A stretch of DNA of 64,000 nucleotides from Sulfuriferula sp. AH1 (GTDB lineage Bacteria; Pseudomonadota; Gammaproteobacteria; Burkholderiales; Sulfuriferulaceae). How positions within the stretch are numbered: the first letter of the stretch is position 1; the number at the start of each line of letters is the position of its first letter. The position numbers and the translations under genes were made by a program. This document shows positions 1 through 64,000 of the stretch, one piece after another. Below the pieces are notes generated by a model. The model saw only the letters and a list, made by a program, of their open reading frames with translations. It did not search any database and was not told the DNA's origin. The stretch spans positions 2,542,001-2,606,000 of the forward strand of contig NZ_CP021138.1 in the NCBI RefSeq assembly GCF_002162035.1. The letters are read 5' to 3'.

Positions 1-1
1 T

Positions 2-1309
2 CGGGTGGGCAGCGAGATTATGCGCGATATTTATGCCAACCCCCAGTATTACGATGATGCGGAGCTTACCGACTATTTAAACAATCTGGGATCCCGGCTG
101 GTGGCCGCAAGCTCGGAGAGCCAGCGCAGTTTCCAGTTTTTCGTACTCAAGGACAACACGCTCAACGCCTTTGCGCTGCCGGGCGGCTACATCGGCGTTC
201 ATACCGGGCTGATCGAAGCCGCCCAGAATGAATCCGAACTCGCCGGCGTGCTCGGCCATGAAATCGCCCACGTGACCCAGCACCACCTGGCACGCATGAT
301 CGAGAGTCAGAACCGCAGCATTTTGCCATCACTCGCCGCTCTGGCTGTAGCGATTCTAGCCGCACGTTCCAATCCGCAAGTAGCGGGCGGCGCAATCGCT
401 GCGACTCAGGCCGTGTCGATCCAGAAACAGCTGGATTTCAGCCGCGACAACGAGCGTGAAGCCGACCGGATAGGCATGCAGATCATGAGTGCGGCAGGAT
501 TTGACCCCAATGCGATGGCCACTTTTTTCGAACGTTTACAAAAATACAGCCGCCTCTACGACAACAACGCCCCCGCTTATCTGCGTACCCACCCATTGAC
601 CAGCGAACGTATCGCCGACATGCAGAACCGTGCCGCGAATCTGCCGCACAAACAGGTTGCCGACAGCATCGAATTTCAATTGATGCGCACCAAGCTGCGC
701 GTCCTGAACCAGTCTCCGAGCACGGCAGTTACCGAGTTTACCGATGACGTTCGCGACAAACGCTATGCTGACCTGACCGCGGCACAATACGGTTTGACCC
801 TTGCGCTGATGCGGGCGCAGAAATACGACGCAGCAGAAGCCGCGTACCAAAAACTCAGACAAAGCGGCCGGTCCAGCCCGATTATCGACAGCCTGGGAGC
901 CAGGCTCAAGCAAAATGCCGGCGATATCAACGGCGCATTACAGCGCTACCATGATGCACGCAAACGCTATCCGAATTACCGCCCACTCGTCTATAGCTAC
1001 GCCGATGCCCTGCTCACAGCCGGACAGGCAGATAATACGGTCAAACTGGTTACCGGCATCATCGCCATTCACCCCGACGACTATCATCTCTATCAATTGC
1101 AATCGCGCGGCTACGCCCAGCAGGGCAAGGATTTCCTGCGCCACTACGCCCAAGCCGAAGCCTATGCCCATCAAGGCAATTTGACTGCCGCCATCGAACA
1201 GTTGCAAATCGCCCTGAAAACCCATGACGGCGATTTTTACCAGATGTCGATTGCCGAAGCGCGTCTAAAACAGCTCATGGCACAAAACAAGGCCGATAAA
1301 CAAACTTAA
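2..1309 (+). CDS. bepA: BepA/YfgC-type M48 periplasmic metalloprotease (5' partial)
   Basis: Zinc metalloprotease of the M48 family with a C-terminal TPR-like helical region. BepA-type proteins act in the periplasm on outer-membrane protein assembly and on stalled LptD. The zinc motif HEIAH is at about residues 85-89 counted from position 5, and a DNEREAD segment near residue 147 would give the third ligand. The reading frame is open to the window edge and the usual signal peptide and N-terminal segment are missing, so the true start lies upstream; the GTG at position 5 is only an internal codon. The last 200 or so residues are alpha-helical repeats. It is followed by a 188-bp gap before soxX with no clear terminator. 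Family assignment is firm; the exact orthology to E. coli BepA is likely but not proven. Confidence 0.85.
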   Translation, partial: RVGSEIMRDIYANPQYYDDAELTDYLNNLGSRLVAASSESQRSFQFFVLKDNTLNAFALPGGYIGVHTGLIEAAQNESELAGVLGHEIAHVTQHHLARMIESQNRSILPSLAALAVAILAARSNPQVAGGAIAATQAVSIQKQLDFSRDNEREADRIGMQIMSAAGFDPNAMATFFERLQKYSRLYDNNAPAYLRTHPLTSERIADMQNRAANLPHKQVADSIEFQLMRTKLRVLNQSPSTAVTEFTDDVRDKRYADLTAAQYGLTLALMRAQKYDAAEAAYQKLRQSGRSSPIIDSLGARLKQNAGDINGALQRYHDARKRYPNYRPLVYSYADALLTAGQADNTVKLVTGIIAIHPDDYHLYQLQSRGYAQQGKDFLRHYAQAEAYAHQGNLTAAIEQLQIALKTHDGDFYQMSIAEARLKQLMAQNKADKQT

Positions 1310-1420
1310 TCGACACTTTTATCTTATTAAAATTTGGTACAAATATACTTTCTGCGCTGTTTTTCATAAAAAAACGCTTCCTCCCACTTGGATTCATATT
1401 TTTTTTGCTCTATGCTTTGA

Positions 1421-1461
1421 CAATCCGAGTTCGGATTGACGGCACGTAAAATATTTTACGT
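1421..1461 (+). promoter_or_regulatory. Two palindromes upstream of soxX (candidate operators)
   Basis: Two inverted repeats lie 37-77 bases ahead of the soxX start. The first, 1421-1438, has 8-bp arms (CAATCCGA and TCGGATTG) around a 2-base centre and overlaps a TTGACA at 1417-1422. The second, 1444-1461, is a perfect 18-bp palindrome, ACGTAAAATATTTTACGT, which contains a TAAAAT. Their position suggests binding sites for a dimeric regulator of the sox genes. Several sox operons are controlled by ArsR-type repressors, but no regulator gene lies in this window and the binding protein is unknown. No promoter with good -35/-10 spacing could be assigned. Confidence 0.5.
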
Positions 1462-1497
1462 AATGATTCACCAGAACCCATAAATCAGGAGGATGAC

Positions 1498-1866
1498 ATG
1501 CGGTTACACGCATCATTGATATTAACAGCCAGCTTAGTTGGCACAATCAGCCTAATAAATGTTGCCTATGCTGCAGACGCAGCCAAATCTGAAATGACCG
1601 GCAAACAAATCGCCTATGACAAGAGTCTTGGTAACTGCCTGGCTTGCCACGCCATGCCGACCATGCCGGATGCCGTAGCCGCCGGCACAATCGGACCACC
1701 CCTGATCGCAATGCAGGCACGCTACCCGGACAAAGCCAAGCTTCGCGCCCAAATCTGGAATGCCATGGACGCCAATCCAAACACAGTAATGATTCCATTC
1801 GGTAAAAATAAAGTCCTGACCGAACAAGAAATCGACAAGGTCACCGACTTTGTTTACGGACTTTAA
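1498..1866 (+). CDS. soxX: SoxX, monohaem c-type cytochrome subunit of SoxXA
   Basis: Periplasmic cytochrome c that pairs with SoxA. SoxXA starts the Sox cycle by oxidatively coupling thiosulfate to the SoxY carrier cysteine. The 122-residue product has an N-terminal signal peptide ending about residue 25 (VAYA then ADAA), one haem motif CLACH at 47-51, and a Met in VMIPFG (about residue 98) suited as distal haem ligand. Length fits the short SoxX type. The start is supported by a strong ribosome site, CAGGAGG, 6 bases ahead of ATG. It is the first gene of soxXYZA, with 29 bp to soxY, and lies under two palindromes that may be operators. Confidence 0.92.
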   Translation: MRLHASLILTASLVGTISLINVAYAADAAKSEMTGKQIAYDKSLGNCLACHAMPTMPDAVAAGTIGPPLIAMQARYPDKAKLRAQIWNAMDANPNTVMIPFGKNKVLTEQEIDKVTDFVYGL

Positions 1867-1895
1867 TTAATCCACTTTCCACAAGGAGAAAATGC

Positions 1896-2357
1896 ATGAA
1901 CGTTTTACGTCGTAACATTCTGAAAGGCGCAACTGCCGCAGGTACGCTTGCGGTAGCAACCGGTTTATTTGGTACCGGCAACGCATTTGCTGCTTATAAC
2001 ACCGCTGCTTTTAGCGCAAAGTCCGTAGCGGACGCACTCAAAGGCATGGGCGCAGGCAGTCCGGCCGAAAGCAAAGACATCACCATCAAAGCACCTGATA
2101 TCGCTGAGAACGGTGCTGTGGTTCCTGTCGAGATCACCAGCAAAATCGCCGGCACCACCGGCATTGCGATCATGGCCGAGAAGAATGCCAACCCGCTGGT
2201 AGCCAGCTTCAAGCTCGAGAACGGCGCCGAAGCTTTCGTTTCCACACGTATCAAAATGGGCCAAACCGCGATGGTTCGCGCAGTTGTCACCGCTGGCGGC
2301 AAAACCTACACTGCAGCTAAAGAAGTCAAAGTAACTATCGGTGGTTGCGGCGGTTAA
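1896..2357 (+). CDS. soxY: SoxY, sulfur carrier subunit of SoxYZ
   Basis: Carrier protein on which the Sox sulfur intermediates are covalently held. The first 32 residues form a Tat-type signal (MNVLRRNILKGAT, hydrophobic stretch, then AFA), which fits SoxY export as a folded heterodimer with SoxZ. The C-terminus ends VTIGGCGG, the swinging-arm motif whose cysteine (residue 151 of 153) accepts thiosulfate. The central part is an immunoglobulin-like beta domain. A ribosome site AAGGAG precedes the ATG. It is cotranscribed with soxX upstream and soxZ 47 bp downstream. Confidence 0.95.
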   Translation: MNVLRRNILKGATAAGTLAVATGLFGTGNAFAAYNTAAFSAKSVADALKGMGAGSPAESKDITIKAPDIAENGAVVPVEITSKIAGTTGIAIMAEKNANPLVASFKLENGAEAFVSTRIKMGQTAMVRAVVTAGGKTYTAAKEVKVTIGGCGG

Positions 2358-2404
2358 TACTGTCCATAGTTTGATAACCACTCAACTCGTTTTTTATTAA
2401 AGGA

Positions 2405-2725
2405 ATGACCATGGCAGAACCAATGAAAATCCGTGCCACGATGGCCGGTGATAGCGCTGATATCAAAGTACTGATGAACCATCCTATGGAAACCGGTCAG
2501 CGTAAAGACCCAAAAACCGGCCAGTTGATCCCGGCCCACCACATCACTGAAGTAACTGCTACTCTCAACGGCAAACCCGTACTGGAAGCAGAATGGAGCG
2601 GCGCCATCTCCAAAAATCCATACCTGGGTTTTAAAGTCAAAGGCGCTAAAGCCGGTGACAAAGTAACCGTATCCTGGAAAGACAACAAGGGCGAGAGCAA
2701 CAGCGCTGACGCTACTGTTAGCTGA
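2405..2725 (+). CDS. soxZ: SoxZ, SoxYZ partner subunit
   Basis: Small all-beta partner of SoxY, 106 residues, which is typical for SoxZ. It has no signal peptide of its own; in the family it is carried across the membrane with SoxY through the Tat route. Recognisable segments are KIRATMAGDSADIKVLMNHPM near the start, PAHHITEV in the middle and PYLGFKVKGAKAGD toward the end. The ATG follows AAAGGA at a good distance. Gene order X-Y-Z-A-B supports the call. Confidence 0.95.
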   Translation: MTMAEPMKIRATMAGDSADIKVLMNHPMETGQRKDPKTGQLIPAHHITEVTATLNGKPVLEAEWSGAISKNPYLGFKVKGAKAGDKVTVSWKDNKGESNSADATVS

Positions 2726-2792
2726 TATTCAGAAAACCACACCGGAGAATGCATTCTCCGGTGCTGATTGCATATAACTTACGGAGGACAGC

Positions 2793-3623
2793 ATGAAAAA
2801 AACGCTGCTAGCGCTGGTTGGGGCCGGTCTATTATTCGGGGGAGTTGCAGCCAACGCCACCCCGGAACAGGATCGCCTGAATCTGGACAAATACTTTACC
2901 AATAAATACCCAGATATCAAACTGGACAAATATGTCTACGGTGCACTTGCCTTTGATGCAGACTCAATGGCGCAATACGACAGCATCATGGATTTTCCAC
3001 CTTTCGGCACCGTGGTAGATCAGGGCCAGAAAATGTGGGACACCCCATTCAAGAATGGCAAAACGTACGCCAGCTGTTTTCCTAACAGCGGCAAAAACGT
3101 CGCAGGCAATTACCCTTATTTCGACGACAAAGCCGGTAAAGTGGTTACGTTCGAAAACGCGATCAACACCTGCCGCACCACGAATGGCGAAGAAGCATAC
3201 AAACTGGGCGACCCGGCAACCATGGGCAAGCTGACATCTTATGCACGCACACTCTCCGATGGCATGCTGATGAACATCAAGGTCAATGGCGCAGCTGCAC
3301 AAGCTGCCTATGAAAAAGGCAAGGCGCAATTTTACTCGCGTCACGGCCAGCTTGGATTCTCCTGCGCCAGCTGCCACGTTTACAATGCCGGCAACCACCT
3401 GCGCTCGGAACTGCTTTCCCCTATTATTGGACAAGCTACGCACTGGCCGGTATTCCGCGGCGGCGAGAATCTGGTAACCCTGCAGAACCGTTATGTAGGT
3501 TGCCACAAAATGATACGCGCCGTGCCATTTGCGATCGGTAGCGAAGAGTACAACGATCTGGAATACTTCCACTCCTACATTAGCAACGGCTTACCGATGA
3601 AAGCGTCGGTATTCCGTAAATAA
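2793..3623 (+). CDS. soxA: SoxA, monohaem-type subunit of SoxXA
   Basis: Catalytic cytochrome subunit of SoxXA, 276 residues with a cleavable signal peptide ending about residue 22 (VAANA). Only one haem-binding motif is present, CASCH at 191-195. Cys237 in YVGCHKM matches the cysteine ligand that becomes a persulfide in characterised SoxA proteins. In the N-terminal domain the place of the first haem holds CFPN (Cys95), which with Cys127 in NTCR could form the disulfide known from monohaem SoxA. This is therefore the single-haem form. A ribosome site ACGGAGG precedes the start. A hairpin with a T-run follows the gene, so soxXYZA probably ends here. Confidence 0.93.
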   Translation: MKKTLLALVGAGLLFGGVAANATPEQDRLNLDKYFTNKYPDIKLDKYVYGALAFDADSMAQYDSIMDFPPFGTVVDQGQKMWDTPFKNGKTYASCFPNSGKNVAGNYPYFDDKAGKVVTFENAINTCRTTNGEEAYKLGDPATMGKLTSYARTLSDGMLMNIKVNGAAAQAAYEKGKAQFYSRHGQLGFSCASCHVYNAGNHLRSELLSPIIGQATHWPVFRGGENLVTLQNRYVGCHKMIRAVPFAIGSEEYNDLEYFHSYISNGLPMKASVFRK

Positions 3624-3644
3624 TTACAGCACTACGTAAAAAAT

Positions 3645-3677
3645 AACGGCGAGGATAATATCCTTGCCGTTTTTTTA
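3645..3677 (+). terminator. Rho-independent terminator after soxA
   Basis: Stem of 13 positions, AACGGCGAGGATA paired with TATCCTTGCCGTT (one G-T pair), followed by seven T residues. It lies 21 bases after the soxA stop and would end or attenuate the soxXYZA transcript ahead of soxB. Confidence 0.85.
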
Positions 3678-3793
3678 TAGATGTACCGGCTAATTGTGGG
3701 TGATTAATACCATGTACTCACCAGCATTAAGCGCTAGAATCATTACCATAACAACAGCTCATTCACCCATTTAGAATTAAGGAGTTCCTTCGT

Positions 3794-5509
3794 ATGATGA
3801 ACCGCCGTGAATTTTTACAAATACTCGCCGTTGCCGCCGCTTCCGGCATGGCCATAGACAGCAAACAGGCGCTCGCCGGCAATGCGCCCTCCAGCTTCTA
3901 TGACCTGCCGCAATTCGGCAACGTCTCGCTGATGCACATGACCGATTGCCATGCACAATTGCTGCCGATCTATTTCCGCGAACCGAACGTCAACATCGGC
4001 ATCGGCAGTGCACTCGGTCAGCCACCGCATCTGGTAGGCGAATATTTGTTAAAACATTACGGCATTCGTCCGGGCACCCGTGAAGCGCATGCGTTTACTT
4101 ACCTAGACTTCCAGGCCGCTGCGCGTACTTACGGCAAGGTCGGCGGCTTTGCCCACCTCAAAACGCTGGTCGACAAAACCCGCGCTTCCCGTCCCGGATC
4201 GCTGCTGCTGGATGGCGGCGACACCTGGCAGGGTTCAGCCACCTCGCTGTGGACCAACGCGCAAGACATGGTCGATGCCTGCAAATTGCTCGGCGTCGAT
4301 GTCATGACCGGCCACTGGGAATTTACTTATGGCGCGGATCGCGTCAAGCACATTGTCGACAACGACTTCAAAAACAAGATCGACTTTGTCGCCCAGAACG
4401 TTACTACCAACGACTTCGGCGACCAGGTATTCAAGCCTTACACAATGAAAGTAGTCAATGGCGTGCAAGTCGCCATTATCGGCCAGTCCTTCCCTTATAC
4501 CCCAATCGCCAACCCGCGTTACATGGTGCCCGACTGGACCTTCGGCATTCAGGACGAGAATATGCAGAAAATCGTCGACGAAACCCGTGCCAAAGGCGCA
4601 CAAGTGGTGGTCGTGCTCTCGCATAACGGCATGGACGTAGACCTCAAGATGGCATCCCGCATCACCGGTATCGACGCAATTTTCGGCGGCCACACCCACG
4701 ACGGCGTACCGCAGCCTACCCAGGTCAAGAATGCCAAAGGCACCACACTGGTTACCAATGCCGGCTCCAACGGCAAATTCCTCGGCGTCATGGATTTTGA
4801 CGTGCGCGGCAAGAAAATAGTCGGCTGGAAATACCGCTTGCTTCCGGTATTCTCCAACCTGATCGCACCCGATGCAAAAATGGCCGCGTTCATCGAAAAC
4901 GTGCGCGCCCCGTTTGCTTCCAAACTGAACGAAAAACTCGCCGTAACCGAAGACCTGCTCTACCGCCGCGGCAACTTCAACGGCACCTTCGACCAACTCA
5001 TTCTGGATGCGCTGATGGCGGTTAAAGGCGCTGACGCAGCGTTCTCGCCCGGTTTCCGCTGGGGTACTACGCTGTTACCGGGCGATGTAATCACCATGGA
5101 CAAACTCATGGACCAGACCGCAATTACCTATCCATCTACCACACTGACCGAAATGACAGGCGAAACCATCAAATCCATCATGGAAGACGTGTGCGACAAC
5201 CTGTTCAACAGCGACCCGTATTATCAGCAAGGCGGCGACATGGTACGCGTCGGCGGCATCCAGTACACCGTCAATCCGAACAACAAGATAGGCAACCGCA
5301 TCAGCAACATGACGCTGAAAGGCAAGCCTGTCGATGCCAGCCGCAAATACAAGGTTGCCGGCTGGGCTCCGGTCGGTGAAGGCGTTAGCGGCACCCCGAT
5401 CTGGGATGTCGTTGCTACCTATTTGCGCGATATCAAGGTCGTCAAGCCGCGCCAGCTGAACATGCCTAAAGTCGTAGGCATCGGTAAAAATCCAGGTTAC
5501 GTAGTTTAA
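3794..5509 (+). CDS. soxB: SoxB, di-manganese sulfate thiol esterase
   Basis: Hydrolase that releases sulfate from the SoxY-bound S-sulfonate, of the metallophosphoesterase/5'-nucleotidase superfamily. The 571-residue product begins with a Tat-like signal (NRREFLQ, then a hydrophobic run to ALAG). Metal-site motifs are visible in order: TDCHAQL (Asp51, His53), GGDTWQG (Asp143), GHWEFTYG (173-180), SHNG (His277) and GGHTHDG (His300, His302). The C-terminal 5'-nucleotidase-type domain carries the family segment SPGFRWG. AAGGAG lies 8 bases before the start. The soxA terminator precedes it, so it may have its own promoter in 3678-3780; none was clear enough to mark. Confidence 0.95.
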   Translation: MMNRREFLQILAVAAASGMAIDSKQALAGNAPSSFYDLPQFGNVSLMHMTDCHAQLLPIYFREPNVNIGIGSALGQPPHLVGEYLLKHYGIRPGTREAHAFTYLDFQAAARTYGKVGGFAHLKTLVDKTRASRPGSLLLDGGDTWQGSATSLWTNAQDMVDACKLLGVDVMTGHWEFTYGADRVKHIVDNDFKNKIDFVAQNVTTNDFGDQVFKPYTMKVVNGVQVAIIGQSFPYTPIANPRYMVPDWTFGIQDENMQKIVDETRAKGAQVVVVLSHNGMDVDLKMASRITGIDAIFGGHTHDGVPQPTQVKNAKGTTLVTNAGSNGKFLGVMDFDVRGKKIVGWKYRLLPVFSNLIAPDAKMAAFIENVRAPFASKLNEKLAVTEDLLYRRGNFNGTFDQLILDALMAVKGADAAFSPGFRWGTTLLPGDVITMDKLMDQTAITYPSTTLTEMTGETIKSIMEDVCDNLFNSDPYYQQGGDMVRVGGIQYTVNPNNKIGNRISNMTLKGKPVDASRKYKVAGWAPVGEGVSGTPIWDVVATYLRDIKVVKPRQLNMPKVVGIGKNPGYVV

Positions 5510-5533
5510 AATATTGCGTTATACCCGATAGGC

Positions 5534-5564
5534 AAAAAGGTCACCACAAGTGGCCTTTTTGTTT
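5534..5564 (+). terminator. Terminator after soxB
   Basis: Stem AAAAAGGTCAC against GTGGCCTTTTT (one mismatch) with a 5-base loop and T-rich 3' arm, 24 bases after the soxB stop. Confidence 0.75.
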
Positions 5565-5629
5565 ATCAGGTGAATTTATTGCGTATCCGGGCTAAAATGC
5601 ATGCTATTCAGTTTACATAGCCTCCCATC

Positions 5630-8239
5630 ATGAAAAGTAGTGAAATTCGTCAACGTTTCCTCGATTTCTTTGCCCGCCACGGTCACACCATCGTTGCTTC
5701 CAGCCCGCTGGTTCCGGGCAACGACCCGACCCTGCTATTCACCAACGCAGGCATGGTGCAGTTCAAGGATGTGTTCCTCGGACGCGAGTCGCGCCCTTAT
5801 GTGCGTGCGGCCAGCTCGCAGCGCTGCGTCCGTGCCGGCGGCAAACACAATGACCTGGAAAACGTCGGCTACACTGCTCGCCATCACACCTTCTTTGAAA
5901 TGCTGGGCAATTTCAGCTTTGGCGACTATTTCAAACGCAATGCGATCCAGTTCGCCTGGGAGTTCCTCACCGTCGAACTCGGCATCCCGCAGGAAAAACT
6001 GTGGGTAACGGTTTACCATACCGACAACGAGGCCCACACCATGTGGACCACCGAGATCGGCGTGCCGGACGCACGCGTGATTCGCATAGGTGATAAAGCC
6101 AGCGGCGGTTCGGACAACTTCTGGCAAATGGGTGACACCGGCCCGTGCGGCCCCTGCACCGAGATATTCTACGACCACGGCCCCGATGTGGCTGGCGGCC
6201 CGCCCGGTTCACCCGATGAAGACGGCGACCGCTATATCGAAATCTGGAATCTGGTGTTCATGCAGTTCAACCGCGATGAAACCGGCACCCTGCACCCGTT
6301 GCCCAAACCTTCGGTTGATACCGGAATGGGACTGGAACGCATTTCAGCAGTGATGCAGCATGTGCATAGCAATTACGAGATCGACCTGTTCCAGGCGCTG
6401 ATTCACGCTGCGGCCCGCGTCACCAGCACCAGCGATTTGGATAACAACTCGCTCAAAGTCATTGCCGACCACATCCGCGCCTGCGCATTTCTGATTACCG
6501 ACGGCGTCATCCCCAGCAACGAAGGCCGCGGCTATGTGCTGCGCCGCGTTATCCGCCGGGCCATCCGCCACGGTTACAAACTCGGCCAGAAGCAGGCTTT
6601 CTTCCATCTGCTGGTCGCCGACCTTGCCAAGGCAATGGGCGCGGCCTATCCTGAACTGGTGGCCGCGCAAGACCGCGTCGCCCAGGTGCTCAAGCAGGAA
6701 GAAGAGCGCTTTGCCGAAACGCTGGAACACGGCATGGCGGTACTCGAGCAGGCAACCCCCGCCGGCAGCACTTTGCTGGATGGCGAGACTGCGTTCAAGC
6801 TCTATGATACCTATGGCTTTCCGCTGGATCTGACTGCCGACGTGGGCCGCGAACGCGGCTTCAGCGTCGACATGGCAGGGTTTGAAACCGCGATGGAAGC
6901 ACAGCGTACCCGTGCTCGCGCTGCCAGCAAATTCACCATGCACAGCGGTCTTGCCTATCAGGGGCAAACCACGCTGTTCCAGGGTTACGACCACTTGAGC
7001 AGCGAAGCGCGCATATTGGCCATGTACGTCAATGGCAGCCCGGTCGACAGCATCAATGCCGGCGATGCAGCGGTGATCGTGCTCGACCAGACGCCGTTCT
7101 ATGCGGAATCGGGCGGCCAGGCAGGCGACTGCGGCGAATTCACTACCGCCAGCGCCCGTTTCAAAACCGAAGACACCCAGAAAATCCAGGCCGACGTCTT
7201 CGGCCACAGCGGTGTCCTCGAACGCGGCAAATTGAGCGTTGGCGATCAGATACGCGCAACGGTCGATGCGGATAACCGCAGCCGCGCGGCTTACAATCAT
7301 TCCGCCACCCATCTGCTGCATGCCGCATTGCGGCAAGTACTCGGTACCCACGTAACGCAGAAAGGCTCGCTGGTCGACGCCAATAAAACCCGTTTCGATT
7401 TCGCTCACGGCGAAGCGGTTACTCCCGAGCAACTGCAGCAGATCGAGAATCTGGTGAACCAGGAAATCCGGCACAATGTCGCCGTCGACACCCAGCTCAT
7501 GCATTATGACGATGCCATCAAGCACGGCGCGATGGCACTTTTCGGCGAGAAATACAGCGATGAAGTGCGCGTCATCGCCATAGGCGATTTCTCCACGGAG
7601 CTGTGCGGCGGCACGCACGTAACCCGTACCGGCGATATCGGCCTGTTCAAGATCACTGCCGAATCCGGCGTGGCTGCAGGCATACGCCGCATCGAGGCGG
7701 TAACCGGCCCGGCAGCCGTCGCCTATATCCAGGCTCAGCAGCGTCAGATACTGGATGCAGCCGCACTGTTAAAAACGCCTGCGAATGAATTGCAGCAGAA
7801 AATCACACAAATCATGGATAACGTCAAGGCACTGGAAAAAGAGCTGGATCGCCTGAAATCAAAACTGGCAAGCACACAAGGCGATGATCTGGCGAATCAG
7901 GCCGTACGCATTGGCGACGTCAACGTTCTGGCAGCGCAGCTTGAAGGCGCCGATAACAGGATATTGCGCGAGACGCTGGATAAGCTCAAGGACAAGCTCG
8001 CGCCCTGCGTTATCGTACTGGCCAGCACCCAAGGCGAAAAAGTCAGCCTGATCGCAGGCGTATCTGCCGACCAGACCCAGCGCATCAAAGCCGGTGAGCT
8101 GGTGAATTTCGTTGCGCTGCAAGTAGGCGGCAAAGGCGGCGGGCGCGCCGATATGGCACAAGCTGGCGGAATCAGTCCTACACAATTGCCATCCGCACTT
8201 GCTTCTGTGGCACAATGGGTAAAGCAACAAATAGAATAA
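5630..8239 (+). CDS. alaS: Alanyl-tRNA synthetase
   Basis: Class II synthetase that charges tRNA-Ala in the cytoplasm and edits mischarged Ser and Gly. The 869-residue length is normal for bacterial AlaRS. The N-terminal catalytic core includes [14 protein letters not shown] and [18 protein letters not shown]. The editing domain shows [12 protein letters not shown] and [13 protein letters not shown], the zinc-binding His and Cys/His residues. The C-terminal domain ends with [15 protein letters not shown], the C-Ala/DHHA1 glycine-rich signature. The gene stands alone between the soxB terminator and its own strong terminator. Confidence 0.97.
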
Positions 8240-8250
8240 ACCCAAATCAA

Positions 8251-8283
8251 ACGCGCGCCGGGTAACAATACCGGCGCGCGTTA
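8251..8283 (+). terminator. GC-rich hairpin after alaS
   Basis: Nearly perfect inverted repeat, ACGCGCGCCGGGTA against TACCGGCGCGCGT around ACAA, 11 bases past the alaS stop. The stem is very stable but the following tract is only TTAATT, so termination may be partial. Confidence 0.6.
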
Positions 8284-8304
8284 ATTGAGGAGCAAACGTG
8301 CATC

Positions 8305-9966
8305 ATGTTCAATATATTGTCTTTTCTGGACAAAGATAAAACACCGGCCGACCCGCTTGCCAATATGAAATCGGTGATGCGCTGGCTGAATGAGTTGCCG
8401 GTCGCAGACACCTTAGCTACCCATGCTCAAATTCTGAGCGCCCTGATACGTCTCCGCAATAATAACGGCGATTACGACACAGAAAAACTGGCCGTGCTGA
8501 TGGCACTGGATGAATACGCGCGCCCCTTGCAGACACTGCTAAGCGAACAGTACCTGCGCAATACGCGCATGTCGACCGCGATGGAAGCCAAACTCTGGCA
8601 GGCCATTTATGCGTTTTATACCGAAATCAGCCTGGCTTATTACAGTTACATCAGCGTTAACATCGGCGACCCGACACAAACCAGAATAGCGCCTTTGGTG
8701 CCGCAATTGACGCTACGCGTACTCCATGATCTGGGCAATATCATCAAATGGCGATTTTTTCATTATGACCAGCCGGATGAAAAACTCTGGCGCATGCTGC
8801 ACAAACTGTATCGCATAGCTGAAATCCAGGGATTCGTTAATCGCACCATCCCTTTGTATACCGGCACCGAATCCCGTTGTGTCGATCAATACGTGCGCGC
8901 CCTGCTGCTGACCCAGCTTCATCCCAGCGCGTTACCGGCAAGACAAATCGAAATGGCAGACAGCTGGCTACTGAAATGGGTACGTCTGGTCCAACTGGAC
9001 AAGTCCCCAAAACCGGCACAACACCATTTCTATGTAGACCTCGCCAGACCTGCCGGTGCCTCCGTTGTTACCGAACAGCCTTATCCCGATAGCTGCCTGT
9101 GCTGGGACGCTTCGACCTTGCTGGGCGAACTGCGGCGTACACGGGACGAATTACTCGCCAGCCCTGACCGCGCCCAGTCAGGTGCTGACATGCGCCAGCC
9201 TGAATATCTCAAAATGCTGGATTACGTCGAATTGCAATGGAACCCGGCCAACCTGGGCAAATTGCGCAAAAGCCCGCGCATCGCAGCCAGGAAAACACTC
9301 TGCGTTGTGCATGGTTTCAATACGATTTGCAGCATCGTCAAGAACAGTGCGCCAGATACCGAACAGGTACTGGAATATGATGCCGATATCAAATATGCCG
9401 AAATGGTCGATATCCAGCTCTACGGTTTTATTACCGAAGCCACCCGTACCAGGCAACACCAATCCGTACCCAAACCCAGTTTGTCCGAGACCCCGTGTGA
9501 AAACTGGGGCATGGAGGATGAAAGCAGCGAAGGCTATCGTGCCAGCATTCCGGCAGAAAAAAACGACTGGCTGCGCCTAAGTCGTCTGGTCGGGATAAAA
9601 GTCGAGAAGGAACAGCACTGGAAGGTAGCGGTAGTGCGGCGCCTATTCCGGGGGGCGGGAAGCGGAACCCAGGTCGGCATGGAAGTACTCGGCCAGCATC
9701 CTGTACTGCTCATGTTCCAGCCGCTCAATACCAATCTTGCGCTGGCAACCAAAACCGAACAAACCCTTAACGCCGAATTATCCATAGCCGTATTATTGAC
9801 AGGCCCAATTCACAACGGGCAGCTCACGCTCATCATGGATAGCGCCGAATACACCGGAAACAAGCTGTTCAAGGTCACCATCGGCCAGAATCCGAGCATA
9901 GTAAAACTAGGGCGCATGCTGGAGAAAGGCGATGCCTGGATACATGTGCAGGCCACCATATCGTAA
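8305..9966 (+). CDS. PilZ-like domain protein, possible c-di-GMP receptor
   Basis: A 553-residue cytoplasmic protein with no signal peptide or membrane segment. Residues 1-400 are mostly helical and of no known function to me. Near residues 405-410 the segment DESSEG fits the [D/N]xSxxG half of the PilZ c-di-GMP-binding motif, followed by a beta-rich region (WLRLSRLVGIKVE, then HWKVAVVRRLFRG) typical of a PilZ barrel. Arginines in EATRTRQHQ upstream could supply the RxxxR half, but the spacing is not canonical. The ATG is preceded by GAGGAG. It converges on the DUF1631 gene at 10042. Naming as a c-di-GMP receptor is an inference from motif and fold. Confidence 0.55.
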   Translation: MFNILSFLDKDKTPADPLANMKSVMRWLNELPVADTLATHAQILSALIRLRNNNGDYDTEKLAVLMALDEYARPLQTLLSEQYLRNTRMSTAMEAKLWQAIYAFYTEISLAYYSYISVNIGDPTQTRIAPLVPQLTLRVLHDLGNIIKWRFFHYDQPDEKLWRMLHKLYRIAEIQGFVNRTIPLYTGTESRCVDQYVRALLLTQLHPSALPARQIEMADSWLLKWVRLVQLDKSPKPAQHHFYVDLARPAGASVVTEQPYPDSCLCWDASTLLGELRRTRDELLASPDRAQSGADMRQPEYLKMLDYVELQWNPANLGKLRKSPRIAARKTLCVVHGFNTICSIVKNSAPDTEQVLEYDADIKYAEMVDIQLYGFITEATRTRQHQSVPKPSLSETPCENWGMEDESSEGYRASIPAEKNDWLRLSRLVGIKVEKEQHWKVAVVRRLFRGAGSGTQVGMEVLGQHPVLLMFQPLNTNLALATKTEQTLNAELSIAVLLTGPIHNGQLTLIMDSAEYTGNKLFKVTIGQNPSIVKLGRMLEKGDAWIHVQATIS

Positions 9967-10041
9967 ACAATCGCTGTAGAAACACGTTCAAGCGCCGCAA
10001 CCATCACCGCCACGCAACAACGCTTGTACATTGATGCAAAC

Positions 10042-12330
10042 CTAATTACTGCGCCCTTGCAATTTCCCGATCAGACGCTCGACCGCACGCTCAGTAAGCG
10101 AGCTGGTCTTGATTATGCGCGCTTCACCGCCGCGCAAACGCGCAGCCAGCCTGGGTAATGTCGTGGTGATCGCATCCAGCCCCTGGTTATTGGTAAACAA
10201 GTAAATTCCGCGCAACGAACTCACCCAGGACAGACGTGCAGTGCGACTGCTGCCATCCGCATTTACGAATTCCAGCCACATGCCTTTTTTCAGCGCGCGC
10301 GCCTGCTCGGTGTACTCATCCTCCTCCAGCGCATCTGCCGGATCGGCTGGAAAATCGAAATGCTCGGTAATCGCATCGATGGATTCGATCGTCGGCAAAG
10401 TCGGCATTTCCATACTTGACTGCTGCGTGATCGCCGCACGCATATCGACATCCGTTCCCGGCGGGGTTTTTGCCCGCAAGCCTGCCTTAACCGCTACCGC
10501 ATGGCAAGCGACCAGCCCGGAGAATATCGCTTCGCGCCGCGACGGCTCGACCTGAATCAGATTCATGCCGTCGCGCAACTGCTTTAGCAATTCCGGCAAC
10601 ATGGATACCAGCGTCAATCGATCCTCGGTATTCAGCTTGGGCGTCACGCTCCATAACAAATCCCGCATGGTCTTGAGGCTGGATTGCCATGCGGGATTCT
10701 GCGCGCCCTCCTGCGTATAAACATGCTGCAATACTTGCTGCCATATCGTACGCACAAATTCGACAATCGATTCCGGCAATTCCTGATCGGCGATGGCCTT
10801 ATTGATTTCATCCTGCACGATGACCTGAGCGACTTGCGCGCGTTCGGCGGTCTCTATTATCTGTGCAGATTCATCAACCGCCGTCTGCACATCGCCTTCA
10901 TGGCTGGCGACGAACAACTGCAAATCATTCAGCAATGTTTCAAAAACAGCGGCATCCTCGGTAAAATCGTTCAACACCGATTGCACGATCTCATCGATTT
11001 TAGCGTATAGCGCAATATTATATGTACCCGCATCGGTCCATCCTACCGAAACACTGGCTATCTCATCCAGCAAACGCCGCGCCGGGTGAGATTTCCTGGA
11101 GAAAAACTGCTGATCCAGCATCGCGACTTTTAACACCGGTATCTGCAGCCGACCGATCAGCGCCTTCAGCGCAGCCGGAATATTCTCGTCATCGAACACA
11201 TAATCAAACAGCATGGCGACGATATCGATCGTCAAGCTATCGGCATGATTGTCGACTTGCACCAGCCCTGCATCACGAATATCGCGCAGCACATTGGTGG
11301 TACCTGCCTGAATTAATGCAGGATCAAACGATGTCGCCACATTGCCCACAATCTGCCCGCGCTGCAACAGCGTGAGCGCCGTGATCTGACCAGGGTTAAC
11401 GGCTTGTTGGCCAAGCTGTAACGAACCGGGCTGCGTCGACCCTCCGCCGGCTATGGGTGTAGAAGCCCAGGCGGCCCCGGTCGACTGCATCTGCTGGCCC
11501 AGCAACTGCTGCAGCAATGCAAACACATCCATGCCATCTGTCGCCGACTCACCGGAACCGGCTACCGCCTGCGCTGCAGCAGGACTGGGTTTGCCGGTAT
11601 TGCGGCTGCGTTCACGCGCCCCGGTCATCCCTACTTTTATTGACGGCAACACACCCTTTTCAGCCAGAAACTGATTTATGCCCTGGTAAATCCCCGGCAA
11701 TACCGGCGCAATGTGCGCATCGAACTGCTGCAACAGAATCAATCTGACTTTAGGGTCGGCATCCAGCATCTTGCAAGCTGCCAGAAATGACTCGCATAAG
11801 TCTTTTGGCGCAAAAGGATTCGTTTCGGCTTTCGCATGCTGATGCAGCAATGCGGCCACGCGCTGTTCAAGTGCCGCCAGCTCTTCGACCGCATTGACCT
11901 GCATACGGGAAGCGGATTTGCTGACCACCAGCGTTTCTTCGAACGCCTCCTCGTCAACCAATGACAGATTCAGGTCGAATGCACCATTCTGGTTTCCGGG
12001 TTCGGCTACGATACCGCCACGTACCTGGGCATCGAATTTCGTCAGGAACTGATCCTGCAATGCAGCACTCAGCGATTCATTGCGATTACGCAACAAGCTC
12101 TGCGTCTGATAATACAGGTTGCGGGTTTCCAGAATGGGGGAACGATCGGCAAGCGCCAGCAAATCATCTTCGACCTGATCGCGCTTGTCGTTCCACACAC
12201 GATCGATTTCTGTGATCATGCGGTTACGGCACTCATTGAGCAAGGCAAGCACTTCGGCAGGGCTCATGATATTCCGGGCTTTATCAAACTGCGATAGGCT
12301 AACAACATTGCGCTGGCTATTTTCTATCAT
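10042..12330 (-). CDS. DUF1631 family protein
   Basis: Large cytoplasmic protein of 762 residues of the DUF1631 family, whose role is not established. It is mainly helical, with a low-complexity Gln/Ala/Gly-rich linker in the middle and a small beta-rich C-terminal domain (MWLEFVNADGSSRTARLSWV, IYLFTNNQG) that resembles a PilZ-like barrel in other family members. The start was set at the ATG at 12330 because GAGGAG lies a good distance before it; an in-frame upstream codon at 12366 would add 12 residues without a ribosome site. Its partner across the 75-bp convergent gap has a PilZ motif, which hints at a shared role in c-di-GMP signalling (inference). Confidence 0.7.
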   Translation of the reverse strand: MIENSQRNVVSLSQFDKARNIMSPAEVLALLNECRNRMITEIDRVWNDKRDQVEDDLLALADRSPILETRNLYYQTQSLLRNRNESLSAALQDQFLTKFDAQVRGGIVAEPGNQNGAFDLNLSLVDEEAFEETLVVSKSASRMQVNAVEELAALEQRVAALLHQHAKAETNPFAPKDLCESFLAACKMLDADPKVRLILLQQFDAHIAPVLPGIYQGINQFLAEKGVLPSIKVGMTGARERSRNTGKPSPAAAQAVAGSGESATDGMDVFALLQQLLGQQMQSTGAAWASTPIAGGGSTQPGSLQLGQQAVNPGQITALTLLQRGQIVGNVATSFDPALIQAGTTNVLRDIRDAGLVQVDNHADSLTIDIVAMLFDYVFDDENIPAALKALIGRLQIPVLKVAMLDQQFFSRKSHPARRLLDEIASVSVGWTDAGTYNIALYAKIDEIVQSVLNDFTEDAAVFETLLNDLQLFVASHEGDVQTAVDESAQIIETAERAQVAQVIVQDEINKAIADQELPESIVEFVRTIWQQVLQHVYTQEGAQNPAWQSSLKTMRDLLWSVTPKLNTEDRLTLVSMLPELLKQLRDGMNLIQVEPSRREAIFSGLVACHAVAVKAGLRAKTPPGTDVDMRAAITQQSSMEMPTLPTIESIDAITEHFDFPADPADALEEDEYTEQARALKKGMWLEFVNADGSSRTARLSWVSSLRGIYLFTNNQGLDAITTTLPRLAARLRGGEARIIKTSSLTERAVERLIGKLQGRSN

Positions 12331-12578
12331 GTTGATCTCCTCGCCCACCAACAGAACAGGCGACATTTACCGAGTATTCTTCGGCTTATTTAATAAGGGA
12401 GTAAGCCCCCATTTGGCAATCCCGCTGTCATGGTGTCGCCACTTTAGACCGGAAATTTTGCGTCGCCACCTTTCGATGGGTTTGCCAGTTTCAAATGCTT
12501 GGCTCGATAACAATAAAGAAACAGCCAACACGAGCATTTATTCTAGTCGAAAATGCTGATTTTGTGAGTTTTTTGATC

Positions 12579-12652
12579 TGGAGCGGGTGATGGGAATCGA
12601 ACCCACGCTATCTGCTTGGGAAGCAGAAGTTCTACCATTGAACTACACCCGC
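12579..12652 (-). tRNA. tRNA-Gly (anticodon CCC)
   Basis: A full cloverleaf can be folded on the minus strand: acceptor GCGGGTG paired with CACCCGC, D-arm with AGTTCAATGGTAGAAC, anticodon stem TCTGC/GCAGA with loop TTCCCAA giving CCC, and T-arm with GGTTCGATTCC. The 3' CCA is encoded. The length is 74 bases including CCA. The sequence is close to E. coli tRNA-Gly(CCC). Confidence 0.97.
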
Positions 12653-12662
12653 AGGATGCGCA

Positions 12663-12691
12663 ATTTTACGACGGTTCCCGTTATTACTCAA
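12663..12691 (-). promoter_or_regulatory. Sigma-70 promoter of tRNA-Gly
   Basis: On the minus strand TTGAGT (12686-12691) and TAAAAT (12663-12668) are separated by exactly 17 bases and lie just upstream of the tRNA 5' end. Spacing and position fit a sigma-70 promoter with a very short leader. Confidence 0.7.
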
Positions 12692-12767
12692 CAAGGAAGT
12701 ATTGCAGTATCATAAATAACGTCATTGTCCATATAGTCAATGTCGCAGCTGGCCGGTCAAGTCCATC

Positions 12768-13136
12768 ATGAATGATCATGCCTCCTCTGCAGCAAGCAAA
12801 CAGAATCCGTTATGGCATGAGATGGCGGCAACAGCGGTCGCGCATGAATTCGCCATCCAGCCTCAAACCGGACTGTCCTCCACAGAAGCGGCTATATGCC
12901 TTTATGTGCCGGTGTTGCAGTCCATCTTCAAGACCGAAGCGCTCATCCTGCCTGAGCTGACCTTGTGTACAAGCACTATCGCGGTAGTGTTTTTTGCCAA
13001 GGAAATAGAGAAAAGGCTGGTACGCCACGGCAAGCTCTACCAAAACGGACGGCATGCAATGACACTGAACAGGCCATTTGCTTGCTTTCAGCCATGGCAA
13101 CAGCCCTGCTGTGATAAAATGACGCAGATATTGTAA
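12768..13136 (+). pseudogene. Relic of a P-type cation ATPase with a large internal deletion
   Basis: The 122-codon frame joins two pieces of a P-type ATPase. Residues about 15-45 (LWHEMAATAVAHEF, then TGLSSTEAA) look like the N-terminal cation-ATPase domain. From residue 46 (LYVPVLQSIFKTEAL, LPELTLC, VVFFAKEIEKRL) the sequence matches the last transmembrane segments and C-terminus of the same family. Everything between is gone: the phosphorylation DKTGT loop, the nucleotide domain and most membrane helices, some 750 residues. The frame is still open across the join, so a short peptide could be made, but ATPase function is impossible. It sits between tRNA-Gly and thiS. The call rests on recognised family sequence, not on an alignment. 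Confidence 0.65.
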
Positions 13137-13157
13137 GCGCATAAACGAGGTATTCCG

Positions 13158-13361
13158 GTGATCGAACTTTCTGTCAATGGCACAATCAGGCAGTTGCACA
13201 CGGCAACTAACGTCGCCGAACTCATCATTGAGCTGGATCTGGTTGGCAAACGCATCGCGATAGAACGCAATGGCGAAATCGTACCGCGCAGTTTATTCGC
13301 AAGCACCCCCCTTCACTCCGGCGACCAGCTCGAAATCGTGGTCGCAGTAGGCGGCGGTTAA
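13158..13361 (+). CDS. thiS: ThiS, sulfur carrier protein
   Basis: Ubiquitin-fold sulfur carrier for thiazole formation in thiamine synthesis. The 67 residues show the ThiS core (LSVNGTIRQL, IAIERNGEIVPRS) and end in VAVGGG, the glycine tail whose terminal carboxyl is thiocarboxylated. The start is GTG, with GAGG about 8 bases upstream. It is followed by thiG after 27 bp. Confidence 0.93.
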   Translation: MIELSVNGTIRQLHTATNVAELIIELDLVGKRIAIERNGEIVPRSLFASTPLHSGDQLEIVVAVGGG

Positions 13362-13388
13362 GCCCGCCCACAACAATTAAGGCACTTT

Positions 13389-14171
13389 ATGGACAAGCTA
13401 ATTATCGCTGACAAAAGCTATGATTCAAGGCTGCTGATAGGCACCGGCAAATACAAGGATTTCGACGAAACCCGGCTCGCGGTGGAAGCCAGCGGCGCAG
13501 AGATCGTCACCGTGGCGATACGCCGCACCAATATCGGGCAGGATGCGGGCCAGCCCAGTCTGCTCGACGCCCTGCCCCCCAGCCGCTACACCTACCTGCC
13601 CAATACCGCGGGTTGTTATAGCGCTGAGGATGCGGTGCGCACCTTACGCCTGGCACGCGAACTGCTGGACGGACATGATCTGGTGAAACTGGAAGTGCTG
13701 GGCGATCCGAAAAGCCTGTACCCCAACGTCGTGGAAACCATCAAGGCCGCCGAGATCCTGGTCAGGGAAGACTTCAAGGTCATGGTCTACACCTCGGACG
13801 ATCCGATTATCGCTAAACAGTTTGAAGCCATGGGCTGCGTCGCGGTGATGCCGCTGGCCTCGCTGATCGGCTCGGGCATGGGCATCCTGAACCCGTGGAA
13901 CCTGCAGATCATCATCAACGAATTGCAGGTGCCGGTGATCGTCGATGCCGGCGTGGGCACCGCCAGCGATGCCGCGATTGCGATGGAACTGGGCTGCGCC
14001 GGGGTATTGATGAATACCGCCATCGCCGGTGCGCAACATCCGGTATTGATGGCCAGCGCGATGAAAAAAGCCGTGCAGGCCGGACGCGAGGCCTATCTGG
14101 CCGGACGCATGCCGAAAAAAATCTATACCGCCAGTCCGTCTTCGCCCACCAGCGGCGTGATCGGTTCGTGA
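13389..14171 (+). CDS. thiG: ThiG, thiazole synthase
   Basis: TIM-barrel enzyme that builds the thiazole phosphate of thiamine from deoxyxylulose 5-phosphate, dehydroglycine/iminoglycine and ThiS thiocarboxylate. The 260-residue length is normal. Family segments include [33 protein letters not shown] (with the Schiff-base lysine) and [15 protein letters not shown]. The stop codon is followed at once by the trmB start, and thiS lies just upstream, so thiS-thiG-trmB is probably one transcript. Confidence 0.96.
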
Positions 14172-14870
14172 ATGACCGAGCCAACGGATAAACCCAGTCC
14201 GGTCGGCCGCCCCATTCGCAGCTTCGTGTTGCGCCAGGGGCGCATGTCGGTCGCACAACAACGTGCCCACGACCAGCTGCAAGCGGTGCACGGCATTCCT
14301 TACACAGCGCAGACGCTGGATCTGACCGCGACTTTCAGTCGCAGTGCGCCGAAGATACTGGAAATCGGTTTCGGCATGGGTGACGCCACTGCCGCCATCG
14401 CTGCTGCCCACCCGGAAAACGACTATCTCGGCATCGAAGTACACGGTCCCGGCGTCGGCAGCCTGCTCAACCAGATCGAGCAGCGCGGCCTCACCAATCT
14501 GCGCATCGTGCAGCACGATGCGGTCGAAGTGCTGAACAACATGATTACCGACCGCAGCCTGGCGGGCGTGCATATTTTCTTCCCCGATCCCTGGCACAAG
14601 AAGCGCCACCACAAGCGTCGCCTGATCAAACCGGAATTCGTCGCGCTGATTACCCGCAAGCTGGCACCCGGCGGCTACCTGCACTGCGCCACCGACTGGG
14701 AAGATTATGCCACGCAGATCCTGCAGGTATTGTCGGCCCAGCCGGCGCTCGCCAACACCGCAGTCGATTACGCCCCGCGGCCGGCTTACCGGCCATTGAC
14801 CAAGTTCGAACAGCGCGGCATCCGCCTCGGCCACGGCGTCTGGGATATCGTATTCAAAAAAATCGAATAA
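14172..14870 (+). CDS. trmB: tRNA (guanine-N7-)-methyltransferase TrmB
   Basis: SAM-dependent enzyme that makes m7G46 in tRNA. The 232-residue product has the SAM motif [10 protein letters not shown], followed by [12 protein letters not shown] and [16 protein letters not shown], the hallmark of TrmB. The ATG directly abuts the thiG stop codon, which points to translational coupling. The gene downstream also starts immediately after its stop. Confidence 0.95.
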
Positions 14871-16061
14871 ATGCTGTTTAATATCCCTGTCGAATTCCTG
14901 CTGTTTGCCGGCACCCTGCTGGGTGTCGCCATCTGGCACGAACGCAATCTGCAGATCGCGATCGGCGGCCTGCTCAGCATCATCGGCTATAAATCATGGT
15001 CGCAGCATTATGCATTGCTGCCGCACTTGACCCATGAAGCGCCGCTGGTACTGAATCTGCTGGGCCTGCTGCTCGGTTTTGCAATTCTTGCCAAGCATTT
15101 CGAGGAATCAGGACTGCCCGACTTGTTGCCGCGTTATCTGCCTGACGACTGGAAAGGCGGCTGGTTGCTACTCATCATGATCGCGGTGATTTCCAGCTTC
15201 CTGGATAACATCGCTGCTGCTATCCTCGGTGGCGTGGTTGCGCGTCATGTGTTTTCCGGGCGTGTCAGCGTCGGTTATCTCGCGGCCATCGTCGCTGCCA
15301 GCAATGCCGGCGGCGCGGGCTCGGTCGTCGGCGACACCACCACGACCATGATGTGGATCGCGGGGGTGCCTGCGCTGCGGGTGACCAATGCCTTCATCGC
15401 TTCTGCCGTGGCCATGACCGTGGCCGGCATCTTCGCCAGCCGTGCACAGCAGCGTTATCAACCCATCCGCAAGGATCCGCCTGCCGGCAATGCACTGGAC
15501 GGTATCGAACTGGGCATCGTCGGCAGCGTGATCGTGACTCGACTGGTCACTGTCGCGTTGATCATAGGCGGGGCAGCCGCAAGCAATATCCTGCTGAATT
15601 TCCCCGCAGCGGGGGCATGGCTGGCGATATTGATCGGCGCCTGGTTCCATCCCGTTCCCTGGCGCGAGGCGCGCAACGCGTTCGCTGGTGCGATATTCCT
15701 GATTGCGCTGGTGCTGGCGGCATCGCTGATGCCAGTGGCTGCATTACCTGACGCCAGCTGGCACACAACACTGGGATTGGGCTTCGTCAGCGCTGTATTC
15801 GACAATATCCCGCTCACCGCGCTGGCTTTGACGCAAGGCGGCTATGACTGGGGTTTGCTGGCTTTTGCCGTCGGCTATGGCGGCTCCATGATCTGGTTCG
15901 GCTCCTCCGCCGGCGTCGCGATCGCCAGTCGCTTCCCCGAAGCCAGAAACACCGGATTGTGGCTCAAACAGGGCTGGTTTGTGCCGGTGGGATACATGCT
16001 CGGCTACATCACTTTATTTCTGCTGTTAGGCTGGCACCCTGACAGTTTGCCAGCCCGTTAA
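14871..16061 (+). CDS. Ion transporter (IT) superfamily membrane protein, NhaD/citrate-transporter-like
   Basis: Polytopic inner-membrane protein of 396 residues with roughly 10-12 hydrophobic segments. Motifs SSFLDNIAAAILGG and GGAGSVVGDTTTTMMW resemble the paired re-entrant signatures of IT-superfamily carriers such as NhaD-type sodium/proton antiporters and citrate/arsenite transporters. A second related signature, SAVFDNIPLTALAL, lies in the C-terminal half, consistent with an inverted repeat. The substrate cannot be read from sequence. It follows trmB with no gap, so it belongs to the thi-trmB operon by position only. Confidence 0.65.
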   Translation: MLFNIPVEFLLFAGTLLGVAIWHERNLQIAIGGLLSIIGYKSWSQHYALLPHLTHEAPLVLNLLGLLLGFAILAKHFEESGLPDLLPRYLPDDWKGGWLLLIMIAVISSFLDNIAAAILGGVVARHVFSGRVSVGYLAAIVAASNAGGAGSVVGDTTTTMMWIAGVPALRVTNAFIASAVAMTVAGIFASRAQQRYQPIRKDPPAGNALDGIELGIVGSVIVTRLVTVALIIGGAAASNILLNFPAAGAWLAILIGAWFHPVPWREARNAFAGAIFLIALVLAASLMPVAALPDASWHTTLGLGFVSAVFDNIPLTALALTQGGYDWGLLAFAVGYGGSMIWFGSSAGVAIASRFPEARNTGLWLKQGWFVPVGYMLGYITLFLLLGWHPDSLPAR

Positions 16062-16088
16062 CCCCGAAGATCGTTCGGAGAGCTCAGA

Positions 16089-17708
16089 CTAAGCCACTAC
16101 CTGTAACGCACTAACCAGATCAGGCTGCAAGTTTTCCTGCCCCAGCATCACATCAACGCCCGCCCAGACCAGTTTTTTTTGTACGCGCTCGTTGGCCTCG
16201 CACACGATCACCCGCGCACCGCGTTTCTGAAACAGCTTGATGGTCGCCTTCAACGAATGGATACCCGTTGCATCAATAAACGGCACGCGCCCAAGACGCA
16301 CGATCAGCACTCGCACATCCGCGTTCAGACTCGCCAGCGTGCGTTCGAAACTCTCTGCCGCACCGAAGAAAAACGGCCCGTCGATAGAATAGATTTGCAC
16401 CCCTTTCGGCAACCCTACCGGACAGAATTCCGCCAGATCGGCCTCACTGTCGCCGGTGATCTTTATCGATTCGGTCATCTGTTTCATGAACAGCAAGGCT
16501 GCCAGCAGCACCCCTACGTTCACCGCAATCACCAGATCGGTAAACACCGTGAGTGTAAAAGTAATGAGCAACAGCACCCGGTCGTTTTTAGGTGCATGGG
16601 TGAGGATGTCCCGGAAATGATGCGCCTCGCTCATATTCCAAGCAACCACGAACAGGATCGCAGCCAGCACCGCCAGAGGGATGTACGCTGCCCACGGCGC
16701 GAACACCAGCACGATCAGCACCAGTGTCAGCGCATGTATGATTCCTGCCAGCGGACTGTTGCCGCCATTGCGGATATTGGTGGCCGTGCGCGCAATAGCG
16801 CCGGTCGCCGCAAATCCGCCGAACAACGGCGACAGGATATTGGCTGCACCCTGCCCGATCAGCTCCTGATTGGAATCATGACGCGTACCGGTCATGCCGT
16901 CGGCCACCACGGCCGACAGCAGCGACTCTATCGCGCCGAGCAGCGCGATGGTAAATGCCGGACCGATCAGCTCGACGATGCGCGAGAACGTCACTTCCGG
17001 CACATGGAACGACGGCAGACTGTCCGGAATGCCGCCAAAGGCGGAACCCAACGTGGCAACACCATCGAACTGTGCGTAATACTGGATCAGCGTCACCGCC
17101 ACCATTGCAATCAGGGGTGCCGGGATGCGCTTGATGAACTTCGGCGCGACAACACAGATCACCAGCCCCAGCGCCGCCAGCAAGGTCGTTGCCGGATGCA
17201 GGGTCGGCAACGCGGCAAGCAGGTACATGAGTTTTTCATGGAAATGCAGGCCGGTTGCCGCCGGTTGCAGACCAAAAAAATCCTTCCACTCCCCTACCCA
17301 GATCAGCACCGCAATACCGGCAGTGAATCCGGTGATGACCGGCATCGGAATAAAGCGGATGATCGCGCCCAGCTTGCTGAATCCCATCACCATCAGCATC
17401 ACCCCGGCCATCAGCGTCGCGATCTGCAACCCGTCAAAACCGTGCTTGGCGGTAATCGCCGCGAGGATGACGATAAACGCCCCGGTAGGGCCGGAGATCT
17501 GCACGCGACTGCCGCCCAGCACTGCGGCAAAGAAGCCGGCAACGATCGCGGTATATATCCCTTGCTCCGGCTTGGCGCCGCTGGCGATCGCGAAAGCCAT
17601 CGCCAGCGGCAGCGCCACGATGCCGACGATGACCCCTGACAGCAGATTGCTGACCAAATCACGCCGGTTGAACAAACCGGCACGTCGGGCTTCCAGTAAA
17701 GCGATCAT
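16089..17708 (-). CDS. SulP family anion transporter with STAS domain
   Basis: Inner-membrane carrier of 539 residues of the SulP (SLC26) family, which moves sulfate, bicarbonate or other anions. The membrane domain starts with LLSGVIVGIVALPLAMAFAI and includes GPTGAFIVILA. The C-terminal cytoplasmic STAS domain runs from about residue 440 (VQIYSIDGPFFFGAAE, VPFIDATGIHSLK). The start at 17708 is chosen for its GGAG ribosome site; the longer frame from 17732 lacks one. Upstream are a gamma carbonic anhydrase and a second SulP gene on the same strand, suggesting bicarbonate rather than sulfate transport (inference). Confidence 0.85.
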   Translation of the reverse strand: MIALLEARRAGLFNRRDLVSNLLSGVIVGIVALPLAMAFAIASGAKPEQGIYTAIVAGFFAAVLGGSRVQISGPTGAFIVILAAITAKHGFDGLQIATLMAGVMLMVMGFSKLGAIIRFIPMPVITGFTAGIAVLIWVGEWKDFFGLQPAATGLHFHEKLMYLLAALPTLHPATTLLAALGLVICVVAPKFIKRIPAPLIAMVAVTLIQYYAQFDGVATLGSAFGGIPDSLPSFHVPEVTFSRIVELIGPAFTIALLGAIESLLSAVVADGMTGTRHDSNQELIGQGAANILSPLFGGFAATGAIARTATNIRNGGNSPLAGIIHALTLVLIVLVFAPWAAYIPLAVLAAILFVVAWNMSEAHHFRDILTHAPKNDRVLLLITFTLTVFTDLVIAVNVGVLLAALLFMKQMTESIKITGDSEADLAEFCPVGLPKGVQIYSIDGPFFFGAAESFERTLASLNADVRVLIVRLGRVPFIDATGIHSLKATIKLFQKRGARVIVCEANERVQKKLVWAGVDVMLGQENLQPDLVSALQVVA

Positions 17709-17736
17709 GCATGCTCCAGTGCTAAATACCAAGGCT

Positions 17737-17780
17737 GAAAAACAAACAGCCGCCTATTCAATGGTGAATAAGGCGGCTGT
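17737..17780 (-). terminator. Terminator or attenuator after the carbonic anhydrase gene
   Basis: Inverted repeat with 15-16 base arms (CAGCCGCC and GGCGGCTG at the outer ends, one bulge) and, on the minus strand, a following TTTGTTTTTC. It separates the SulP-carbonic anhydrase pair from the next SulP gene, so expression of that gene needs read-through or a promoter inside 17709-17760. Confidence 0.65.
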
Positions 17781-17833
17781 AAGGAATCCGTTTCATTTTT
17801 TCCTGAATGGACGATTCCATGCAGACTAGCAAA

Positions 17834-18394
17834 TCAGAATTCGTTCTGCAACTTCTTGTAGCCTTTCACCAGATTGATATTGGTTTGTGCGACGTCTTCG
17901 GAAAAATCCTTTTCGCTGAAACCCACTTGCCTGATCAGCGTCAGATCGGAATCGGCATGAATATTGGTGGTTGACGGAATATGGAAGCCGTCAGGCAATT
18001 CCACGCCTTCAACCACTGAGTTATGCCGCACCACGCAGCGCTTGCCCACGACGCAGTTAAACAGCACGGAGTTGAAACCGATAAAGACGTCATCGCCCAC
18101 TACGCACGGACCGTGCACGATGGAACGATGCGCGATAGAGGTATGCTCGCCAATCTGGACGCGTGCGCCGGATTTGGAATGAATGACGACGCCGTCCTGA
18201 ATGTTGGAATTGGCACCGATCACTATCGGCTCCATCGAGCCGCTGTCGTCAACTTCATCAGCGCGGATAACGGCGTATGGGCCGATAAACACATTCTCGC
18301 CGATAAAGACCTTGCCGCAGATAATGGCAGTCGGATCCACAAAAGCCGATTCATGTATGACCGGCAAATCACCACTGGGATTTTTACGTATCAT
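17834..18394 (-). CDS. Gamma-class carbonic anhydrase (CamH-like)
   Basis: Left-handed beta-helix protein of 186 residues built from hexapeptide repeats (for example VFIGENVFIGPYAVI). Three histidines fit the zinc site of gamma carbonic anhydrases: His72 in VIHSKSG, and His89 and His94 in IAHRSIVHG. The acidic loop of Cam is absent, as in the CamH branch. Activity would interconvert CO2 and bicarbonate. The ATG overlaps the stop of the upstream SulP gene by four bases (ATGA), so the two are translationally coupled. Some gamma-fold homologues have no anhydrase activity, so the function needs a test. Confidence 0.8.
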   Translation of the reverse strand: MIRKNPSGDLPVIHESAFVDPTAIICGKVFIGENVFIGPYAVIRADEVDDSGSMEPIVIGANSNIQDGVVIHSKSGARVQIGEHTSIAHRSIVHGPCVVGDDVFIGFNSVLFNCVVGKRCVVRHNSVVEGVELPDGFHIPSTTNIHADSDLTLIRQVGFSEKDFSEDVAQTNINLVKGYKKLQNEF

Positions 18395-20175
18395 TTGCGA
18401 AGCTCACCATTAGGTAAAGAAATATTGCATGGCGCAAAAATGCGCGCCTGACACTTGCGACAAATTTCGCTGTCCAGCCTGGGATAAATCGTATCGATCG
18501 GATGCGTCTTGGCAGAGAACAGATTCTCCTCGCCGATATCCCGCATGTAATTGCCTTTAATCAGCAAATCCCGCACGCTGTTCTGCATCCTGTAAAAATA
18601 CAGCCCGCCGCCAATTTTCTTGCGACGGCGCGCTTCCTGCACCAGCATTTCCGCGCCGGCGATATCGATGAAGTTCATCCCGCTCGATGCCAGCAACACA
18701 TGTTTTTGGTCGGGGTTGGATTCGTCCACGTCCTGCAGCACCTGCTGCACGTGATTCACTGCGCCGAAGAATACCGAACCCTGCATGCGCAGTATCTTCA
18801 TTTGCGGGCATTCAGGCTTATTTTCAGCAGGTACATAATGATAGCTGCCCGGCTCGCTATCCGGCACCACCGCGATCACGGCAGGGCGCGAGGTACGGTA
18901 CAGGTACAGCATCAGGGACAGAATAATACCGAAGAAAATTCCCTTTTCCAAATCAATCAGCGTGCCGATCAGCGTCACCATCAGGATGGCCGTCTCCTGC
19001 CTGCTGGTGTGCAGGATCGAATGGATATGATGGAAGTCGATCAGGCCATATGCAACCAGGAATAATATCCCTGCCATCGCGGCCGTCGGCAAATAGGCTG
19101 CCAGCGAAGCCACCGCCATCAGGATCACCACCAGGAACACCGATGAATAGACGGCGGCCAAAGGTGTTTTCGCGCCGGCTGCGTAATTCACGCCGCTACG
19201 ATTGAAGGAGCCGCTGGATGGATAGCTGGAGAAGAAACTGCCGAAAATATTGGACAAGCCCTGACCGATAAACTCCTGATTACCGTCGATACGCTGTTCG
19301 GATTTCACTGCAATGGCGCGGGAAATGGACACGGCCTCGGTCAACGCCAGCATGGTCACGATCAGTGCCGGGAACAGCACCTGCTGAATCGCCGACAGCG
19401 ACAAGTCCGGATGAGTCAGCGGCGGCAAATGCGCCGCCAGCGCGCCTACGGTTTTAATCTGAGTCACGTCGGGTCCGCCTGCCATCTGATTGATGACGAT
19501 AGCGACGACACTGCCGATCACCATCGCCAGAATCATGTACATCTTCGGCATCAGCTTCTTCAGCACTATCCCGGACACCAGCGTAACGGCTCCGACCGCA
19601 GTCACATACGGATTAATACTGCTGAATTGCGCGTAAACCTGATGCAGAATTTCGTAGAACGGCAAACCTCGCGGCATCTGCAACCCGAGGAAATGCTTGA
19701 TCTGGCTGCCGGCGATCAGCACTGCCGCACCGGCGGTAAAACCGATCACCACGGTGTGCGAAATGAAATTGACCAGGGCGCCCATGCGCGCCAGACCCAT
19801 GATCAGCTGGAACAGTCCGGCCAGGAAAGTCAGTGTCAGCACGAGACTGATGTAATGCGCCGAACCCGGTTCTGCGAAAGGGCTGACCGATGCGAATACG
19901 GCGATGGAGATCGCGGTCGTCGGCCCGGATACCAAATGCCACGACGAACCGAACATGGCACCCATGATTGCTGGTACCATAGCTGCGTACAAACCGTATT
20001 CCGGTGGCAGACCTGCAATCGTGGCGAATGCTACGCCTTGCGGCAATACGATCATGGCGCCGGTCAATCCCGCGATCAAATCGGCTTTGGTGGTGGTTTT
20101 ATCAACCATTGGCCACCAGCGCAGGAACGGCAAGACCTTATATAACCAGAGAGGACAAGCGAGCGTATTTTTCAA
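18391..20175 (-). CDS. SulP family anion (possibly bicarbonate) transporter with STAS domain and Cys-rich tail
   Basis: SulP-type carrier of about 594 residues. The N-terminal membrane part includes LIAGLTGAMIVLPQGVAFATIAGLPPEYGLY in family order, and the STAS domain is near residues 450-560 (SGMNFIDIAGAEML). The tail ends ICRKCQARIFAPCN, three cysteines not usual in this family. The start is set at TTG 20175 because GAGG lies 5 bases upstream; GTG at 20199 and TTG at 20214 are alternatives. It is coupled to the gamma carbonic anhydrase by a 4-base overlap. Together this suggests uptake of inorganic carbon for CO2 fixation (inference). Confidence 0.82.
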   Translation of the reverse strand: MKNTLACPLWLYKVLPFLRWWPMVDKTTTKADLIAGLTGAMIVLPQGVAFATIAGLPPEYGLYAAMVPAIMGAMFGSSWHLVSGPTTAISIAVFASVSPFAEPGSAHYISLVLTLTFLAGLFQLIMGLARMGALVNFISHTVVIGFTAGAAVLIAGSQIKHFLGLQMPRGLPFYEILHQVYAQFSSINPYVTAVGAVTLVSGIVLKKLMPKMYMILAMVIGSVVAIVINQMAGGPDVTQIKTVGALAAHLPPLTHPDLSLSAIQQVLFPALIVTMLALTEAVSISRAIAVKSEQRIDGNQEFIGQGLSNIFGSFFSSYPSSGSFNRSGVNYAAGAKTPLAAVYSSVFLVVILMAVASLAAYLPTAAMAGILFLVAYGLIDFHHIHSILHTSRQETAILMVTLIGTLIDLEKGIFFGIILSLMLYLYRTSRPAVIAVVPDSEPGSYHYVPAENKPECPQMKILRMQGSVFFGAVNHVQQVLQDVDESNPDQKHVLLASSGMNFIDIAGAEMLVQEARRRKKIGGGLYFYRMQNSVRDLLIKGNYMRDIGEENLFSAKTHPIDTIYPRLDSEICRKCQARIFAPCNISLPNGELRK

Positions 20176-20331
20176 GGCAACCTCGGATAGGATAAACACA
20201 TAAAAATCGTACAATTATCGCTTATTTGAGTCATGACGGCAAACCAAAACTTACAAAACGCTTACGCCCATTTGGTTTAGCTTGCCGCATCGGCTAAACT
20301 TGACACTATATTTCATATTGCTTGCATAATC

Positions 20332-21663
20332 ATGGCCCACACCCCACTTCCTTTAGAAACTGCCATCACCGCATTACGTACGGTACTGCCGCTGGAAGCA
20401 CCCGCCGACGTCCTGCTCAGCCGCTTCTTCCGCGAGAACCCCGCATTGGGCGCGAAGGATCGCGCCTTTATTGCCGAGCTGGTATTCGGCGTATTGCGCA
20501 ATCTGCGCTCCCTTGATACCGCCTGCGGCAAACCCACGCCACGCCTGCTGGCAATCGCCTGGCTGGCGCGGATTCAAGGCATGAATATGCGTCAGCTCGA
20601 GCCCTATCTGCGGGGACCCGAGCTCGACCAGGTGCCTGCCATCAAAGCCTTCGATCTGGCAGCTCAACCGCTGGCAGTGCAATGGGATGTACCCGACTGG
20701 CTAGCCGAACGGCTCGCGGCGACATTCGGCGAAGCCGATGCCACCCGCCTGACCGCCGCATTGCGCCGCCCTGCCCCGCTCGACCTGCGCGTCAACACCA
20801 TACTCGCCAAACGCGACGAACTGCTGGCGACGCTCAATGCCGCAGGCATGACCGCAGAAGCCACCCCTTATTCGCCGGCAGGAATACGCCTGGCTGACAA
20901 GCCGGCGCTCAATAAATACAAGCCTTTTCTGGCAGGTCACTTTGAAGTGCAGGATGAAGGCAGCCAGCTACTGGGCTATCTGGTTGCACCCAAGCGCGGC
21001 GAAATGGTCGTCGATTTCTGCGCCGGCGCCGGCGGCAAGACCCTGTTGCTCGGCGCGCTCATGCACTCCACCGGGCGTCTGTATGCATTCGACGTCTCGG
21101 AAAAACGCCTTGCCAAGCTCAAGCCGCGCCTGAAACGCTCGGGGCTGTCCAACATCACGCCTCAGCTCATCACCAGTGAACACGACAGCCGCATCAAGCG
21201 CCTGACCGGCAAGATCGACCGCGTGCTGGTCGACGCGCCCTGCAGCGGTCTGGGCACCTTGCGCCGCAATCCTGATCTGAAGCTACGCCAAAATCCGGAA
21301 AGCGTGGCCGAACTCACAGTCAAGCAGGCCAGCATTCTGGCGGCAGCCGCCAAACTGGTGAAGCCGGGCGGCCGTCTGGTGTATGCCACATGCAGTCTGT
21401 TACCGGAAGAAAACGAAAATATCGTTACTGCCTTTCTTGCCGCCAATCCGCAGTTCCGCCTCAAAAATGCCGCCGAAGTGCTCAAAAACCAGCAGATCAA
21501 TGTGCATACCGGCGAATATTTGCGTTTGAATCCGGCAGATCACGGTACGGACGGCTTCTTTGCTGCAGTAATGGAAAATGAAACAGCCGTGCCGGCCAAA
21601 GCCAGGAAAACGGCTGCTGCAAAAACCGATACCGCAGAGGCGGTGGCAGTCGATGCCGCGTAA
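20332..21663 (+). CDS. RsmB/NOP-family RNA 5-methylcytosine methyltransferase
   Basis: SAM-dependent RNA m5C methyltransferase of 443 residues. A NusB-like helical domain covers about 1-130, and the catalytic domain shows VVDFCAGAGGKTLLLG (SAM site), VDAPCSGLGTLRRNPDLK (catalytic PCSG) and YATCSLLPEENENIV (second catalytic Cys in TCS). This layout matches RsmB-type enzymes acting on 16S rRNA, but a more distant NOP paralogue is possible, so no symbol is given. The last 25 residues are Ala/Lys-rich. No Shine-Dalgarno is visible ahead of ATG 20332. The next gene starts inside its 3' end. Confidence 0.85.
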   Translation: MAHTPLPLETAITALRTVLPLEAPADVLLSRFFRENPALGAKDRAFIAELVFGVLRNLRSLDTACGKPTPRLLAIAWLARIQGMNMRQLEPYLRGPELDQVPAIKAFDLAAQPLAVQWDVPDWLAERLAATFGEADATRLTAALRRPAPLDLRVNTILAKRDELLATLNAAGMTAEATPYSPAGIRLADKPALNKYKPFLAGHFEVQDEGSQLLGYLVAPKRGEMVVDFCAGAGGKTLLLGALMHSTGRLYAFDVSEKRLAKLKPRLKRSGLSNITPQLITSEHDSRIKRLTGKIDRVLVDAPCSGLGTLRRNPDLKLRQNPESVAELTVKQASILAAAAKLVKPGGRLVYATCSLLPEENENIVTAFLAANPQFRLKNAAEVLKNQQINVHTGEYLRLNPADHGTDGFFAAVMENETAVPAKARKTAAAKTDTAEAVAVDAA

Positions 21664-22204
21664 ATTTCTGTTTGCAGTCGGTGTGTTATGGGCTTGTCAG
21701 GCCGCCGCGCTGCAATCGGCGGCCGGCCCGCAACCGGCAACCGGCACCATTCAGGTCGCTTTCACCCCCGGCGACGATGCCGCGGGATTGATCATGCAGG
21801 CCATCAGGCATGCCAGACAGCAGATACTTGTACAGGCTTACAGCTTTACCCATATCGGCATTGCCGATGCGCTGATCCAGGCACATCAGCGCGGCATTGA
21901 AGTCAGGGTGATCGCCGACCCCCAGCAGGCTGAACGCATCCCGACCAGCCTGATCCGTCAGCTTGCCGCCGCCGGCATACAGGTACTCATGGACAGCGAA
22001 CATGCCAGCGCACACAATAAAGTCATGATCATCGATGCCGACAGCCATCCCGTTGTCATTACCGGCAGCTATAATTTCACGCATGCAGCCCAATTCATCA
22101 ATGCTGAAAATCTGCTCGTTTTACGCGACAATCCTGGCATTGCCAATGCGTACCGCAACAACTGGCAACGTCATCGCGAACATTCCATGCCGCTAATACC
22201 ATGA
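21653..22204 (+). CDS. Exported phospholipase D-type nuclease (Nuc-like)
   Basis: Small PLD-superfamily protein, 183 residues, with one HKD motif: HNKVMIIDADSH followed by GSYNFTHAA, as in the Nuc endonuclease, which works as a dimer. A signal peptide (KFLFAVGVLWACQAAAL) begins right at the chosen ATG 21653, which overlaps the end of the methyltransferase gene by 11 bases. The longer frame from 21578 would bury this signal. Role is probably periplasmic nucleic-acid or phosphodiester hydrolysis. The stop overlaps the next start (ATGA). Confidence 0.82.
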   Translation: MPRKFLFAVGVLWACQAAALQSAAGPQPATGTIQVAFTPGDDAAGLIMQAIRHARQQILVQAYSFTHIGIADALIQAHQRGIEVRVIADPQQAERIPTSLIRQLAAAGIQVLMDSEHASAHNKVMIIDADSHPVVITGSYNFTHAAQFINAENLLVLRDNPGIANAYRNNWQRHREHSMPLIP

Positions 22205-23484
22205 CCAAACCCGCGCCTTTTGAAAATCTCGTCGAGCATTTGCTCAACGAATCCCACCAGACCGAACTGATCTGGCAAATCAGCTTGCTGGTCATCTGCG
22301 CCTTGCTCGGCTGGGGTCTGATGCGTCTGCTGACTCTGTATTTTGCCCGCACGCATGCCGACTGGCGCATAGGTCAGGCGGCACTCAAACGTCTGGGGCT
22401 GCCGCTAATCGGACTGGCTCTGGTCGTCCTCGGTCGCAGCATATTGCAACAGTGGCATGAGGTGCATCTGCTCAACATCGTGGTGCCATTACTAGGCGCA
22501 CTCGTGCTGGTACGCCTGCTGGTTTACATGTTGCGCTATGCGTTCAATAACAGCGAAGCCCTCAAAGTCTGGGAACGCTATATTGCATGGACGATCTGGC
22601 TGGGATTTGTGATGCATGTCACCGGGGTGCTGCCCCGCATCCAGTTCGCGCTCGATGCGGTAGCGTTCGAATCAGGCAGCCATCATTTTTCGCTGCTGCT
22701 CTTGATCAAGGCACTGACCGTCATCGTCATCGCCATCATCGCCGCGCTATGGCTGGCCCAGTTCGCCGAAGCGCGCCTGATGCGCATCACCAGCCTGGAC
22801 CTCAGCCTGCGTCTGGCGCTGATTAAAACCGTACGCACCTTGCTGTTGATCGTCGGCGTACTGGTCGCGTTGCCCGCCGCGGGCATCGACGTGACCGTAT
22901 TATCGGTGTTCGGCGGTGCTTTGGGCGTCGGCCTGGGTTTCGGTCTGCAAAAGGTGGCCAGCAATTATGTATCCGGTTTCATCATTCTGCTGGACCGCTC
23001 CATACGCCCGGGCGACATGGTTACAGTCGACAACCGCTACGGTGAAGTCAGCCAGCTCAACACCCGCTATACGCTGCTGCGCGCGCAGGACGGTACGGAA
23101 ATCATTATCCCCAACGAAACGCTGATAACCTCCACTGTCGTCAACCACTCATTCACCAAGCGCGATGTGCGCCTAAGCCTGCCGGTGCAGGTCAGTTACG
23201 CCAGCGATCTGGAGCTGGCGTTCAACATCATGAAAACCGCAGCGCTGAATCATGATCGCGTGCTCAAAACGGATACCACCATGCCGCGCGTAATCATTAC
23301 CGCCTTCGCCGATAACGGAATCAACCTCGAATTGATTGTATGGATAAGCGACCCGGAAGAAGGTCAGGCCAATCTGCGCTCCGATCTGTTTTTGAGCATC
23401 TGGCAAGCATTTAAAACCAGTGGTATTGAAATACCGTATCCGCGCCGCGATATACAGATACTCAATAACGAGAACAAATTATGA
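22201..23484 (+). CDS. MscS-family mechanosensitive channel
   Basis: Inner-membrane channel protein of 427 residues with about five hydrophobic segments. The pore helix and MscS signature are clear: ALGVGLGFGLQKVASNY, FIILLDRSIRPGDMVTV, and IIPNETLITSTVVNHS in the beta domain. It releases solutes upon hypo-osmotic shock in characterised relatives. The extra N-terminal helices place it among the mid-size MscS homologues rather than minimal MscS. Start codon overlaps the preceding stop by four bases. Confidence 0.9.
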   Translation: MTKPAPFENLVEHLLNESHQTELIWQISLLVICALLGWGLMRLLTLYFARTHADWRIGQAALKRLGLPLIGLALVVLGRSILQQWHEVHLLNIVVPLLGALVLVRLLVYMLRYAFNNSEALKVWERYIAWTIWLGFVMHVTGVLPRIQFALDAVAFESGSHHFSLLLLIKALTVIVIAIIAALWLAQFAEARLMRITSLDLSLRLALIKTVRTLLLIVGVLVALPAAGIDVTVLSVFGGALGVGLGFGLQKVASNYVSGFIILLDRSIRPGDMVTVDNRYGEVSQLNTRYTLLRAQDGTEIIIPNETLITSTVVNHSFTKRDVRLSLPVQVSYASDLELAFNIMKTAALNHDRVLKTDTTMPRVIITAFADNGINLELIVWISDPEEGQANLRSDLFLSIWQAFKTSGIEIPYPRRDIQILNNENKL

Positions 23485-23491
23485 CAATAGC

Positions 23492-23521
23492 TTGACTTCT
23501 GGTATATTATCGGACTATATT
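23492..23521 (+). promoter_or_regulatory. Sigma-70 promoter of the desaturase gene
   Basis: TTGACT (23492-23497) and TATATT (23516-23521) with an 18-base spacer lie about 73 bases before the desaturase ATG, just after the mscS stop. Confidence 0.6.
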
Positions 23522-23593
23522 GAAATAACAGGATAAGATTGTCCTGAATAGCGCAACTTATCGGTAGCGCATTGCTTAAAAGGTAAAAATATT

Positions 23594-24766
23594 ATGATGG
23601 ACTTAATTGCGAACGGTATGATCGGTCATTTGCCCTGGTATGGCTATGTCCTCGTCGCCTTGGCATTCACCCATATCACCATTGCAGCGGTCACCATTTA
23701 CTTGCACCGTCATCAGGCGCACCGCGCGCTCGAACTGCACGCGATCCCCAGCCACTTTTTCCGTTTCTGGTTATGGCTCACCACCGGCATGATCACCAAA
23801 CAATGGGCGGCGATACACCGCAAACATCACGCCAAATGCGAAACACCCGAAGACCCGCATAGCCCGCAAGTGCTGGGCATCAAAAAGGTCTTCTTCGAAG
23901 GCGCAGAACTCTATCGCGCAGCCTGCAAAGTGCCTGAAACCATGGAAAAATACGGTTCCGGCACACCTGAAGACTGGCTGGAACACCATCTTTACACTCC
24001 GCATAGCGGCAAAGGTATTTATCTGATGATGGCGATCGACCTGATCTTGTTCGGCCCTATCGGCCTGACCATCTGGGCGGTACAAATGGCGTGGATACCT
24101 GTCACTGCAGCCGGCATCGTCAACGGTATCGGCCACTACTGGGGTTATCGCAATTTCACCTGCGAAGATGCCAGCACCAACATTTCACCCTGGGGCATCC
24201 TGATTGGCGGCGAAGAGCTGCACAACAACCATCATGCCTATGGCAGCTCAGCCAAACTTTCCAACAAATGGTATGAATTCGATATCGGCTGGCTCTACAT
24301 CCGCAGCATGGAAATGGTTGGCCTGGCCAAAGTCAAGAAAGTCGCGCCTACCGCACGTTTCAAAGCCGCCAAACCGGTATGCGACCTGGATCTGCTGCAG
24401 GCTGTCATCACCCATCGCTATGATGTGCTGACCCGCTATGCACGCACTGTCAAGGCCACATGCAGCGCCGAGATGAGCAAGCTGCAGCACGATCACGGCA
24501 TGGTAAAGAAACTCAAGCACTGGCTGCATCTGGATGCTGCCGATCTGGCTGATGCGGACAAGCTGCGACTGGCAGAAGTACTCAAGCAGAGTCAGCAGCT
24601 CAACACCATCTACACCATGCGTCAGGATCTGGCGGCATTATGGGCGCGCTCCAACGCATCGAAAGAGCAGCTGCTGAAGCAGTTGCAAGACTGGTGCCAA
24701 CGCGCCGAGTCCAGCGGTATCGAATCACTGCAGACATTTTCACGCAAATTGCGCTGCTATGCCTGA
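23594..24766 (+). CDS. Membrane fatty acid desaturase (DesA/acyl-lipid type) with helical C-terminal extension
   Basis: Di-iron membrane desaturase of 390 residues that would introduce a double bond into membrane acyl chains. The three histidine boxes are HRHQAH (38-43), HRKHH (75-79) and HNNHH (210-214), with hydrophobic segments around them. Residues from about 260 to the end form a charged helical tail (MRQDLAALWARSNASKEQLL) that is not part of the catalytic fold and resembles the C-terminal helical region of ISL3-type transposases; similar tails occur in related betaproteobacterial desaturases as far as I recall. It has its own promoter and a terminator. Confidence 0.85.
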   Translation: MMDLIANGMIGHLPWYGYVLVALAFTHITIAAVTIYLHRHQAHRALELHAIPSHFFRFWLWLTTGMITKQWAAIHRKHHAKCETPEDPHSPQVLGIKKVFFEGAELYRAACKVPETMEKYGSGTPEDWLEHHLYTPHSGKGIYLMMAIDLILFGPIGLTIWAVQMAWIPVTAAGIVNGIGHYWGYRNFTCEDASTNISPWGILIGGEELHNNHHAYGSSAKLSNKWYEFDIGWLYIRSMEMVGLAKVKKVAPTARFKAAKPVCDLDLLQAVITHRYDVLTRYARTVKATCSAEMSKLQHDHGMVKKLKHWLHLDAADLADADKLRLAEVLKQSQQLNTIYTMRQDLAALWARSNASKEQLLKQLQDWCQRAESSGIESLQTFSRKLRCYA

Positions 24767-24780
24767 GCATTAGGATCACC

Positions 24781-24816
24781 CAATAAAAAACCCGCGTAAC
24801 AGCGAGTTTTTTATTG
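24781..24816. terminator. Bidirectional terminator between desaturase and wbuC-like genes
   Basis: Inverted repeat with A-rich and T-rich ends (CAATAAAAAACCCGC against GCGAGTTTTTTATTG, one mismatch). It lies between two convergent genes and can serve both. Confidence 0.8.
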
Positions 24817-24839
24817 GGTGCAAACTGCGGGTCAGATTA

Positions 24840-25319
24840 TCAGCCCTGACCCCACAACCGGTCACCTGCTTTGGCCTTGGCATACCAGCGATTCAATTCA
24901 ACCCCTTGCTCGGCATCATCGGATGCATAGCCCGGCGCAAAATCCGCTGCATTAATTGGCGTGTAAGGGCCGCGCTTCACTTCGAAGATCACGCCGCCGG
25001 CGTCCAGCGACAGCACGCCATGCCACACCCCGGCTGGAGTTTCCTGCACAGAACACCCCTTGCCCAGCACTACACGCTCAGTGACGACACCGTCGCCATT
25101 GAACAGCAGCACGATGAAGCGACCGCGTAGCGCCGTCAGCAACTCCCAGGTATGGGCATGACGATGCGGACGAATGACGGTATCGGGCTCCATTGCGATC
25201 GCCAGGCGCTGAATAGGGTCGGTCAATTCGTCATGCAGATTCGCATTGGCGCGTAACCGTGGCGATGCTTTCGCCTGTGCGCTCAGGGTATCAAGCGCGG
25301 CCAAATCCAGTTGTTTCAA
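24840..25319 (-). CDS. WbuC-family cupin-fold metalloprotein
   Basis: Cupin protein of 159 residues of the WbuC type. Metal-binding cupin residues are visible in RPHRHAHTWELL and in VWHGVLSLD. WbuC genes are often found in O-antigen clusters, but the reaction is unknown; no such cluster adjoins it here. The start is TTG at 25319, supported by GAGGAG 8 bases upstream, which forms the last two sense codons of the preceding gene, so the two are coupled. Confidence 0.75.
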   Translation of the reverse strand: MKQLDLAALDTLSAQAKASPRLRANANLHDELTDPIQRLAIAMEPDTVIRPHRHAHTWELLTALRGRFIVLLFNGDGVVTERVVLGKGCSVQETPAGVWHGVLSLDAGGVIFEVKRGPYTPINAADFAPGYASDDAEQGVELNRWYAKAKAGDRLWGQG

Positions 25320-25322
25320 ATT

Positions 25323-25631
25323 CTACTCCTCAATAACGTAAACTCTGGTCAGTAACGGCAATTCATGGCGACGCGCATTCGCTGCCAGGAAATCGCCGCG
25401 CAACATGTAATCACCGCGCGCCAGTGATTCGGCGTTAAGCTCGGCCATGCACTCCGAAGGCTCTTCCATCAATGCGGCAAACAGCACTTCCAGCTCGCGC
25501 GGCTCGATTTTAAGCCGGCCAAACGGATGCCGATTGTCGATTGCCTGCCAAAATAGACTTACATCCCAATTATGTGCCTGTATCGCAGGGTGCTGGAACC
25601 AGGTAACCAGTTTTTGTTCGAGCGCAGACAT
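25323..25631 (-). CDS. Hypothetical protein (102 aa)
   Basis: Not recognised. A soluble acidic protein with no signal peptide or membrane segment, predicted mixed helix (LEVLFAALMEEPSECMAEL) and ending LLTRVYVIEE. It precedes the WbuC-type gene by 3 bases and its last codons contain that gene's ribosome site, so the pair is probably one operon. It diverges from the EVE-domain gene 49 bp away. Confidence 0.6.
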   Translation of the reverse strand: MSALEQKLVTWFQHPAIQAHNWDVSLFWQAIDNRHPFGRLKIEPRELEVLFAALMEEPSECMAELNAESLARGDYMLRGDFLAANARRHELPLLTRVYVIEE

Positions 25632-25680
25632 AATGTTTTCCAGTAAAATAAGCAGACACCCATTATACGACGAGAACTCG

Positions 25681-26136
25681 ATGCGCTATTGGTTAATGAA
25701 ATCCGAACCCTCGGATGTGAGCATAGACGACCTTGCGAATTTCCCGAACCAGACTGTCGCCTGGTATGGCATACGCAATTATCAGGCGCGGAATTTCATG
25801 CGCGACCAGATGCAGGTAGGCGATGCCGTGCTGTTCTACCATTCCAGCTGCGATCAGCCCGGCATCGCCGGACTGGCCCGCGTCAGCCGTCTGGCTTACC
25901 CGGACGAAACCCAGTTCGACACAGCCAGCAAATATTTCGACCCCAAAGCCACCCGCGAGACGCCGCGCTGGCTTAATGTCGACGTCCAGCTGGTGAGAAA
26001 AACCCGACTGATGCCGCTCAAGGAAATCCGCGAATATCCCGAACTGGCGCAGATGCGCATCCTGCAACGCGGCAATCGCTTGTCGATCACCCCGATCGAT
26101 CCGCGCGAATACGAATTCATCGTCGGCAAGTTATGA
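25681..26136 (+). CDS. EVE domain protein
   Basis: Single-domain EVE protein, 151 residues, of the PUA-like fold that binds modified bases in nucleic acids; the cellular role in bacteria is open. Family segments are YWLMKSEPSDVSIDDL, WYGIRNYQARNFMRD, GDAVLFYHSSC and GIAGLARV. The ATG at 25681 was chosen because the family sequence starts right there; the frame open further upstream runs antisense to the divergent gene. It overlaps the GST-like gene by four bases. Confidence 0.88.
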   Translation: MRYWLMKSEPSDVSIDDLANFPNQTVAWYGIRNYQARNFMRDQMQVGDAVLFYHSSCDQPGIAGLARVSRLAYPDETQFDTASKYFDPKATRETPRWLNVDVQLVRKTRLMPLKEIREYPELAQMRILQRGNRLSITPIDPREYEFIVGKL

Positions 26137-26813
26137 TCCGGCTCCATCACCGCTGGTCGTCGATGGCAGCACAACAGGTACGGCTGGCGCTGACTTGCAA
26201 GGGGATCGATTTTGACAGTATTGCGCTGGCACAGAACGATGACGACATCTGGTTCGGACTCGGTGTCGCCCGTGCCGATGTAGCACTGCAAATCCCCGGG
26301 CAGCCGATCCACTGCGATGCCATTGCCATTTTGCGCAATCTGGATAACTGGGTGGACGGCACGCCGATATTCAATGGCCTGGTAGATGATGCCGCATGGC
26401 AGGCCTTGCTGGCATGGCATGACAATGTGCAGCATCTGCGTGAGCGCCTGTATGCTCCGGTGCTGCCCGCATTCATCGATATCGGCAGCAATGAGAACGA
26501 CATGGCGGCATACAAGAGCGACGTCCTGCATCGCTACGGCATGAGCGTGGAAGCGCTGTCCAACGACCGTTATGACGGCTTTAACCAGTTGGCCGCGCAG
26601 TCGCATCTGACTGAGCTTGGACGGCATCTTTCGAAGAACCGCTTTTACCTGAACAACACGCTCAGCGCGTGCGATATCCTCATCGCCTGCGATTTATTTC
26701 CGTTACAATTACTCGATGGGGTGACCATGCCACTCGATCTGATGTACTACATCCAGCGTGTCGAGACCGCGTGCGGCACCAGTTTGCGCACAGGGCTCAT
26801 CACGCAGCACTGA
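26133..26813 (+). CDS. Glutathione S-transferase-like protein
   Basis: A 226-residue protein with a thioredoxin-like N-terminal part (IRLHHRWSSMAAQQVRLALTCKGIDFD) and an all-helical C-terminal part (LNNTLSACDILIACDLFPLQLL), the layout of GSTs. The N-terminal catalytic Ser/Tyr/Cys cannot be assigned with certainty, although Ser9/Ser10 are placed suitably. Its start overlaps the EVE gene stop (ATGA). Substrate unknown. Confidence 0.65.
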   Translation: MIRLHHRWSSMAAQQVRLALTCKGIDFDSIALAQNDDDIWFGLGVARADVALQIPGQPIHCDAIAILRNLDNWVDGTPIFNGLVDDAAWQALLAWHDNVQHLRERLYAPVLPAFIDIGSNENDMAAYKSDVLHRYGMSVEALSNDRYDGFNQLAAQSHLTELGRHLSKNRFYLNNTLSACDILIACDLFPLQLLDGVTMPLDLMYYIQRVETACGTSLRTGLITQH

Positions 26814-26835
26814 ACATAATCCTTAAGGAATCAAC

Positions 26836-27165
26836 ATGACATTTATCGAACTGCTCGGCTATGTAGGCGCTCACTGCAAATACGACATCATGGATGGCGA
26901 CATCGCCACCACGCTGACGCTCGCGCTGGACGGCAAACATAAAAATCCGGTGGTGGGCAACATCATTGCCCAGATGTACAAGAACAGCGCCATCAGCAGC
27001 CCCGATGCCGAAATCGATCGCGCGCAGGCGATCAACACGCTGGGGCCGATACGCCTGTTTTACATGAAGGATGACGCGCCGGTGGAAGGATTCCGTCTGG
27101 TAGAGGACATCGTCCACAAGATCGATGGCGCGTTTAACGATGAAGCCATGCGCCTGAAAGATTGA
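26836..27165 (+). CDS. Hypothetical protein (109 aa)
   Basis: Not recognised. Small soluble protein without signal peptide; mixed alpha/beta with segments LGYVGAHCKYDIMDGD and LGPIRLFYMKDDAPVEGFR. An AAGGAA ribosome site precedes the ATG. It lies in a tight run EVE, GST-like, this gene, TauE-like, and shares bases with the start of the next gene. Confidence 0.6.
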   Translation: MTFIELLGYVGAHCKYDIMDGDIATTLTLALDGKHKNPVVGNIIAQMYKNSAISSPDAEIDRAQAINTLGPIRLFYMKDDAPVEGFRLVEDIVHKIDGAFNDEAMRLKD

Positions 27166-27959
27166 TGACCTATTTGCCGTATTACCTCACGCTGGGCCTG
27201 CTCTCCGGTTTTGTCGCAGGTCTGCTGGGCGTAGGCGGCGGCCTGATTCTGGTACCGATACTGGTATGGCTGTTCACGACGCAAGGATTCAGCCCGGCGC
27301 ATAACATGCTACTTGCCCTCGGCACCTCGCTCGCCGTCATCAGCTTCACCGCTATTTCCAGCGTACGCGCCCATCATGCCCACGGCGCGGTCAACTGGGT
27401 TATGGTGCGCCGTGTCGCGCCGGGGATACTTGGCGGCACATTCCTCGGCGCATGGCTGGCAAGCCGCTTGCCCGGCCAGTTCTTGCACTATTTCTTTGTC
27501 GCATTCCTGTTTTATGCAGCGACGCAAATGCTGCTCAATTTCAAACCGGCACCCCATCGCGAACTGCCCGGCAGTATCGGGCTAAGCATGGTCGGCAGCG
27601 TTATCGGTCTGATCTCCAGCTGGGTAGGCATAGGCGGCGGCACGCTCTCCGTGCCGTTCATGCTGTGGTGCAACAACAAACTGCACCAGGCCATCGCTAC
27701 GTCGGCAGCGATCGGTTTCCCCATTGCCATTGCCGGTACGCTGGGCTATATAGTCGCGGGCTGGAACACGGCATCACTGCCAGCCTACAGCGCAGGCTAT
27801 GTCTATCTGCCCGCGCTCGCCGCCATCGCCAGCAGCAGCATACTTACCGCACCGCTGGGCGCACGTCTTGCCCATCGGCTGCCGGTTGCCATACTCAAGC
27901 GCATCTTCGCCGTGCTGCTGTATGCGCTAGGCATCAAAATGGCGATGGGTTTAATGTAA
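27165..27959 (+). CDS. TauE/SafE family membrane exporter
   Basis: Inner-membrane protein of 264 residues, about eight hydrophobic segments in two repeats, of the TauE/SafE (DUF81) family linked to export of sulfite, sulfoacetate or other small organosulfur anions. The paired glycine-rich repeats GLLGVGGGLILVPIL and GIGGGTLSVPFML are diagnostic. The ATG at 27165 shares its A with the preceding stop codon (TGATG). In a thiosulfate oxidiser sulfite export is a plausible task, but the substrate is not shown. The 3' end overlaps the convergent gene by 9 bases. Confidence 0.82.
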   Translation: MTYLPYYLTLGLLSGFVAGLLGVGGGLILVPILVWLFTTQGFSPAHNMLLALGTSLAVISFTAISSVRAHHAHGAVNWVMVRRVAPGILGGTFLGAWLASRLPGQFLHYFFVAFLFYAATQMLLNFKPAPHRELPGSIGLSMVGSVIGLISSWVGIGGGTLSVPFMLWCNNKLHQAIATSAAIGFPIAIAGTLGYIVAGWNTASLPAYSAGYVYLPALAAIASSSILTAPLGARLAHRLPVAILKRIFAVLLYALGIKMAMGLM

Positions 27960-29078
27960 CAAGCCGCCACGCGAACTGATCGCTGTAATATCGACGTAGC
28001 TCGAAAACCGGTGATCGGGCCCTGCGTTCACATAGAAACCGCCCAGATCCAGGTTATGCAGACCATTCAGCACCTGATTGATCTGCTTCGGCGTATCGGC
28101 ACGCTCCAGCGTCTTCACCAGCAGCTTGGCCGCCAGATAGCCTTCCATGGTCAAATGCGAAGGTGCCTCATCGCGATACTTTTTCATCAGCTTATCTAGT
28201 TCGCGCACAGCCGCCACAGAGAAATTGGCAGGGTGAGGGACAACCTGGGTAATCACCACACCGCTCGCTGCAGCTTTGCCGGCGACTTCCATCAGGGTTT
28301 GATGATTGATCAGCGACAACCCGAGCAACAGGGCACCGGGCGACAGCGGATGATAGGTTTTCACAAATTCCGCCGCCGGCAGCGTTTCCATGATCATCAG
28401 GGTCGCCTGCGCGCCGCTGCTTCTGATCTTTTGTATCGCCAGCGTCATGTCAGCCGTACTGTTTTCGCGCATCGCCTGCTCTGCCACCAGCTGTAACGGC
28501 TTGCCTTTCAATTCGGATTTTACTGCCTGTAACGCAGCATGCCCGTAAGCATTCGGACTGTAAACCACAGCCAGCCTGCTCATGCCCACAGCCTGCACAT
28601 ATTTGAGCACGGCCTGCGTTTCCTCGATATAACTGGGGCGCAGAAAATAGATGTTGCCGGTATGCGCCAATGTGACCCCGGAAAAAGGTGCGACCAGCGG
28701 TATATCCGACTGGATAAACCGCCTGTCTTCGGCCGTGGCTTCGATGACGCCTTCACCATAATAGCCAAACAGCACATCAACCCGATCCTTGCCGAGAAAA
28801 TCCTGGGTGATTTGGCGGGATTGAGCCACCGACCCCTGATTGTCGCGCACCTCCAGCTTGATTTTTCGGCCGCGGATGCCGCCATTACTGTTGATGTAAT
28901 CGAAATACACGCGGGCACCTGCCAGAAAATCCTTGCCCAGATCCCCGTTCATCCCGGTCAAATCGATCGATTCACCGACCCGGATATCGGCAGCCCAACC
29001 GGGTTGCATGCAACCTAGCGTCAAACCGAACGCGCATACCGCGCCCAGTTTCCGTAACAAATTCCTGGGTATCCACAT
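27951..29078 (-). CDS. ABC-type solute-binding protein, branched-chain amino acid (LivJ) type
   Basis: Periplasmic binding protein of 375 residues with a signal peptide (LGAVCAFGLTLGCMQPGWAA). The fold family is seen in RVGESIDLTGMNGDLGKDFLAGARVYFDY and VYSPNAYGHAALQAVK, as in LivJ and related urea/amide binders. A Cys in the LGCMQ context could be a lipobox-like residue but the arrangement is not canonical. No permease or ATPase genes are nearby, so it may serve a sensor or a transporter elsewhere. The ligand is unknown. Confidence 0.78.
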   Translation of the reverse strand: MWIPRNLLRKLGAVCAFGLTLGCMQPGWAADIRVGESIDLTGMNGDLGKDFLAGARVYFDYINSNGGIRGRKIKLEVRDNQGSVAQSRQITQDFLGKDRVDVLFGYYGEGVIEATAEDRRFIQSDIPLVAPFSGVTLAHTGNIYFLRPSYIEETQAVLKYVQAVGMSRLAVVYSPNAYGHAALQAVKSELKGKPLQLVAEQAMRENSTADMTLAIQKIRSSGAQATLMIMETLPAAEFVKTYHPLSPGALLLGLSLINHQTLMEVAGKAAASGVVITQVVPHPANFSVAAVRELDKLMKKYRDEAPSHLTMEGYLAAKLLVKTLERADTPKQINQVLNGLHNLDLGGFYVNAGPDHRFSSYVDITAISSRGGLLH

Positions 29079-29144
29079 AAAACCATTTCCTGAAACAAAA
29101 GAGCCATCAGTTTATTGCAACTTTGTTACGTTTCCATGAAGGCG

Positions 29145-29172
29145 TTGAACATTCGTCAATTCAGGTTAAAAT
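29145..29172 (+). promoter_or_regulatory. Sigma-70 promoter of argJ
   Basis: TTGAAC (29145-29150) and TAAAAT (29167-29172) with a 16-base spacer, about 30 bases before the argJ ATG. Confidence 0.6.
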
Positions 29173-29201
29173 CTGGTTTTGTACATCACTGAGCGCGCAC
29201 C

Positions 29202-30428
29202 ATGCCTGTAAACTTAGCCTCTCCCCTTGCTGAAAAACTGTTACCGATTGCCGGCGTCACTATCGGCACCGCCTCTGCTGGAATCAAGAAAGCCGGCCGT
29301 CGGGACGTGACCCTGATGCTGCTGGCGGCGGGTAGCCGGGTAGCCGGCGTGTTCACCCAGAACCGGTTTTGTGCTGCGCCGGTGATCGTCGCCAAAAAAC
29401 ATTTGAGCAAAACTGCGCCGCGCGCCCTCATCATCAACACCGGCAATGCCAATGCCGGCACCGGTGAAGACGGTCTGGCACGCACCCGCCAGGTTTGCGA
29501 TGCGGTTGCCGAATTGCTGCCGTGCCGCGAACCCGAAGTGCTGCCGTTCTCTACCGGCGTCATCATGGAGCCGCTGCCTGCCGACAAGATCATTGCCGCG
29601 ATTCCGGCCACGATTGCGGACTGCCGCGCCGACAACTGGTTTGCCGCCGCCCATGCGATCATGACCACGGACATCGTCGCCAAGGCCACTTCGCGCCAGG
29701 TCGAAATAGCCGGCAAGACCATCAGTGTCACCGGCATTGCCAAGGGCTCGGGCATGATTCATCCCAACATGGCGACCCTGCTCGGTTACGTCGCCACCGA
29801 TGCCACGATCAGCCAGGACGCGTTGCAAAGCATGGTGAAACACGCCGCCGACCTCAGCTTCAACTGCATCACGGTGGATGGCGACACTTCGACCAACGAT
29901 TCCTTCATGCTCATCGCCACCGGACAGGCCGGCAATACCGAGATCGGTGATACCGCCAGCGCAGAATACGCCACACTCGCCGCCGCCGTTACCGATGTAT
30001 CGCGGGAACTCGCACAGGCCATCGTACGCGACGGCGAAGGCGCCACCAAATTCATGCAAATCCAGGTAGAAGGCGGTATAGACCGTGACGAATGCCGCAA
30101 GATCGGCTACGCCATCGCACATTCGCCACTGGTGAAAACCGCGTTCTTCGCCTCCGACCCCAATCTCGGGCGCATCCTCGCCGCGATTGGGTATGCCGGA
30201 GTCGATGACTTGAACGTCGATACCCTGCAGCTCTATCTCGACGACGTGCTGGTCGCCGAGAACGGCGGCCGCGCCGCCAGCTATCAGGAAGCCGACGGCC
30301 AGCGCGTCATGCAGCAAGCCGAGATTACCGTACGCGTGGTACTCAATCGCGGTACTGCCAGCGCGACCTTGTGGACTTGCGACTTCTCTTACGATTACGT
30401 GAAAATCAATGCCGAATACCGCAGCTGA
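29202..30428 (+). CDS. argJ: ArgJ, glutamate N-acetyltransferase / amino-acid acetyltransferase
   Basis: Enzyme of the cyclic arginine pathway that transfers acetyl from N-acetylornithine to glutamate, and in bifunctional forms uses acetyl-CoA. The 408-residue precursor cleaves itself before the catalytic threonine in HPNMATLL (Thr192). Other family segments are [39 protein letters not shown] and [15 protein letters not shown]. The next gene starts 20 bases inside its 3' end. Confidence 0.96.
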
Positions 30429-31280
30429 TCTCATCCCCCTGCTCACCCGCGCCGAAGCAGTACTGGCGCGACTGGAGGCCTGGTTGCCGCCGGCACCGCC
30501 GGCACCCGACTGGAAAACCGCCATCGCACTGCGCTGGCGCCGCCGCGGCGAACAGGGCTGGATAGAAGCCATCCATTCGCCGCAGGCGGTGGATCTGGCG
30601 CGGCTCACCGGCATAGACCAGCAAAAGCAGCGCATCAGCCAGAACACCGCGCAATTCGTCAGCGGCAAACCGGCGAATAACGTCCTGCTTACCGGCGCCC
30701 GCGGCACCGGCAAATCGTCACTGGTCAAAGCCATGCTGCCGCTGTATGCCGAGCAAGGCTTGCGCATCATCGAAGTGGACAAGACGCATCTGGTGGATCT
30801 GGCCGACATCACACTGCAGCTGACCAACCGCCCGGAGCGTTTTATTGTATTTTGCGACGACCTGTCCTTCGAAGCGGAAGAGGCCGGCTACAAGGCGCTC
30901 AAAGCCGCCTTGGACGGCACGCTGGCCGCTGCGCCGGAAAACGTGCTGATTTACGCCACCTCCAACCGCCGCCACCTCATGCCCGAATACATGAGCGACA
31001 ACGAGAAAACGCAGCATCGCGGCGGAGAAGTGCATCCCAACGAAGCGGTGGAAGAAAAGATCTCGCTGTCCGAGCGTTTCGGATTATGGCTGTCGTTCTA
31101 TCCGTTCGATCAGGATACCTACCTCGCCGGTGTCGCGCAGTGGCTGGATGCGTTCGGCGTCGATATCAGCGCCCCGAGCAATATCGTCGCGAAGCCCTGC
31201 AATGGGCACTGGCGCGCGGCACGCGTTCAGGCCGCACCGCATGGCAGTTCGCCCGCGATTACGCGGGGCAGCATGGCTAG
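30409..31280 (+). pseudogene. DUF815-type AAA+ ATPase with a 3' frameshift
   Basis: AAA+ ATPase of the DUF815 family (role unknown). The P-loop GARGTGKSS is at 96-104 and a Walker B-like FIVFCDDLSF is near residue 150. In frame the protein runs to 31308 (299 residues), but after residue 255 it becomes nonsense. The family C-terminus (EQYRREALQWALARGTRSG, then TAWQFARDYAG) is encoded in a different frame, from 31176 to a TAG at 31280. A single-base loss near the C-run at 31172-31175 explains this. The corrected end meets the convergent gene at a shared CTAG. It may be a real mutation or a sequencing error; most of the ATPase domain would still be made. Confidence 0.75.
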
Positions 31281-32056
31281 ACAGGCATCACATAATTTTC
31301 CTGGGTGAAGCGGTCTATCCCGCAGTCCAATGTCTCGATCCAGTCCAGAAACGCGCCGACTGCCGGCTTGCCCTGAAACCAGCGGCCATGCTGCGGCACG
31401 ATGGCGTGCACATCCATCTGCCGCACCATGTTGACCCAGTAGCGGCAGATCTTGCCGGATACCATGTAGCGCTGATGAAATCCCTGCATATGCGGAATAT
31501 GCGCGCGAAATTCGGCTGGGGTGACGATCGGCTCGGGCACTGCCTCGTGCGGCACGATCGATGCGCCCATGTCGCCGCTGAACAGAATCCGCGCCCGCGG
31601 GTCGTAGAACTGGAAATTGCCTTCCGCATGCAGGAAATGCGCGGGCACCGCAACGATCTCGTCCTTGCCCAGCGGGATACGCATGCCTTTATCCGGTATG
31701 CCGACGATGCGGCCGGAAGTCTTGTCGCCGGTGCAGAAATGCGGCACGAACCGCGACCAGAGGCTCGATACGTACAAATCCGCGTCGGTGGACATCATCC
31801 ATTTGTTGAGCGAGCCGACGATATCCGGATCCTGATGCGATGCCAGCAGGTATTTGAGCCGCTTGTACGGGAAATATTGCCCCATGCCGACGATCAGCCC
31901 GTTATAGGTCATATTGCCGGAAGGATCGATCAGCGCCCCTTCGCCATTGGATACAATTAGGAATTGATTTGCCTGCACTGCTGCGGCATTATCATCAACC
32001 AGGTCGCTGAACATCATGCACACATGTTCGCCATCGTTATAGAGTTCTATGGACAT
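31277..32056 (-). CDS. MBL-fold di-iron protein, flavodiiron/ODP-like
   Basis: Stand-alone metallo-beta-lactamase-fold protein of 259 residues resembling the oxygen-binding di-iron domain of flavodiiron proteins. Candidate ligands are in ASHQDPDIVG, VPAHFLHAEGNFQFYD, FSGDMGAS and VPQHGRW. The canonical HxExDH motif is altered to HQDPDI. No flavodoxin domain is attached and no rubredoxin gene adjoins. Likely roles are oxygen or NO sensing or reduction with an unknown partner; this is inference. It converges on the DUF815 gene, sharing a CTAG that carries both stop codons. Confidence 0.75.
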   Translation of the reverse strand: MSIELYNDGEHVCMMFSDLVDDNAAAVQANQFLIVSNGEGALIDPSGNMTYNGLIVGMGQYFPYKRLKYLLASHQDPDIVGSLNKWMMSTDADLYVSSLWSRFVPHFCTGDKTSGRIVGIPDKGMRIPLGKDEIVAVPAHFLHAEGNFQFYDPRARILFSGDMGASIVPHEAVPEPIVTPAEFRAHIPHMQGFHQRYMVSGKICRYWVNMVRQMDVHAIVPQHGRWFQGKPAVGAFLDWIETLDCGIDRFTQENYVMPV

Positions 32057-32127
32057 CGGCTACCTTCGCTATAAATGGATATCAATATCATCATTATGCT
32101 GCATCCGTATCAAATTAGGAAACCCAC

Positions 32128-33063
32128 ATGACTATTCCCACCATTACCGTCGCTGCGGCGGTAATCCTGCGCCCCGATGGCCGATTCTTACTCGCCAGCC
32201 GGCCAGCCGACAAACCCTACCCCGGTTACTGGGAATTTCCCGGCGGCAAAATCGAGGCAGACGAATCTGCATATCAGGCTCTGATACGTGAACTCGATGA
32301 AGAACTGGGCATTCAGGTCACCCATGCCACCCCTTGGCTCACTCGCCGTTTCGATTACTCCAAGTTACGGGTAGTGCTGTCGTTCTTTCGTGTCAGCGCC
32401 TGGCAGGGTGAACCGCATCCGCGTGAAGGGCAGACGCTCTCCTGGCAAGCAGCCGACGACATCCGCGTTACGCCGTTATTGCCGGCCAATACACCGATCA
32501 TCCAGGCGCTGACATTGCCCCCGCTCCTGGGCATTACCCAGGCCGGGGATGACGTGGGCGGTTTTTTACCCAAGCTGGACCATGCCCTGACGCAAGGCAT
32601 GAAACTGATCCAGGTACGCGAAAAACAGCTTGCCGGTCCCGCCCTGACCGAATTCGCCCGGACCGTCGTTAGCCGTGCCCATTCCGCCCATGCTCGCGTC
32701 GTCATCAATGCGGATATCGCACTGGCACAACAGATTCAGGCCGATGGCGTGCAGCTCACCGCCGCCCAGCTGGCCGCTACCGACACCCGCCCGGATCTGC
32801 CATTGGTCGGGGCATCGTGTCATGATGCCGCCGAACTCGATCTTGCCGAACAGCTGGGCTGCGACTATGCGTTGCTGTCCCCGGTACTGCCTACCGCCAG
32901 CCATCCCGGCGCACCCACGCTGGGATGGGAAAAATTTGCCAGCCTCATCAGCAACCGCGGCATACCTGTATACGCCCTCGGCGGCCTGGCCGGCAGCGAT
33001 CTCGAGCTGGCCCAACGGCATGGCGCGCACGGCATTGCGCTGCTCCGCGGAGCCTGGCAATGA
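32128..33063 (+). CDS. Nudix hydrolase fused to ThiE/TenI-like domain
   Basis: Two-domain protein of 311 residues. Residues 1-130 are a MutT-type Nudix domain (Nudix box from GGKIEADES to RELDEELG), which would clean oxidised nucleotides such as 8-oxo-dGTP. Residues 140-311 look like thiamine phosphate synthase or TenI (KLIQVREKQLAGPALTEFA, VVINADIALA, GASCHDAAELDLAE, LGWEKFASLI). This fusion is common in beta- and gammaproteobacteria. Whether the second domain still makes thiamine phosphate is not evident; thiS and thiG lie 18 kb away. The stop overlaps the next start (ATGA). Confidence 0.85.
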   Translation: MTIPTITVAAAVILRPDGRFLLASRPADKPYPGYWEFPGGKIEADESAYQALIRELDEELGIQVTHATPWLTRRFDYSKLRVVLSFFRVSAWQGEPHPREGQTLSWQAADDIRVTPLLPANTPIIQALTLPPLLGITQAGDDVGGFLPKLDHALTQGMKLIQVREKQLAGPALTEFARTVVSRAHSAHARVVINADIALAQQIQADGVQLTAAQLAATDTRPDLPLVGASCHDAAELDLAEQLGCDYALLSPVLPTASHPGAPTLGWEKFASLISNRGIPVYALGGLAGSDLELAQRHGAHGIALLRGAWQ

Positions 33064-33485
33064 AGCGGGAATGGCTGCTGAAATATGCGTTGCCGACATT
33101 GCTTATCGGCATACTGGTCGCTGGCGGCGTCTATCAGACCTGGTATCGCGCCGAGAACAAAGTGACCACCATCGAGTGTTCCAACCCCTTGCAAGGCTGC
33201 CAGTTCCAGCTGGACCAGCAGGCGGTACGTGTCAGCTTTATCGATCCGCCATCGGGCCTGCATCCGTTCACCGTGCGCGTCACCACCGCCAATGCCAAAA
33301 GCGTTTATGCCTATTTCACGATGCGCGACATGGAAATGGGCTACAACCGTTATCGCCTGACACAGCAGCAACCGGAGCTATGGCAAGCCCGGGTGGTTCT
33401 GCCGGTTTGCGTCACCGGACGACATGACTGGTTATTGACCCTGGATATCGATGGCAAAAAAATCGCCATCCCATTCTCAGGGTAA
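33060..33485 (+). CDS. Hypothetical membrane-anchored protein (141 aa)
   Basis: Family not firmly recognised. One N-terminal membrane anchor (LLKYALPTLLIGILVAGGVY) is followed by a periplasmic beta-rich domain with Cys residues (IECSNPLQGCQF, VLPVCVTG) and a Met-rich stretch, FTMRDMEMGYNRY. This recalls FixH/YtkA-like Ig-fold proteins tied to copper or cytochrome oxidase assembly, but that is a weak guess. Its ATG overlaps the stop of the Nudix gene; the longer frame from 32925 is rejected because it runs through that gene. Confidence 0.6.
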   Translation: MKREWLLKYALPTLLIGILVAGGVYQTWYRAENKVTTIECSNPLQGCQFQLDQQAVRVSFIDPPSGLHPFTVRVTTANAKSVYAYFTMRDMEMGYNRYRLTQQQPELWQARVVLPVCVTGRHDWLLTLDIDGKKIAIPFSG

Positions 33486-33491
33486 TAAAGA

Positions 33492-33536
33492 TTGTCACCA
33501 AAATGTCACCTACACCGTTACTTCTAACGCTATAAT
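33492..33536 (+). promoter_or_regulatory. Pho box and -10 element of phoU
   Basis: Two direct 7-bp repeats, TTGTCAC (33492-33498) and ATGTCAC (33503-33509), spaced by four bases as in PhoB boxes (CTGTCAT-N4-CTGTCAT type). A weaker third unit, CCGTTAC, is at 33515-33521. A perfect TATAAT follows at 33531-33536, nine bases after the third unit. This is the layout of PhoB-activated promoters, in which the box replaces the -35. Confidence 0.75.
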
Positions 33537-33560
33537 CGAAATTGAACACAGGAGAGCGAC

Positions 33561-34265
33561 ATGCCACAAGAACATACCTACAAACAATTCGATACAGATC
33601 TCGAAAACATGCGAGCTCGCGTGCTGCAAATGGGTGGTCTGGTTGAGCAGCAAATCAGTCAGGCCATCGAAGCGCTGATCAATGCCGATTTCGTTCTTGC
33701 CGATCAGGTTGTCGCAAACGATCATCAGGTCAATGCGCTGGAAGTCGGCATCGACGAAGACTGTGCCCAGATTATTGCCCGGCGCCAGCCGACTGCCTCC
33801 GACCTGCGCATGGTGATGACGGTCATCAAGACCATCACCGATCTGGAGCGCATCGGCGATGAAGCGGCCAAGGTTGCGCGCATGACCAAGGAAATCCATC
33901 AGACCGGACGCATCACTCAGCCGAAATTCAACCAGATCCAGTTCATGAGCGAGATCGTTCTCGACATGCTGCACCGCGCGCTGGACGGCTTTGCCCGCCT
34001 CGATGTCAGCAACGCAGCGCATATCGCACGCCAGGATATCGAAGTGGATGAGGAATACCACCTCGTGCTACGCAACCTCATCACCTACATGATGGAAGAC
34101 CCGCGCACCATTTCCACCTTCATCGACATCATGTTCATCGCCAAAGCCATAGAACGCATGGGCGACCATGCCAAAAACATGTCTGAATACGTGGTGTACA
34201 TGGTCAAAGGCAAGGATGTCCGCCATACCACCGTGGAAGAAATCGAACGCGAAGCCATGCGTTAA
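33561..34265 (+). CDS. phoU: PhoU, phosphate signalling regulator
   Basis: Helical protein of 234 residues made of two three-helix PhoU repeats. Metal-binding acidic motifs are visible in ITDLERIGDEAAKVA and IAKAIERMGDHAKNMSEYVV. PhoU restrains the PhoR/PhoB system and the Pst transporter when phosphate is plentiful. AGGAGA precedes the ATG. A PhoB-type box lies upstream. Unlike the usual pst-phoU operon it is alone here. Confidence 0.95.
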   Translation: MPQEHTYKQFDTDLENMRARVLQMGGLVEQQISQAIEALINADFVLADQVVANDHQVNALEVGIDEDCAQIIARRQPTASDLRMVMTVIKTITDLERIGDEAAKVARMTKEIHQTGRITQPKFNQIQFMSEIVLDMLHRALDGFARLDVSNAAHIARQDIEVDEEYHLVLRNLITYMMEDPRTISTFIDIMFIAKAIERMGDHAKNMSEYVVYMVKGKDVRHTTVEEIEREAMR

Positions 34266-34270
34266 TCGCG

Positions 34271-36967
34271 TCAGGCCACCGGTGCATCGCTCCAGTGATC
34301 GCGCCGGCATAAGCCGCGCATATCGCAATACCGACACACCCTGTCGATGCCATTGGCTGGCAATGCAGCATGCTGATGCAACTGGTTAAACAGCATTGAC
34401 AAACGCTCTCTGCAATCGTCAGCCGCAGCCTGCGGCTCGACATCCAGCGCGATCGTGCTGATGTTTTCCCCTTCCAGCCCGACAAACGCAACCTGCCCCA
34501 CTTCGGCCTGCATGAGTAACGCATAAGCGGCCAGTTGCACATCTTCATCGGATTTCGCGGCTTTGTCTTTCAGCCCTTTGCTGCTGCCGGTCTTGTAATC
34601 CAGCACCGCATAACTGTCGGCAACCCGATCGATGCGATCCAGGCGCCCGTACAGTTGCAGCGTCTGACCGTTCTCCAGCGCCAAATCATGCTGCTTCGGT
34701 ATTTCGCCGTCCTGCCATTGCCAGCCTTCCTGCTCGCGCAGCAACTGCCAATCCAGATAGGCAGGGATCCTGGCCAGCCATTTTTGCTGCCAGGCACGCG
34801 CATAATAATCATCACGCAGCATGGGGGCAAAAGCTTGCTGGCTGATTTCCAGCAATGCCTGCTGCAACGTATCCCGCGGCACCCCGCTCATCACTCGATG
34901 GCGCTCATGAAAGGTTTTGAGAATGGCGTGCACCGCCTGGCCATATTCGGATTTCTCCATTTCCGCACTGATGTCGTCCAGCTCGTTCAGACCCAATACA
35001 TGCCGTGCGAAATACTGATAAGGGCAAGCAACCAACGTGTTGTACGCGCTCACACTGATTTTTTGCGGGATCAGTGCGGGCGGCAGTTCAGGCTGAGGCA
35101 TGCCGCCCGTTGCAGGCAACGCCTGCCGATCCGGGGTTGCAATGCGTGCAGCCGCGCTCATTTCGCGCAGGCTGTTATCGAGCAGACTCGTCCCCCAAGC
35201 CAGCTGATGCAGACTATCCAGCCGCTCCAGCCACGGGCTGATCGCATTGATCTCACCCTCGCTGCGCGCCTGCCACAGCACCTGAACATCAGGTGTCGTC
35301 ACCAGCAGTTGCACCAGATCGGCCTGTATCTGCGCCATTTCCGCCGCAGGCGTCGGCAGACCTAGCGCAGCGCGTACCTGCTGATTGAAGAATATCGCAT
35401 GCCCGCTCAGCGACGGCAGATGTGCGGCATCCGCGCCCAGAATCAGCGCCGCATCGAACGCGCGCAAACGCGTTGCGGCAAGATGGGTAAACACGACGGG
35501 GCTCTGTACGCGCTGATCCACGAAAGCGCCCTGTTCCAGCTCGCGCCCTAGCCAGCGATGAAACTCGGCGAGCGTGAACCTGCCATCGTCATCCGCCAGC
35601 TCATGCCGCCGGCGCGCCAGCAAACCGAGCAACTGCTGTCCGGCCGCATCCGCTACCAGCGTCGACGTCGCGCCCAGTTCTGCCAGGCTGCGATCGAGTT
35701 GCAGCAGCCAGTCCGGTAACATCACTGGCCGCGAGACGACATGTTGCGCAGCCGCCTGCAAACGCGATACCGCAGCCGATGCTTCCGCGCAATCGGCTTG
35801 CGTGCACAGCACTGCGAGCAATCCCTCACAACCGCTCACCGGACCATGCCGGCGCAAGGCATGCTCGATTTGCCAGGCTGCCTGCTGACGCTGGGCAGCA
35901 GACCAGTCCGGAAACAAATGCGAAGACTTGATCAGATCGAGCACATCCTGATAAGGGAAATCGGCCAGCAGCGCTTCTATCCAGCGCATGACGACGGTGC
36001 TGGCAGTGGTGGTATCCAGCGTCCAGCCGGTTTCATCGGCCACCAGGATCCGCCCGCGCTCCAGCAACGCGCGCAAGCGCCGCGCACTGACGCGATCCTG
36101 CACCACGACCGCAATGCGCTGTTTGCCTGCATGCAGCCACAGCCGTACCTGAGTGTCGGCGGCACTGGCTTCATCTTCCAGACTGTAGGTCGCGCAATAG
36201 GATAAATGCGCGCTTAACGGACTGCCGGCAACATCTGCTGCCAGTATCCTGGCACGTTGCATCAACGGCATTTCAAGCGTCGCCGGCCAGGCTGCGGCAA
36301 GGGTTTGCGCCAGCGGCCCGCTGTTGTCCACGGCAAGGTGGATAACGGGCTGCCGCTGGGCATACTGTTGCAGGCAATTTCGTTCCAGACGGGTCAGCTC
36401 CGGCAAACCGACCGCGAATAACGGCACCGCCGCGGCCCGCGCCAGCTGCCCCAGTTGCAGGGCATACTGCGCAGCAGGGCTCAGACCATCCTGACTCAGC
36501 GCGAACCACAGTTCATGGACCAGCTTGGCCTCGAATTCGACCGCGCTGTGGCGCCGGGTGCGGTAATAATCGAGCAATTGCGCTGCGAATTCGCTGGCGT
36601 TCACCGGCAGATCGACGGCCTGATAAGTCAGTTCATCGAACAAACGGCTGATCTCGTCGCACATCGCCCACAATAACGCCGGGTCGAACCAGTCTCGCTC
36701 CTTGAGGATATGGTAAAGCAGGGTTGTTCTGCGGCTGTTGGGTATCGCTGCAGCAGCAGGTGGTGCAGTCTGCGCCCAGGCCGGGAAGGTCAGGATTTGC
36801 GGTGCGATCAGCACAGACTGGCCGCTCGCCTCCACCAAGGCCTGGTTTAACGCGGCGCCTGCCTGGAAATTGGGCACCAGGACGACGGCATCGGCCAATT
36901 CAGTTCGCGTCGCGGCACATTCGTCGATGATGCGCCGCGCTGCCCGCTGAAAAAATGCCGCCAGCAC
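34271..36967 (-). CDS. AddB-like PD-(D/E)XK nuclease with Fe-S motif
   Basis: Large protein of 898 residues. The N-terminal two thirds have an inactivated UvrD-like fold (VVLVPNFQAGAALNQAL in place of a P-loop). The C-terminal nuclease domain has VSAYNTLVACPYQYFARH, LDRIDRVADSYAVLDYKTG (the Asp and Asp-x-Lys active site) and CRYCDMRGLC. The lone Cys plus these three fit the 4Fe-4S cluster of AddB. AddB works with the AddA helicase in recombinational repair, but no addA gene is adjacent; the neighbour is fdxA, 5 bp upstream. The start is GTG 36967. Confidence 0.78.
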   Translation of the reverse strand: MLAAFFQRAARRIIDECAATRTELADAVVLVPNFQAGAALNQALVEASGQSVLIAPQILTFPAWAQTAPPAAAAIPNSRRTTLLYHILKERDWFDPALLWAMCDEISRLFDELTYQAVDLPVNASEFAAQLLDYYRTRRHSAVEFEAKLVHELWFALSQDGLSPAAQYALQLGQLARAAAVPLFAVGLPELTRLERNCLQQYAQRQPVIHLAVDNSGPLAQTLAAAWPATLEMPLMQRARILAADVAGSPLSAHLSYCATYSLEDEASAADTQVRLWLHAGKQRIAVVVQDRVSARRLRALLERGRILVADETGWTLDTTTASTVVMRWIEALLADFPYQDVLDLIKSSHLFPDWSAAQRQQAAWQIEHALRRHGPVSGCEGLLAVLCTQADCAEASAAVSRLQAAAQHVVSRPVMLPDWLLQLDRSLAELGATSTLVADAAGQQLLGLLARRRHELADDDGRFTLAEFHRWLGRELEQGAFVDQRVQSPVVFTHLAATRLRAFDAALILGADAAHLPSLSGHAIFFNQQVRAALGLPTPAAEMAQIQADLVQLLVTTPDVQVLWQARSEGEINAISPWLERLDSLHQLAWGTSLLDNSLREMSAAARIATPDRQALPATGGMPQPELPPALIPQKISVSAYNTLVACPYQYFARHVLGLNELDDISAEMEKSEYGQAVHAILKTFHERHRVMSGVPRDTLQQALLEISQQAFAPMLRDDYYARAWQQKWLARIPAYLDWQLLREQEGWQWQDGEIPKQHDLALENGQTLQLYGRLDRIDRVADSYAVLDYKTGSSKGLKDKAAKSDEDVQLAAYALLMQAEVGQVAFVGLEGENISTIALDVEPQAAADDCRERLSMLFNQLHQHAALPANGIDRVCRYCDMRGLCRRDHWSDAPVA

Positions 36968-36972
36968 GGATT

Positions 36973-37296
36973 CTAGCGTTTCAACAATGCCAGCTTGCCG
37001 GTTTTGCCGTTCCAGTCATCCGCATCGGGCAAGGGATCCTTGCGCTCGATAATCGGCTTCCAGGTCCGCGCCAGCTCGGCGTTCAGCTCTATGCAATGCT
37101 GCTGATCGGCAGGCACGTCATCTTCGGCAAAAATGGCTTCCGCCGGGCATTCGGCAACGCACAACGTGCAATCGATGCACTCGTCCGGATCGATTGCCAG
37201 AAAATTTTCACCTTCGCGGAAACAGTCCACCGGGCAGACGTCGACACAATCGGTATATTTGCACTGGATACAGTTTTCGGTTACAACATAGGTCAT
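36973..37296 (-). CDS. fdxA: FdxA, seven-iron ferredoxin
   Basis: Electron carrier with one 3Fe-4S and one 4Fe-4S cluster. The 107-residue protein has Cys at 9, 12, 17, 21 and 25, then 40, 43, 46 and 50, the Azotobacter FdI-type arrangement, with a typical C-terminal extension ([17 protein letters not shown]). It diverges from tamA across 71 bp and is followed by the AddB-like gene after 5 bp. Confidence 0.93.
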
Positions 37297-37367
37297 GGAG
37301 TTTCTTTCATATCAAGCTATACGGGTTTATTTTACCCCGATTTCGCATTGTGCTGTGGACATCCAAA

Positions 37368-39110
37368 ATGCGCATTAAACTGGCGAGCGCACTGGCGCTT
37401 ATCCTGAGTATTGTCACCGCACCCGCGGCAGCACTGGATTATCAAGTCGACCTCGAGACGCCGGGCACAGTCCGTCCGCTGCTGGTCAAACATCTGGAGA
37501 TCTATCGCTGGCGCGACAAACCGGCGCTGGACGAAGCGCAATTGCGCCGGCTCTACCGGCTCACGCCCGACAGCATCAAGGCATTACTGGCGACCGAAGG
37601 TTATTATTCACCCAGTATCCACTCGGCCATCGAGCAGCAGAATGGCATCTGGCACCTGCATTTCCAGATCGATCCAGGAGACCCGGCCCGGGTCAGCCAT
37701 ACCACGATCAGCGCACAAGGTGCGATAGCGGAAGACGCCAGGTCATATCAGGACTGGCTGGAGGCACGATACAAATCATGGCCGCTCAAGGATGGCGAGA
37801 TATTCCGGCAAGCCGCCTGGGAAACCGCAAAACGCGATCTGCTCACCAGTCTGGTTATTGCGAAATACCCGAAAGCACGCCTCCTCAACAGCAAGGCCAT
37901 CGTCAATCCCGATACCCATAGCGTGGTCATCAGCGTAGTCATAGATAGCGGCGCTGCTTATCATTTCGGCACGACCACCATCAAGGGTCTGGAACGCTAT
38001 CCGGCCACCATAGTCGAACGTCTGAACCCCATCGTCCCCGGCGAGCCGTATTCGCAGGCCAAATTGCTGGAATTCCAGTCGCGCCTGCAAAGCCGCCCTT
38101 ATTTCAAATCCGTCAATATCGTGACCACCACTGACAAAACCGACCCCACCGCTCTTCCGGTCGTGGTGAACATAGTCGAAATGCAGCGTCAGAAACTGGG
38201 CGTAGGCATAGGCGTCAGCACTGACAGCGGACCGCGCGGTCAGCTGGAATATCAGAACCTGAACAGTCTGGACAGCAATTTGCGTTTTAGCAGCGTATTT
38301 AAAATCGATACCCAGTCGCGTTCGTTAAGCGGGCAGATCGAGCGTCCGCGCAACGAACTCGGCTATATCGATAGCGTCAGCGCATCCACCAAACGCACGG
38401 ATATCGAAGGACAAATTACCAGCCAGAGCGCGGCCGCAGTAAAACGCACGCGCAACAAAGGTCGCATCGAAACCAGCCTGATCACGCAATACCAGGTCGA
38501 ACATCAAAGCGTGGCAGGCGCTGCCGGCGACAATCTGCAAGCACTCACGCTCAACTACATCTGGACTTATCGCAATGTGGACAGTCTGATCTCGCCCAGC
38601 AAAGGCTATCTGTTCAGCACCGAGATCGGCGGCGCAGCCGCAGCCCTGCTTTCCGATCAGAGCTTCATCCGCAGCCGCAGCCATGCGATCTATTATTACC
38701 CCATCACCCAGCGCGACAGCCTGACTGTGCGCGGCGAGCTGGGCATCGTATTCGCACCCAGCGTCAGCGGCATCCCTACCGACATGCTGTTCCGTACCGG
38801 CGGCGACACCACCGTGCGCGGCTATGCTTACCAAAGCCTGGGGGTGCGACAAGGCGACGCCATCGTCGGCGGCCGCTATCTCGTTAACGGCAGCGTGGAA
38901 TACACGCGCTGGCTAACGCCCAAATGGGGTGCGGCAATATTCTATGACCGCGGCAATGCTGCCGATAGCTTGCAGGATTTCCATACTGTCGCCGGCTACG
39001 GCGTCGGCGCCCGCTGGCGCAGCCCGATCGGCCCGTTGAATCTCGATATCGCCTACGGCGAAGCCGTCTCCTCGTATCGTATCCACTTCAGCATGGGAAG
39101 CGCGTTTTGA
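37368..39110 (+). CDS. tamA: TamA, Omp85-family outer-membrane assembly protein
   Basis: Outer-membrane barrel of 580 residues with a signal peptide (LASALALILSIVTAPAAA). N-terminal POTRA domains cover about 25-250 (YHFGTTTIKGLERYPATIVERL), and the Omp85 barrel follows (GRYLVNGSVEYTRWLTPKWG). The C-terminus ends SMGSAF with a terminal Phe, the assembly signal. ATG 37368 is chosen because the signal peptide begins there. It overlaps tamB by four bases; TamA and TamB together span the periplasm to insert proteins or move lipids. Confidence 0.92.
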   Translation: MRIKLASALALILSIVTAPAAALDYQVDLETPGTVRPLLVKHLEIYRWRDKPALDEAQLRRLYRLTPDSIKALLATEGYYSPSIHSAIEQQNGIWHLHFQIDPGDPARVSHTTISAQGAIAEDARSYQDWLEARYKSWPLKDGEIFRQAAWETAKRDLLTSLVIAKYPKARLLNSKAIVNPDTHSVVISVVIDSGAAYHFGTTTIKGLERYPATIVERLNPIVPGEPYSQAKLLEFQSRLQSRPYFKSVNIVTTTDKTDPTALPVVVNIVEMQRQKLGVGIGVSTDSGPRGQLEYQNLNSLDSNLRFSSVFKIDTQSRSLSGQIERPRNELGYIDSVSASTKRTDIEGQITSQSAAAVKRTRNKGRIETSLITQYQVEHQSVAGAAGDNLQALTLNYIWTYRNVDSLISPSKGYLFSTEIGGAAAALLSDQSFIRSRSHAIYYYPITQRDSLTVRGELGIVFAPSVSGIPTDMLFRTGGDTTVRGYAYQSLGVRQGDAIVGGRYLVNGSVEYTRWLTPKWGAAIFYDRGNAADSLQDFHTVAGYGVGARWRSPIGPLNLDIAYGEAVSSYRIHFSMGSAF

Positions 39111-42100
39111 GATTGCGGCGCTTGCTCAACTGGCGCGCATACGGCATCACGCTGCTGCGCGGCGTGAGCGCGCTGGCATTCTTCGGCGCAGTAATCTGGG
39201 CGCTCGGCAGCGAACCGGCGGCCCGCGCACTGGCGCAAATCCTCACCCGCATCAGCGGCGGGCAGATCGCGATCAGTGGTGTGAGCGGCTCCCTTTTCGA
39301 TACGCTCGGCATCAAACGCATTGACTGGGTCACACCGACAAAAACCGTCACCCTGCAGCAGCTTGAACTGGCATGGTCGCCTCGCCAGCTCTGGCAGCAT
39401 CACCAGCTGCAATTAAACCGGCTGCACATAGCCGCACTTGACATCACATTCAAACAGCCCGACAACAAACCGTTGCAAATGCCATCCAGCCTGGCATTGC
39501 CATTCGACCTGGCGCTGCCGAACGCCCGCATCGACAGCGTGCGCATCCATCACGGCGACCTGAATATCATCATCCGGCCGGTCACGTTCAGCCTCAGCTA
39601 TACCGACCATCGCTATCAGTTGCAGGGCACCGCGCTATCCGAATGGGGCAGCGCGCGAGTGCAGACGCAATTGGCCGATCAGGCCCCGTTCAAGCTGGAC
39701 AGCCGGATCGGGATGGCCCTGCACGACGGCCTGCATAATTACGACGCCACGACCCTGCTTGACGGTACGCTCGCCCGTATTCAGCTGGGCAGCACAGCCA
39801 GCTCGGGCAAAGCCCATGCAACGGTACATGCCCGCTTGACCCCTTTCCTTGCGCAGCCGCTAGCCCAGGCAGATATCCATGTCCACGACTTCAACCCGGC
39901 CGACATCGGCAACACCCTGCCCCAGGCGCTGATCGACGCCCAGGCGAACATCACGCCCACCGGTGCCGACACCTATCGCGGCGCGATACGCTTCAATAAT
40001 CGGGCAGCCGGCAGCTTCGACCGGCAAAAACTTCCGGTGACCCGGCTCGATGCCGATATCAACGGCACGACCTCGTATCTGACGCTATCCAATATCGCAC
40101 TCCTGTTCGGCCGCGACGGCCACATCACCGGCGTGGGGAAATGGCACGACAACGGTCTCGATTTGCACCTAAACGCTCAACAGCTCGATCTCAATGCGCT
40201 CTATCAGCCGCTGCATCCCACACATCTCAACGGCAAGCTGGACATGAGCATGAATGCGCAACAGCAAAATCTCAGCGCCTCGCTCAGCCAGGCCGACTAC
40301 AACATCGATCTGGCCGCTTTTTATCGCCAGCAGCATCTGACCATCACCTCGGCAAAATTACGCACCGGCCCCAGCGCGCTGAGTTTCAGCGGCGAACTGG
40401 CGCTGGCCGGATCGCGCCAATTCAGCGCCCAGGGCAAGCTCAGCCGTTTCAACCCGGCCCGGTTCGGGCGCTATCCCGCCGCCAGCATCAACGCCGAATT
40501 CACTACCAAGGGGCAGTTACAGCCGCAACTGCAAACACGCCTGCAACTGGCTATCAGCAACAGCAGATACAACAACGCCCCACTCAGCGGCCATGCTGCG
40601 CTGCTGATCGCGAAACAGCGCGTATGGGACAGCCATGCGCAATTGCAGCTAGGCAATAACAGACTGAACCTGCAAGGCAATTTCGGCGCGCCGCACGACC
40701 GCCTGACCTGGCAGCTCGACGCACCCGATATCGCGGTGTTCGGCGCCGGCCTTGGCGGCAAGCTCAATGCCGCAGGCACGCTGCATGGCAGCTTCGAACA
40801 GCCTGCCGGGGAATTGAATGCACAGGCCGCACAGCTCGTTACGCAATCGGGCTTGCGGATTGCCGAAGCCAGCGCCCGGATCAGTATCGGTCAGGGCGAC
40901 AATGGCACCGTCAATGCCACCGCCAGCTTGCGCGGTTATCAGGCTGGCAATATGCGCGTGGACAGCGCCTATCTCCATGCCAACGGCACCCGTCGAAATC
41001 ACGCGCTGACGCTGACCGCCAGGAACCGGCTGCTCGATCTCAATGCCACCCTCAATGGCGGCTGGCGCAAGCCCGGCTGGACTGGCCAGATCACTCAGCT
41101 CGTCAATCGCGGGCCATATCCGCTAACGTTGCTTGCACCCGCCGCGCTTACCGTCAGCCGTGGCCGCACGCAACTCGACCACGCCGACTTCAGCTTCGCC
41201 AACGGCACGCTCAAACTCGATCAGCTTGCCTATGGCGCAGCAGGCATCAGCAGCCGCGGCAGCGCCAGCGGCATAGATCTGGGGTATATCCAGCAACGTT
41301 TGCATCCCGATAACGAGATCGTCAATAACCTGACCGCAGGCGGCAAATGGCAATTCAACCTCGCCAGCCGCGTCGACGGCGAGGTCATGCTCTGGCGCGA
41401 GCAGGGCGATATCAGTTTTGTCGGCACCCGGACTACGCAGCTGGGCATTCATCGTGCACTGCTGACGCTGCAGGCGCAAAACAATCAGCTCAGCGCCAAG
41501 CTGGATGCCGATGGCACCACGCTGGGCAATTTAAGCGCGCAGTTCGGCACCACGCTGGCGCGCCGTGGCAATACGCTGGGACTCTCCAGACTCGCGCCGT
41601 TGCAAGCCCATGCGCAACTGCAGATTCCGTCACTGGCATGGACCACCGCCGTTCTCGACGACAAATTCAATCTGGATGGCGCGGCGCAAGGGCAGATCGA
41701 TGTGCATGGCAGCCTGCGCGACCCGGTCTTCAGCGGCACGCTCGATGGTACGCGACTGACGATGAGCTATCCCGAACAGGGCATCCTGCTGAAGGATGGC
41801 ACGCTGCACGCCACCTTCGATCAGGACGGCGTGAGCATTTCGCAACTTGATTTTCATGCCGGGGGCACGCTCAACACGCACGGCACAGTCAAGTTCAAAA
41901 ACGGCCAGCCCGACATGCAATTGAGCGCGACAGCGCGGCAATTGAATCTGGTCAATCGCCCCGACCGCCAGATCACATTGAGCGGCCAGGCCGAAGTTAC
42001 CGCCAGGAACCGGCACCTTGCCACCCAGGCCGATATCGACATCGACCGCGCCACCATCGGTCTCAATGAGGATGCAACGCCGCAATTAAGCAGCGACGTC

Positions 42101-42877
42101 ATCGTGCTCGGGCGAAATACCGCCCGATCCTCCGCCCGGCCAAACAACAAAACCGTTCCCGGCTGGGTAATCGATTCGCAGGTCAAACTCAATCTCGGCA
42201 AACACACCCGCGTGACCGGCAAGGGTGTGGAAGCGCGGGTAGAAGGCACGATCAGACTCGACCAGCACGGCACCAGCCTGCCCGCCGCCAATGGCACGCT
42301 GACGGTCGCCGAGGGCAGTTACACCGCATTCGGCCAGAAGCTCGCCATCACGCACGGCATCCTCAATTTTGCAGGCATCGTTGACAACCCCGGCGTGGAT
42401 ATACTCGCCACCCGCACCTATCCTACCGTTACCGTCGGCGTGCAGGTTGACGGTACGGCTCAGGCACCGGTGGTCAAGCTGGTGTCGACGCCGGAGCTCA
42501 ACGACAGCGAAAAATTATCCTGGCTGGTGTTAGGCCACGGCACGCAGGTCGCGACCAATGATGCCGATACCAAAGCCCTGCAGGCGGCGGCAAGCTACCT
42601 GCTGGGCAAGAGCAGTTCGGTTTCGCTGCAATCGAAACTCACCCAGCTCACCGGGCTGAACGAAATCAGCCTCAACGGCTCAGGCACGCTCGACAGCAGC
42701 GTACTCAATCTGGGTAAACGCCTGTCCGATCAGGTATATATCAATTACGAACAGGGCCTGACCGGCGCCAAACAGCTGGTCAAGATCACTTACGCGCTGT
42801 CGCGCCGTCTTTCCGTGCGTGCACAGGGGGGCAACGAATCTGCGGTCGACCTGTTCTATACTTTCAGTTTCGATTAG
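39107..42877 (+). CDS. tamB: TamB, translocation and assembly module / AsmA-like bridge protein
   Basis: Very long (1256 residues) beta-helical periplasmic protein with one N-terminal membrane anchor (ITLLRGVSALAFFGAVIWAL). The DUF490 C-terminal domain is clear: AEGSYTAFGQKLAITHGILNF in order, followed by VDILATRTYPTVTVGVQVDG, KLSWLVLGHG and a final YTFSFD. TamB-type proteins form lipid channels between the membranes. Translation starts at TTG 39107 within the tamA stop (TTGA), implying coupling. Confidence 0.92.
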   Translation: MRLRRLLNWRAYGITLLRGVSALAFFGAVIWALGSEPAARALAQILTRISGGQIAISGVSGSLFDTLGIKRIDWVTPTKTVTLQQLELAWSPRQLWQHHQLQLNRLHIAALDITFKQPDNKPLQMPSSLALPFDLALPNARIDSVRIHHGDLNIIIRPVTFSLSYTDHRYQLQGTALSEWGSARVQTQLADQAPFKLDSRIGMALHDGLHNYDATTLLDGTLARIQLGSTASSGKAHATVHARLTPFLAQPLAQADIHVHDFNPADIGNTLPQALIDAQANITPTGADTYRGAIRFNNRAAGSFDRQKLPVTRLDADINGTTSYLTLSNIALLFGRDGHITGVGKWHDNGLDLHLNAQQLDLNALYQPLHPTHLNGKLDMSMNAQQQNLSASLSQADYNIDLAAFYRQQHLTITSAKLRTGPSALSFSGELALAGSRQFSAQGKLSRFNPARFGRYPAASINAEFTTKGQLQPQLQTRLQLAISNSRYNNAPLSGHAALLIAKQRVWDSHAQLQLGNNRLNLQGNFGAPHDRLTWQLDAPDIAVFGAGLGGKLNAAGTLHGSFEQPAGELNAQAAQLVTQSGLRIAEASARISIGQGDNGTVNATASLRGYQAGNMRVDSAYLHANGTRRNHALTLTARNRLLDLNATLNGGWRKPGWTGQITQLVNRGPYPLTLLAPAALTVSRGRTQLDHADFSFANGTLKLDQLAYGAAGISSRGSASGIDLGYIQQRLHPDNEIVNNLTAGGKWQFNLASRVDGEVMLWREQGDISFVGTRTTQLGIHRALLTLQAQNNQLSAKLDADGTTLGNLSAQFGTTLARRGNTLGLSRLAPLQAHAQLQIPSLAWTTAVLDDKFNLDGAAQGQIDVHGSLRDPVFSGTLDGTRLTMSYPEQGILLKDGTLHATFDQDGVSISQLDFHAGGTLNTHGTVKFKNGQPDMQLSATARQLNLVNRPDRQITLSGQAEVTARNRHLATQADIDIDRATIGLNEDATPQLSSDVIVLGRNTARSSARPNNKTVPGWVIDSQVKLNLGKHTRVTGKGVEARVEGTIRLDQHGTSLPAANGTLTVAEGSYTAFGQKLAITHGILNFAGIVDNPGVDILATRTYPTVTVGVQVDGTAQAPVVKLVSTPELNDSEKLSWLVLGHGTQVATNDADTKALQAAASYLLGKSSSVSLQSKLTQLTGLNEISLNGSGTLDSSVLNLGKRLSDQVYINYEQGLTGAKQLVKITYALSRRLSVRAQGGNESAVDLFYTFSFD

Positions 42878-43036
42878 TCACCCTAAAAATGGAATGAAAT
42901 GCCGCAAAACATTCACATCGCTGGCATTCATAAATTTAACCTAATTAAATCAATAAAATAGACGACACTTCCCGGCCAATATCCGGGTTTTCAATAAGAA
43001 TTATCCGTTTATTTTTCGTTAAATAATTATTAACCC

Positions 43037-43065
43037 CTTGAAAATACGCTGTCTCGCCCCTATTA
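43037..43065 (+). promoter_or_regulatory. Sigma-32-like heat-shock promoter of groESL
   Basis: CTTGAAA (43037-43043), a 13-base spacer, then CCCCTATTA (43057-43065) resembles the RpoH consensus CTTGAAA-N13..15-CCCCATNT. It ends where the CIRCE element begins. Confidence 0.65.
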
Positions 43066-43092
43066 TTAGCACTCCTCGGGCGAGAGTGCTAA
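43066..43092 (+). promoter_or_regulatory. CIRCE element (HrcA operator)
   Basis: Exact match to the CIRCE consensus, TTAGCACTC-N9-GAGTGCTAA, 81 bases upstream of groES. HrcA represses groESL at this site. No hrcA gene is in the window. Confidence 0.95.
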
Positions 43093-43172
43093 TAATACGG
43101 CCCGAGCTCTTTTTTGGCAGCGCACAATCAGCGCATTGCGTTTTAATTGTTTAATTTCTAGGAGAAACAGTA

Positions 43173-43460
43173 ATGAAAATTCGTCCTCTGCACGACCGCA
43201 TCATCGTTAAACGCATGGAAGAAGAACGCAAAACCGCTTCCGGTATTGTGATCCCTGACAGCGCCACCGAAAAGCCGGACCAAGGCGAAGTATTGGCTGT
43301 AGGCAACGGCAAGATCGGTGATGATGGTAAAGCCCGTCCACTGGATGTGAAGGTTGGCGACCGCGTACTCTTCGGCAAATATGCCGGCCAAACCGTCAAA
43401 GTCGATGGCGAAGACGTATTGGTCATGCGCGAAGAAGACATCATGGGCATTCTGGAATAA
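43173..43460 (+). CDS. groES: GroES co-chaperonin
   Basis: Co-chaperonin of 95 residues that caps the GroEL ring. The mobile loop ([18 protein letters not shown]) and the family sequence [14 protein letters not shown] are clear. TAGGAG lies before the ATG. It forms an operon with groEL 55 bp downstream, controlled by CIRCE and a sigma-32-like promoter. Confidence 0.98.
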
Positions 43461-43494
43461 TCCGGGCCCGCACTTCAATAAATCATATATTTAA

Positions 43495-45162
<1,668 letters not shown>

Positions 45163-45199
45163 TTTCGCACCATGTGACTCGTCACATCGGTAACAACAG

Positions 45200-45227
45200 A
45201 ACCCCGTCCTTGTGGCGGGGTTTTTTA
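45200..45227 (+). terminator. Terminator of groESL
   Basis: Stem AACCCCGTCC against GGCGGGGTT followed by six T residues, 38 bases after the groEL stop. Confidence 0.85.
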
Positions 45228-45283
45228 TTCTGGGTTAAATCCCGTACAATCACGCTTTTACGTATCTTTTCACCTTCCAGATC

Positions 45284-46738
45284 ATGGCTGAAAACTTCGA
45301 CACGGGCAAGGCCCACGACAGCACTGAAGACAACCTGAACCGGGTAGTGGAATTGCTGCGCAAGCATGATCTGGTCGCCAGTCTGGTGCACAAGCAGGAC
45401 ATGCCGCGCCGCGATCTGGTCGAAGGTCTGGTGCACAAGCAGCATCTCGCGGCATTGCACACGCTGCTGGACGACATGCACTCCGCCGACGTCGCGCGCG
45501 TGCTCGAAGCGCTGCCGCTGGACGACCGGCTGCTGGTCTGGGATCTGGTCAAGGCCGAGCGCGACGGCGAAATCCTGCTCGAAGTCTCCGATGCGGTGCG
45601 CGAATCGCTGATCAAGGCGATGGACAGCGACGAGCTGCTGGCCGCCGCCGAGACGCTCGATACCGACGAAATCGCCGATCTGGCACCCGACCTGCCGCAG
45701 GACGTGATTCAGGATTTGCTGGAATCGCTCGATGCGCAAAAGCGCTCGCGCCTGCAATCCGCTTTATCCTATCCGGAAGACACGGTCGGCGCACTGATGG
45801 ATTACGACATGGTCACCATCCGTGCCGACATCACCCTTGAAGTCGCCTTGCGGTATCTGCGCCGCCTCGGCGAATTGCCGGATCAGACCGACAAGCTGTT
45901 TGTCGTTGATCGCGAGGGCGCATTGCGCGGGGTAATGCCGCTGCAGCGCCTGCTGCTGAAAGACCCCGATGCCAAGGTAGCCGACGTGATGGCGGAAGAG
46001 GTGGTGACTTTCCACGCCGAAGATGACGCAACCGATGCCGCCAATGCATTCGAACGCTACGATCTGGTGTCCGCACCGGTGATTGACGGCAGAAACCGGC
46101 TGATGGGGCGACTCACGGTGAATGCCGTGGTCGATCATATCCGTCAGGAATCCGATAGCGACCTGCTTTCCATTGCCGGTCTGCGCGAGGAAGAAGACAT
46201 CTTCGCCAGCGTATGGAAATCCGTGCAGAACCGCTGGGCCTGGCTGGCGATCAATCTGGTGACAGCGTTTATCGCCTCGCGCGTCATCGGCGAATTTGAA
46301 GGCACTATAGAAAAACTGGTCGCGCTCGCCGCACTGATGCCCATCATCGCCGGTATCGGCGGCAATTCCGGCAACCAGACGCTGACCATGATCGTGCGCG
46401 CACTGGCGCTGGGACAGATCCACCCCGATAACGCCAGAAAACTGTTCAGCAAGGAAATCGGCGTCGCCGCCATCAATGGCGTGATCTGGGGTAGCGTAGT
46501 CGGCGTCTTCGCCTACCTGCTCTATGACAAACCCGCACTTGGCGTAGTGATGATGGGCGCAATGACGCTTAATCTACTGCTGGCTGCGGTGATGGGCGTC
46601 GCCATCCCGACCCTCATGCACAAATTCGGCCGCGACCCCGCTGTCGGTTCCAGCGTGATGATTACCGCAGTGACCGATAGCGGCGGCTTCTTCATTTTTC
46701 TAGGACTCGCATCATTATTCATGCGGTATTTATCGTAA
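45284..46738 (+). CDS. mgtE: MgtE magnesium transporter
   Basis: Magnesium channel of 484 residues. An N-terminal MgtE_N helical domain (residues about 20-150, LLDDMHSADVARVLEALP), a pair of CBS domains (150-280, VGALMDYDMVTIRADITLE and EEVVTFHAEDDATDAA) and five C-terminal membrane helices follow in order. Pore-lining segment GIGGNSGNQTLTMIVRALALG is diagnostic. It precedes the disulfide oxidoreductase gene by 9 bp. Confidence 0.93.
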   Translation: MAENFDTGKAHDSTEDNLNRVVELLRKHDLVASLVHKQDMPRRDLVEGLVHKQHLAALHTLLDDMHSADVARVLEALPLDDRLLVWDLVKAERDGEILLEVSDAVRESLIKAMDSDELLAAAETLDTDEIADLAPDLPQDVIQDLLESLDAQKRSRLQSALSYPEDTVGALMDYDMVTIRADITLEVALRYLRRLGELPDQTDKLFVVDREGALRGVMPLQRLLLKDPDAKVADVMAEEVVTFHAEDDATDAANAFERYDLVSAPVIDGRNRLMGRLTVNAVVDHIRQESDSDLLSIAGLREEEDIFASVWKSVQNRWAWLAINLVTAFIASRVIGEFEGTIEKLVALAALMPIIAGIGGNSGNQTLTMIVRALALGQIHPDNARKLFSKEIGVAAINGVIWGSVVGVFAYLLYDKPALGVVMMGAMTLNLLLAAVMGVAIPTLMHKFGRDPAVGSSVMITAVTDSGGFFIFLGLASLFMRYLS

Positions 46739-46747
46739 GGAAACAAC

Positions 46748-48139
46748 ATGCAACAATTTGATCTGATCGTCATCGGCTCCGGCCCCGGCGGCTATCGTGC
46801 TGCCGTTCTGGCCACGCTGCGCGGCCTCACCGTGGCCATTATCGAAAAAGCCGCCTGGGGCGGCTGCTGCCTGAATCGCGGCTGCGTGCCAAAAAAAGAC
46901 TGGCACCACACCGCCCATCTGGTCGCCGGCAGCAAGGATTTTGCCAAGCGCGGCATCAGCGGCAGCTTGAGTGCCGATATCAAGGGCGCCTGGGATCATC
47001 AGCATAAAGTCGTGGAAACCGTGCGCGACAGCTATACCGACTACATGAAACGCCTCGGCATTGCCGCGTTCAATGGCGCAGGCCGGTTCATCGATGCGCA
47101 CACTGTCGCCATCGACGACACACAAATCAGCGGCAAGCACATCATTATCGCCACCGGCTCCAGCCCGTATGTTCCGGAAAACTACCCGCTCACCGCAGGG
47201 CGAGTACTCACTACTGACGATCTGTTCGACAATCCGCCCCCTGCCGGCAAACGCGTCGCGATAGTAGGCAGCGGCGTGATCGGCACCGAATTCGCTTTTA
47301 TCCTCAGCCAGCTGGGTTGTGAAGTCGTATGGATCGCCAACAGCAAGCCGCTGGTCAACAGCCAGTTCTCGCAACCTGCACTGAAAATCCTGCACGACAC
47401 GCTCGGCAAGTTGAATATCCAGGCGCGCACCCGCAGTCGCGCACAGCAGGTCGAAGTGCTGAATGATGGCGTCAGGCTGACCTTTGCCGATGGCCAGAGC
47501 GAAACGGTGGACTGGGTATTGCTGGGTTCCGGCCGCCGCCCGCACACCGACAATCTGAATGTCGAAGCTGCCGGCGTGGCGCTGAACGGCAAGGGGTACG
47601 TCAAGGTGAACGCCCACCTGCAAACCAGCGTCCCGCATATCTACGCGATCGGCGACGTCGCCAACCCGCGCATGACCGCCAACCAGGCGCTGGCCGATGC
47701 GTCAGTCGCCGTTGCCAATATCCTCGAACCGCAATCGCGCAAGCAGGATATCGCCGCGGTCCCGGAGCTGGTCTATTCCGCAGTCGAACTGGGCCGTATC
47801 GGCATGAACGAGGATGAGGCCGAAGACGCCGAACTCGAACCCGCCGTCGGCTTTGCCGCATTCGAAAGCAATCCGCGCGCGCTGGGTCAGGACGACATCA
47901 ACGGCTTTGTGCGCCTGATCGCCGATATGGACAGCGGCGCCCTGCTCGGCGCTGAAGTCGTCGGCAGCGAAGCCGGCGAAATCATTCACAACATCGCCCA
48001 GCAGTTCGGCCATGAAGACGCGCTGGCACGCTTTGCCGGCATGTTCTACAACCATCCCGCCCGCGCCGAAGAAATCCAGAACGCCACGGAAACACTGGCC
48101 AACAAATGGGGCCTGGCAGAACAGGTATTCGGCGCGTGA
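46748..48139 (+). CDS. FAD-dependent disulfide oxidoreductase (dihydrolipoamide dehydrogenase-like)
   Basis: Flavoprotein of 463 residues. FAD motif GSGPGGYRAA, redox-active disulfide CLNRGC (within GGCCLNRGCVPKK), NAD-binding GSGVIGTEFA and second FAD motif YAIGDV are all present. The C-terminal active-site motif, usually HxHPTxxE, reads NHPARAEE, so the His-Pro and acidic residue are kept but the context is changed. No 2-oxoacid dehydrogenase genes adjoin, so the substrate may not be lipoamide. It sits between mgtE and msbA and overlaps msbA by four bases. Confidence 0.8.
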   Translation: MQQFDLIVIGSGPGGYRAAVLATLRGLTVAIIEKAAWGGCCLNRGCVPKKDWHHTAHLVAGSKDFAKRGISGSLSADIKGAWDHQHKVVETVRDSYTDYMKRLGIAAFNGAGRFIDAHTVAIDDTQISGKHIIIATGSSPYVPENYPLTAGRVLTTDDLFDNPPPAGKRVAIVGSGVIGTEFAFILSQLGCEVVWIANSKPLVNSQFSQPALKILHDTLGKLNIQARTRSRAQQVEVLNDGVRLTFADGQSETVDWVLLGSGRRPHTDNLNVEAAGVALNGKGYVKVNAHLQTSVPHIYAIGDVANPRMTANQALADASVAVANILEPQSRKQDIAAVPELVYSAVELGRIGMNEDEAEDAELEPAVGFAAFESNPRALGQDDINGFVRLIADMDSGALLGAEVVGSEAGEIIHNIAQQFGHEDALARFAGMFYNHPARAEEIQNATETLANKWGLAEQVFGA

Positions 48140-49881
48140 ACAATCCGAAACATGAAGGACTGGCGCTGTATTTCCGCCTGTTGCGCCACGTGCGTCCATA
48201 CTGGCGCATGTTTGCCGGCGCATTAGCGGCCATGGCGGTAATGGCAGCGGCAGAACCGGCAGTACCGGCACTGTTCAAGCCGCTGCTGGACGGCAGTTTC
48301 GTACAGAAAGATCCTGATTTCATCCGCATCATCCCGTTGCTGATGATAGGGCTGTTCTTCATTCGCGGCCTCGCCGATTTCGCCAGCACTTACGGCATGA
48401 ACTGGGTGGGCAGCAGGCTGGTGATGGACCTGCGTGCGGCCATGTTCAACAAGCTGATCGCCATGCCTACCCGGTTTTATGACAACAGCTCCACCGGCAC
48501 CCTCATCGCCCATGTCGTCTTCAACGTCACCCAGGTTACCCAGTCCGCCACCAGCGCAGTCACGCTGCTGGTACGCGACACGCTGACCATCCTCGGCCTG
48601 CTGGGCTGGCTGCTGTGGCTGAACTGGAAATTGACGCTGATTATCGTCGCGATCGCGCCGATGGCGGTATTCATCATCCGCAACGTCAGCAAGCGCTTGC
48701 GCAACATCAATCGCCAGGCGCAACAGAATCTGGGCGAGATCACCCATGTGGTCGAAGAATCCGTCGGCGCGCACAAGGTAGTCAAGATCTTCGGCGGCCA
48801 GGATTACGAATTGCGGCGCTTCGGCACCGCGGTCAACGACGCCAGGCGCTTTTACATGAAGGGCATTACCGCTGCCGCCGCCAACGGTCCGGTGGTGCAA
48901 CTGGTAGCCGCATTCGGTGTGGCACTGATCGTGTACATCGCTACGCAGGAAGCCCTGCACGGCGAGCTTACCGTCGGCGGCTTTGTGTCCTACATGATCG
49001 CGATGCTGATGATCTTCGGCCCAGTCAAGCGCTTGACCGGCGTCAACGAGCAATTGCAGCGCGGTCTGGCCGCTGCCGAAGTGGTGTTCGAGCTGATCGA
49101 CAGCGAGACCGAAATCGACCACGGCACCCTACAGCTGCCGCGCGCCAAAGGCGCACTGGATTTTTGCAATGTCACCCTGCACTACCCTGACAAATCCATA
49201 CCGGCACTCGACGATATCAATCTCAGCATTCAGCCCGGCGAGACCATCGCGCTGGTAGGCGCCTCAGGCAGCGGCAAAACCAGTCTGGTCAATCTAATCC
49301 CGCGCTTCTATACGCCGACCTCCGGCCAGATCCTGCTCGACGGCCATGACATTACCGCGATCACGCTGGATTCGCTGCGTGCCAATATCGCACTGGTGTC
49401 GCAGGATGTGGTGCTGTTCAATGATACCATCGCGGCCAATATCGCTTACGGCGCACAGGCGAATGCAACAGAAGAGGAAATTGTGCGCGCTGCGGAAGCG
49501 GCTCATGCAATGGAGTTCATCCGCGAGCAGCCGCTGGGCCTGAAAACCATGGTGGGCGAGAATGGCGTCAAGCTCTCCGGCGGCCAGCGCCAGCGTATCG
49601 CCATCGCCCGCGCGCTGCTCAAGAATGCACCGGTACTGATACTGGATGAAGCCACCTCGGCGCTGGACACCGAATCCGAACGCCATGTCCAGGCTGCGCT
49701 GGAAACCCTGATGCAGGGCCGCACCACGCTGGTGATCGCCCACCGCCTGTCCACCATCGAAAATGCGGACCGCATCGCGGTGATGCAGCAGGGGCGCATC
49801 GTGGAAATCGGCAAGCATGCCGAACTCATCACCCGCAAAGGCATTTACGCCCACCTTCACCGCTTGCAATTTCATGAATAA
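48136..49881 (+). CDS. msbA: MsbA-type lipid A export ABC transporter
   Basis: ABC half-transporter of 581 residues. Six membrane helices are followed by a nucleotide-binding domain with Walker A GASGSGKTS, signature LSGGQRQR, Walker B ILILDEATSALD and H-loop IAHRLST. The family segment LFKPLLDGSFVQKDP near the start is typical of MsbA, which flips lipid A-core across the inner membrane. Start GTG 48136 overlaps the upstream stop (GTGA); the longer frame from 48106 lies inside that gene. Confidence 0.9.
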   Translation: MNNPKHEGLALYFRLLRHVRPYWRMFAGALAAMAVMAAAEPAVPALFKPLLDGSFVQKDPDFIRIIPLLMIGLFFIRGLADFASTYGMNWVGSRLVMDLRAAMFNKLIAMPTRFYDNSSTGTLIAHVVFNVTQVTQSATSAVTLLVRDTLTILGLLGWLLWLNWKLTLIIVAIAPMAVFIIRNVSKRLRNINRQAQQNLGEITHVVEESVGAHKVVKIFGGQDYELRRFGTAVNDARRFYMKGITAAAANGPVVQLVAAFGVALIVYIATQEALHGELTVGGFVSYMIAMLMIFGPVKRLTGVNEQLQRGLAAAEVVFELIDSETEIDHGTLQLPRAKGALDFCNVTLHYPDKSIPALDDINLSIQPGETIALVGASGSGKTSLVNLIPRFYTPTSGQILLDGHDITAITLDSLRANIALVSQDVVLFNDTIAANIAYGAQANATEEEIVRAAEAAHAMEFIREQPLGLKTMVGENGVKLSGGQRQRIAIARALLKNAPVLILDEATSALDTESERHVQAALETLMQGRTTLVIAHRLSTIENADRIAVMQQGRIVEIGKHAELITRKGIYAHLHRLQFHE

Positions 49882-50617
49882 CGCGACCGGATACGCCGCC
49901 GTCAAACCGCCGCGTTCGCTACTCTCTGCTGCCGGACGGGCAATTGGCGATTTCGACATGATCCGTAACGGCGACCGGATATTGCTCGGCATCTCCGGCG
50001 GCAAGGATTCGCTGTCACTGCTGCATATCCTGCTCGACCTGCAAAAACGGGCGCCGGTAAAATTCGAGCTGGGCGCCTGCACGGTCGATCCGCAATCGCC
50101 GGATTACGATCCCAGCGTGCTGAAGCCATACCTGGCGGCTTTAGGCGTACCGTATTTCTATGAAAGTCAGCCGGTACTGGAATCCGCCAAGCAGAACATG
50201 ACCGGTGACTCGTTCTGCGCCTATTGTTCCCGCATGCGCCGTGGCATACTCTACCGCGTCGCCCGCGAAAATCATTACAACGTACTGGCGCTCGCCCAGC
50301 ATCTCGACGACCTTGCCGAGACGTTCATGATGTCGGCATTCTTTGGCGGCAAACTGCGCACCATGCAGGCGCATTACACCAACGATGCCGGCGACGTCCG
50401 TATCATCCGCCCTCTGGTGTATGCGCGCGAACGCCAGACCAGCGATTTCGCCAAAAGTGCCAATCTGCCTGTGGTACAGGAAAATTGCCCGGCATGTTTC
50501 AGCATGCCCATGCAACGGCAGAGCATGAAAGTCATGCTTGCCGACCAGGAAAAAGCGCATCCCAAACTCTTCTCCAGCCTGTTAACCGCGATGCGTCCGT
50601 TAATGAGCAATCAGTGA
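49874..50617 (+). CDS. TtcA-like PP-loop tRNA 2-thiolation protein
   Basis: ATP-pyrophosphatase of 247 residues of the TtcA/TtuA group, which thiolates tRNA cytidine-32. PP-loop SGGKDS is at 41-46; CAYCSRMRRGILY and a later CPAC supply cysteines for the Fe-S cluster. ATG 49874 starts 8 bases inside the end of msbA. It is shorter than E. coli TtcA, so a TtcA paralogue is possible and no symbol is assigned. Confidence 0.82.
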   Translation: MNNATGYAAVKPPRSLLSAAGRAIGDFDMIRNGDRILLGISGGKDSLSLLHILLDLQKRAPVKFELGACTVDPQSPDYDPSVLKPYLAALGVPYFYESQPVLESAKQNMTGDSFCAYCSRMRRGILYRVARENHYNVLALAQHLDDLAETFMMSAFFGGKLRTMQAHYTNDAGDVRIIRPLVYARERQTSDFAKSANLPVVQENCPACFSMPMQRQSMKVMLADQEKAHPKLFSSLLTAMRPLMSNQ

Positions 50618-50661
50618 AGCCGAATCCCTTTTTCAACTTCCCTATCCGATACATTTAACTC

Positions 50662-50697
50662 ATAAAAAACGACAGGAAAAATCCTGTCGTTTTTTAT
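50662..50697. terminator. Bidirectional terminator
   Basis: Perfect inverted repeat with 16-base arms, ATAAAAAACGACAGGA and its complement, around AAAA. It is T-rich on either side and lies between the convergent ttcA-like and PEP-CTERM genes. Confidence 0.9.
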
Positions 50698-50723
50698 CAC
50701 GAACTACCTATCACTTAATGTGA

Positions 50724-50963
50724 TTACTTCACGGCATCTTGTGCTTTTTTGCTTTTGCGACGCAAACGCAGGCCTACCAGACCCAAGCCTATTGCCATCA
50801 TTGCCCAACTGTCAGCCTCGGGAACAGCAGCCACAGCACTATGATAATTAGGGTGGCCATCACTGTGGAGCGCATTAATGGATACCGCATTCGCATTCGC
50901 TGCAAAACCAAAAGATACAACAGCAGCCATACCCAGTAACTTGATAAGTTTATTCACTTTCAT
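50724..50963 (-). CDS. Small PEP-CTERM sorting domain protein
   Basis: Exported protein of 79 residues: a signal peptide (LLGMAAVVSFGFAANANA), a short mature part of about 20 residues, then a PEP-CTERM tail: VPEADSWAMM, a hydrophobic stretch GLGLVGL and the basic end RLRRKSKK. Exosortases cleave such tails and attach or release the protein at the surface. The exosortase gene is 9 kb away in the eps cluster. AGGAG precedes the ATG. The mature part is too short to suggest an enzymatic role. Confidence 0.88.
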   Translation of the reverse strand: MKVNKLIKLLGMAAVVSFGFAANANAVSINALHSDGHPNYHSAVAAVPEADSWAMMAIGLGLVGLRLRRKSKKAQDAVK

Positions 50964-51023
50964 TTCAGTACTCCTGTAAAAGACATCTCCTTAAATACCG
51001 ATTGGAGAAATTGAAAACACGAC

Positions 51024-51056
51024 AAACACTGTATCAAGACTATTGATACAGTGTTT
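51024..51056. promoter_or_regulatory. Perfect 14-bp dyad upstream of the PEP-CTERM gene at 50724
   Basis: Arms AAACACTGTATCAA and TTGATACAGTGTTT around GACTA. It has no T-run on either side, so it is more likely an operator or an activator site than a terminator. The 9-mer AACACTGTA in its left arm also occurs at 53370-53378 ahead of the eps operon. It lies in the 391-bp gap 50964-51354, which also holds a PEP-CTERM relic and a terminator. Confidence 0.5.
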
Positions 51057-51193
51057 ATCTTACATAATAACAAGAAAATATCAACCTACTAATTTCGCGT
51101 TTGGCAAAAAAGCAACACATCATGCCAACCTTCAATATTCAATTAAACGCTACGGCCGTTTATCAAATCCGCACTCCTTGTCCTTCGCCACAG

Positions 51194-51280
51194 TTACAGA
51201 GCAACCAGACCTAACCCTGCGCCCTTCATTACCCGAGTATCGGCTTCGCAAACAGCCGGAGCCGGAATGCGGCCAATCCT
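51194..51280 (-). pseudogene. Decayed remnant of a third PEP-CTERM gene
   Basis: On the minus strand the frame ending at the TAA at 51194-51196 reads VCEADTRVMKGAGLGLVAL, which lines up without gaps with VPEADAWAMMVLGLGLVGL of the gene at 51355. The bases past the stop also resemble the basic tail of that gene, now out of frame. The Pro of PEP is replaced by Cys, Trp is lost, and no signal peptide or start is found. Only the tail remains, so this is a pseudogene fragment, probably a duplicate of its neighbour. Confidence 0.55.
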
Positions 51281-51296
51281 GAAGCGGGAGCCAAAC

Positions 51297-51325
51297 AAAA
51301 AAAGGGTAGCGTATCAACGCTACCC
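51297..51325 (-). terminator. Terminator of the PEP-CTERM gene at 51355
   Basis: On the minus strand GGGTAGCGT and ACGCTACCC form a 9-bp perfect stem with a 4-base loop followed by seven T residues, 29 bases past the stop codon. Confidence 0.9.
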
Positions 51326-51354
51326 CCAGAGAAAGTTTGCTCATTAATGTCTAA

Positions 51355-51621
51355 TCAGGATTCAACCGAAGTCTTGCCTTTTTTACCACGCAATCGCAAA
51401 CCCACCAGACCCAACCCCAACACCATCATTGCCCAGGCGTCTGCCTCAGGCACTGCTGACGTGACAGACCATGTGCCCGAACCTTCGCCAACACCCGTCA
51501 CCACTACCGTGGTGCCATTCGGCCCGGTTTCGCTGACTGTTACGGCGCCCGCATTACCGGCAAAACCTAAAAATATCACCGCCGCCAAGATTAGCGACTG
51601 GGCTGTTTTATATACTTTCAT
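51355..51621 (-). CDS. Small PEP-CTERM sorting domain protein
   Basis: Exported protein of 88 residues with signal peptide (LILAAVIFLGFAGNAGA), a Thr/Val/Gly-rich mature segment (TVSETGPNGTTVVVTGVGEG) and a PEP-CTERM tail: VPEADAWAMM, hydrophobic GLGLVGL, basic RLRGKKGK. It is closely related in its tail to the gene at 50724. AAAGGAG precedes the ATG. A good sigma-54-type promoter lies upstream at 51708-51723. Confidence 0.88.
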   Translation of the reverse strand: MKVYKTAQSLILAAVIFLGFAGNAGAVTVSETGPNGTTVVVTGVGEGSGTWSVTSAVPEADAWAMMVLGLGLVGLRLRGKKGKTSVES

Positions 51622-51707
51622 CTGACACTCCTTTTCAGAATTTGTTGATTAACAAACAGCAGCGGAGCTTGTAAGACAAATACCAAACTTGCCCCATCCA
51701 TATATTA

Positions 51708-51723
51708 AGCATGCAATGTGCCA
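51708..51723 (-). promoter_or_regulatory. Sigma-54 (RpoN) type promoter of the PEP-CTERM gene at 51355
   Basis: On the minus strand TGGCACATTGCATGCT has the -24 GG and -12 GC separated by exactly ten bases and matches TGGCAC-N5-TTGCT with one mismatch (ATGC). Transcription would start near 51697, about 76 bases before the ATG. Confidence 0.55.
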
Positions 51724-51752
51724 AAAATATGACAACACGATAATATTAAAAA

Positions 51753-53141
51753 TTAATAAGCCTGACTGTCCTTGAATACCAGCTTGATTGTCTTCAGCAT
51801 AATGGTGATATCCAGCCAAATTGACCAGTTCTTCAGGTAGCTGATATCGTGCAAAACACGCCCCTCCATTTTGTCTATCGTATCCGTTTCCCCCCGATAG
51901 CCATTGACTTGCGCCCATCCGGTAATACCGGGCTTCACCTTATGCCGCCACATATAACCCTGTATCAATTTACGGTAGTGTTCATTATGCGCAACGGCAT
52001 GCGGACGCGGACCGACAATACTCATGGAGCCCTGCAGCACATTGATCAGCTGGGGCAATTCATCCAGAGATGTTTTGCGCAGAATCGCACCAAGCCGGGT
52101 CACGCGCGCATCATTTTTGGTCGCCTGAGTGACTTTGTCGCCATCTTCACACACCGACATGGAACGGAATTTATAAACCCATATCTCCTCGCCATCCATC
52201 CCGTAACGACGCTGCTTGAAGAAAACCGGGCCTTTGGATGTCAGTTTCACCAGCGCAGCGATAATCACCATAATCGGCGCGATCATCAATAAAATCGTAC
52301 CCGACACCACCAGATCGAAAATCCGTTTATGCACTGCATTGATCCCCACCAGAGGGGATTCAAATACCGAAATGACCGGTACACCGTTGACGCTATCCAG
52401 CCGCGCCTGCACCAGATCGAAAATGAAAACATCCGGGACAAAATAAATGGAAGCGGTCGTATCCCGCAACGAATTCACCAACTCGACAATGCGCGACTGC
52501 TTGAGGATAGGCAGCGTAATGTAAACCAGATCGATATTCGATTTGGTCACATAATCAGCCACATCATCCAGCCCGCCCGCGACGATGGACAATAAACTCG
52601 GATCGCAACGGTCATCCAGCCTGTCATCGAAAAACGCATCCACACGCACCATCAGGCTACGCTGATGATGAATGCGGTCAGCCAGTTTGCAACCGAGGTC
52701 ATTTGCGCCGACGATGATGGCACGGCGGATTTTCCCGTCCTTGCGCAACGCTTCCAGATAGACACGCACTGCGAACTGACTGGCAAACAGCAGCACCGGG
52801 GTAAGCACTACCCAGACCATGAGCATCCGCCTGTCATAGGCATCACCCATTCCGGTAGCCATATCCAGAATGATCAAAATACCCACTGTTATCGTCCAGG
52901 CAATCAGCAAATTAACGATATGCCAACCGATTCTTGCCTGCTGGCCACGCAGTTCAAAGAACTCGAAACCGTCGAATACTTGCGAACCTATCAGGAATGC
53001 CAATACTCCCAGTACCAGGTGCATGCCATTGAATGGCGGCGACATAACCTCCACCGCGATAAGCAATGAAACGAAGATAACCAGGGGATTGACCAGACGC
53101 TTTGCCAGACTTAACGCAGGATGTTCATAACCACCAACCAT
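51753..53141 (-). CDS. epsB: EpsB-type undecaprenyl-phosphate glucose phosphotransferase
   Basis: Membrane priming enzyme of 462 residues that transfers a sugar phosphate, usually glucose-1-P, to undecaprenyl phosphate to begin a repeat unit. About four N-terminal membrane helices precede a Rossmann-like CoA-binding region ([17 protein letters not shown]), then another membrane segment and the C-terminal catalytic domain ([64 protein letters not shown]). It is divergent from the rest of the eps cluster across 390 bp. Confidence 0.9.
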
Positions 53142-53236
53142 AAATAATCCTTTTATATGAAAGATAGAGCGCTTGATTCAATTTTCCTAAAAATTCGTTA
53201 ACGCAACAGGATCAATCAGAATGCCAAGCAAAAAAC

Positions 53237-53258
53237 ATGACAATAAAATTTATGTCAT
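53237..53258. promoter_or_regulatory. ATGACA-N10-TGTCAT dyad in the epsB/manC divergent region
   Basis: Inverted 6-bp half-sites with an AT-rich 10-base centre, about 95 bases upstream of the epsB start. It may be an operator for the minus-strand gene; the binding protein is unknown. The surrounding gap 53142-53531 is strongly AT-rich. Confidence 0.3.
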
Positions 53259-53369
53259 CATAACAACGTAATCTGCGATTTATTATTACAACCAGTTCAT
53301 TGCACTTTTGCGTTCAGAATTTTTAAAGAATGGAACAGAATGGATATTGGAAAATATAAATGTAAGAAT

Positions 53370-53415
53370 AACACTGTAACATAACTACAGATATACTATT
53401 ACACATTTATAGTAT
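53370..53415. promoter_or_regulatory. Tandem dyads upstream of the eps RpoN promoter
   Basis: CTGTA-N7-TACAG (53374-53390) and ATACTAT-N9-ATAGTAT (53393-53415) lie 35-80 bases ahead of the -24 element at 53450. Sigma-54 activators bind such upstream sites. AACACTGTA at 53370-53378 is shared with the dyad at 51024. Confidence 0.4.
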
Positions 53416-53449
53416 AAGATAACAACCCCGAACAGACAATTCGCATTCC

Positions 53450-53465
53450 AGGCACGATATTAGCT
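53450..53465 (+). promoter_or_regulatory. Sigma-54 (RpoN) type promoter of the eps operon
   Basis: AGGCACGATATTAGCT keeps the -24 GG and -12 GC with ten bases between and matches TGGCACG-N4-TTGCT at all but two positions. Transcription would start near 53476, about 56 bases before the manC ATG at 53532. Confidence 0.6.
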
Positions 53466-53531
53466 TGGTGAATAATCAAACCATGCTGCCAGTGCCAGTT
53501 TGCGAACCATGTTATGAAAGGAAATCAGCAC

Positions 53532-54959
53532 ATGCATCAAAAGCTCTACCCAGTCATCCTCTCTGGCGGCTCCGGCACAAGACTATGGCCTTTATCCCGC
53601 GCTGCACTACCCAAGCAATTGCTGCCTTTACTTACGGAGCAAACGCTATTCCAGGAAACCGTAAAACGCATTGTCGATTTACCCAATACCGCCGCACCGC
53701 TGATTATCTGCAATCAGGAACATCGTTTCATGATCGCCGAACAATTACGGGCGATGGACGTACGACCGAATGCCATAGTACTGGAACCGACGGGGCGCAA
53801 TACCGCGCCGGCGATCGCGATAGCCGCCCTGTCCATACAGCAGCAGGACCCCGATGCGCTGATGCTGGTGCTGCCAGCCGACCACCTGATCGGCGATGTA
53901 GCCGCCTTTCATCTCGCCGTGGCACACGCCGCCCAAATCGCCGCGCTAGGTTATCTTGCCACCTTCGGCATCGTCGCGAAAACACCCGACACCGGATTCG
54001 GCTATATCCGCCAGGGCGATGCGCTTCCCGGCCACACTCATGGCTATCAGGTGCGCGAATTTGTAGAAAAGCCCGACCTTGCAACCGCCGGACAATACGT
54101 TGCCAGCGGCGAATACTACTGGAATAGTGGCATGTTCCTGTTCAAGGTCAACGACATCATCGAAGAATTGCGCCGGCTGCGTCCCGACATCCTGGACGCA
54201 TGCTCAACTGCGCTCGACCAAGCCAAGAACGACCTGGATTTTATCCGTCTTGATCCGACAGCATTTACCGCTTGCCCATCAGAATCTATTGACTACGCCG
54301 TAATGGAAAGAACCGACAAGGCGGCAGTGGTTCCTGCTGACATCCAATGGAACGATATTGGCGCATGGAACTCCATATGGGAAGTAAGCGAAAAAGATGC
54401 CGCCAATAATGTCATTCGCGGCGACGTGATTATAGAAGATGCCAATCACAACCTTATCCGGGCCGAGTCCCGTCTGGTTGTGGCATTAGGAGTAGAAAAC
54501 CTGATGATTATCGAAACCGCTGATGCGATATTGATCGCTCCCAGAGACCGCGCTCAGGACGTCAAACTCATCGTGGACAAGCTCAAGGAACAGTCCCGCA
54601 GCGAGCATCTTTACCATGAACGGGTTTACCGGCCATGGGGCTGGTATGAGGGCATCGATGCCGGCAGCCGTTTCCAGGTCAAACGCATCATGGTCAAACC
54701 TGGCGCCAAACTGTCCCTGCAGATGCACCATCATCGTGCGGAACACTGGGTTGTCGTTTCAGGAACGGCGATGGTGGTGCGTGGCGAAGAAGAAATCATG
54801 CTCTGCGAAAACCAGTCAACCTATATTCCGCTCGGCAGCAAACATCGGCTGGAAAATCCGGGCAAAGTCCCCTTACATCTGATCGAAGTGCAATCCGGCA
54901 CCTATCTGGGCGAGGATGATATTGTTCGTTATGAAGACATATACCAACGTAATGCTTGA
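53532..54959 (+). CDS. Mannose-1-phosphate guanylyltransferase / mannose-6-phosphate isomerase
   Basis: Bifunctional enzyme of 475 residues making GDP-mannose for polysaccharide synthesis. The N-terminal nucleotidyltransferase has ILSGGSGTRLWPLSR and LPKQ; FVEKPD and YYWNSGMFLF are further family motifs. The C-terminal cupin phosphomannose isomerase has RPWGWYEGID, KPGAKLSLQMHHHRAEHW and a final EVQSGTYLGEDDI. Start at ATG 53532 is preferred because AAAGGA lies upstream; ATG 53514 would add six residues. First gene of the rightward eps operon, with an RpoN-type promoter; overlaps the next gene. Confidence 0.92.
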   Translation: MHQKLYPVILSGGSGTRLWPLSRAALPKQLLPLLTEQTLFQETVKRIVDLPNTAAPLIICNQEHRFMIAEQLRAMDVRPNAIVLEPTGRNTAPAIAIAALSIQQQDPDALMLVLPADHLIGDVAAFHLAVAHAAQIAALGYLATFGIVAKTPDTGFGYIRQGDALPGHTHGYQVREFVEKPDLATAGQYVASGEYYWNSGMFLFKVNDIIEELRRLRPDILDACSTALDQAKNDLDFIRLDPTAFTACPSESIDYAVMERTDKAAVVPADIQWNDIGAWNSIWEVSEKDAANNVIRGDVIIEDANHNLIRAESRLVVALGVENLMIIETADAILIAPRDRAQDVKLIVDKLKEQSRSEHLYHERVYRPWGWYEGIDAGSRFQVKRIMVKPGAKLSLQMHHHRAEHWVVVSGTAMVVRGEEEIMLCENQSTYIPLGSKHRLENPGKVPLHLIEVQSGTYLGEDDIVRYEDIYQRNA

Positions 54960-56157
54960 CAACTCCCCCCGGCCCAAAGATTCAAAGGGCTGGATACACC
55001 CTTTAAAGTGGCTATTTGCGCCCTGCCTCATCTGCACGAATTCGCTTGCTCATGCAGATTTGAACGACACTTTTTCGCCTTATGTGTCGGCGGCGTACAT
55101 GTACAACAGCAATCTGTTCCTGTTGCCGAATGACCAGGCCGCACTTGCCACACTCGGGACCACTTCTACCGCCGAGTCGTATCAGACCTATGCCGCAGGC
55201 GTCAAAATGAACTGGAAACTGGGCCGCCAATTCCTGACCGGCCACGTCGAAGCAAACCGGGTCAATTTTGACACTTACAATCAGCTGGATTACAGCGGGC
55301 ATAACTACGCTTTGAAATGGGATTGGCTGATCGGCGACATGCTGCAAGGCAATGTCGGCACCACCGAGAAACTGGCTCTCGCGCCTTTTACCTACACCCG
55401 CAAACCGCTCGCGAACATGATTACGACGCAAAGCGTATTCTTTAACGGTTACGTAAAGCTCGATAATCGCTGGCAACTCAAACTGGGCGCACAGAAAGAC
55501 CAGTCCAGCAATAGCGACATTACGCAAATATTCAATGACAGCAATATTGACACTTACAAGACGGGCTTCCGCTATCTGACACCAAAAGGCAGCAAAATTG
55601 ATTTCAATAGCACCGTCAGCAATGCGAGCTATCCAACCCAGCCAACCCCGGTCAACAGTTACACCCAGTACGATAACGGTATCGGGTTTGACTGGGTTGC
55701 GACCGGAAAAACCAGGATAGAAGGCAAGGTAAATTACACCAAACGCGATTACCCCAATGCGCAGCAGCAGAATTACTCCGGGGTAACCGGCAGAATTAGC
55801 GCGGACTGGTTCGCCACCGGCAAAACCAAATTCAATCTCGCCGTTTATCGCGACATCGGCAGCTATATTACCAACACATCCACCTACGATGTCACTCAGG
55901 GCGTATCGGCACGGGCGACCTGGACAGCCACCTCAAAAATCAGCGTTGATTTAAGCGCCCAGCGGGACAGCGTCGATTTCCTGAATACGCCGCATCGCGT
56001 GGATCAAGTCTCCTTATTGGATTTGGGCGTTACTTACACGATATTCCGCAATACCAGACTTAACTTTATCGCGGAAAAGGGTGTACGCAGCTCCAATATC
56101 GAGGGTAACAGCTATCGGTACGACAGCCTGATGGTAGGACTCAATCATGCATTCTGA
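54952..56157 (+). CDS. epsL: EpsL-type outer-membrane beta-barrel protein of the exosortase B / eps system
   Basis: Outer-membrane barrel-like protein of about 401 residues, with signal peptide (LKWLFAPCLICTNSLAHA) and alternating beta strands up to a final HAF. It belongs to the EpsL family found with exosortase B and methanolan-type clusters, thought to help export polysaccharide. The start is uncertain: 54952 overlaps the previous stop by 8 bases; in-frame ATGs at 54916 and 54931 are alternatives and none has a strong ribosome site. Confidence 0.75.
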   Translation: MLDNSPRPKDSKGWIHPLKWLFAPCLICTNSLAHADLNDTFSPYVSAAYMYNSNLFLLPNDQAALATLGTTSTAESYQTYAAGVKMNWKLGRQFLTGHVEANRVNFDTYNQLDYSGHNYALKWDWLIGDMLQGNVGTTEKLALAPFTYTRKPLANMITTQSVFFNGYVKLDNRWQLKLGAQKDQSSNSDITQIFNDSNIDTYKTGFRYLTPKGSKIDFNSTVSNASYPTQPTPVNSYTQYDNGIGFDWVATGKTRIEGKVNYTKRDYPNAQQQNYSGVTGRISADWFATGKTKFNLAVYRDIGSYITNTSTYDVTQGVSARATWTATSKISVDLSAQRDSVDFLNTPHRVDQVSLLDLGVTYTIFRNTRLNFIAEKGVRSSNIEGNSYRYDSLMVGLNHAF

Positions 56158-56257
56158 CAGACGATACGACAACACTGGCTTCTTAATCATCAAAACCAAT
56201 GAATCCTGTAAATCACTTGCAGGGCCTTACTGGACTTTTCGAAAGGCGGATCACATC

Positions 56258-57046
56258 ATGCGTAAACTATTTTATTTCCTGATTGTAATGTTGGCTGCAT
56301 TCGCGCTTCCCGCCCATGCCGATGAATACCGACTGGGTGTGGGCGACGTCGTGCACATTACGGTTTACGACCATCCAGACTTGCTGGTGGACGCAGCCCA
56401 AATCGATGAGGACGGCAAAATCGCCGTTCCGCTGCTGGGCTCGGTACAGATAGCGGGGCTCACTGCCAGCGCAGCGCAAAAACGTATTGCGCAAGGGCTG
56501 GAGTCGGGCGGATTCATCGTCAAACCCAATGTCAATCTGGTCGTGAAGGAATACCGCAGCAAACTGATATCGATACTGGGGCAGGTCAACAAACCCGGCA
56601 AATACGCCCTTGAATCCACCAGCACGATCACCGATCTGCTCGCACAGGCTGGCGGCATCAGCTCGCTCGGCTCGGATACGGTCGTCCTGGTCCACAAAAA
56701 CGGCAATCAGCTCGAACAGACCAAGATAGACACCCTGTCGTTATTTAACGATGGCCAGTTGGCCATGAATTCCACCATCCACGGCGGCGATATCATTTAT
56801 GTACCCCGTGCGGAAGTATTCTATATCTACGGCGAAGTACAGCATCCCGGTTCATTCCGTCTGCAGAAGGACATGAACCTCATGCAGGCAATCGCCATGG
56901 GGGGCGGCATCACCCTGCGTGGCACCGAGCGGGGTGCACAGATCCGCCGCAAAGACAAGGACGGAAAGACCATCACCTTGCCAGCGACTGAGGATACGCA
57001 AATCCTCCCTGACGACGTCGTTTATATTAAGGAAAGCCTGTTCTAA
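56258..57046 (+). CDS. epsE: EpsE, Wza-like polysaccharide export protein
   Basis: Periplasmic/outer-membrane export protein of 262 residues with signal peptide (FYFLIVMLAAFALPAHA). The Poly_export domain (YRLGVGDVVHITVYDHPDL) is followed by SLBB domains (ILGQVNKPGKYALEST and IYGEVQHPGSFRLQKD). No lipobox cysteine is seen, unlike classical Wza. ATG 56258 has AAAGGCGG upstream and starts the signal peptide; the frame from 56147 would add 37 unlikely residues. Confidence 0.9.
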   Translation: MRKLFYFLIVMLAAFALPAHADEYRLGVGDVVHITVYDHPDLLVDAAQIDEDGKIAVPLLGSVQIAGLTASAAQKRIAQGLESGGFIVKPNVNLVVKEYRSKLISILGQVNKPGKYALESTSTITDLLAQAGGISSLGSDTVVLVHKNGNQLEQTKIDTLSLFNDGQLAMNSTIHGGDIIYVPRAEVFYIYGEVQHPGSFRLQKDMNLMQAIAMGGGITLRGTERGAQIRRKDKDGKTITLPATEDTQILPDDVVYIKESLF

Positions 57047-57069
57047 TCCTTCAGGCATAGAGGCATATC

Positions 57070-58473
57070 ATGAACATAATCAGTTTTTTCAGAGTGGTAT
57101 GGGCGCGTAAAACCGTGTTGTTGATCACGATAGCGCTCACTGTGCTGATAGCGGTCGCCGCAAGATTGATATTGCCGCTCCGCTATGAAGCAACAGCCAG
57201 CGTCATCGTCGACTTCAAACAGCCCGACACGATCTCGGGCCCCGCCGCCAGCACCCCTTCTTCCGATCAAATGACCAGCTATATCGCGACGCAGGTTGAT
57301 GTGCTCTCGAGCCACAATGTCGCACTCAAGGTGGTGGACGATCTCAAGCTGGCGCAAGACCCGGCTCTGCACAAGAAATTTGTCGATGAAGCCGACGGCA
57401 AAGGCGATATTCGTGACTGGATCGCAGAGTTGCTGCTCAGAGGTCTCTCCGTCACGCCTTCCCGGCAAAGCAATCTGATCGATGTCGCATACAAATCGAC
57501 TGACCCTGAGTCGGCCATGGTCATCGCCAATGCGTTTGTCAAAGCCTACATCCAGACCAATCTCGACTTGCAGACGATACCGGCCATGCAGGCCAACAAA
57601 TGGTATCAGTCCCAGCTAAATGAATTACGGTCGCAGCTAATAGCCGCACAGAAACGACTATCCGACTATCAGCAAAGCAAAGGCATAGTCGTCGTCGACG
57701 AACGGCTGGACGTAGAAAGCGCGCGCCTCAACGATATCGGTAGCCAATTGGCCGCCGCGCAAGACCAGACCTACGACAGCACATCGCGCAACCGCCACTC
57801 CGGCGACCAGTTAGCCGACGTTATGAATAATCCGGTCATACAGTCGCTCAAAACCGATCTTGCCAGAAATCAGGCGAAACTCGATCAATTATCGAAAAGC
57901 GTCGGTGTGAATCACCCCGATTACCAGCGAGCCCGCGCCGAAATAAATACCTTGCGTGAACAGATCGCGCGGGAAACCCGCAATGCACAGGAAAGCGTCA
58001 ATACCTCGATGCGCGTAGCCCAGCAACGTGAAGCCGCATTACGCGAATCACTGGCCGCGCAAAAACAGAAGCTGCTGGCACTCAAGCAAAACCGCGATGC
58101 AGGTGCAGTGCTGGTACAGGATATCGCCAACGCGCAGAAAGCCTATGACCTCGCATTACAGCGGGCGACCGAAACCCGCATGACCAGCCAGGCCAGCCAG
58201 ACCAACATCTCACTGCTCAACCCGGCAAAAATCCCCACTGAACCGTCCAGCAGAAGCCTGGCATTCGTGATCGTATTTGCCCTGTTCCTCGGTACGTTCC
58301 TTGGATTGGCGCTTACTTTTATCGCAGAATTTCTGGATCGCCGCATCCGTTCCGAAACCGATTTGACAGACGTATTAGGCCTGCCGGTACTAGTCACACT
58401 CAACGCCATCGCCCCCTCAAAACACAAGGGATTGCCGGGTTTATCCAATCGTCAGAGACCACAGCTGAACTAG
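57070..58473 (+). CDS. epsF: EpsF, polysaccharide chain-length determinant (Wzz-type)
   Basis: Inner-membrane protein of 467 residues. Two membrane segments (LLITIALTVLIAVAARLIL near residue 20 and AFVIVFALFLGTFLGLALTF near 400) frame a periplasmic Wzz domain with long coiled-coil helices (roughly 170-370). The PxxP region between GGS-like and second helix is NPAKIPTEPSS. It would work with EpsG as a split PCP-2a co-polymerase. Confidence 0.9.
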   Translation: MNIISFFRVVWARKTVLLITIALTVLIAVAARLILPLRYEATASVIVDFKQPDTISGPAASTPSSDQMTSYIATQVDVLSSHNVALKVVDDLKLAQDPALHKKFVDEADGKGDIRDWIAELLLRGLSVTPSRQSNLIDVAYKSTDPESAMVIANAFVKAYIQTNLDLQTIPAMQANKWYQSQLNELRSQLIAAQKRLSDYQQSKGIVVVDERLDVESARLNDIGSQLAAAQDQTYDSTSRNRHSGDQLADVMNNPVIQSLKTDLARNQAKLDQLSKSVGVNHPDYQRARAEINTLREQIARETRNAQESVNTSMRVAQQREAALRESLAAQKQKLLALKQNRDAGAVLVQDIANAQKAYDLALQRATETRMTSQASQTNISLLNPAKIPTEPSSRSLAFVIVFALFLGTFLGLALTFIAEFLDRRIRSETDLTDVLGLPVLVTLNAIAPSKHKGLPGLSNRQRPQLN

Positions 58474-58491
58474 TCAGGGAGAATTTAAAAA

Positions 58492-59358
58492 ATGAATACC
58501 CCGCAACTATATATCCAGCCGCCCGCTTCCGCGGACGATTCAATAGGCAACCTGCTGTTGCAGGCAGGAAAAATCCATATCACGGATATCCAGAGCATAT
58601 TGAGCCTGCAAAACAATGAATCGATCAGATTCGGCGAGGCTGCAATAAAACTGGGGCTGGTAACCGCAGACGACATCAGCCGCATCCTGGCCAACCAATA
58701 CGATTACACCTACCTCGCGCCGGGAGAGGGCGGCTTCAGCCCGGAACTGATATGCGCCTATCGCCCCTTCACCGAGCCTGCCGAAAAGATACGCATGCTG
58801 CGCAACCAGTTACTTTCCCGCTGGTTCAACAACGGCAAAAAGATGCTCTCCCTGCTAGGCGCCAGCCGCAATGTCGGTACCAGTTATCTCGCCGCGAATC
58901 TGGCGGTTGCTTTCGCCCAGCTCGGCCAGCGCACCTTGCTGATCGATGCCGATATGCACACACCACGGCAACACCGGATATTCAACCTGGACAACCGCGC
59001 AGGCTTGGCCAGCATGCTGGCGGAACGCACCGACATGTCGAGCATCGTCAAGCTGGACGCGTTATCGGGATTATCCGTGCTGCCCGCCGGCGCGATACCG
59101 CCGAACCCGGCTGAAATCATCGCACGCGGCTTGCGCTCCAAATTACTCACCGAGCTGAGCCCGCATTACGATGTGATTTTATTCGACACTCCGGCCTTTA
59201 ACGAACACGCCGAAAGCGCAAATCTGGCCATTATCAGCGAAGGCAGCGTCCTGGTTGCACGTCAGGATCTCACCAAGCACCGCGATCTTGAACGCATACG
59301 CGACACCCTGAACGGCACCAGCGCACAATTGATCGGCACAGTACTCAATCAGGTGTAA
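58492..59358 (+). CDS. epsG: EpsG, BY-kinase-like ATPase with degenerate Walker A
   Basis: Cytoplasmic MinD/BY-kinase-type protein of 288 residues, partner of EpsF. Residues 1-80 resemble the N-terminal domain of type II secretion ATPases (MshEN-like: QAGKIHITDIQSILSLQ, LVTADDISRIL). The kinase-like domain has IDADM at 151-155 and VILFDTPAF. The Walker A region reads GASRNVGTS at 123-131, lacking the Lys of GKS and the Arg known from other EpsG proteins. No C-terminal tyrosine cluster is visible. Kinase activity is doubtful; a structural role is possible. Confidence 0.85.
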   Translation: MNTPQLYIQPPASADDSIGNLLLQAGKIHITDIQSILSLQNNESIRFGEAAIKLGLVTADDISRILANQYDYTYLAPGEGGFSPELICAYRPFTEPAEKIRMLRNQLLSRWFNNGKKMLSLLGASRNVGTSYLAANLAVAFAQLGQRTLLIDADMHTPRQHRIFNLDNRAGLASMLAERTDMSSIVKLDALSGLSVLPAGAIPPNPAEIIARGLRSKLLTELSPHYDVILFDTPAFNEHAESANLAIISEGSVLVARQDLTKHRDLERIRDTLNGTSAQLIGTVLNQV

Positions 59359-59361
59359 TGC

Positions 59362-60246
59362 ATGTCTTCAGATAGCACCTACATGTCATCTCCTCCCGCC
59401 AACGGGTATCCTGCCCTGCTGACATGGATGCCGGTGATCGCCGGGCTGGCGGTGATATTGCTGCCGATCTTTTACGGGCTGGCCCGCGGTCTTTGGACGA
59501 CTGAAGAGCAAGGCCACGGTCCCCTTATCCTTGCGGTGTCGCTCTATTATTTCTGGCAACGTCGCGACGTATTCATTCAGCCTGCCAAATCGACTTCGCC
59601 TGTTCTCGGCGGCGTGATCCTGGCTATCGGCCTATTGTTTTATGCATTAGGCAAATCCCAGACCATTTACATTTTCGAAATCGGCTCGTTATTGCCGATA
59701 CTGGCGGGTATGCTGCTCGTCATGCGCGGCGTTACGGGGCTGCGCAGTTTCTGGTTCCCCATCCTGTTCCTGGTGTTCATGATCCCGCTACCCGGTCCGC
59801 TGATCGACACACTGACCGGGCCATTGAAACAATACGTTTCCATTGTGGTCGAGAATATCCTGTATCACCTGGGCTTCCCCATCGCCCGCAACGGCGTGGT
59901 GCTCTCCATCGGTTATTACCAGCTTCTGGTAGCCGACGCCTGTTCCGGCCTGAATTCGATGTTTTCACTCAGCGCACTCGGCGTCTTGTATGTGTATCTG
60001 ATGCAATACCGCAACTGGTTGAGAAACGGCCTGATTTTCGCCGGCATCCTGCCCATCGCCTTTGCCGCCAACGTAATACGCGTCATCGTCATTACCCTGG
60101 TAACCTATTTCCGGGGTGATGAAGCCGGGCAAGGCTTTATTCACGGCTTTGCCGGCATCGTGCTGTTTATAGTCGCCCTGCTCAGCCTCATGCTGTGGGA
60201 TTGGGTTCTGGGTCTGCTGTTCAAACAAGGCGGGCATACGGCATGA
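59362..60246 (+). CDS. xrtB: Exosortase B (XrtB), PEP-CTERM processing transpeptidase
   Basis: Integral membrane cysteine protease/transpeptidase of 294 residues with about eight hydrophobic segments. The catalytic triad is visible: Cys194 in VADACSGLNS, Arg240 in NVIRVIVI and His261 in FIHGFAG. It sits between EpsG and EpsI, the order of methanolan-type eps clusters, where it was called EpsH. The likely substrates here are the small PEP-CTERM proteins at 50724 and 51355. Its stop overlaps the epsI start. Confidence 0.92.
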   Translation: MSSDSTYMSSPPANGYPALLTWMPVIAGLAVILLPIFYGLARGLWTTEEQGHGPLILAVSLYYFWQRRDVFIQPAKSTSPVLGGVILAIGLLFYALGKSQTIYIFEIGSLLPILAGMLLVMRGVTGLRSFWFPILFLVFMIPLPGPLIDTLTGPLKQYVSIVVENILYHLGFPIARNGVVLSIGYYQLLVADACSGLNSMFSLSALGVLYVYLMQYRNWLRNGLIFAGILPIAFAANVIRVIVITLVTYFRGDEAGQGFIHGFAGIVLFIVALLSLMLWDWVLGLLFKQGGHTA

Positions 60247-60959
60247 ACGCGATTCCTCTCAAATCCTGGTTAACAGGGCTGGCCATGATTGCGGCAGCCT
60301 TATTGGCGGCAATGCTGACGCCGACCGAAATGGCGGCGGACGTCAATCCACCGATCAATCTGAAAACCCTGATACCCAAACAGTTTGGCGATTGGCAGCA
60401 GGTACAGGATCTGGACATCATTTCCGGTTCCAACGATACCAACCCGAACGACAAAAACACCTTATCCGAAAAGCTGTATGCGCAAACCCTGGCACGCACA
60501 TATGTCAACGCGCGCGGGGAGCAGATCATGTTGACGATCGCATACGGCAAGGATCAGCGCAACGGCATGCAAGTGCATAAACCGGAAGCCTGCTATCCCG
60601 CCCAGGGATTCAAAATAACCCAGCACTCGACTGGCGTATTAAACGTAGCCGCAACAACCCGGATCCCGGTCGTCCACATGGTGGCAGTGCAACGCGCCAG
60701 AATAGAGCCGATTACCTACTGGACAACGGTAGGGGATCAGATCGCAGTCGAAAGCCTTAAATGGAAATTCGCGCGTTTCAAATACGGATTAACCGGCAAA
60801 GTGCCCGACGGCCTGCTGTTCCGAGTGTCATCGATAGACCCCGATTCAACGCATGCATTCGCCGCTCAGGCCGCCTTTATCCGCACACTCCTCAACGCCC
60901 TTGATTCATCCGCACGCGAACGCATCATGGGGCACCCTTCCGCAATGACTACATCATGA
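60243..60959 (+). CDS. epsI: EpsI, exosortase-associated protein
   Basis: Protein of 238 residues with an N-terminal membrane anchor (WLTGLAMIAAALLAAML) and a periplasmic EpsI (DUF3485) domain. The family motif HKPEACYPAQGF contains conserved Cys117. EpsI is found next to or fused to exosortases and supports their function or the polysaccharide export. ATG 60243 overlaps the xrtB stop by four bases; it likewise overlaps the flippase gene by four. Confidence 0.9.
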   Translation: MNAIPLKSWLTGLAMIAAALLAAMLTPTEMAADVNPPINLKTLIPKQFGDWQQVQDLDIISGSNDTNPNDKNTLSEKLYAQTLARTYVNARGEQIMLTIAYGKDQRNGMQVHKPEACYPAQGFKITQHSTGVLNVAATTRIPVVHMVAVQRARIEPITYWTTVGDQIAVESLKWKFARFKYGLTGKVPDGLLFRVSSIDPDSTHAFAAQAAFIRTLLNALDSSARERIMGHPSAMTTS

Positions 60960-62404
60960 CAGACCCGTTACGCAACAAAGTCATGTCCAGCTTGCGCTGG
61001 TCCGTTGTGCAGAGCTGGGGCGTCAAGGCGCTGAATTTGCTGCTCTATCTGATCCTGGCGCGCCTGCTGAATCCGACCGAATTCGGCATTGCGGGCGCGG
61101 TTGCGCTGGTCTTGCTGCTCCAGCAGATGGTTGCCGAATTCGGGTTTGCGGATGCGCTGATCCAGCGCAAGGATATCGCGAAGCGCGATATCACGCTGCC
61201 ATTCGTGGCAGGCGTCGGCGGGGCCATCGCCCTGTCGCTGATTGTCACGCTATTCGCTCACCAGATCGAACGCCTGATCAATGTATCCGGCCTCGCGCCG
61301 TATCTGATCGTCGCGAGCATGTTCGCGCCGCTGGCTACGGCAACCGCGTTTCAGGAAGCGCTGTACAAACGCGATCTCGATTTCAAACCGCTCGCGATCC
61401 GGCAATTTGTGGCCTTGATCGCCTCGGGGGTGGTCGGCGTAAGCTGCGCGGTCATGGGCATGGGCGCATGGAGCCTGATCGCCCAGTCGGCGACCTATAC
61501 GGTGGCAGGTCTGATCTGGTTATGGCGAAAACCTCGCTGGGTGCCCACCCGCCAGTACGATGTCATATCTTTTAAAACAATCGGCAAGTTCGGCGCCAGC
61601 ATCTTCTCTGCCCGGCTGATGGATTTCTTCGCCACACGGGCCATCGATTTCGTGATCGTTACCTTGCACGGCGTCGCTGCGCTGGGAATCTATACAATAG
61701 GGTCGAAACTGTATCTGACGGCGATGGAATTGCTGTTCCGCGCATTCATGGATGTTTCACTGAGCGCACTGTCGAAGATCGCCCATGACAGCGCCCGGCT
61801 CGCGGCGACCTATAAAAGAGTAGTGTCCACGAGCTCGTTGTTCGGCACCCCGATATTTTTTGCGATGGCGGCATTGAGCCCCGAAATCACTCATCTGCTG
61901 TTCGGCAACAAATGGGCGGGGAGCGAATTGGTGATGGCGCCGCTGATGCTGATCGGCGGCATGCAATGCATCCAGTTCGCCAACGGCCCCTATCTGACAG
62001 CGGTCGGCAGGCCGCACCTCACGCTCTGGCTGACCCTGCTCAAGCTCGCCGCGGTACTGCCCGCAATCACGCTCATTCACTCCGGTAACGTAGCGCAACT
62101 GGTGGATATCTATGTGCTCGCACTGCTTATCGTGACGCCGTTCAGTTTTATGCTGGTCGCAAAAGTACTCGGCATCAGAGTGCGCGACATCATTAACTGG
62201 ATCGCGCCGGGGCTGCTGGGCTCGGGCGCCGCATACCTGAGCGTGTGGCTGGCCCGCGACACTGTGGGTACATACAACATTAATTCGATAGGGCAGCTCT
62301 TCATTTTCGGGCTGCTGTATTCAATCGTGTATTTCGGGATGGTGGCAATGACAGCAAGAGCGCCCGCCCTTGAAACTGTCAGATTCATGCGCAGCCGTAC
62401 CTGA
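60956..62404 (+). CDS. Polysaccharide flippase (Wzx-like, MOP superfamily)
   Basis: Polytopic inner-membrane protein of 482 residues with about 12-14 hydrophobic segments (NLLLYLILARLLNPTEFG, ALVLLLQQMVAEFGFADALI). It matches the lipopolysaccharide biosynthesis/Wzx group that flips lipid-linked repeat units to the periplasm. Its place after epsI, with an ATGA overlap, supports a role in this exopolysaccharide. Confidence 0.88.
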   Translation: MTDPLRNKVMSSLRWSVVQSWGVKALNLLLYLILARLLNPTEFGIAGAVALVLLLQQMVAEFGFADALIQRKDIAKRDITLPFVAGVGGAIALSLIVTLFAHQIERLINVSGLAPYLIVASMFAPLATATAFQEALYKRDLDFKPLAIRQFVALIASGVVGVSCAVMGMGAWSLIAQSATYTVAGLIWLWRKPRWVPTRQYDVISFKTIGKFGASIFSARLMDFFATRAIDFVIVTLHGVAALGIYTIGSKLYLTAMELLFRAFMDVSLSALSKIAHDSARLAATYKRVVSTSSLFGTPIFFAMAALSPEITHLLFGNKWAGSELVMAPLMLIGGMQCIQFANGPYLTAVGRPHLTLWLTLLKLAAVLPAITLIHSGNVAQLVDIYVLALLIVTPFSFMLVAKVLGIRVRDIINWIAPGLLGSGAAYLSVWLARDTVGTYNINSIGQLFIFGLLYSIVYFGMVAMTARAPALETVRFMRSRT

Positions 62405-62465
62405 TATCAGCTGCAGCTGCTCGATTGATGCATTTTGCGCGAGTAATTGAAAGGAAGATCGCTAC

Positions 62466-63605
62466 ATGGGGCTTGGGCTCGGACTTAGAGTGAAATGGGA
62501 TAGGCTGAATCGTTATGGCTATCTGCGCAGGACGGCGGATTACCGTGCCGCGATTTTACGCAAGAAGCCATTGCTTACTTACATCGGCTGGCTTGGTCAC
62601 CAGAACATAGGCGACGAAGCACTGTATCTGTCGTTCCGCGACGAGTTATTCAAAGACACGCTGATGCTGCCGCACGATGACTTTTCAGCATTGAGCTATT
62701 TGTCCGGACTGGCCAGTGAGCGCCTGACCATATTAGGCGGCGGCACTCTGATCAACGTCGATCCGTACCTGCATGTGCTGGAAAGAGCGCGGGCGCGCGG
62801 TGAACGCTATGCCGTATGGGGCACCGGCGTCGCCGATCTGGGTTATTGGTCCAGGCATCCCGAACATGCAGACCGAGGCAATCCCGGGCGCTGGCTGGAT
62901 GTGCTGCGCGACGCTCGTTATATCGGCGTGCGCGGCCCCCGCTCGGCCGCCTGGCTGGCTGAAAACGGCATAGACGGGGTGGAGGTGATCGGCGATCCGG
63001 CCCTCTCGATCCGGCCGGCACCAAAAAACGCACACCCGGACACACGTACTCTGGGCATTAACCTGGGCAGCCATGATCCGGTGTCAGGCGGCGGCGACAG
63101 CGTTTTCGATTCCACACTCACACTGATCCGTCATGCATTGCGCCAGGGATACAAGGTGCAGTACTTTGCGCTGCACGGCCTCGACGCTGAAATCGGGCAG
63201 GCACTGAAAGCCGAGGTGGCATCAGCCGGATTCGAATTGTTGCCTTTCAGCGCCTCGGTGAACGAGACCATGCAGCAATTGGCCGGATTCGACTATGTCG
63301 TCGGGCAGCGGCTGCATGCGACCATCCTCGCCTGCGCGCAGGGCGTACCCAATCTCTCGCTGAGCTATCAGCCGAAATGCCTCGATTTTCTCGAGTCCAT
63401 CCACCAGCCCGGGCTGGCACTGCCTACCGAAGAGATATCGTCGGCAGGATTGATCGAGCGTTTCGAATGGCTGGTGCAAGCGGAAACGGCAGTGCGCGAC
63501 TCAATTGTTTCAGAATGTAACCGTTTCCGAACTCTGCAGCAGCAAAATGCATCTACCTTACTTGCAAGATGCAATTCATCGAACCTCGAAGGAGCGGCCT
63601 CATGA
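62466..63605 (+). CDS. Polysaccharide pyruvyl transferase family protein
   Basis: Protein of 379 residues of the polysaccharide pyruvyl transferase family, which adds ketal-linked pyruvate to exopolysaccharide sugars. Segments YIGWLGHQNIGDEALYLSF, LTILGGGTLINVDPYL, YIGVRGPRSAAWL, EVIGDPAL and DYVVGQRLHATILAC follow the family order. AAAGGAAG lies upstream of ATG 62466. The stop overlaps the next start (ATGA). Confidence 0.88.
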   Translation: MGLGLGLRVKWDRLNRYGYLRRTADYRAAILRKKPLLTYIGWLGHQNIGDEALYLSFRDELFKDTLMLPHDDFSALSYLSGLASERLTILGGGTLINVDPYLHVLERARARGERYAVWGTGVADLGYWSRHPEHADRGNPGRWLDVLRDARYIGVRGPRSAAWLAENGIDGVEVIGDPALSIRPAPKNAHPDTRTLGINLGSHDPVSGGGDSVFDSTLTLIRHALRQGYKVQYFALHGLDAEIGQALKAEVASAGFELLPFSASVNETMQQLAGFDYVVGQRLHATILACAQGVPNLSLSYQPKCLDFLESIHQPGLALPTEEISSAGLIERFEWLVQAETAVRDSIVSECNRFRTLQQQNASTLLARCNSSNLEGAAS

Positions 63606-64000
63606 GTGAGTCCAGAAAAATCGGAGCCCTGGATGGCTTGCGCGGCTACATGGCATTATGGGTGTTCGTCACCCATGTCACCACCATGGCGACCCTGCAG
63701 ATAGAGAAACACGACACACTGGGAATGTTTTTTGCCAATGGTGAATTCGCAGTCGGGGTATTCATCGTACTCAGCGGATTCGTCATCACGCTCAATTTAC
63801 AGAAAGAGCACAATGCCGGTGACTTCTATATCCGCCGGGCGCTGCGGTTATTCCCGGTTTACTGGGTGTGTCTGGTCGCCAGCGTGCTGACTCTGAATCT
63901 GTCCATCGAGGTTTTACATGAGATCCCCTGGAGCGAGCCGCGCCTGATGGATCGCATCCTGTATCTGCAAAACAGCAAGGAATATCTGGTGCCGCATTTG
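63602..64000 (+). CDS. Acyltransferase-3 family membrane protein (3' partial)
   Basis: The first 133 codons of an integral membrane acyltransferase, cut by the window end. The family signature ALDGLRGYMALWVFVTHV and RRALRLFPVYWV are visible, with His and Arg residues typical of the active region. Such proteins O-acetylate exopolysaccharides or lipid A. The ATG overlaps the pyruvyl transferase stop by four bases, so it belongs to the eps operon. Confidence 0.85.
   Translation, partial: MSESRKIGALDGLRGYMALWVFVTHVTTMATLQIEKHDTLGMFFANGEFAVGVFIVLSGFVITLNLQKEHNAGDFYIRRALRLFPVYWVCLVASVLTLNLSIEVLHEIPWSEPRLMDRILYLQNSKEYLVPHL

Follow-up and report, generated by a model that had tools for sequence, protein, structure and literature searches.

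A predicted sigma-54 promoter ahead of the exosortase B polysaccharide operon of Sulfuriferula sp. AH1

The sulfur oxidiser Sulfuriferula sp. AH1 carries a polysaccharide and exosortase operon in the order manC-epsL-epsE-epsF-epsG-xrtB-epsI, of the XrtB (exosortase B) type, and the spacer ahead of manC contains a short -24/-12 element. This raises the question of whether the operon is transcribed with the sigma factor RpoN (sigma-54) and, if so, which activator would open its promoter. The locus lies in a stretch of 64,000 nucleotides (contig NZ_CP021138.1, positions 2,542,001 to 2,606,000), here called the window, and coordinates refer to positions in the window unless a genome is named. The features of the operon, of the divergent wcaJ gene and of the spacer between them are listed with the bit score and cut-off of the model that supports each assignment.

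51753-53141, minus strand: wcaJ, undecaprenyl-phosphate glucose phosphotransferase, divergent from the operon (TIGR03023, 526.4 bits, cut-off 410.75)
53228-53243, minus strand: top conserved block of the spacer, TTGTCATGTTTTTTGC, sigma-54-like toward wcaJ (10.6 bits; GT for GG at -24)
53361-53378, plus strand: TGTAAGAATAACACTGTA block, proposed activator site or else a second, sigma-70-type promoter (TGTAAGA in all spacers, with a regular gap to the site below)
53450-53465, plus strand: predicted -24/-12 (sigma-54) promoter for manC-eps-xrtB, from which transcription is predicted to start at 53476
53532-54959, plus strand: manC, mannose-1-phosphate guanylyltransferase/mannose-6-phosphate isomerase, first gene of the operon (TIGR01479, 722.5 bits, cut-off 372.95)
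54916-56157, plus strand: epsL, XrtB-associated outer membrane protein (TIGR03014, 358.8 bits, cut-off 275)
56147-57046, plus strand: epsE, polysaccharide export (TIGR03028, 285.1 bits, cut-off 262.65)
57070-58473, plus strand: epsF, chain length determinant (TIGR03017, 510.4 bits, cut-off 422.75)
58492-59358, plus strand: epsG-like tyrosine kinase (TIGR03029, 299.0 bits, slightly below the cut-off of 313.8)
59362-60246, plus strand: xrtB, exosortase B (TIGR03113, 344.3 bits, cut-off 275)
60195-60959, plus strand: epsI, B type (NF045609, 269.3 bits, cut-off 220)

The longest open reading frame of manC starts at 53514; the start at 53532 is preceded by AAGGA, and the manC matches in two other Sulfuriferula loci (L071 and L072) begin at the first residue of that start. 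The N-terminus of the EpsG-like kinase resembles a cyclic-di-GMP-binding MshE-type domain (36.8 bits, slightly below the cut-off of 38).

The 16 bases of the element, AGGCACGATATTAGCT, differ from the textbook sequence TGGCACGNNNNTTGCW by two mismatches. As the initial annotation described, GG (53451-53452) and GC (53463-53464) are separated by ten bases and the core reads GGCACG; the placement ahead of manC also agrees with that description, with 66 nt between the end of the site and the ATG at 53532. Pattern counts gave the element little distinction. Allowing up to three mismatches, the window contained 128 matches compared to 149 expected from shuffled sequence, that is, no excess over chance, while across the genome GGCACGN4TNGC was found 67 times against 39 for the reversed control. 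Scored with a sigma-54 matrix of informal weights, not those of a published table, the site at 53450 obtained 13.2 of a possible 19.2 bits and ranked fifth in the window. Only 2 of the 14 window sites with at least 11.5 bits fell in non-coding sequence, as defined by a crude set of open reading frames leaving 5438 non-coding bases: the site at 53450 and one in front of a small PEP-CTERM gene (51708, minus strand). When the intergenic region itself was shuffled, 2 of 400 shuffles reached the score of the 53450 site (p = 0.005). The genome encodes RpoN (PF04552, 221.1 bits, single match). Five other genomic copies of GGCACGN4TTAGC were fetched as possible members of a regulon and were rejected: a single transposase-type gene region, present twice, accounts for two, and the remaining three are identical stretches that by eye belong to 16S rRNA genes. 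By its pattern alone the element is unremarkable, and its weight comes from comparison.

Some match to EpsI was present in 12 of the 18 genomes of the genus. We fetched seven loci; with that of AH1 included, wcaJ and the eps genes are divergently arranged in six (AH1, L070, L071, L072, L074 and L075), while L073 and L076, which have a different layout and no like site, were left out of the footprint. A correctly spaced -24/-12 site occupies the aligned place in five of the six wcaJ-divergent loci:

AH1: AGGCACGATATTAGCT
L071: TGGCACGGTATTAGCT
L072: TGGCATGATATTAGCT
L070: TGGCATAGATTTAGCT
L075: TGGCATGAAATTCGCT

Against 400 shuffles of each spacer, these sites gave p = 0.005, 0, 0, 0.0025 and 0.0075, respectively. 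The same place in L074 reads GGGCACGCTCAGCTTAGC, in which the spacing is wrong and the correct site is lost; the best site of that spacer (12.9 bits, p = 0.015) lies elsewhere. In the five-locus alignment, where 16-column blocks have a mean identity of 0.34, the three best blocks were 53228-53243 (0.85), 53451-53466, which is the sigma-54 site (0.81), and 53356-53371, which contains TGTAAGA (0.74). The sigma-54 promoter proposed for this operon in a sulfur oxidiser thus gains support, since rpoN is present and the site is kept in four other Sulfuriferula genomes.

The initial annotation had also pointed to upstream dyads as possible activator sites. This part did not survive comparison, since the GACA-N10-TGTC dyad was found in one of the six loci, that of AH1 itself, and the conserved upstream part is instead TGTAAGA at 53361. 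This heptamer was present in all six eps spacers, with 0.06-0.12 occurrences expected in each, and its gap to the sigma-54 site was 82, 73, 75, 78 and 72 nt in the five promoter-bearing loci. The distance from site to gene varied from 35 nt (L071) to 296 nt (L075, measured to the longest epsL open reading frame; measured to where the tblastn match begins, it is 364 nt). Because the two elements keep their distance to each other and not to the gene, they are best read as one promoter, and the layout, judged from sequence, is that of a sigma-54 promoter with a putative upstream activator site. The extended pattern TGTAAGN8TGTA was not specific, since six genomes gave 21 matches and the reversed control gave 12, and it was rejected as a genome-wide regulon marker; the AH1 genome has five matches, two of them at the eps locus, and its control has three.

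The most conserved block of all, 53228-53243, seems to be wcaJ's, since its distance to TGTAAGA varies between 65 and 132 nt. Its consensus over five loci, TTGTCATR-N3-TYTTGC, faces wcaJ. Owing to this TGTCAT block, three loci also have a scoring site on the antisense strand of their eps spacer (p = 0.0125, 0.0075 and 0.0075).

Two small PEP-CTERM genes sit between ttcA and wcaJ, each with a sequence of interest upstream:

50724-50963, minus strand: small PEP-CTERM gene of 79 aa, VPEADSWAMMAIGLGLVGLRLRRK (PF07589, 28.2 bits, cut-off 20.7)
51047-51064, minus strand: TGTAAGATAAACACTGTA, repeating the upstream block of eps; the 79-aa gene starts 101 nt downstream
51355-51621, minus strand: small PEP-CTERM gene of 88 aa, VPEADAWAMMVLGLGLVGLRLRGKK (PF07589, 23.8 bits, cut-off 20.7)
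51708-51723, minus strand: sigma-54-like site TGGCACATTGCATGCT, 86 nt before the 88-aa gene (14.2 bits; reached by 3 of 400 shuffles, p = 0.0075)

Both proteins have a C-terminal PEP-like motif (tails VPEADSWAMM/VPEADAWAMM), a hydrophobic stretch and a basic end. They scored 30.8 and 28.3 with NF035944 (cut-off 35, not reached), and no protein of the genome exceeded the cut-off of 16 of TIGR02595 (best 13.7). Upstream of the 79-aa gene there was no correctly spaced sigma-54 site (best 0.1 bits); the nearest candidate has 11 bases instead of 10 between GG and GC. We counted 18 such mini PEP-CTERM genes in the six genus loci (two in AH1, five in L070, four in L071, four in L072, one in L074 and two in L075), encoding proteins of about 65 to 110 aa that extend scarcely beyond a signal peptide and a sorting signal. 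A sense-strand site of at least 11 bits was found within 200 nt upstream of 10 of the 18. Its typical sequence is TGGCATATNNNNTGCT, and its distance to the gene is 75-105 nt in nine cases and 179 nt in the tenth; on the antisense strand none of the 18 had such a site. These ten sites are not independent, since the L070 paralogues are near-identical and hold sequence in common, and eight genes, the 79-aa gene of AH1 included, have no site at this threshold.

In minimum-energy folds without a shuffle control, a GGGGC...GCTCC hairpin opens the predicted leader at the predicted +1 in 6 of the 10 folded mini PEP-CTERM genes of the sigma-54 type (51624-51697, minus strand, in AH1). The leader of the 79-aa gene contains a perfect 14-bp hairpin, AAACACTGTATCAA/TTGATACAGTGTTT (about 51020-51053, minus strand, -17.3 kcal/mol), which overlaps the TGTAAGA...TGTA copy.

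Taken together, we consider it probable that 53450-53465 is the RpoN promoter of the XrtB operon, served by an activator other than PrsR acting at or near TGTAAGA, and that some of the mini PEP-CTERM genes are driven along with it; that the element itself is a real, RpoN-dependent promoter is very likely. We infer that RpoN polymerase would bind at the -24/-12 core and wait there in a closed complex, until DNA looping brings in an enhancer-binding activator, bound some 75 nt upstream in the region of TGTAAGA (53361-53378), to open it. Transcription would start near 53476 and drive manC, and by extension the whole operon from manC to epsI would be read from the same promoter. Some of the adjoining mini PEP-CTERM genes are probably under the same sigma factor, and we propose that this sharing would let the polymer, the export machine, the exosortase and its small substrates be made together, the small proteins presumably being sorted by XrtB. 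On this comparison, a wider regulon taking in the mini PEP-CTERM genes makes a good hypothesis. The fuller version, in which Sulfuriferula has a PrsR-independent RpoN regulon with an activator new to PEP-CTERM systems, sites resembling TGTAAGA-N7-TGTA, and as members the XrtB operon and a fast-changing mini PEP-CTERM array, is plausible, and we lean slightly against it.

The initial annotation had assigned control to the PrsK/PrsR pair. In the AH1 genome the best match to the PrsR model (TIGR02915) scored 380.6 against a cut-off of 502.6, and the best match to the PrsK model (TIGR02916) 91.9 against 300, the PrsK search having covered this genome only. Since the named pair was not found, another activator should act, and the genome encodes nine sigma-54 activators. 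One possible reading, put forward tentatively, is that eps is switched on from the TGTAAGA block by one of the general activators present in the genus (L036, L034 or L042). NtrC and NifA both exceed their model cut-offs in the genome. With general site patterns for three regulators, NtrC and GlrR sites were found in none of the six loci, and NifA-type sites in three, in no shared place and not in AH1; these patterns thus gave no consistent match, which leaves L036. This AtoC/PilR-like activator, with an adjoining kinase gene, has relatives in each of the other promoter-bearing genomes checked for it, G002, G017 and G015 (79, 89 and 81% identical), and the GlrR-like L034 has relatives in G002, G016 and G017. 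Against this reading, genomes that lack an XrtB eps locus, such as G006 and G012, have relatives of L036 and L034 as well, and the case for L036 is one of elimination; on that footing it is the least-excluded candidate.

The GAF-type activator L039 followed the distribution of eps across the genus, with G003 as the exception, yet it is flanked by sites of its own neighbours and was rejected as the eps regulator. It lies between two divergent gene groups (L191 8082-11429; G000:C1, about 257-260 kb) with the strong sigma-54 sites TGGCACGATTGCTGCT and TGGCATAGTGCTTGCA, a candidate local regulon; these sites score 16.7 and 15.3 bits, so L039 is more likely a local regulator.

It is improbable that the orphan activator L038 (G000:C1:2662696-2664156), with a receiver, an AAA domain and a Fis-type helix-turn-helix, stands in for PrsR. 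The PrsR model is its top NCBIfam match, at 351.0 bits, with the cut-off of 502.6 not reached and ntrC next at 350.5. Its counterparts are 93% identical in G016 and 92% in G017, and in G017 a TGTAAGN8TGTA match immediately precedes the gene. On the other side, the stretch upstream of the gene can also be read as an ordinary sigma-70 promoter, the copy in AH1 is TGTAGG, and L038 is common regardless of XrtB, being present in 108 of 300 genomes of the order and in 32 of 57 XrtB genomes (hand count). We set it aside because it was missing from the promoter-bearing G002 at an E-value of 1e-125.

We also consider it unlikely that the -24/-12 match is a chance likeness and that the operon is transcribed from a sigma-70 promoter, perhaps at TGTAAGA itself. 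The lack of overall enrichment of the sigma-54 pattern in window and genome would fit such an account, as would the sigma-70 readings at hand: TGTAAGAT could serve as a -10 region, and upstream of the 79-aa gene TTGATA precedes TAAGAT by 16 nt. A sigma-70 promoter, however, would have no need of a second block 75 nt downstream with an exact GG-N10-GC, and a chance match would not be expected to be kept in five loci at a fixed distance from the TGTAAGA block.

PrsR exists in other members of the genus (G001, G003 and G011), and exceeded its cut-off in 28 of the 59 XrtB- or EpsI-bearing genomes searched. It was over the cut-off in none of the five promoter-bearing genomes (G000, G002, G016, G017 and G015, the last being only 64% complete), and in the PrsR-bearing G011 the eps site is lost from the aligned place. 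The motif linked to PrsR ends in TTTACA, which was absent from both strands of the AH1 eps spacer and occurred in one of the six spacers overall. In the PrsR-bearing genomes, at least five PEP-CTERM genes (L227, L228, L229, L231 and L235) have TTTACA 94-98 nt before a sigma-54 site. Since PrsR is absent from all five promoter-bearing genomes, the PrsK/PrsR part of the earlier reading fails, and the model scores indicate that this mechanism is unavailable in AH1. We therefore give almost no credence to RpoN control of eps with PrsK/PrsR, even with PrsR-linked sigma-54 promoters of PEP-CTERM genes described elsewhere (available portion of PMC1569441).

The eps promoter appears to be a trait of Sulfuriferula and not of XrtB loci generally. 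Exosortase B was found in 57 of 300 genomes of the order. Among 55 XrtB loci outside the genus, with crude gene calls, a site of at least 11.5 bits preceded an eps-type gene in only three, so the idea of a general XrtB-operon trait was rejected; such a site preceded a PEP-CTERM gene in four of the 55 (L086, L092, L095 and L111). The three eps-type cases are:

L089: site 43 nt before wcaJ
L092: site 270 nt before the xrtB open reading frame
L101: site 413 nt before epsE

Haft et al. (2006) predicted a sigma-54 and enhancer arrangement with PrsR, with a mean spacer of 62.8 for the TTTACA arrangement (in the available portion of PMC1569441). The PrsR-bearing Sulfuriferula genomes show this arrangement with a longer spacer of 94-98 nt. 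The AH1 promoter resembles those promoters, as far as the same portion of PMC1569441 goes, in combining a sigma-54 motif with an upstream motif, in lying about 70 nt before the gene, and in having PEP-CTERM targets; the targets there are mostly single genes with long upstream regions, which we count as a likeness. It differs in that the published motif ends in TTTACA and occurs in genomes with PrsR/PrsK/PrsT, whereas in AH1 PrsR and PrsK were not found and the block is TGTAAGA, and in that the AH1 promoter precedes the polysaccharide/exosortase operon itself.

For the dependence of PEP-CTERM systems on RpoN with PrsK/PrsR, which the initial annotation gave as reported for floc-forming Zoogloea, published support is narrower than that annotation had it. 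According to the sections available of PMC9850573, the PEP-CTERM gene pepA of Aquincola tertiaricarbonis is RpoN1-dependent, with a mapped start and TGGCAC/CTGCTT boxes, while PrsK-PrsR control there is a prediction and prsK complementation failed. The rpoN1 mutant still made exopolysaccharide, so that in Aquincola the RpoN1 target is a PEP-CTERM gene, whereas in AH1 the eps operon itself bears the site. The methanolan eps locus of Methylobacillus sp. 12S, also of the XrtB type, shares with AH1 the set epsE-F-G-H(xrtB)-I (available text of PMC1569441 and PMC9850573). In Desulfovibrio the response regulator DVUA0057 is encoded in an eps operon and binds before PEP-CTERM genes (available text of PMC3333781); no regulator gene was seen inside the AH1 cluster. 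Judged by titles and the beginnings of abstracts, open-licence PMC papers on exosortase, XrtB and Zoogloea contained no report of RpoN control of an XrtB operon, and open-licence PMC papers contained nothing on Sulfuriferula together with exosortase.

RpoN control of PEP-CTERM genes has been linked with PrsK/PrsR since 2006. If our reading is true, sigma-54 logic would act on polymer and exosortase genes without that pair, and the link between RpoN and the extracellular matrix would predate the regulator or have been re-made more often than it. In one culturable sulfur oxidiser there are now a few named sites and nine candidate activators to work with, and the mini PEP-CTERM array adjoining xrtB supplies candidate substrates for exosortase B, whose substrates are poorly known. 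On the 39-kb second replicon of the same genome (L132; G000:C2:1-6000), we also observed a mercury-resistance region with 99.8% identity over 87% of the query to an Enterobacter hormaechei plasmid.
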